Of a stretch of DNA of 22,787 nucleotides, positions 1 through 22,787 are shown in pieces. This DNA is from a virus, in the IMG/VR virus record IMGVR_UViG_3300027770_000270, positions 1-22,787 of that record. One strand, given 5' to 3'. The position numbers and the translations under genes were made by a program. Numbering within the stretch: the stretch's first letter is position 1; each line of letters starts with the position of its first letter. The notes below the pieces were generated by a model. It searched no databases. It was not told the DNA's origin and was given only the letters and a program-made list of their open reading frames with translations.

Positions 1-19
1 GCTTGTCGTTGGGATGTTG

Positions 20-772
20 TCATCCGTCATAACACCCGCAAGGCACTTCGTCTGGCAGGTCTTCAAATAATTTCATTTGGCTTGCATCTGATCTGATTAA
101 GTCTTCCCACTTCCAGTTGCGACCAAGACCAACCACAGTTTTAAGGTGTGCATTGTTTTCCATTGCTATCGCTCTTTCTGCCAGAGCAGGGTGGTTCTTG
201 GCAAGATCAAGAACTTCGTGCTTCTTCATTGCTGGACAATAAAAGCACGATGACTTGGCTGGCTTGAACCCAGCCTCTGCCACAACCTCAACGCACTTCT
301 TTCTACCCCAACCCCAACGCACTAGCGGGTACTCATAAATGTACTTTTTGTCCTCTGGAATCTTCCCTCGGTGATGCTCGCCAGCGTCATACCCAATCAG
401 CTTCAAACATTTACCGCCAGCTTTCCAGCAATCCTTAGCTGGTTGCCAGTTGTTAACGAACTTATCCTGGGGCTGGATCTTATACTTCTGCGAGCATCCC
501 TTAAATCCGTAGGCCAGACTTGGCAGCATATTCTGGCGTAAGCAATTCTCTTCTAGCGTTTCCTTTGCATACTTAACGGTGATTACCTCTGGCATATTGT
601 GCTTAACCAACCAATCAGAAAATATCTTAACAAACTCATAAGTCTGTGGTAGCTCGCCACCAGTATCTGCGAATAAAATAAGGTCTGGAATAACCCCACG
701 CTTCTGCATTTCAATCAGCATCGCTGCTGAATTTGTCCCTCCTCCGAATGATATGATTAAAGGAGTCTTCAT
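20..772 (-). CDS. PAPS reductase-like ATP-pyrophosphatase family protein
   Basis: The 250-residue product has the N-terminal loop SFGGGTNSAA (residues 8-17), close to the SGGxDS nucleotide-binding loop of the adenine-nucleotide alpha-hydrolase (PAPS reductase, DndC, FAD synthetase) superfamily. FADTGGELP follows, where these enzymes usually have the 'D-T-G/T' strand. Several cysteines lie downstream, including SSCFYCPAMKK near residue 200, a CxxC-type site that could bind metal or an Fe-S cluster. Family members activate substrates through adenylates or transfer sulfur; in phages their substrate is usually unknown. I chose the ATG at 772; an in-frame TTG at 784 would add four residues, and neither has a clear ribosome-binding site. 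The gene is the last minus-strand gene in the window, 81 bases after the GT9 gene. Family call good, reaction unknown. Confidence 0.75.
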   Translation of the reverse strand: MKTPLIISFGGGTNSAAMLIEMQKRGVIPDLILFADTGGELPQTYEFVKIFSDWLVKHNMPEVITVKYAKETLEENCLRQNMLPSLAYGFKGCSQKYKIQPQDKFVNNWQPAKDCWKAGGKCLKLIGYDAGEHHRGKIPEDKKYIYEYPLVRWGWGRKKCVEVVAEAGFKPAKSSCFYCPAMKKHEVLDLAKNHPALAERAIAMENNAHLKTVVGLGRNWKWEDLIRSDASQMKLFEDLPDEVPCGCYDG

Positions 773-865
773 ACTAAAATTCAAACTGGCTCTGATTCAA
801 GAGGCGAACACACACTGAGGAACTGCCCGATGCAAGATCTCCCTGCACACCACAACGCCAGTTAG

Positions 866-1984
866 TTATTTGCTTTCTTTAACTTCCTCCAACTCCATCG
901 CCTTCTTGCTGGCCTCAACAATATCCTGCGCGGTTATATTCCGCAGAGCATTGCACCAGTACTGAGTCTTCGGGGTGCGATTGCTCGCATCCTTACACTT
1001 AGCCTGGGGCAACCCAGCGTGAGGACGGCAAGGCGCGTGTGGACAGGTATCGGGCTTGAATACCGATACGTTCTTACTATAGTAAGTCATTCTGTCTTCT
1101 GGGGAATACGAACCCCACAGCGACACACATGGAGTATCCAGCCCAGCAGCCATGTGATTGACTGAACTATCTGGTGCGACAACGAAGTCAGCACCGCTGA
1201 TAATCGGGAACAGCGAGCGCACAGTCTTGGTGCAGTTAAATAAGTCAATCACTCGCGGATGATCCACCTTAAAGTTGTTTGAGTTATCCAGCCCAATAAT
1301 AACAGCGTGATGTTTGGGGTAAGCCTCCAGCAACGCCAGCACCGCCTCCTGCCCCATCGTTGGCGGGTAGGTGCGGGTCGGACCGCTAGACGAAACATGG
1401 TAGGCAAAGTATGGGTCTGGCAACGGCCACTTGCCCATCGCCTTTAGCTCTTCATGGTCTGGCTCGATGAGATGCAGGACTGGCTTACAATACTTAGCCA
1501 TCTTCTTCTCATCCCAAACTCCCATCCACTCATAGATCCGCTGGTAACAGTTGCCACCGCCAGTGCCTAGCTTCGTATTGCCAACTTGACCGCTAAATAA
1601 ATCATCAGTAGGAACGTGTGCATCATAGGAATCCCACGCTTCCAGCGAGCAAGGCAACGGCCACAGCTTTGCACCCAGCCCAGCGTATAGAGGCAGATTG
1701 CGTGCGGGTGCATAAACATCCACAATCCCACCCGACTCTTGCACCAAGTAGTTTACGAAGGCAGTAGCAATGATTGCGTCACCAATTGCCCCAGCGCGGT
1801 AGACGGCTGTTGCCCCGCCCATCGCACGCCCTTTGTAGTAAGGCTTAATCTTATGCGGGCAAGGGATTGAATCGTCCCAGATTGGTCCAGTTAGTTCATC
1901 GGGCAAGACGTAGGTATTGCGCGGGTGAAGCATATTGTCATCGACCTTGTGAATTGCGTTGGTGTTATTTGTCCATAGTTTCAT
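866..1984 (-). CDS. GT9 (ADP-heptose:LPS heptosyltransferase-like) glycosyltransferase
   Basis: The 372-residue product has both ends of the GT9 GT-B fold. The N-terminal loop YRAGAIGDAIIAT (about residues 62-74) corresponds to the GxGD acceptor-side motif, and APDSSVNHMAAGLDTPCVSLWG (about 300) is the typical C-terminal nucleotide-sugar site. Family members move heptose or related sugars from a nucleotide donor to lipopolysaccharide. A Cys/His-rich stretch (CPHAPCRPHAG...C...C) follows the C-terminal motif and is unusual; it might bind metal. The ATG at 1984 is preceded by AGAGGAG, and its first bases overlap the stop of the upstream membrane microprotein (ATGA). The frame is open to 2098, but those 38 extra residues are Ser/Cys/Arg-rich and look like out-of-frame translation. 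Substrate unknown; it could act on host LPS or on a phage product. Confidence 0.85.
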   Translation of the reverse strand: MKLWTNNTNAIHKVDDNMLHPRNTYVLPDELTGPIWDDSIPCPHKIKPYYKGRAMGGATAVYRAGAIGDAIIATAFVNYLVQESGGIVDVYAPARNLPLYAGLGAKLWPLPCSLEAWDSYDAHVPTDDLFSGQVGNTKLGTGGGNCYQRIYEWMGVWDEKKMAKYCKPVLHLIEPDHEELKAMGKWPLPDPYFAYHVSSSGPTRTYPPTMGQEAVLALLEAYPKHHAVIIGLDNSNNFKVDHPRVIDLFNCTKTVRSLFPIISGADFVVAPDSSVNHMAAGLDTPCVSLWGSYSPEDRMTYYSKNVSVFKPDTCPHAPCRPHAGLPQAKCKDASNRTPKTQYWCNALRNITAQDIVEASKKAMELEEVKESK

Positions 1985-2115
1985 TTTGTTTTCTCCTCTA
2001 TAATAAAGAACACAGCGAGAATTGCTGTGACTACTGCAATGACTGCGATGGCAACAAGAAGCTTTCCTATTGCTAATCCTGCTCCGACAAGAATCCATTC
2101 CTTAATTACGTTCAT
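1981..2115 (-). CDS. Membrane microprotein, 44 aa
   Basis: This small frame encodes a short charged N-terminus (MNVIKEW) followed by an almost unbroken hydrophobic stretch of about 32 residues rich in Val, Ile, Ala and Leu, ending EEKTK. It is a single-pass membrane peptide, possibly tail-in. It starts with ATG at 2115 behind AAAGGA at normal spacing, and its TGA overlaps the ATG of the GT9 gene, so the two are translationally coupled. I recognise no family. It could anchor or assist the glycosyltransferase, or be a holin-like or superinfection protein; the sequence does not decide. Confidence 0.7.
   Translation of the reverse strand: MNVIKEWILVGAGLAIGKLLVAIAVIAVVTAILAVFFIIEEKTK
1993..1999 (-). 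promoter_or_regulatory. Ribosome-binding site fixing the GT9 start
   Basis: AGAGGAG stands eight bases before the ATG at 1984. It lies inside the last codons (Ile-Glu-Glu) of the upstream 44-residue gene. It rules in the 1984 start over the longer open frame that reaches 2098. Confidence 0.8.
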
Positions 2116-2140
2116 TGGTGTTCCTTTCTATTGTTTCGTT

Positions 2141-2338
2141 CTACTGCGTCAATCCTTTCTCATCTTCCTCCAATATTTCTTTTGCAATCAAGGCCACCGC
2201 ATCAACCATCGCAATAATTCTAATAATATCTATTGCATGACCGTGAGAAGCGCGATCCCTCTCTACTGCAAGCTTGTCGCGTGCTGTGAGAAGGATGTCG
2301 CGCCCCCACTTGAGCCTAGCTTTAGACTCGACCAGCAT
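2141..2338 (-). CDS. Small helical protein of unknown function, 65 aa
   Basis: The product is charged and apparently all-helical, with Lys/Arg-rich N-terminal and Glu-rich C-terminal ends and a hydrophobic patch (IDIIRIIAMVDAVALIAKEIL) in the middle. Its ATG at 2338 shares a base with the TAA of the preceding gene (TAATG), which suggests re-initiation rather than an independent ribosome-binding site. It is followed by 25 bases that hold the ribosome-binding site of the 44-residue membrane gene. No family recognised. Plus-strand frames over the same bases look like shadows. Confidence 0.6.
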   Translation of the reverse strand: MLVESKARLKWGRDILLTARDKLAVERDRASHGHAIDIIRIIAMVDAVALIAKEILEEDEKGLTQ

Positions 2339-2520
2339 TACGAGCCTGACCGCATACGAAACTTACGAGGCGATTTGTTACTCTTCCCAGCAGCAGAGAG
2401 TGCTATCGCAATCATCTGCTGACGCGAACGAGGCGTTCCACCAGCACCGCGAGCCTTGCCCTTCTTCTTATTATCCATCGCCAACTCATGCATATTCTTC
2501 GATACGTCTTTACCTAGCAT
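2338..2520 (-). CDS. DUF6496-like small basic phage protein, 60 aa
   Basis: The protein carries the pattern KKKGKARGAGGTPRSRQQ followed by MIAIALSAAGKS. This matches from memory the 'GK.R..SRKQAIAIALSEA' core of the DUF6496 family of small basic proteins common in phages and bacteria; the function of that family is not known. The C-terminus is Arg/Lys-rich, so nucleic-acid binding is conceivable. The start ATG at 2520 has an excellent ribosome-binding site (AAGGAGA, seven bases upstream). It overlaps the next gene by one base (TAATG). Confidence 0.7.
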   Translation of the reverse strand: MLGKDVSKNMHELAMDNKKKGKARGAGGTPRSRQQMIAIALSAAGKSNKSPRKFRMRSGS

Positions 2521-2532
2521 ATTCTATTCTCC

Positions 2533-2751
2533 TTATATGTTGTAATAGGGATTAGGCACTGATGGTGCTTGTACCCCGAAGCTTGGGTTCTCACATCTGC
2601 GACAATCACGCAAATCAAAGTCAAGTATCTCGCCAGTGTTAAGCATAACTGTGAATATCTTGTTATGATCCATTCCGTAATCAGTAACAATGAAAGCCAG
2701 CCCCTCACCCTTTGGTGTCATCATCCATAGTTCGGGATTAAGTTGGATCAT
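2533..2751 (-). CDS. Hypothetical protein, 72 aa
   Basis: The product (MIQLNPELWMMTPKGEG...) looks like a small beta-rich domain: a strand-rich segment GLAFIVTDYG, then IFTVMLNTGEILDFDLRDCRRCEN and a proline/asparagine tail. CRRC is a lone CxxC pair. Its ATG at 2751 overlaps the TGA of the 27-residue membrane peptide upstream (ATGA). A competing frame at 2514-2708 was discarded because this one fits the overlap chain. No family recognised. Confidence 0.6.
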   Translation of the reverse strand: MIQLNPELWMMTPKGEGLAFIVTDYGMDHNKIFTVMLNTGEILDFDLRDCRRCENPSFGVQAPSVPNPYYNI

Positions 2752-2831
2752 TTATCACCCCATAACAATATCAATAGCCCAATCCCAATAGCCATTACTC
2801 CGACTAAACGGATTTGATCGTCAATGCTCAT
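2748..2831 (-). CDS. Membrane micropeptide, 27 aa
   Basis: A 28-codon frame starts with ATG at 2831, overlapping the TGA of the oxygenase gene (ATGA). It ends in TGA overlapping the ATG of the 72-residue gene (ATGA). It encodes a short polar head (MSIDDQIR), about 16 hydrophobic residues (VGVMAIGIGLLILLW) and GDK, which is one complete membrane helix. Four-base overlaps on both sides and a clean membrane helix argue that it is translated rather than chance. No known family; its length is at the lower limit for annotation. Confidence 0.55.
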   Translation of the reverse strand: MSIDDQIRLVGVMAIGIGLLILLWGDK

Positions 2832-3391
2832 CGCCAAGCTGGTCCAGTCAACCAAGCCACCAACACCCAGCGTGTACCCCAAATTGGCGCACGCGCTCTA
2901 TGCTCGATGTAGGATGGAAACCAGCAACCCGCGCCTTGCTCTTGGATAAACCTAGCGTTCTCAATGTCGGCCTTGACCTGCAACCCGCCACCCAAGTATT
3001 CAGTTGGCGCAGACAGATTGACCACCATCGTCATCTTGCGATCCGATCCAGTAAATGTATCGTAATGCCACCAAAACTGCTGGAGTGGATTGTATTTTAG
3101 AATCTGCAACTGTTGCACGCCAGTAATATCAAATCGGTAATGCTCGGCATTTACGGCCATAGTCAATTCGTTTACGATTGAGTAAAGCCACTTGCAGTGC
3201 GGAGCCATCGGAACCCAACAAGACGAACAGCTACGCGCAAACGACCTCCTGGTCGTGCCATCCTTCTTCATAACAGTTGCACGCTTCATCCCGATTACCT
3301 CTGCATCTTGGCGTAGCATCATGCACTGAGTTGGTGTCAACACGTAACGGTCTACGGCTGCCGTCAAAACCTTCTGCTTAAACTCGCTCAT
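2828..3391 (-). CDS. 2-oxoglutarate/Fe(II)-dependent oxygenase (prolyl-4-hydroxylase-like)
   Basis: The 187-residue product has the full metal and co-substrate set of the 2OG-Fe(II) oxygenase superfamily. His109 and Asp111 are in WWHYDTF, the distal His164 is in FPSYIEHRA, and Arg174 in GTRWVLVAWLTG is placed to bind 2-oxoglutarate. GGGLQV between them fits the double-stranded beta-helix fold. Such enzymes hydroxylate or otherwise oxidise protein side chains, nucleobases or small molecules; phage members are common and mostly uncharacterised. The ATG at 3391 overlaps the previous gene's TGA. The N-terminal half has a CSSC and a further Cys (residues 55-66), which is not part of the fold signature. 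Fold and chemistry well supported, substrate unknown. Confidence 0.85.
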   Translation of the reverse strand: MSEFKQKVLTAAVDRYVLTPTQCMMLRQDAEVIGMKRATVMKKDGTTRRSFARSCSSCWVPMAPHCKWLYSIVNELTMAVNAEHYRFDITGVQQLQILKYNPLQQFWWHYDTFTGSDRKMTMVVNLSAPTEYLGGGLQVKADIENARFIQEQGAGCWFPSYIEHRARAPIWGTRWVLVAWLTGPAWR

Positions 3392-3585
3392 TTAACTTCC
3401 TCGCAAAGCTCCAGCAATGCTTTGTTTAGAGCGTAGCTAAAGCAGGCAACCTTATCCTTGGCGATATGCTTTCGACCAGCTTCAGCCATTGCCTCAAAAA
3501 GCTCATCTTCAACTTCAACTACAATCTTTGCGGCCTTAAATTCCTCAACCTTAACCAGCTTAATGTCTCTAGTTTTCTTCTTCAT
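3388..3585 (-). CDS. Ribbon-helix-helix-like protein, 65 aa
   Basis: After a lysine-rich start (MKKKTRDIKLVKVEEF) the sequence reads as one beta-strand (AKIVVEVEDE), a first helix (LFEAMAEAGRKHIA) and a second helix (FSYALNKALLELCEEV). That order and spacing resemble Arc/MetJ-type ribbon-helix-helix DNA-binding proteins, although the loop between the helices is long. If so it may be an autoregulator of this module. The start ATG at 3585 has a strong AAGGAGGAG ribosome-binding site and also overlaps the upstream TGA (ATGA). The 2OG oxygenase follows, again with a four-base overlap. The fold is an inference from pattern only. Confidence 0.5.
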   Translation of the reverse strand: MKKKTRDIKLVKVEEFKAAKIVVEVEDELFEAMAEAGRKHIAKDKVACFSYALNKALLELCEEVK

Positions 3586-3728
3586 AGCTCAAGCTCCTCC
3601 TTTATAAAATCAATCAGTTTTAATATTATGTAACCAGCGCAGTAGATTATCGAAAGGAAGATCCAACTGTAAAGGATAAACCAACCAATTACCCACACGA
3701 TGTCTTTTAATTCAAGTAGGCAGAGCAT
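3582..3728 (-). CDS. Membrane microprotein, 48 aa
   Basis: The frame encodes MLCLLELKDI followed by two strongly hydrophobic, aromatic-rich runs (VWVIGWFILYSWIFLSIIY and CAGYIILKLIDF) and an acidic tail (KEELEL). It has either one long or two short membrane helices. I start it at the ATG at 3728, which has AGGAG seven bases upstream; the ATG at 3734 lies only one base after that site. The first 17 bases lie inside the preceding gene in another frame, and its TGA overlaps the next ATG. No family recognised. Confidence 0.65.
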   Translation of the reverse strand: MLCLLELKDIVWVIGWFILYSWIFLSIIYCAGYIILKLIDFIKEELEL

Positions 3729-4032
3729 AGTCATTCTCCTGTAGTTTGCGCAGTAACGTCCGATTGTCGATCCTTACTCCGCTTGCCCGACACCACCAAC
3801 TAACCGTCCCATTCTTAAAATCCCTCAGTAGCTTCTGTACCTCATGGGAGTTTTTATACTCCAGCGCATCGTTGAGTGGCACGCCCTGGTGATCTTTGAC
3901 GATCCTCATACCTTTAACCATCCCCCTTTTGCGCAGCAAGCGCAGGTCACGGATGGCTTGTAACGCAACCTCACCAGCCAACTGCTGCAACCTATCGTCA
4001 TAATCACCACGACAAAGGTGCGTTGACCTCAC
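3712..4032 (-). CDS. Hypothetical phage protein, 106 aa
   Basis: The start is GTG at 4032, overlapping the TGA of the glycosyltransferase (GTGA). The sequence is helical and basic in its first half (DDRLQQLAGEVALQAIRDLRLLRKRG). It ends with VQKLLRDFKNGTVSWWCRASGVRIDNRTLLRKLQ, which loosely recalls a family of small phage proteins whose C-terminus reads 'FF.S.W...L...dg..li.kLr'. That resemblance is from memory and weak. It overlaps the next gene by 17 bases. Function unknown. Confidence 0.6.
   Translation of the reverse strand: MRSTHLCRGDYDDRLQQLAGEVALQAIRDLRLLRKRGMVKGMRIVKDHQGVPLNDALEYKNSHEVQKLLRDFKNGTVSWWCRASGVRIDNRTLLRKLQENDYALPT
3736..3740 (-). promoter_or_regulatory. Ribosome-binding site choosing the second ATG of the 48-aa gene
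   Basis: AGGAG is followed by one base, then ATG (3734), then a second ATG (3728). Only the second ATG has workable spacing (seven bases), so it decides the start of the membrane microprotein. Confidence 0.65.
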
Positions 4033-4694
4033 CTACCCAACCCCACCAGCTTCGCTTCGTCTTCTTTGATCTGGTTAGCTAACTTAACTAGATCATTCGA
4101 CTGCCCTGCGTAATGAATAATCATTGCGTCCTTGTAGCGGTCCAAACCAAAGTGCGACTCCACGCTCGTCATGCAATTAAAGGATGGGTCAAGCTCGGTT
4201 AGAGGAATGTTCCATAGGTGCGCCATCACGTTGAGCCAGGTCTGCTCGGCGAAGTGATTAGGGTGCAGGCCGATGGGTGGCATCGACAAGATACCCACGG
4301 CCTTAGTATGAACTACGAACACGCCAGTGTTGACATAAAATCGAGGCTCAATAATACCCCCGAAAGCTCCAGCCAGCTTCACCATCTCTGGTTTACGATC
4401 TAAGTAAGCCCCCTCGTCAAAGGCGCAGAAAACCCCAGCGTCATCGGATAGCTTGGGGCAATCTGCTGTAATCAAAACATCAGCGTCAACGAACGTCACT
4501 TGGTCATAGCCCTTAGTGGCCATGATGTTTCCGATAGCAGACTTAGAATACTGCATCGGATGGGTTAGAGGTTTGTCGATTAGAATGAAGTCGCAGTTGT
4601 GACGCTTGCAGTACGCCTCCATGCGTGGCCTAGTCAGATCCAGAATCTTTTGCCAGTCCTCACCAAACGATTGCGTTACTAATGCTTGTTTCAT
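4029..4694 (-). CDS. GT-A glycosyltransferase (GT8-like)
   Basis: The 221-residue product looks like a compact GT-A enzyme. There is an N-terminal strand (MKQALVTQSFG), a central VTFVDADVLI carrying the DxD motif (Asp70-Ala-Asp72) for metal and nucleotide-sugar binding, FYVNTGVFVVH near 118-128, EQTWLN near 149, and a late HYAG motif. This is the layout of GT8-type retaining galactosyl/glucosyl transferases and related phage enzymes. The start ATG at 4694 has GGAGG eight bases upstream and overlaps the TGA of the 58-residue gene. With the GT9 gene 2 kb downstream it makes a second glycosyltransferase in one operon. Donor and acceptor unknown. Confidence 0.75.
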   Translation of the reverse strand: MKQALVTQSFGEDWQKILDLTRPRMEAYCKRHNCDFILIDKPLTHPMQYSKSAIGNIMATKGYDQVTFVDADVLITADCPKLSDDAGVFCAFDEGAYLDRKPEMVKLAGAFGGIIEPRFYVNTGVFVVHTKAVGILSMPPIGLHPNHFAEQTWLNVMAHLWNIPLTELDPSFNCMTSVESHFGLDRYKDAMIIHYAGQSNDLVKLANQIKEDEAKLVGLGR

Positions 4695-4867
4695 TTTTTC
4701 TTCCTCCGCTTCGGTTTAACTTCTTTCCATACATCAAACTTGTCATCCAGCTCCAAAGACCAAAGCATCAGCGTCTTGTATAGTCCGTATCCAAGACCCG
4801 TACGCAAAAGCGTACGACTTATTATGTCACCCAAAAAGTAGAGCAGCCATGACAACGCCAGCTTCAT
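4691..4867 (-). CDS. Small conserved-looking phage protein, 58 aa
   Basis: The frame encodes an N-terminal hydrophobic segment (LALSWLLYFLGDIISRTLL), then YGLYKTLMLWSLELD, and ends with a basic tail KPKRRKKK. The pattern 'YxLGDxIS ... LYxxLMxWSxxLD ... W' resembles small proteins I remember from many tailed phages, function unknown. A peripheral or single-pass membrane protein with a cytoplasmic basic tail is likely. The ATG at 4867 and the TGA at 4693-4691 both form four-base overlaps with their neighbours. The coding sequence holds a perfect 7-bp hairpin (4799-4816). Confidence 0.7.
   Translation of the reverse strand: MKLALSWLLYFLGDIISRTLLRTGLGYGLYKTLMLWSLELDDKFDVWKEVKPKRRKKK
4799..4816 (-). 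other. Perfect 7-bp hairpin with four-base loop inside the 58-aa gene
   Basis: On the minus strand the sequence is CGTACGC-TTTT-GCGTACG, a perfect 7-bp stem with a UUUU loop in RNA. It lies about 105 bases ahead of the glycosyltransferase start and encodes Arg-Thr-Leu-Leu-Arg-Thr. It is not followed by a U-tract, so it is not a standard terminator. It could pause transcription, set an RNA processing end or be chance. Confidence 0.5.
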
Positions 4868-5046
4868 TTGTCGCTACAATCGTAGTCTTCCCAAGTGACA
4901 CTCCTGCACCCCTTGATCGCCTCGTCCCTAGTCTCAAAGGTATCGTAGTGCGACCAATCCTCTTCTCTGCCTTCGCCAGACTCGTCAATGTAGACAGCCC
5001 ACTCTGGCTTGCCGTCATCATCAAACTCTTTCTTAATCCACATCAT
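4864..5046 (-). CDS. Small acidic protein, 60 aa
   Basis: The product (MMWIKKEFDDDGKPEWAVY...) is strongly acidic, with repeated Glu/Asp pairs, and a pattern (xYDTFETRDEAIKGCR) that suggests a small alpha/beta domain. The start ATG at 5046 overlaps the TGA of the preceding gene; a second ATG follows at 5043. GAGG lies about ten bases upstream. The stop overlaps the ATG of the 58-residue gene. A different frame over the same bases (4827-5024) was dropped because it breaks the overlap chain. No family recognised. Confidence 0.6.
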   Translation of the reverse strand: MMWIKKEFDDDGKPEWAVYIDESGEGREEDWSHYDTFETRDEAIKGCRSVTWEDYDCSDK

Positions 5047-5339
5047 AATCTTGGTACCTCTTTCTTTATTTGAGCCAACACAAACAATGTTCTTACCAGC
5101 GCGCGCTCCAAATGGTCAACACTTGTTTCTCCGTTGTTATCAGGGCAGGGCATTGATTTATGTAGCTGCATCTGCGCTGTGGCTAGGTGGCGTACGGCTC
5201 TGGCAATATGGTAATCGTGAGTGGGTCTATCCTTCTCCAGCCAATCGCCGTAGGCGGACTTGTCCGATCCCTTGCCCATCACCCGCCAGATTATCTCGCC
5301 AGCAGCGTCCCCCATCTCGGCTATGCTCGGCGCAGTCAT
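5043..5339 (-). CDS. DUF5664-like / MazG-like small protein, 98 aa
   Basis: The core reads W-(5)-RP-THDYHIARAVRHLATAQ...NGETSVDHLERALVRTLFVLAQI. Two helices with a conserved 'ALRHL' and 'HL..A....L.LL' recall DUF5664, the N-terminal domain assigned to dATP/dGTP diphosphohydrolases in phages. The match is partial and from memory; the usual Glu/Asp metal ligands are not all obvious. A GTG at 5384 would make 113 residues. I prefer the ATG at 5339, because it has GGAG nine bases upstream and overlaps the TGA of a 23-residue frame that itself overlaps the nuclease stop. Confidence 0.55.
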   Translation of the reverse strand: MTAPSIAEMGDAAGEIIWRVMGKGSDKSAYGDWLEKDRPTHDYHIARAVRHLATAQMQLHKSMPCPDNNGETSVDHLERALVRTLFVLAQIKKEVPRL

Positions 5340-5407
5340 TTGGCAAGACTCCGATAAACTTGGTCCAGCAATTCCTCTAGCCACAGCACGTCAGCTGGGT
5401 CGATCAT
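5336..5407 (-). CDS. Micro-ORF, 23 aa, between nuclease and DUF5664-like gene
   Basis: ATG at 5407 overlaps the TGA of the nuclease gene (ATGA), and the TGA at 5338-5336 overlaps the ATG at 5339 (ATGA). The peptide begins MIDPADVLWLEELLDQVY and is amphipathic helical with an acidic face. It has no own ribosome-binding site, so it would be read by ribosomes finishing the nuclease. It may be a real micropeptide or only a translational bridge that carries ribosomes to the next gene. Its two four-base overlaps are the evidence. Confidence 0.4.
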   Translation of the reverse strand: MIDPADVLWLEELLDQVYRSLAK

Positions 5408-6222
5408 AACTTCATACCAGGAGGCGTGTAGCCCTTAACCCAAGCCCATACTTTCTGCATAGCGCAGAAGGCAATGCCAGCTTGGTAGAGTTCGTCTTCG
5501 TCCCACACCTTCGTTGTCAGCTTGGTAGCATCGTTTGATGCTAGGACCACCGACACGCAGGCACACTTAGGATTCTCGCTTGCGGCTCGGTATGCCCAAA
5601 GCTGGGCGCAGTCTGTGTCGTAGAACGGATCGTATTTTGGATTAACCTTACGATTCTTCAGGTCGATGATAGCGTCACCAATACCGCGTAACTTGACGTA
5701 GGCATCACACCTGCCCGCATACCCTCCGCCGACAAGACCCTTTTCGCACCAATACGTTTTCTCGACATTTTCACTTGCCCATTTTCTAAAGGTTTCGATG
5801 TAAGGTTTAAGGATTTCATCTGTGGAGCAAGCGCGTTCCAAAAGGATGTTTTCCATTTCGGTGTGCATCCTCGTGCCGTGTTCCGCTGCCTTTGTTGTAG
5901 ACTCTTTGCTGTCCTTAACGACTCTGCGTGCGTAGGTTTCGAGCGTTTCATCTGCCTCCTTCGGAAGTGTGAGCGAGGACATGATGGCCTGCTCTATCTT
6001 CCACGCCGTTAGTTGCGGCTTATCCATAATACCAAGCACGCTGGTTACGGATGGGTACAATCCCATCTGGCGCGCATCGGCTACGGTTGTGTTTCTTTCT
6101 TTTCCGTTCTTGCCAATCACAACGTGGGCGGATTCACCCTCGGCTGTGTACCAGTGTCCCGCCTGGTCAGTAGCGACCAGACGGGAATTGGTAGGCTCTT
6201 TAGATGTGATTGTAAGAGCCAT
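5404..6222 (-). CDS. PD-(D/E)XK exonuclease (Cas4/RecB-like)
   Basis: The 272-residue product has the ordered motifs of the RecB/Cas4-type PD-(D/E)XK nucleases. There is GTRMH (His120) at the start of the core, a Glu near 160 (WCEKG), GYAGRCDAYV with Asp173, IIDLKNRK with Asp187-x-Lys189, and a following Gln-Tyr helix (DCAQLWAYRAA). Phage members act as recombination or end-processing exonucleases, usually beside a single-strand binding or annealing protein, and the gene just upstream fits that role. Start ATG at 6222 lies five bases after the SSB-like stop and has no clear ribosome-binding site. The first five residues (MALTI) match the upstream protein's start. Four cysteines (159, 172, 205 and 220) are not in the Cas4 Fe-S arrangement. 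Confidence 0.8.
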   Translation of the reverse strand: MALTITSKEPTNSRLVATDQAGHWYTAEGESAHVVIGKNGKERNTTVADARQMGLYPSVTSVLGIMDKPQLTAWKIEQAIMSSLTLPKEADETLETYARRVVKDSKESTTKAAEHGTRMHTEMENILLERACSTDEILKPYIETFRKWASENVEKTYWCEKGLVGGGYAGRCDAYVKLRGIGDAIIDLKNRKVNPKYDPFYDTDCAQLWAYRAASENPKCACVSVVLASNDATKLTTKVWDEDELYQAGIAFCAMQKVWAWVKGYTPPGMKL

Positions 6223-6227
6223 TACAA

Positions 6228-6869
6228 TTAGAACGGCATTGCGTTGCCATCTGCGTCAACCTCGGCCTTGATGGCCGTGGACTTGCCCGCAGCGGTAGCA
6301 AACTCTTTGGAGGCACGGATCTTCTCCTGCAACCAATCGGGCATATCGTTGAACTGCCCAGCCTCGCCCTGCTCGATCTCGTAGTACAACTGATCGTTGG
6401 TGGTGGTAGCTGGTGCTTTCATGCCCCTGGGTAGCTTGGATGCACCCGCAATGGCGCAATACTGCCTGCCCTGTTGGCTCGTCTTGTGGATGAGCGTGAG
6501 CATGGCTGGTTTGCCAAGAAGGTTCTTCAAGCTGAACGCCTGTAGTTCCTTGGAGGTAAAGGTTTGACCTCTCCACTGCTCAAGCAGTTTCCGCAAGCTG
6601 GCTTTCTCGCCAAGACTGCGGGTTTGCTCGATGGATACAACCATAGGCTTTTGAACCTTGGTTACTTTGCCTTTCTCTTCGACCTCAAACTCATCGGTTT
6701 GATCGGGCAACTCGAAGGTTAAGCGGACTTTTGGTGTCCACTTCTCTTGGTTATCCCAATTTGTTTTCTGGTGGCCTAGATCGACTAGGCTGTAGAGAAC
6801 GCCTACAGTAGCTCCCGCTTCTGGTAGTTTGCGCTCTTGTTTTGCTGACTCGCTTATTGTTAGTGCCAT
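6228..6869 (-). CDS. Phage single-stranded DNA-binding-like protein
   Basis: The 213-residue product has an OB-fold-like first part (ATVGVLYSLVDLGHQKT... PKVRLTFELPD). It continues KASLRKLLEQWRGQTF...LQAFSLKNLLGKPAMLTLIHK, a pattern I associate with a widespread phage family annotated as replication or ssDNA-binding protein. The last residues are acidic then NAMPF. That resembles the acidic 'DDIPF' tip with which bacterial SSB recruits partner proteins. Strong AAAGGAGA ribosome-binding site before the ATG at 6869. Its place directly ahead of a RecB-like exonuclease supports a DNA recombination or replication role. ssDNA binding itself is inferred. Confidence 0.65.
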   Translation of the reverse strand: MALTISESAKQERKLPEAGATVGVLYSLVDLGHQKTNWDNQEKWTPKVRLTFELPDQTDEFEVEEKGKVTKVQKPMVVSIEQTRSLGEKASLRKLLEQWRGQTFTSKELQAFSLKNLLGKPAMLTLIHKTSQQGRQYCAIAGASKLPRGMKAPATTTNDQLYYEIEQGEAGQFNDMPDWLQEKIRASKEFATAAGKSTAIKAEVDADGNAMPF

Positions 6870-6881
6870 GTTATTTCTCCT

Positions 6882-7325
6882 TTATTTATTTATTTGGGTT
6901 GTCGGGGTAAGTTCGTCAAAAGCTGGTGACTTAACGTAAAAGCCTTGGGCAATCGTAGAGGTCTTTGCATACTCGATAGTGACATTGGCTGGTGCTATCT
7001 GTCGAGCTAATTCACAGACGCTGTCGGCGGTCAATATGACTAGCCACTCCTTGCGTCCGTTACGGCGGAAGAATACTGATGGGATCTTGCCTTCTGGACA
7101 ATCCCGCCTTGCCTGCTCAATCCACTCTTCGGGTTTGAGTGCTTGGCAACGCTTGCCTTCAATGTGAAATGGAAAATTCTCGCAGACTACATCCCCACTA
7201 CCGCCTTCGGGATTGCCTGCGTATTGGGCGGTCCTTCTGGCCTTCTGCCAGCCCTGTTCGCGCAGATAATTGGCTAGCTCTCTCTCGCCCGCTGCGCCTT
7301 TAGCCCTGCTGTTGATCTTGCCCAT
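6882..7325 (-). CDS. PD-(D/E)XK Holliday-junction-resolvase-like nuclease
   Basis: The 147-residue product begins NSRAKGAAGERELANYLREQG, the usual 'GxxxE-x-x-x-x-x-L...G' helix of archaeal/phage-type resolvases (Glu14). Next come RRTAQYAGNPEGGSGDVV with catalytic Asp45 and FHIEGKRCQ with Glu56-x-Lys58, completing the PD-(D/E)XK centre. A small enzyme of this type would resolve branched DNA during replication or packaging. It sits with the SSB-like protein and exonuclease. The ribosome-binding site before ATG 7325 is weak. Downstream the stop is followed by an AAAT tandem run leading into the SSB-like gene's ribosome-binding site. Confidence 0.75.
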   Translation of the reverse strand: MGKINSRAKGAAGERELANYLREQGWQKARRTAQYAGNPEGGSGDVVCENFPFHIEGKRCQALKPEEWIEQARRDCPEGKIPSVFFRRNGRKEWLVILTADSVCELARQIAPANVTIEYAKTSTIAQGFYVKSPAFDELTPTTQINK

Positions 7326-7369
7326 GGGTTGTGTCTAGCCAACCACACACCGCAAGGTCGAGTGCTTAT

Positions 7370-7549
7370 TTAGTTCCGCCAAGTTTTATTAGCGTTGCTA
7401 ATATCCCTATTAAATTTGTTAATCATTGCTCTTATGGTCATCTTCTCAACAATTTCTTGGTTTGCCTTAACCCACGCAATGGCCTCATCGTAGGACTTTG
7501 CATCCTGCAACCCATCCTCAAACTGATCCCACGCCTCTTTCTCGTTCAC
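7370..7549 (-). CDS. Small helical protein, 59 aa
   Basis: GTG at 7549 overlaps the TGA of the upstream nuclease (GTGA), and the frame runs to TAA at 7372-7370. The product (MNEKEAWDQFEDGLQDAKSYDE...) is charged and helical, with a Trp in each half and a basic, Asn-rich C-terminus. No family recognised. It fills most of the stretch between two nuclease genes, leaving only 44 non-coding bases. Codon periodicity and the overlap support it; no ribosome-binding site beyond coupling is seen. Confidence 0.55.
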   Translation of the reverse strand: MNEKEAWDQFEDGLQDAKSYDEAIAWVKANQEIVEKMTIRAMINKFNRDISNANKTWRN

Positions 7550-7929
7550 AGGTTCTTAAATACACGCCAACCACCACCTGTCGATGGGCAAAGCTTGGTT
7601 GTTACCGACCTGCACTTGGCAATGGGCAACAGCCAGAATAGATCATCGTTCATACCCCAGCAGGCAACGTAATCCACGCCACTGATAGCGCGCTTTGGGA
7701 TATTAAATCCATTGCCACTGCTAGTGGTGAAGCGATACTTGGTGCGACCAGGTTCTATCGCTTGGGCAGTCTTAACTTGGATGCGGTAAAACTTATTATT
7801 CCTCTCTGCCACCACATCGTACCCAGCAAAGTCCTCGTAAGGCGTAAGCACGTTGTACCCGCACCGCAGTAACGCGCCAGTAACGCGAGCCACCCCAACT
7901 GCTCCAATTTGGCGGGAACTTAATTTCAT
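7546..7929 (-). CDS. PD-(D/E)XK endonuclease-like protein
   Basis: The 127-residue product has the compact layout of small phage or archaeal endonucleases. There is a leading helix (QIGAVGVARVTGALLRCGYNVLTP), then GYDVVAERNNKFYRIQVKTA with Asp38 and Gln51-Val-Lys53, and a later VDYVACWG strand. The helix normally carries a Glu ('GE..V') that helps bind metal; here the matching positions are Ala/Val (GAVGVARV), so activity may be reduced or the ligand may come from elsewhere. It starts at ATG 7929 without a clear ribosome-binding site, 38 bases from the divergent plus-strand gene. The next gene overlaps its stop by four bases. Confidence 0.65.
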   Translation of the reverse strand: MKLSSRQIGAVGVARVTGALLRCGYNVLTPYEDFAGYDVVAERNNKFYRIQVKTAQAIEPGRTKYRFTTSSGNGFNIPKRAISGVDYVACWGMNDDLFWLLPIAKCRSVTTKLCPSTGGGWRVFKNL

Positions 7930-7967
7930 GCTTGACGGACTTCGGTTTGTGCTAGAGACTTTTTCCT

Positions 7968-8339
7968 ATGAAAGCAATAACAACTATAACACTGATGGCG
8001 ATGCTTGTGGCATCGGTGATGGCGGAAGATGAAACCGAAATGAACGACTTCGTTGGTGGTGTGTATGAAGGCAGCGGAATATCTGCAACTGCTGGGAATG
8101 TCGCTGTGGGAACACAAGGCTCGATAATAAGGGCTGGTGATACATATCTTACTCCTACTGGAGTTTATGTGAAAGCTGGAGATAGTTATGTTTCCGCAAA
8201 CCGCACAGTAGTTCGCGCTGGTGATTCATTTGTCGGATATAATACTTCGCAAGTAAAAGCTGATAATGTATTTGTTGGCCGATCTGTGGCGATTGTTTCT
8301 GGAGCTACTATCTTTAAGCAATCTTGGGCAAGCCGTTAA
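7968..8339 (+). CDS. Secreted 14-residue-repeat protein (only plus-strand gene)
   Basis: The 123-residue product starts with a signal peptide: Lys2, a hydrophobic core (ITTITLMAMLVASVMA) and a likely cut after Ala19, before EDET. The mature part carries tandem repeats of 13 to 14 residues: SIIRAGDTYLTPTG (52-65), VYVKAGDSYVSANR (66-79), TVVRAGDSFVGYNT (80-93), then two weaker copies. The consensus is (V/I)(R/K)AGDS(Y/F)V, suggesting a small beta-solenoid or beta-roll. It runs against every other gene in the window and fills a 406-base space between two minus-strand genes. The stop overlaps the lysozyme stop. The upstream region has a poor ribosome-binding site and no convincing promoter. It may be a moron-type gene active in the periplasm or outside the cell; function unknown. 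Confidence 0.75.
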   Translation: MKAITTITLMAMLVASVMAEDETEMNDFVGGVYEGSGISATAGNVAVGTQGSIIRAGDTYLTPTGVYVKAGDSYVSANRTVVRAGDSFVGYNTSQVKADNVFVGRSVAIVSGATIFKQSWASR

Positions 8340-8349
8340 CCCTGCCCAA
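8324..8349. terminator. Inverted repeat across the convergent stop codons
   Basis: TTGGGCA (8324-8330) and TGCCCAA (8343-8349) form a perfect 7-bp stem with a 12-base loop holding both stop codons of the convergent genes. Neither side has a real U-tract, so a classical intrinsic terminator is not complete. Its position at the only convergent junction suggests a bidirectional terminator or RNA 3'-end stabiliser. Confidence 0.4.
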
Positions 8350-9070
8350 AGGTTGACAATCTATTCCTAATCCTAGCCTCTAGGCCAGGAATAAATTTCT
8401 TTCTGGCTGGGTTGCGTTCCGCCATATTGTACTCATCCTGCAATTGAGCATCGCTGGCTGCACGCATTAAGGCTCTTGGCTCAACTTGGTTTATCGCGGC
8501 TAATGTCTTAGGACCAAACCCGCCATCTACTGCCACCTTCTGACCAAGAGCGTTTAGTCCTTGCTGGATGTACTTCGTTGCACCGCCCAGCCCACGATTA
8601 AACGCGAGATCCTGCGTGAATGGCTGGAGTGGTTGGGGGAGTCTTTCGACAAGCGGCGCGGTGTATCCTTGGATGTACTCTGCCGCAGCTTTCGCTCTTT
8701 CTTGCGGAGGTAACGATGAGATAGCCTTGAATGCTTCTGGATGGTATCGGTCATTGATTCCAGCTACTTCAAAGTTTCCACCCATATCTCCAGATGGCAA
8801 CTTGTAGACGGCAAGATTTCCCTGCTTGTCCTTGCGGCCCTCCCACTCCACGGTTTGCAATGGTAGCGGAAGTGCGCCAGAGGGCTGCTGGGCTGGTACT
8901 GTCGGTGGCTTAACATATTCGCTCATAGGTTCTATCCTTGCGGCTTGTTCTGGTGGTTGTTGTGGTGGCTTTGAGTAAGGCTCAAACTCCATGCGGATTG
9001 CGTTATTGCGATCCTGCTGGTTTAAGCCAGTTTGGCGTGACGCTGATCCAGAGATGTCAAACTTAGCCAT
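8336..9070 (-). CDS. GH108-like lysozyme with peptidoglycan-binding domain
   Basis: The 244-residue product has a proline/glutamine-rich N-terminal arm (about 1-70). A lysozyme-like segment follows with VEWEGR (Glu77 the candidate catalytic acid) and EVAGINDRYHPEAF. The C-terminal part is DLAFNRGLGGATKYIQQ...VDGGFGPKTLAAIN...RNRL, which fits the peptidoglycan-binding_3 domain paired with GH108 muramidases. It would cleave the glycan backbone of peptidoglycan. There is no signal peptide or membrane helix. The proline-rich arm and its place after the internal virion protein genes suit a virion-associated muramidase as well as an endolysin. Good AAGGAGA ribosome-binding site; the ATG at 9070 follows directly on the TAA of the 1453-residue gene. 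Confidence 0.7.
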   Translation of the reverse strand: MAKFDISGSASRQTGLNQQDRNNAIRMEFEPYSKPPQQPPEQAARIEPMSEYVKPPTVPAQQPSGALPLPLQTVEWEGRKDKQGNLAVYKLPSGDMGGNFEVAGINDRYHPEAFKAISSLPPQERAKAAAEYIQGYTAPLVERLPQPLQPFTQDLAFNRGLGGATKYIQQGLNALGQKVAVDGGFGPKTLAAINQVEPRALMRAASDAQLQDEYNMAERNPARKKFIPGLEARIRNRLSTFGQG

Positions 9071-12000
9071 TTATTCTCCTTGCTGCATCATAAGCTCTCG
9101 GCCTATCTCTTGACGCTTTTGCATTTCTTCTGGAGATAGCTCCCGCCTCATGCTCTTTGTGAGCGACTTGCTGATCTTGTAGTCTCTGTACTTGTTGTTG
9201 GCTATGGCTGAGGCGTTATCAACGCCCATACCACCAGCGCGCATTGCAGAGATAGCTTCTGACCTAGACAATCCCAGCATCATTGCGGCGTGAAAGTCTT
9301 TGTTTGCTTCATCGAACATAATCCTGCGTCTATTCTGCATCTTATCGAACTGCTCCCGCACTTTTGCTTCTGGAACATTGCCAACTGCGCCATAGGTTTC
9401 GGTGAATATCCTACCAACATCAGCCATATCCGTATTAAACCTAGATGCCTTCGATTCGAGTGCCTTGGATACGTTGATGGATTGAGGACGGATACCGAAC
9501 AAGGCGGACAATTCCTCGGATGGCTTGTAGATACGGCCATACCGAGAGACAGATGTGTCGGGTTGGCCAGATAGAGCGTATCCAATCCTGCGGATTTGCG
9601 ATACAGTAGCTGGTTCGTTTTGACGTAGGACATAAGAAATTACGTCCAAGGATTGATCGGTAAAGGTGTCCTGCGGATTGCGAATAGTTCTGCCTTGTGG
9701 AGTTTTTCCGTAGTACGCAGATATAATGGAATTAGCCAAAATGCTTGGCCCAATATAAGCCTCTGTAAATTCTTTGATTGCACCCAAAATCTTTTCCTCT
9801 GGATCTCGGCCAGCAGCCACAGCCTGCACTGGCCCCATGAAGATTTCGTATGGGCTGGTGTAGGATATATCCACATAACCAACATCCTTGCCATCCATCC
9901 CAGTAGGCATTAGGGCAGCGTTCTTTTGGTACGGCGCAACAAACCTTCTTAACGCATCTGCCTTACGATCATTAAATCCAGTAGCCCACTTGGCAAGCTC
10001 AACCAAACCGTAAACCGCAGATGTTCCCGCCAACATTCCTATTAACCTTTGTAACCCGTATCTACGCATACCAGGTGTTTTCATGTCCTCGCCTGCATAC
10101 CTCAGTGTATTGGGCAAAATCCGCAACATCTCTGAAGGCCAAGAAACAAAGTTTCCAATTAAAGGTTGCAGACGGAAGGCTTTAATAATCCTTGGCACAC
10201 GCGAGTAGGTTGGCCTTGTGTTTTTGACGCGCTCGGCTGCAATCACTTCAGCCTCTAGGCGTGACAACCCCCTGCCGTCCATTAGTTGCTTGGCTTCATT
10301 CTCCCAAGCCATCAACTTGAACAAATTATCACCAGCACGATAGGTTTTGTTTAGTGTTTCAATGCCAACCTTAACTCCTTTTCTTACAAAACCAGCACCA
10401 GTTCTAGCCAGTTTACCCGCCTTTGCAGACAACTCTTCAGCAAGGTCAATTGTTGATCCCTTGTACTGCTGTGCATCCTTGAGCATTTGCGTAAATTCGT
10501 TAAGAACAGTGTTGTCGTATACTCCAAGTTGAGCAGCGCGAGTAAGATAGGCTCTGCCTTCCTTTGTATCCACAGAAGGAACTCCAAATTCAGCCAATAT
10601 TGTCTTTACTGGCTTTAGGTTCCCACCAAAATTGAAGTTTCCATTCACAACTTCGATCAATACGTTTGAAATAGGATTTCTAAACTGAGCCTGAATACTT
10701 CCAACTGTCTTGCCCCACTTAACCCAAGCATTCGCCATTGAGTAAAGCTGAAATGCAGTTCCGCCCTTGTGAAACATCTCAAAATTCTCAATGGCATCGA
10801 CCAAATCTTTCTCGGCGTATAGCCCATTTAACGGCGAGCGAGTGTCCGATCCGTCAGCCGCAATCTGTGTGGCTGCATTGCCAGTTGGCCTTTCAAAGAA
10901 TAGTTTGTTTGCAACTCCAAACTCTTTCAGTTTGTTCAACTGCTCTTGGGACTGGAGCAAGTTAATCATTTTGCTCGCAGACCTAGCGTAGTTGATAACT
11001 GGATCATTGTACTCGCCCATCAAGAATCGGATCTGCTCTGGAATATCTTGCCTTGCTTTTGTTATGCCAAGTTTTTTGCCAATCCCAGCAGACTGTATCA
11101 AGGATTCAAATGGCTTATCCATTCCGCCCTCAACTAACTCTTTAATCTTGCCCTGCACCTCGGCCTCGGTTGTGGCTGGGCTTGCGGCCTTCATTTGTGT
11201 TCTTACAAAGTTCTCGGCATTTGCGTATGCGGCTGGATTTCTCTGCTTCACAAGCTCTACATTGTATTTAGGATTATCAAACTTCTCGTAAGAACGAGTC
11301 AGATACTCGCCCTTATTCATCCTAATCATATCAGCCTTGCTCATTCCAGACGGACCAACTTCTTGTGAGAACACGCCAGACTGGATTAAGCCTTCAGATA
11401 GGTTGTCAAGCTGACGGCGCATTTGCTGAACGATTGGCTGGAGAGGCTCTGGAAGATTGTTGATTGGTAAATATCCTCGCAAAAACTGGTCAACTTGCAG
11501 CGACTGTTCTGGGGTAAGTTTTGATTGCTTGTTAAGCTTCTTCGCCGCATTCAATAGATCCTTCAGAGTAAAATCAATTTGCTTTAGCATCGCCTGCGTG
11601 CGCGATCCCTTGGCTTCCATAATGTCAAACATCTCTTTAGGAAGATTCCCTTCAGTAGTAAGCCACTTCTGCGCTACCTTGGCCGCACCTTCCTGCACAT
11701 CGGATACAATGAACCCACCCTCACCAGTCTTGCCACGCATGGGGCGAGGAATGGTTGTCTTACCCTTAATTTCAATGGCATCTCCATCCAAGAATGCCCT
11801 AGATGCTAAACCTGCATTTGCATTTGCATTCTCACCCAGCATGAAATCTTTATTTCTGCCTTTTAATTCAGCCTTGTATTGCTTCCCATCTAAATCAAAC
11901 AAAATTGATTCACGCTTTTGACCTTCAACATAGGGCGCGTATTTAACATTTGAAATTCTTTTTGTGAAGTCTTCAGCAGCTTGCCTTGCCGTTGTAATCA

Positions 12001-13432
12001 TTCCAGAAACAATAGGAGGCATAACAGATTGCCCTTGTTTTTCAGATTGAATAATTGGCTTTGATTCAACTTCTTGTATTGGTAAAGCTTCACCCTCCGC
12101 TGGCAACGCCAACCTCTCTCCACTAGGCAACTGTGTCCTTGGCGTGACAATTGGACCTTCTCGTACAATCTCGCCTTGCAGTCCGCGCGTGTCTGGAATA
12201 ATAGCCTCACGATTGATGCCTTGGGATTCAATTGTAAATACGTTTGTCTTCGGCACTGGATCGTTTAAATCGACCAAGCTTTCCTGCATCGGAGTGGTGA
12301 TTCCTCGCCGTTGCATCGCAGCCGTGTCAGCTTGTGTGCCACGGACAATTCCGCGCACACCAGCTTCGGGTAGTTCTGGCACAACAGGTCTAGGCGCGGG
12401 TAGCTCGGCGGTAGGTTGTGGCGTTACTTGCGGCTGTTCGCCTGGGGTAAGTTCAGTCTTATCTAATACCCTGCGTCCACCTAGTTCTACTTCAGTGCGC
12501 CTTGCTCCAGCTACGCCCCTTGCCTGTGTTCTTTGTGCTTCGGCCAGTATGCCATTCCAATCCCTAAACTCCGCTTCTGTGGCATTACCAGATTTAACCC
12601 TTTCATTCAACGACAACGCCTGCTCTCGGTTATACCCCTTAATCCTTGACCCACTCCCCAGCCCAGCAAAGGCCGCACCGAATAAGGCATCTGTGGCGAT
12701 TGTGCTAGGCGTAACCTCTCCTCCAGTAACTGCCCTCACGCCCGTTCCAACCCCAGCACCTATCCCAGCCCCCGTGGCTACGGTCTTACCCAGTTCCTGC
12801 GCTGCTCTCTTTGCGCCTAATTCTTGAAACAATGTCTTGCCAGCTTGGACTAATTGCTTCGCGCCAACCGTACCCATCACAACCTCTGGCGCGTACTGGC
12901 CAGCGGTGGCATAACCTGGAGCAATTTGTTTAGATACCTCTATTTTTTTTGGAACATTTCCCAAGGGGAAGTTTCTTAACGCAACATCAGCCAATTCTGC
13001 GCCAGCAATTGATCCAGCAACACCTCCAGCGACAGCCCCTACTGGTCCGCCTACAGCCGCGCCACCAATTCCACCAAGCAATCCGCCACCAACAGCTCCC
13101 ACGCCTTTTCCAAAACCAGCCAAACCAGCTATTGCCTTTGCGCCGACCTGAGAAGGCACATCAACAGCCTCTTTATTTACGAAGTCATCAATCTCAACAT
13201 CTTGTTCTGGCGTGTAATCTGGAAGTGTGGATGCGTATTGTTTGGTTTCCGTACCCCATTGGCGAGCCAAGTCAACCTGCTCTGGATAGGTAAGGGTCTT
13301 GTAGTCTTCTGAAGCCTTGATCTCGCTCCACGCTGGGGGTTCTTCTGGCTTTGGCGGTGGTTCTGCTTCTACTGGCATGCCTGCCAGTTGCCTAATACGA
13401 TTGGCTGATGATAGCTCTAGGGCTTCAGCCAT
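9071..13432 (-). CDS. Large internal virion (DNA-ejection) protein, 1453 aa
   Basis: This is the largest gene of the window. A proline-rich start is followed by a Gly/Ala-rich hydrophobic stretch at about residues 98-150 (AGFGKGVGAVGGG, GGAAVGGPVGAVAGG). A second such stretch lies near 210-240 (GAGIGAGVGTGV). Low-complexity hydrophobic segments like these are usual in ejected proteins that enter the cell envelope. The later part, with AFQLYSMANAWVKWGKTVGSIQAQFRNPISN, recalls the 'large polyvalent protein-associated' domains of phage ejection proteins. The C-terminus is a charged helix. It is the positional counterpart of T7 gp16 or of P22-type ejection proteins. Start ATG 13432 comes one base after the upstream TAA. 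Role in DNA delivery is inferred. Confidence 0.7.
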   Translation of the reverse strand: MAEALELSSANRIRQLAGMPVEAEPPPKPEEPPAWSEIKASEDYKTLTYPEQVDLARQWGTETKQYASTLPDYTPEQDVEIDDFVNKEAVDVPSQVGAKAIAGLAGFGKGVGAVGGGLLGGIGGAAVGGPVGAVAGGVAGSIAGAELADVALRNFPLGNVPKKIEVSKQIAPGYATAGQYAPEVVMGTVGAKQLVQAGKTLFQELGAKRAAQELGKTVATGAGIGAGVGTGVRAVTGGEVTPSTIATDALFGAAFAGLGSGSRIKGYNREQALSLNERVKSGNATEAEFRDWNGILAEAQRTQARGVAGARRTEVELGGRRVLDKTELTPGEQPQVTPQPTAELPAPRPVVPELPEAGVRGIVRGTQADTAAMQRRGITTPMQESLVDLNDPVPKTNVFTIESQGINREAIIPDTRGLQGEIVREGPIVTPRTQLPSGERLALPAEGEALPIQEVESKPIIQSEKQGQSVMPPIVSGMITTARQAAEDFTKRISNVKYAPYVEGQKRESILFDLDGKQYKAELKGRNKDFMLGENANANAGLASRAFLDGDAIEIKGKTTIPRPMRGKTGEGGFIVSDVQEGAAKVAQKWLTTEGNLPKEMFDIMEAKGSRTQAMLKQIDFTLKDLLNAAKKLNKQSKLTPEQSLQVDQFLRGYLPINNLPEPLQPIVQQMRRQLDNLSEGLIQSGVFSQEVGPSGMSKADMIRMNKGEYLTRSYEKFDNPKYNVELVKQRNPAAYANAENFVRTQMKAASPATTEAEVQGKIKELVEGGMDKPFESLIQSAGIGKKLGITKARQDIPEQIRFLMGEYNDPVINYARSASKMINLLQSQEQLNKLKEFGVANKLFFERPTGNAATQIAADGSDTRSPLNGLYAEKDLVDAIENFEMFHKGGTAFQLYSMANAWVKWGKTVGSIQAQFRNPISNVLIEVVNGNFNFGGNLKPVKTILAEFGVPSVDTKEGRAYLTRAAQLGVYDNTVLNEFTQMLKDAQQYKGSTIDLAEELSAKAGKLARTGAGFVRKGVKVGIETLNKTYRAGDNLFKLMAWENEAKQLMDGRGLSRLEAEVIAAERVKNTRPTYSRVPRIIKAFRLQPLIGNFVSWPSEMLRILPNTLRYAGEDMKTPGMRRYGLQRLIGMLAGTSAVYGLVELAKWATGFNDRKADALRRFVAPYQKNAALMPTGMDGKDVGYVDISYTSPYEIFMGPVQAVAAGRDPEEKILGAIKEFTEAYIGPSILANSIISAYYGKTPQGRTIRNPQDTFTDQSLDVISYVLRQNEPATVSQIRRIGYALSGQPDTSVSRYGRIYKPSEELSALFGIRPQSINVSKALESKASRFNTDMADVGRIFTETYGAVGNVPEAKVREQFDKMQNRRRIMFDEANKDFHAAMMLGLSRSEAISAMRAGGMGVDNASAIANNKYRDYKISKSLTKSMRRELSPEEMQKRQEIGRELMMQQGE

Positions 13433-13433
13433 T

Positions 13434-14207
13434 TTATCTGCCTAGTCTTGTTTTAATCCAGCTTGCAGCTTGTGGTTCAACCTTACCCTCAAGAGCATCT
13501 TTCAGCTGATTCTTCATAAATTGAGGAGTTATATCAGAATCTAGCAGTTGTATAGCTTGAGGTACAGTAACAAAAATTGGATTTCCATTTGCAGCTATTA
13601 GAGGAATTTTTCCGCTTGCCGCTGCCCCAGTAAGTTTACTTCTTACATCAGCACTTGCCATTTTAATTGCTGTATCTCTTGATTGACCCTCTGCTTCATA
13701 GGTTGCCGCAACTTGCGGAACTTGGGTACGATAAATTTGACTATAAACATCTGCTCCAGCAGTACCAACTTCTGAAGCAAGAACAGTGCGTTTCACCCCG
13801 CCAAGGTTTATGTCGGCAGAAGGAAGCAAAGATTTCTCGCCAGCAAGGTAGTTCTTTGCGGCATCAACTCTTGCTTGTCTTGCTCTTGCCTCAACATCAA
13901 GTTCGCCCTGCATCTTGGTTGCTTCAAGTATGCTCGGTCCGCCCTTGGCGGTCATCTTTGCGCCCATTTCCTCGCCAATTGGAATGCCAACATCCTTTTG
14001 CTTTTCTTGCTCAAGAAATGCGGCAATATCACCAGCTTTTGACGCTCTTCCAATTGCGGTTGACATATCGGCTTCCTCTTGGCTCTTTGCAATATCCATG
14101 CGAAGTTTCTGAAGTTTTAACGCATCTTCTTCAGCCTTCATTGCCTTTGCCTGCTTGTATGCATCGCTTTCAAATAGCGTTAATGGTCCGTATGATACTC
14201 TGTCCAT
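13434..14207 (-). CDS. Probable internal virion protein, 257 aa
   Basis: The N-terminal third is a long charged helix (YKQAKAMKAEEDALKLQKLRMDIAKSQEEADM), probably coiled coil. An Ala/Gly-rich middle and a C-terminal part with PQAIQLLDSDITPQFMKNQLKDAL follow. No catalytic motif is visible. A good AAAGGAT ribosome-binding site precedes ATG 14207. It lies between two other alanine/glutamine-rich structural genes, in the position of the small ejection proteins of podoviruses, which supports a structural role. A 180-residue plus-strand frame over the same bases is a shadow. Confidence 0.55.
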   Translation of the reverse strand: MDRVSYGPLTLFESDAYKQAKAMKAEEDALKLQKLRMDIAKSQEEADMSTAIGRASKAGDIAAFLEQEKQKDVGIPIGEEMGAKMTAKGGPSILEATKMQGELDVEARARQARVDAAKNYLAGEKSLLPSADINLGGVKRTVLASEVGTAGADVYSQIYRTQVPQVAATYEAEGQSRDTAIKMASADVRSKLTGAAASGKIPLIAANGNPIFVTVPQAIQLLDSDITPQFMKNQLKDALEGKVEPQAASWIKTRLGR

Positions 14208-14217
14208 AAATTATCCT

Positions 14218-16002
14218 TTATCCGAATTTAAGCGGGCTAAGAAGACTGCCAATTCCACCAGCAATCTGAGCAAACTGCGATGCTCCACTCGGTTGCCTAG
14301 AAATTGCCCCAACCTGTGCGCCATAGGTATTGGCCTGATACCCAGCCAGCGAGCTATAAAGATTGTTAAACGCATTGGTAAGCGCAACTGGAATCTCTGG
14401 GCTTGTTGTCTGATAGAAGTTAGCAGCCGTAGACGGTTGTTGGTTAAATCCACCAGGTAATGCTTGATTGGCTTGGATGTAGTTCTGGAACGCATTCTGT
14501 TGTCCAGCCGTTCTTGCTTGTGCAAGGTTGTAAACAGAAGGTCCGCCAGCAACGAAGTTGGCCGCCGCGCCCATTCTGTTCTGCTGTAACGCATCCCTAA
14601 AGGCAATATCGCCACGAAGAGCATCAGACATGGTTTGACCAGATGTTAGGAATTGACCACCAGCACCAAGCTTAGACTGCTGAAGCGCGTTTCTTAATTG
14701 TACATCCCTAGCCAGCGCATCTCCAGTTGTTTGACCAGAGGATAAGAATTGAGATGCCGCGCCGTAGCGAGCGAGCTTTCTTTCTTCACCAGCGCGACCA
14801 GTTGTGACTGCTTCCTCGACCGCAGGGGCAACACCAAAGATATTGCCGCGAGCAGTCTGAGCAGCCCGCGCGGCTTGCTGGTATTGCCTTTGTTCCTCTG
14901 CTCCCAATTGCGCGCCAAGGGAGATTTGCGACATCGCCTCGCCCTCAATCCTCCTACGCAATGCTTCAGTTTCGGCTGTGGTTGTCGCGCCAATTGGTGA
15001 CTTAGAATAATCCCTATAACCCTTTTCAAGTTCTGCTCTAAACGCCTCAGTCTGTGCGTTCTGAGTTTGACCAATAGGCGCAGTCGCCGTCTCGCGATAC
15101 TTTCTACCAAGGGCAACCGATGTGTCGTAAGACTCTGGATCAATCTGGCGGAGTTGCTGGCTGGCGCGTTCTTCGGGTAACTGCAAGAAAGACCTAAAGG
15201 AAGTAATTTCCTTGGCTGCTTCGGGTGAGCCAGCGGCAATGGGCTTGAAATTCTTTATTTGATTCGTTGCATCTGCAACTGCACTACGCACACTTGTCAA
15301 ATCCTTCTTTAATCCATCTACATAAACTTGGCTGGCAGTCCTCTGCGCGCTATTGGCTGGAAGAGTGGCAAGAAGTTTCTCTGCTGCTGTCAGTCTTTCC
15401 TGAATCCCAACCGCCTGAGTATTGCCAAGATCAACCACATTTTTATAGCGATTTGATTTGGCCGTATTATAATCATTAAGTATTTGGGCGTCTGAAACTT
15501 GAAAATTTAATTTAGATGCAAGCGGGGAAGCACCATAATTGCGTTCAGCCGAAAGAGCTAAAAGCACTGGATCTGTTCTCGCCTGAGCCAACTGCTGGAT
15601 GCCACCAGCAACTGCGTTGTAAGTGCCAGTTTGCTGGTTAAAGTTCGGTGTGCCACCAGTGTAAAGCATATTAGAAGCTTGCAGATTGTTTTGTAGTCCA
15701 GTTCCAGCTAGGTTAGCAATTTGGCTTGCAGCAGCAGTTTTTGCGTTTTCTTGACTAGTAACATCGGCAAGACGCTTTTCGTATGTGTCTTGAAGGTTTT
15801 TAATGTTGGTTTGTTGTTGCTTTGCAAGCGCATTTTGAGCGTCAAATAAATTTGTGTATGGGAAATCTTTTTTAGCCTTATCGTAATCCCTTCGGTCGTT
15901 TTCATTCCCATCTCCATAAAGCGTCAAAGTTTCAACTACCCCACTAGGACTAACCCTGTATTTTGCTGGATACCGCGAAAAAATATCAGTAAATTGCGCC
16001 AT
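14218..16002 (-). CDS. Probable internal virion protein with 32-residue repeats, 594 aa
   Basis: The product begins MAQFTDIFSRYPAKYRVSPSG and is rich in Gln, Ala and Asn with long helical stretches (FDAQNALAKQQQTNIKNLQDTYEKRL). It carries two and a half copies of a 32-residue repeat, GA(A/G)xQFLxSGQTxxDALxxD, at DNA 14572-14763. Composition and position fit a T7 gp15 or P22-type ejection protein. The ATG at 16002 follows the upstream TAA by one base; a TTG at 16017 would add five residues but lies inside the previous gene. No family recognised with certainty. Confidence 0.6.
   Translation of the reverse strand: MAQFTDIFSRYPAKYRVSPSGVVETLTLYGDGNENDRRDYDKAKKDFPYTNLFDAQNALAKQQQTNIKNLQDTYEKRLADVTSQENAKTAAASQIANLAGTGLQNNLQASNMLYTGGTPNFNQQTGTYNAVAGGIQQLAQARTDPVLLALSAERNYGASPLASKLNFQVSDAQILNDYNTAKSNRYKNVVDLGNTQAVGIQERLTAAEKLLATLPANSAQRTASQVYVDGLKKDLTSVRSAVADATNQIKNFKPIAAGSPEAAKEITSFRSFLQLPEERASQQLRQIDPESYDTSVALGRKYRETATAPIGQTQNAQTEAFRAELEKGYRDYSKSPIGATTTAETEALRRRIEGEAMSQISLGAQLGAEEQRQYQQAARAAQTARGNIFGVAPAVEEAVTTGRAGEERKLARYGAASQFLSSGQTTGDALARDVQLRNALQQSKLGAGGQFLTSGQTMSDALRGDIAFRDALQQNRMGAAANFVAGGPSVYNLAQARTAGQQNAFQNYIQANQALPGGFNQQPSTAANFYQTTSPEIPVALTNAFNNLYSSLAGYQANTYGAQVGAISRQPSGASQFAQIAGGIGSLLSPLKFG
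14572..14763 (-). repeat. 96-bp coding repeat in the 594-aa virion protein
   Basis: Two adjacent 32-codon units (14668-14763 and 14572-14667) encode SQFLSSGQTTGDALARD...ALQQSKL and GQFLTSGQTMSDALRGD...ALQQNRM. A degenerate third start (GAAANFVAGG) follows. The units are diverged in DNA, so the duplication is old. Confidence 0.75.
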
Positions 16003-16003
16003 T

Positions 16004-16489
16004 TTATTTAGTCCCAACTGTTAAATTTGGACTACCAATGTTCGTGCCAATCGTGCCGTAAAAATCAACTGGTCCTGGCTGGCGATTAAACGCTACATTC
16101 TGCTCAATTGAGGCATAAGGCGATGTGCCATAAAGACGCTCGAACTGCCTAGTCATTTGATCGCCCAATCCGCGATTCAAGGCATACGCTTGTGGGCTAG
16201 TCTCATATTGCCTGCGAAGAGATTCTAGGGTGCGTTGTGGGCCGTACTGACGCTCTAATTGCATCCCAGCCTGCACGCCTGCCTGTTGGTCTAGTGCGGC
16301 AAGTTGGCGTTCCAACGCTCGCTGTTGAGGCATATACTGGACGCGAAGCTTATTTTCAAGAGCAGCAAGCTCTGGAGACTTCTCGATATAAGTATCAATA
16401 TTCTTCTTATACGCCTCTGCATTAGCCTGCGCTACCGCTGACGGATCGGGCGGTGGGGGCGGTGAAGGAATAGATGGTGAGCCACCCAT
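16004..16489 (-). CDS. Small proline-rich-start structural protein, 161 aa
   Basis: The N-terminus is MGGSPSIPSPPPPPDPSAVAQ. It is followed by a helical, Gln/Arg-rich body (ALENKLRVQYMPQQRALERQLAALDQQAG, LESLRRQYETSPQAYALNRGL) and a Gly/Asn-rich tail. A poly-proline head followed by a coiled body is common in small phage virion proteins next to ejection genes. AGGG stands six bases before ATG 16489. It comes between the GNAT-like gene and the 594-residue virion protein. No domain recognised. Confidence 0.6.
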   Translation of the reverse strand: MGGSPSIPSPPPPPDPSAVAQANAEAYKKNIDTYIEKSPELAALENKLRVQYMPQQRALERQLAALDQQAGVQAGMQLERQYGPQRTLESLRRQYETSPQAYALNRGLGDQMTRQFERLYGTSPYASIEQNVAFNRQPGPVDFYGTIGTNIGSPNLTVGTK

Positions 16490-16490
16490 A

Positions 16491-16859
16491 TTAGACCCTA
16501 GCCTTTCGCATAAAACTCATATAGCAATAACTCCTTGGTTTACCAGAACGATTAAAGGTGATCCGCTTGCGAGGACCGAATCTCTCCCAAAGGAGGAACA
16601 GCAAGCATCGTAAGGATTTAGCACCTTTTGAGGAGATAGTCAAATCAACAAACACATTCTCACCGTCTTCGCTATGCACATAATGGTCAGGCTTTTGTCC
16701 ATCCTTTATGCACCTAGCCAAAGCCACCCCAGCAATCCCATCCTTATCCTCCACAATGCCAACCATGCCCTGCTTCTCAAACCAGCCGTACCAAGCCTCA
16801 AGGTTAGGCCACATCGACTCTGGAACACCGCTTTGCTCAATATACTCAACAGCCGTCAT
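16491..16859 (-). CDS. Small GNAT-like phage protein, 122 aa
   Basis: The sequence has a helix-strand layout (EAWYGWFEKQGMVGIVEDKDGIAGVALARCI) with a central strand pair, ENVFVDLTISSKGAKSLRCLLFLLWERFG, where the 'strand - turn - long helix' step resembles the acetyl-CoA site of GNAT enzymes. The Q/RxxGxG/A loop itself is not clear, so the call is tentative. The C-terminus RITFNRSGKPRSYCYM is basic. It starts with ATG at 16859, overlapping the stop of the tail protein by four bases, with GAGGTG upstream. Small proteins of this type often sit in the tail modules of T7/P22-like phages. Confidence 0.45.
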   Translation of the reverse strand: MTAVEYIEQSGVPESMWPNLEAWYGWFEKQGMVGIVEDKDGIAGVALARCIKDGQKPDHYVHSEDGENVFVDLTISSKGAKSLRCLLFLLWERFGPRKRITFNRSGKPRSYCYMSFMRKARV

Positions 16860-18679
16860 ATATTCTTTTGCACCTCAATGGTGTCGGGGTTGGCTGCAAG
16901 CATAATTTGCTTAATAGAAAGTTTCCTGCTTGGAGCCTCCATCTTAAACTTCATATTACGCCACTTCTGGTAAGACCTTAAACTATCAGCCCTAAAATTG
17001 TAGGTCTGAGCCGAAAGTGTGGCTGGAAGCGTAAATGGAAGGGTCAACCCCCCTGGAGTCGATGTGTCAACACCAGTTCCAAGTGTCACATATTGGGAGT
17101 CTGTCTCCCGCTTCATTCCTATCGTACATCCAGTAGCCGTTGAGTAATAGTATTCCATCTCATAGTGCGAACCATACTTCTTTGAAATCTTGTCATCAAA
17201 ATCATACGCCTTGGTCACAACGTATGACGTATAGGATGTCCCATAATCCTTAAACTCGGTATTGCCATCGCCCTGTAGGTCTGGGTCAAGGTAATCGTAA
17301 AGATGTCCAACTTGCCCTGTCGGGCTACCAATCGCAAGCTTCACGCAGTTTGTTGAGTAACCACCAGAAAAGTTTGTCTTTGTCATCGCGCTTGCAGCTA
17401 TTGACCATAAGCCTTCAAATGAACCAAACAGCGTGTTGTAAACAAGCACATAATTGCAGGTTGTTGAATTATCAAGCGGAAGAGATAGATAGTATCTATT
17501 GTTATGGAACGCTGCGTTGGCATCGCCTATGTAGCTTCGGTTAATTCTTGCAATAATGTTTTTTACTGGCTCGGTAAGGGTTGGTCCGACTGCGTAGAAA
17601 TCATCAGCCGCAGACCTGACAACGCTTCTGATCCCATCGTTGGACAAAAAGAACACATCCTTGTTTGTGAAGATTGCAGATGCAGCAGCCTGACATCCAA
17701 TCTTATCGTTAATAAGCCTTACCGTCCATCCAGACGCTGTAGTTGCGGTTGGGTCTGCGGTTACTAAATAAATCTTGTTTGGCTTGAAAACTAGAAGTTC
17801 ATAGTCAAAGAAAGGCTGGATTGCAATAATGTCCTCTCCGTCATTCCCACCGACAACAATGCTATTTGTCGATTTCCATATCTCAGCATCAAGGATATCT
17901 GATGCGTAAAGCGTGTTTCGATTATCTCCAGTTCCTACTGCAAAAAGTCTATTTGTAAAATTTCTGATTAAACGTAGGCCAGCAGGCGAAAGAGCAGACA
18001 CGCTGGCTGTTGCTGTTGCGCCAGACCCACCTCCTCCAGTAATTGTAACTGTAGGTGCTGAAGTGTATCCAGATCCAGCCGAACCACCAGGAATAGTAAT
18101 GGCTGATACTTTATTAGAGACAACTGATGCAACTGCTGTTGCCGTTGTTCCGTAACCTAGGCTTGGTGCTGCAATTGTTACTGTTGGTACTGATGTGTAG
18201 CCAGAGCCATCGTTTGTAACTGTAATTGAAAGAACGCTTGTGCCTTGCCTGTAATAATTTGTTCCATTTGTGAAATAAATATAACTTGCGCCATCCGTAT
18301 AATAAAGCCTCTCATTAAATTGGGTAAAATTAACTGGAACAGCACCGCTTGTCACAGTGCCAGCAGTTGTTGCAAAACTTGTTGCACTTGTTGTTTGAGA
18401 GAGCCTTCCATTGCAGGCTACAATAATTCTTTCAAAATTTGCCGTATCAAAGTAATGCATTCCTTGAATTGCTGAACCACTTGATACATTTGTTGATACC
18501 GTTTCAATTCCCTGCCTGGTCTGTAGGTTCCCAGACGGACTGATCGTCATGTTATAAATATCGCTGGCTTGATTATTCCCAATTGAACTTGGGGAAATGC
18601 CAGAAGCCTGCCCACCCTCAAAGCTGGGCGATCCAGCTATAGCCAATACATCGTCTGTTGTGTCTATGTAGAGAGGCAT
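16856..18679 (-). CDS. Tail nozzle / stabilisation protein (T7 gp12 or P22 gp10-like)
   Basis: The 607-residue product has the repeated short strand motifs of a beta-propeller: IQGMHYFDTANFERIIVACNGRLSQ, FNERLYYTDGASYIYF, NRLFAVGTGDNRNTLYASD, YELLVFKPNKIYLVT, NDGIRSVV, NNRYYLSLPL. This pattern is typical of the podovirus tail hub placed below the adaptor. A 75-residue insert (about 151-228) contains two copies of GSGYTS(V/A)PTVTI. The C-terminus, with YSTATGCTIGMKRETDSQY and RSYQKWRNMKFKMEA, is beta-rich. It follows the gp11-like adaptor gene, the same order as gp11-gp12 in T7. AAGG before ATG 18679. The family is inferred from pattern and order. Confidence 0.7.
   Translation of the reverse strand: MPLYIDTTDDVLAIAGSPSFEGGQASGISPSSIGNNQASDIYNMTISPSGNLQTRQGIETVSTNVSSGSAIQGMHYFDTANFERIIVACNGRLSQTTSATSFATTAGTVTSGAVPVNFTQFNERLYYTDGASYIYFTNGTNYYRQGTSVLSITVTNDGSGYTSVPTVTIAAPSLGYGTTATAVASVVSNKVSAITIPGGSAGSGYTSAPTVTITGGGGSGATATASVSALSPAGLRLIRNFTNRLFAVGTGDNRNTLYASDILDAEIWKSTNSIVVGGNDGEDIIAIQPFFDYELLVFKPNKIYLVTADPTATTASGWTVRLINDKIGCQAAASAIFTNKDVFFLSNDGIRSVVRSAADDFYAVGPTLTEPVKNIIARINRSYIGDANAAFHNNRYYLSLPLDNSTTCNYVLVYNTLFGSFEGLWSIAASAMTKTNFSGGYSTNCVKLAIGSPTGQVGHLYDYLDPDLQGDGNTEFKDYGTSYTSYVVTKAYDFDDKISKKYGSHYEMEYYYSTATGCTIGMKRETDSQYVTLGTGVDTSTPGGLTLPFTLPATLSAQTYNFRADSLRSYQKWRNMKFKMEAPSRKLSIKQIMLAANPDTIEVQKNI
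17996..18229 (-). repeat. Two-copy GSGYTSxPTVTI insert within the tail protein
   Basis: Residues 151-188 and 192-228 are two diverged copies of a ~38-residue unit with the core GSGYTS(V/A)PTVTI followed by a Gly-rich turn and ATAxAxV. It interrupts the propeller between blades and looks like an added surface module. Confidence 0.75.
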
Positions 18680-18691
18680 AAAGCCTTACTT

Positions 18692-19390
18692 TTAAGCCGA
18701 GAACATTTCTTCTATTGTTAATTCACCCAGGCTTTGCGGAGTAATCTGTTTAACGCCCCCAACTTGGCTCAACTCATAGTTAGCCATGGCTGCAAGATCG
18801 GAGTTCGCGCCCTGCGTAATTACCTGCGCCTTTGTATACTGACGCTCACGCTCAAGTGCATCTGCATGAGTTAAGGCAAGAACCAAGTGATGAACGTGGG
18901 GTAGGCGAAGTTCGTCACCAAGAGCGTCATTGGACGGAGGAAAGTCAACGATATAGTTGGAGCGAGTGATGCACTTTAACTTTTCAATAACTCGCAGTGG
19001 GATTGTTCCAGATGTTGCAAGCCTTGGATACAAGTCAAGCTCTGCAACGCCACTGCTGTTTCGACCTGTGAAATGGTATGTATCTGGATCGCCTGTTCGC
19101 TCATCGGATAGCAAGCCTGGGTCTTGGCTGATAATGGTGGCCAAATCAACAGGATCAACCTCGGCATCATTGTAAGCCACGGAAAGAGGGGTTTCTACAT
19201 TCGTGCCAAGCGTGATTGTGCGGCTTGTGCCAACAGAATAGGTGGAGTTGGTTACAGTCTCGCGCCAAGGGGCAAAGTCCCATACACGCCGATAAGCCAA
19301 GCTTGCGGCCTTTTGCAGAAAGGTAAGCGTGTCCGAGTCGGTCTTGCCAACCTTCTCGCCTGCGTACTGAGCGATTTCGGTTAGGGTCAT
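18692..19390 (-). CDS. Head-tail adaptor / tail tubular protein A (T7 gp11-like)
   Basis: The 232-residue product begins MTLTEIAQYAGEKVGKTDSD, then LTFLQKAASLAYRRVWDFAPWRET. This is the helical N-terminus typical of gp11-type adaptors, in which a helix is followed by the 'RIYDFRPWR'-like segment. A beta-rich middle (TITLGTNVETPLSVAYND, DTYHFTGRNSSGVAELDLYPR) and a helical end (LVLALTHADALERERQYTKAQ) follow. Such proteins form the ring between portal and nozzle. It starts immediately after the TAA of the preceding gene and precedes the nozzle-like gene by twelve bases. Assignment rests on pattern and gene order. Confidence 0.7.
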   Translation of the reverse strand: MTLTEIAQYAGEKVGKTDSDTLTFLQKAASLAYRRVWDFAPWRETVTNSTYSVGTSRTITLGTNVETPLSVAYNDAEVDPVDLATIISQDPGLLSDERTGDPDTYHFTGRNSSGVAELDLYPRLATSGTIPLRVIEKLKCITRSNYIVDFPPSNDALGDELRLPHVHHLVLALTHADALERERQYTKAQVITQGANSDLAAMANYELSQVGGVKQITPQSLGELTIEEMFSA

Positions 19391-19702
19391 TTAGTTATTC
19401 CAAGGGAAAGGAACAACTGAAACTTGGGGGTTTAGAATGTCGTTGATTTGCTCGGAAAGGCTTGCTTCAAGTCCAGCAATGTCAACTGAGGAAGTAACCC
19501 AAGACTTCACAACATCTTCAGTCAGTTGATTGAATGGAATAAATGAACTGCTTGGTTGGTAGAATGAAGATGTTCCATAACGAGCGCACGTTGCGCTACC
19601 TTCGGTTGCGGTGTATTCCCAATCAACCTCAACAACAAAGTCTTGCTTGTTGTCCAATTCTTTTGCTGCTCGGAGTTGCTTGATGTTTAGATTGTATTCC
19701 AT
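19391..19702 (-). CDS. Tail-associated small protein, 103 aa (DUF7936-like)
   Basis: The layout is a strand-rich first half (NKQDFVVEVDWEYTATEGSATCARYGTSSF), then FIPFNQLTEDVVKSWV, a helix (LEASLSEQINDILNP), and a C-terminal VVPFPWNN. A ~100-residue phage family with the order 'V.WR..A..g......YG', 'f.pf..LTe..v..Wv', 'E..l...i....nP', 'lPW' is found beside tail or fibre genes and is listed, from memory, as DUF7936. The fit is good but not checked. It lies between the fibre and adaptor genes, one base after the fibre stop and directly before the adaptor ATG. Confidence 0.6.
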   Translation of the reverse strand: MEYNLNIKQLRAAKELDNKQDFVVEVDWEYTATEGSATCARYGTSSFYQPSSSFIPFNQLTEDVVKSWVTSSVDIAGLEASLSEQINDILNPQVSVVPFPWNN

Positions 19703-19703
19703 A

Positions 19704-21008
19704 TTATGATGCCATTGTTACCCAGCTTGTTCCATTAGAAACAAGTGTAGCCCATGATCCAGAGGCTGCTGGAAGAATTGCAGTTCCAGCCGTTGTTCCG
19801 TTTATTGGAACAACATTTGCTGACGCTGAAACAACTGTAAGAGCTTGAAGTGTTTTTATTGTAAACTCCCTGCCCGTCCATGACGAGGCAGCAGGAAGCG
19901 TAGCCGTACAACTTGTTGTGGCCTTATTTACAATAATCCAATTTTCAGTTGCGGCCAAAGTAAAGTCAGCAGTCTTTGTGACTGGCGCGCCACGGCCAAA
20001 GGAGCCTACAACTTCCAGTTTATTGACTGGTGCTGTTACCCCAATACCAACATCGCCCTTGTAATCAACACGGAGGCGTTCCAATACATTTCCAGACGTT
20101 GTCCTTGTTTGGAGTATCAAATTTCCAGCGGGTCCAGTTCCATTGTCAAGAAATCCTTTAATTCCTGCAAATATACCTGAAGAAGCCCCAAAAAGTATTT
20201 GACCACCATTCCCTTGAGATGCTCCTGTATCCTGAAGATACAAGGCTTGCCCGTCAGCATCTCCGTTTGTGTAACTACCAGATGTTGTTCCAGCACCTTG
20301 TACATGAATTTTTGCCTCAGGACTTGCTAGACCAATCCCAACATTGCCACTTGAATCAACAACAGCGAGTGCTGATCCTGCATTAAAATTTAATTTAAGA
20401 GCCGTGTCGTTTGCAGTATAACCCAATCTAAACTGATTGGTTCCGTCTGGACGATCAAATTGAATTGCGCCGCCAGTTGCTATGTGAAGTTTTGTCTGAG
20501 GACTCGTAGTCCCAATCCCAACATTGCCACTTGAATCCTTGTAAATCTGTCCGCTTCCAACATTCATTATATTTGTTGATCCAGTAATCGTTCCAGTTGC
20601 GACAAGCGTAGCAATCGTTCCAGTAGTGCTATTGAGCGTAGCTACTGTTCCAGTAGTGGAATTAAGGTTTGTAATCGTTCCAGTAGTGCTATTGAGCGTA
20701 GCCACAGTACCAGTAGTAATTGTTGCCGTAGATGAAGTTAAAGTCTGAATCGTCCCTGCCGTTGTATTGATCGTTCCAGTAAGCTCGGCCTTCATTACGT
20801 TAGCTACTGTCATGCGCTTGAGCGTATTCGAGTCAGAGGCATCACCAATTAGAAGGGTATCGTTTGTAGCTACAACTGTCTCAGCGGTACGATCCTGGAT
20901 AAGCCCAGAGGTTGGGGTTGCATTGGTAACTAGCGCACCTAGCTTGGCAGCTGTTACGTCATTTGCTACTCCGTCAACAAAGGTTGTTCCTGCGGTAAAT
21001 GAAGCCAT
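19704..21008 (-). CDS. Tail fibre protein with low-complexity and VGIG repeats, 434 aa
   Basis: The first ~75 residues (TAGTTFVDGVANDVTAAKLGALV) look like a fibre attachment region. Next comes a 10-residue repeat run (TGTVATLNST, TGTITNLNST, TGTVATLNST, TGTIATL). Then three copies of the motif (N/D)VGIG-xx-(S/A)P-xxK(L/I)xV follow: NVGIGTTSPQTKLHI, NVGIGLASPEAKIHV and DVGIGVTAPVNKLEV. The C-terminus is a beta-rich domain (TATLPAASSWTGREFTIKTL...) without a recognisable S74 chaperone. Such fibres are trimeric, and the C-terminal part would contact the host. A GGGAG ribosome-binding site stands before ATG 21008. Recognised as a fibre by composition and repeats. Confidence 0.75.
   Translation of the reverse strand: MASFTAGTTFVDGVANDVTAAKLGALVTNATPTSGLIQDRTAETVVATNDTLLIGDASDSNTLKRMTVANVMKAELTGTINTTAGTIQTLTSSTATITTGTVATLNSTTGTITNLNSTTGTVATLNSTTGTIATLVATGTITGSTNIMNVGSGQIYKDSSGNVGIGTTSPQTKLHIATGGAIQFDRPDGTNQFRLGYTANDTALKLNFNAGSALAVVDSSGNVGIGLASPEAKIHVQGAGTTSGSYTNGDADGQALYLQDTGASQGNGGQILFGASSGIFAGIKGFLDNGTGPAGNLILQTRTTSGNVLERLRVDYKGDVGIGVTAPVNKLEVVGSFGRGAPVTKTADFTLAATENWIIVNKATTSCTATLPAASSWTGREFTIKTLQALTVVSASANVVPINGTTAGTAILPAASGSWATLVSNGTSWVTMAS
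20332..20537 (-). repeat. 26-bp direct repeat encoding the SSGNVGIG motif
   Basis: Identical 26-base copies lie at 20332-20357 and 20512-20537 (ccaatcccaacattgccact and the next six bases). They encode DSSGNVGIG in two places. A third, diverged copy of the protein motif lies near 20040. Confidence 0.8.
20613..20702 (-). repeat. 30-bp exact direct repeats at 60-bp spacing in the fibre gene
   Basis: The same 30 bases occur at 20613-20642 and 20673-20702, starting aatcgttccagtagtgctat on the plus strand. A partly matching unit lies between them. They encode the TGTVATLNST-type decapeptide run. Exact copies a whole number of codons apart could add or remove 20 residues by recombination. Confidence 0.85.
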
Positions 21009-21023
21009 TGTATTATCTCCCTA

Positions 21024-21269
21024 TCAATTAAATCGGTTTTTGAGGACATCCCACGCCATTGAGCAGGCCAGCCCAACGACTCCAGCTACAGCCAAAACCT
21101 TCGTCTTTAAGGTTTCAAGCGCACCTAATCTATTAGCAACATCTCCGTGGAAAGCAAGTGACCTTTCAACACTCGAGTACAACGTAATCTGGCGTTCTTC
21201 CATGCGAACCAAACGCTCTGACACGCTAGAGACTTTCTCTCTAAGATCCGCTACCTCATCAAGACTCAT
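21024..21269 (-). CDS. Coiled-coil single-pass membrane protein, holin/XhlA-like, 81 aa
   Basis: Residues 1-50 are a charged helix with heptad-like hydrophobic spacing (VADLREKVSSVSERLVRMEERQITLYSSVERSL), and residues 57-75 (KVLAVAGVVGLACSMAWDVL) form one membrane helix near the C-terminus. This order, amphipathic helix then one helix in the membrane, is that of XhlA-type holin-associated proteins and of several phage holin-like genes. It comes directly after the spanin-like lipoprotein gene (four-base overlap), which supports a lysis role, though a virion membrane protein is not excluded. No strict family match can be shown. Confidence 0.55.
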   Translation of the reverse strand: MSLDEVADLREKVSSVSERLVRMEERQITLYSSVERSLAFHGDVANRLGALETLKTKVLAVAGVVGLACSMAWDVLKNRFN

Positions 21270-21397
21270 GGTTTAGTTGCCCCTAGGTCAGATGCTGCCC
21301 CCATATCCGAATATACAGGAAGCGGGTTATTGTCAACCTTGCGTGGCGAGCAGGAGGATAAAGCTATGCAGGATAAGGCTAGGCTAATAAATCGCAT
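21266..21397 (-). CDS. Small lipoprotein, spanin (Rz1)-like, 43 aa
   Basis: The frame begins MRFISLALSCIALSSCSPRK: a short basic start, a hydrophobic core and the lipobox LSSC, so Cys16 would be lipid-modified and the mature part is about 28 residues with three prolines. The length, lipobox and proline content match outer-membrane spanin subunits of the Rz1 type, which bridge the envelope in the last step of lysis. It overlaps the end of the upstream gene by 14 bases and its TGA overlaps the ATG of the holin-like gene (ATGA). No inner-membrane spanin partner is seen nearby unless the 81-residue protein acts as one. Confidence 0.6.
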   Translation of the reverse strand: MRFISLALSCIALSSCSPRKVDNNPLPVYSDMGAASDLGATKP

Positions 21398-22157
21398 ATT
21401 TAGTGTTTAGATACGCCTCTACCTGCTGGCGTTGTTGTGTTGTTAAAACTCTGTTATAAAATACAATTTCGGAAACTTTCCCCTTGAAAATCTGATCACT
21501 TCCAGCGTTATTCTGCATTCCAATATAAAGACTCGTATCATTTGCAATAGCATTTGAATAAACATTTGATGAATCAGAATAAAACTCTGTTCCGTTGCAA
21601 AATATCTTCCAATCATTATTTTGAGAATAAACGGAGCAAATGTTCCAGCTTGTAATTCCGCTTGGTAGCCCTAAATCATCTTTCCTTGAGTCAGTGGCAA
21701 AAGAATCATAAACTGAATTTGCAAGGCCAAAAGGCCAATGACTGCCATCCGCTGCACTTCCGAAATTACCGAGCAACGCTCCGTTTGCATTATCTCCAAA
21801 TACTTCTGGATCAACATAGTTAACTACAAATGCTGTTGCTCCAGAAGCTCCCATCGGATTTCCGCTAATTTGAAGAGATTTGTTTGTTCCACCAGCTACC
21901 GATGATAGGCTGATGGTTGGTTTTCCATTTAAGTCTGAAGAGTTATAGGTAGGGCTAATATCTACTGGTGTTGCGTTTCTTCCATTCCCACTCTGATCTG
22001 CCCATGCTGTTACATTTGAGCCTAATAAAGTAACTCCTGCATCAGCCTTTAGCCACATGGATAAGCCAGATAAATCGGATGGTGAGAACGGAGCAGATCC
22101 TCCAATCTTAATTCTTCGCAAGTTCTGGACTCCTAAACCTAGAGATAATCTTGGCAT
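21384..22157 (-). CDS. LamG/concanavalin-A-like adhesin with shared N-terminal tag, 257 aa
   Basis: After MPRLSLGLGVQNLRRIKIGG the sequence becomes a LamG (concanavalin A-like) jelly-roll. It opens with LSMWLKADAGVTLLGSNVTAWADQSGNGRNAT, continues with DWKIFCNGTEFYSDSS, and closes with GKVSEIVFYNRVLTTQQRQQVEAYLNTKY, the common end of such domains. These domains bind carbohydrates, so the protein is a candidate head or tail adhesin. The first 11 residues equal those of the next gene upstream. ATG 22157 lies two bases after that gene's stop and has no ribosome-binding site. Confidence 0.75.
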   Translation of the reverse strand: MPRLSLGLGVQNLRRIKIGGSAPFSPSDLSGLSMWLKADAGVTLLGSNVTAWADQSGNGRNATPVDISPTYNSSDLNGKPTISLSSVAGGTNKSLQISGNPMGASGATAFVVNYVDPEVFGDNANGALLGNFGSAADGSHWPFGLANSVYDSFATDSRKDDLGLPSGITSWNICSVYSQNNDWKIFCNGTEFYSDSSNVYSNAIANDTSLYIGMQNNAGSDQIFKGKVSEIVFYNRVLTTQQRQQVEAYLNTKYAIY

Positions 22158-22161
22158 AAAA

Positions 22162-22644
22162 TCAAACAGCAGTGATGGTGATGGATGGAGACCAGCCAGA
22201 GGTGGGGATTATTGTTTCATCTGTGGATGAATTATTGCTTGAATTAACAAATTGAAAATCATCTGTCTCGCCTGAAAGACCATAAACCTTACCAGCCCTC
22301 CAAAATGTTTCAGATGGAAGTGGATTAAAAAATGTTGCTGTGAATGTTGTGTTTGGTGGAATAAGAATATGTCCGTATGGCGAGGTCGGATAATCGCCAT
22401 CTCCATATCCAGCTTCTTTTAAGTAGACCAAGCCAGTAGCTATAAACATTTTATCGCTGATAAGAGATCCAGCGACCCTTGTTATTATTGATGTAACTTT
22501 TGTATATGTTCCAGTTGGAACAACGATATTATTGCCAGATATATTAACTGCGTTTGTGGTGGCTACAACAAGAGGTCCTGCTGATGCGCCACTCTTAACC
22601 TTACTAACGGCTTGCACGCCCAAGCCTAAAGATAGTCTTGGCAT
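22162..22644 (-). CDS. Tagged beta-rich structural protein of unknown function, 160 aa
   Basis: The product begins MPRLSLGLGVQAVSKVKSGASA, the same tag as its downstream neighbour. A beta-rich domain follows (VNISGNNIVVPTGTYTKVTSIITR, GHILIPPNTTFTATFFNPL), and the protein ends in SPSITITAV. No catalytic motif or known fold signature was recognised. It may be a virion decoration or adhesin that uses the tag for attachment. The frame is open to 22659 with a TTG, but ATG 22644 is where the shared tag begins. No ribosome-binding site is visible. Confidence 0.6.
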   Translation of the reverse strand: MPRLSLGLGVQAVSKVKSGASAGPLVVATTNAVNISGNNIVVPTGTYTKVTSIITRVAGSLISDKMFIATGLVYLKEAGYGDGDYPTSPYGHILIPPNTTFTATFFNPLPSETFWRAGKVYGLSGETDDFQFVNSSNNSSTDETIIPTSGWSPSITITAV

Positions 22645-22661
22645 ATAATTACAATGCAATC

Positions 22662-22691
22662 ACTCGCCAAGGGATGGAACCTTTAGCGAGT
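22662..22691. other. Stem-loop between the truncated gene and the 160-aa gene
   Basis: ACTCGCCAAGG (22662-22672) can pair with CCTTTAGCGAGT (22680-22691) as a 6-bp plus 4-bp stem with one bulged mismatch and a seven-base loop. It lies in the 62-base space between two minus-strand genes. No U-tract follows on the minus strand, so it is more likely an RNA processing or attenuation structure than a standard terminator. Confidence 0.4.
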
Positions 22692-22706
22692 TGACTGCTG
22701 ATACAA

Positions 22707-22787
22707 TTAACCAGCTATGTAGCCGATCACCTTGCCAGTTCCAGCCGTGTAGCTGTCAAACTCGCCATAGATGATGTTGCCAGAGCC
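22707..22787 (-). CDS. C-terminus of a gene cut by the window edge
   Basis: The last 27 codons of a minus-strand gene enter from the right edge: GSGNIIYGEFDSYTAGTG, then KVIGYIAG and TAA. The residues are beta-strand and turn rich. The position upstream of the tail module would suit a capsid, decoration or scaffold-region gene, but 26 residues are not enough to name it. Confidence 0.5.
   Translation of the reverse strand, partial: GSGNIIYGEFDSYTAGTGKVIGYIAG

Follow-up and report, generated by a model that had tools for sequence, protein, structure and literature searches.

Short N-terminal peptides that dock variable proteins on a virus particle are already known, both from tail receptor-binding proteins and from the star peptide of the gene transfer agent RcGTA. 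In RcGTA, the head fibre inserts its residues 2-10 (IALGLGLGL) into the pentameric base Rcc01079, where they take up five hydrophobic pockets in the shape of a five-point star, with one fibre per base pentamer, eleven vertices occupied and the remainder of the fibre flexible (PMC7296036), and these head fibres mediate attachment to the capsule (PMC7296036, PMC10218006). The receptor-binding proteins of phages K1-5, K1E and SP6 and of Klebsiella phages KP32 and KP34 dock varied domains through an N-terminal peptide of 7-11 residues, which differs between phage groups (PMC6872550). The adenovirus fibre tail in its penton base has also been discussed as a model for phage capsid fibres (PMC12796354).

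The window analysed here, the whole 22,787-base stretch of an IMG/VR virus record, carries two neighbouring tagged genes, A and B, at its right edge on the minus strand (Table 1). An initial annotation had reported that both proteins start with the same 11 residues, MPRLSLGLGVQ, with seven codons synonymously changed, and our codon-by-codon comparison confirms it: ATG, CCA, AGA and TCT are common to both tags and the seven other codons differ, all synonymously. The weak similarity it described up to about residue 22 holds as well, and so does the lack of relation between the remaining parts, described as LamG and an unknown beta domain. Gene A has a Laminin_G_3 match in Pfam (PF13385; 32.1 bits against a curated cut-off of 27.6, E 1.5e-7), and gene B, with no significant match in Pfam or PHROG, carries an unnamed beta domain. 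In the AlphaFold2 model of B, residues 24-160 form a well-folded beta domain and the tag is disordered; Foldseek gave no significant PDB match for this domain and VIA gave none above Z 3.5, and the domain is a member of a large group of small beta domains that occur behind tags. Gene A starts 4 nt past the stop of gene B, and a degenerate pattern of the tag is found only at these two places in the window and in 0 of 100 shuffles. The 43-aa lipoprotein-like gene downstream is kept between the cassettes and f1 in most relatives; it could encode a small outer spanin, whose holin-like partner would be f1.

Table 1. Features at the right edge of the window, in minus-strand order: f0 end, B, A, lipoprotein-like gene, f1 and tail-fibre gene
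Feature	Position	Strand	Remarks
f0 3' end, proposed head-spike base (socket)	22707-22787	-	last 26 codons, rest beyond window edge; last 26 residues GSGNIIYGEFDSYTAGTGKVIGYIAG, the 79-aa f0 of loci L078 and L141 ends in the same residues
Cassette gene B, 160 aa	22162-22644	-	tag, linker and beta domain of the ...STD..IPTSGWSPSITITAA family
Docking tag of B, MPRLSLGLGVQ (putative)	22612-22644	-	hydrophobics at residues 2, 4, 6, 8, 10
Linker of B, residues 12-24	22573-22611	-	pLDDT <50 for residues 6-21
Cassette gene A, 257 aa	21384-22157	-	tag, linker and LamG (concanavalin A-like) domain
Docking tag of A, MPRLSLGLGVQ (putative)	22125-22157	-	7/11 codons differ synonymously from those in B
Linker of A, residues 12-24	22086-22124	-	
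43-aa lipoprotein-like gene	21266-21397	-	starts MRFISLALSCIALSSCSPRK...; overlaps both neighbours
f1, 81-aa coiled-coil/hydrophobic protein	21024-21269	-	
Tail-fibre gene	19704-21008	-	

We consider it highly probable, with docking deduced by analogy to RcGTA, that f0 serves as a capsid-vertex socket, the tag as its plug and the cargo as exchangeable adhesins. The tag would be an N-terminal docking peptide for f0, the small head-spike base encoded immediately upstream, and f0 would, judging from its structure, form a pentamer on capsid vertices. Residues 2, 4, 6, 8 and 10 of one tag would fill the five pockets of this pentamer, like residues 2-10 of the RcGTA fibre, and the docked cargo (LamG, BspA-LRR or small beta domain) would be left free to contact cell-surface ligands; the heads of these cassettes would be sugar- or protein-binding, and the LamG and BspA-type LRR folds are hints at polysaccharide binding. 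The disorder predicted by AlphaFold2 at residues 6-21 of B is as expected for a peptide that becomes ordered on binding. The two tagged genes of the window would compete for the same sockets, so that a virion would carry a mix of both heads. The idea raised in the initial annotation, that the tag is a docking signal for different adhesins in a modular decoration system, is supported, and its proposed site of attachment, capsid or tail, can be narrowed to the small upstream base protein and, following RcGTA, to capsid vertices.

A degenerate DNA pattern for MPRLSLGLGV recovered 88 stretches from IMG/VR, with tandem copies 330-490 bp apart in many of them, so the tag is present on other phage proteins and, as had been suggested for a search of this kind, many unrelated C-terminal domains follow it. 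The gene order common to these loci is major capsid protein (MCP, phrog_1357), f5, f3, f2, f0, one or two tagged genes, f1, fibres and tail genes. Since this set had been picked by the tag itself, the test was rerun on loci picked by f0 alone: a gene starts 50-75 nt after f0 in 77/80 of them, and 77/77 of these genes carry a tag of this type (MPRLSLGLG(V/A/I)Q, MPSLSLN(I/V)GLNN, MPQLGLG, MPSLSLALG, MPRLALGLG or MPQNGLLLS). Exactly two cassettes are present in 25 of the 73 loci that have both f0 and f1 in view. Outside IMG/VR, the tag and the f0, f0LGLGL and f20 proteins had no tblastn match in 50,697 phage records, a search for which a 26-residue query is weak. In GTDB genomes the tag pattern occurred in 13 stretches, and those inspected were chance matches in short or unrelated frames, with no prophage; the LamG relatives in cyanophage KBS-S-2A and Rheinheimera phage Barba26A start differently and do not carry the tag.

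In the MPR-tagged genes of the f0-selected set, pS and pN were 0.638 and 0.053 over codons 4-11, 0.533 and 0.284 over codons 12-16, and 0.626 and 0.429 over codons 17-22. As judged from these codon comparisons, purifying selection acts strongly on the peptide over codons 4-11, with low pN and free synonymous sites, which bears out the earlier claim that the peptide itself is selected. Very improbably, the shared start is a nucleic-acid feature, either an initiation element that works without a Shine-Dalgarno (SD) sequence or a recombination site, and the peptide is inert. Such a reading would account for ATG CCA AGA being nearly invariant DNA (codons 2-3 are CCA in 82/84 and AGA in 80/84 across the family) and for the rarity of SD motifs upstream. 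No clear SD precedes gene A or gene B, as initially reported for ribosome-binding sites, and this is general among tag genes: at least four SD bases were found before 15% of first and 3% of second tag genes and before 100% of the f2 and tail-fibre genes counted, some other genes being without SD too. From codon 4 on, however, synonymous sites are free while the peptide is kept, cargo swaps have their breakpoints within the linker, 40-60 nt past the ATG and outside the tag DNA, and the MARYGYG and MNLGLGL tags differ in DNA but keep the same alternating pattern of hydrophobic residues. A DNA-level or initiation signal beyond codon 3 was rejected because synonymous change is free there with the peptide kept, and the extra constraint on codons 2-3 is probably tied to initiation, since SD motifs are rare upstream of cassette genes. 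The first 9 nt of the cassette genes, ATGCCAAGA (window 22149-22157 and 22636-22644), are almost invariant DNA, with later codons varying freely, and may form part of the initiation signal. Nor does gene conversion account for the identity of tandem tags, because tags differ by 4.6 codons on average within a genome and by 4.4 between genomes.

The cargo behind the tags includes two kinds of LamG, BspA-type LRR (LRR_5, E 2.5e-111), small beta domains and others, joined to the tag by a flexible Gly/Pro/Ser linker. Under a strict rule, 190 non-redundant cassettes contain 45 cargo clusters, and 14 of the 20 multi-member clusters sit behind at least two tag families. Scanning for the linker/domain start APSGIPVAST revealed more tags on the same cargo (MARYGYG, M(N/R)LGLGLRL, MPKLGLG, MGFFASS, MIVKKTK and MAFIVKR). 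Cargo domains 84-99% identical in DNA are found behind different tags in unrelated phages, with the similarity beginning at the linker, which in gene B corresponds to residues 12-24. The cargo DNA of L121 (tag MNLGLGL) and L139 (tag MARYGYG) is 98.8% identical from the linker on, with unrelated flanks; L059 and L139 share 84.5% DNA identity from linker to stop codon; and L014 and L190 match at 95% over the gene and its surroundings, with one tag substituted for another. Among related lake viruses, heads are freely exchanged behind the same plug.

A simple recent gene duplication, with the C-terminal parts diverged and the start kept by descent, would explain adjacent genes with the same start and the common occurrence of tandem pairs (25/73), and we give it almost no weight. 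At synonymous sites the two tags differ as much as tags from random genomes do, unrelated cargo (LamG, LRR_5, beta domain) lies behind one tag and one cargo lies behind many tags; for the family as a whole, the cargo swaps refute such a duplication.

Two further observations concern the genes around the cassettes. The tail gene f7 (232 aa, window 18692-19390) has long versions in L004, L008, L028, L033, L039, L071, L079 and L086, which carry an insertion of ~80 residues (QVILSGAG..SNGTYTRTS...) that resembles domains within tagged cassettes, up to E 5e-11, so the cargo pool would also enter a tail protein. In L195, L199, L201 and L217, a 266-aa protein that starts MSKTIHFVSGLPRAGSTLLMNLLAQN and looks like a sulfotransferase adjoins cassettes with the cargo start ITTS(K/R)AFN of the LRR group.

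Scans with two other platform proteins, the small proteins encoded upstream of cassettes, added further lineages. Across 190 non-redundant pairs the adjusted mutual information was 0.81-0.83 for platform and tag, 0.17-0.19 for platform and cargo and 0.21-0.23 for tag and cargo; the type of tag goes, on this measure, with the upstream platform protein and not with the cargo. Since platform and tag are neighbours, part of their association reflects shared inheritance, and cases that cross lineages count most for this reason. In L122 the main capsid backbone is kept (MCP 95%) and f0 is not present; its f20 is of the usual kind in the N-terminal half and of another kind in the C-terminal half, and the cassette tag is MGFFASS. 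In L123 no main-type MCP was detected; this locus shares with L122 the f20-B-type C-terminal domain (36%, E 6e-10) and the MGFFASS tag. In L048 an f0-like domain ends a 225-aa protein, MPRLSLGLGV follows 4 nt later and no other shared genes were detected. M(P/A)(L/I)(F/Y/T/V) tags come after type A f20 in the main lineage and again in L139, although the major capsid proteins of the two are unrelated. For most f0LGLGL and f0MARY platforms the cassette lies within about 30 nt. The tag subtypes MPRLSLG, MPSLSLN and MPSLSLA all occur with the same f0 type, so the pairing is at the level of the family and not of the subtype.

The f20 proteins (137-138 aa) head a second platform-cassette pair, in which ~10 nt separate f20 from genes with M(P/A)(L/I)(F/Y/T/V) tags and other cargo; such genes stand directly after f20 in L003 (2334-3072), L021 (7710), L056, L062, L091, L107, L139 and others. 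Comparison of f0 between L014 and L190 shows similarity over the C-terminal two thirds and N-termini of different type (MSADTDRFGARNGF versus MSRALDKFQ), and f0 appears from this to be a mosaic, as though a putative capsid-binding end and the remainder recombined separately.

The AlphaFold2 model of f0 is beta-rich, with a pLDDT of 87.5, and its top VIA match is 6tb9_A1, at a modest Z of 6.7 (rmsd 3.3, 73 residues aligned to an 84-residue chain; unrelated enzymes reach 5.8). The 84-residue sequence of 6tb9 is annotated as the head spike base Rcc01079, which is a small jellyroll. A Carin1 capsid chain is the second match (Z 5.8), so that the two best matches are both capsid-associated, and a chain of the HFTV1 turret structure is among the others (Z 4.1). 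Foldseek alone found no PDB match for f0 at E <0.001, a profile search of PDB sequences with f0 did not match Rcc01079, and distant f0 proteins diverged too far in alignment to be used for a profile scan. The hydrophobics of the window's tag, P2, L4, L6, L8 and V10, stand at the same positions as those of the RcGTA fibre peptide. Five or more hydrophobics in alternation occur in 98% of 88 f0-linked and 86% of f0MARYa-linked cassettes; no f20-linked cassette has such a run (0%), and the frequency is 3.9% among other N-termini and 1.6% among shuffled tags. The MMIKGGIRIGG family, linked to f0MARYb platforms, fits the alternation poorly (16% at four or more), and since the f20-linked tags are without the five-fold pattern, their docking chemistry is probably different.

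The tag might also dock proteins to the tail, as an adapter or branching domain of a tail-fibre complex. This is unlikely, though it has the precedent of short conserved N-terminal peptides followed by different C-terminal domains (PMC6872550) and the tail-fibre genes f11 and f4 lie two or three genes downstream. Against it, the tag type follows f0- or f20-type proteins, which are encoded between the major capsid gene and the cassette, the two best structural matches of f0 are capsid-associated chains and the alternating pattern fits the capsid-vertex peptide of RcGTA; moreover, tag and platform are both different in L122 while the surrounding head genes are conserved.

Pairs of a small base and an alternating peptide were also found outside the f0 family. 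The exact RcGTA peptide after ATG was found in none of 385 alphaproteobacterial genomes, and a scan for M-x-x-LGLGLGL recovered unrelated phages with such a fibre right after a small protein, which in L316 and L338 matches Rcc01079 by sequence (E 0.0018). Among five phage records with a relative of this Rcc01079-like base, the next gene starts with an alternating peptide in three: MIGLGLDLSL in Verrucomicrobia phage P8625, annotated with a concanavalin A-like lectin domain; MYIGLGISL in Flavobacterium phage immuto, where the base comes directly after the major capsid gene; and MLAGLSLGMGI in ctsTn925. In the two others the next gene is without a star peptide.

A capsid-vertex socket and plug of the kind proposed here would resemble the RcGTA head spike (Rcc01079 and Rcc01080; Bardy et al. 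2020, PMC7296036; 6tb9) in its small beta-rich base, in hydrophobics at residues 2, 4, 6, 8 and 10 between small residues, followed by a flexible part and a binding domain, and in the adjacency of base and fibre genes, which for RcGTA is read from the locus numbers Rcc01079/Rcc01080. The differences from RcGTA are that f0 and Rcc01079 are not similar in sequence, that a single genome often has two fibres per base, that cargo is exchanged between phages behind conserved tags, and that platform and tag types change together. The receptor-binding proteins of K1-5, SP6 and the Klebsiella phages likewise join different receptor-binding or enzyme domains to an anchor by a short N-terminal peptide, but those peptides attach large depolymerases to tail anchors of the T4gp10-like or adapter type, whereas the tags described here lie with capsid-side genes, have a five-fold alternating pattern and carry small lectin-like domains. 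Adenovirus, too, fixes a variable receptor-binding protein on a pentameric vertex protein by means of a short conserved N-terminal tail, although the fibre is trimeric, the proteins are unrelated and the peptide chemistry is other, which makes it an analogy only. The HFTV1 turret (8qpg; PMC12494034) is a similar two-part capsid protrusion with a small base and an exposed head bearing a carbohydrate-related domain; it differs in a hexameric base on hexons and a trimeric head, and it is not known to have a star peptide.

New in the present family are how widely cargo is exchanged behind a conserved plug, a pairing between types of plug and types of socket, and the presence of cassettes in tandem for a single socket; none of this was found described in the open-licence literature. 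If, as in RcGTA, each vertex takes up only one docked protein, mosaic virions are predicted for genomes with such tandem cassettes. It is possible, and we put it forward only tentatively, that this is a general plug-and-socket display in uncultured aquatic phages, in which exchangeable f0 and f20 sockets define the plugs, a common pool of adhesins circulates among unrelated phages and genomes with two plugs of one kind give mosaic virions. It would be testable whether two tagged proteins share the vertices of one virion and whether the peptide alone is sufficient to place a chosen protein on the capsid. If the proposal is true, the few vertices of a particle would carry random mixtures of heads, and one genotype would yield particles of different binding specificities. 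The peptide contact of one gene transfer agent would become a sequence rule by which probable capsid-vertex adhesins can be recognised in phages that only metagenomes have revealed, with a direct route to annotation for proteins now labelled hypothetical or tail fibre, and it would suggest how phages trade binding heads while the capsid stays unchanged.
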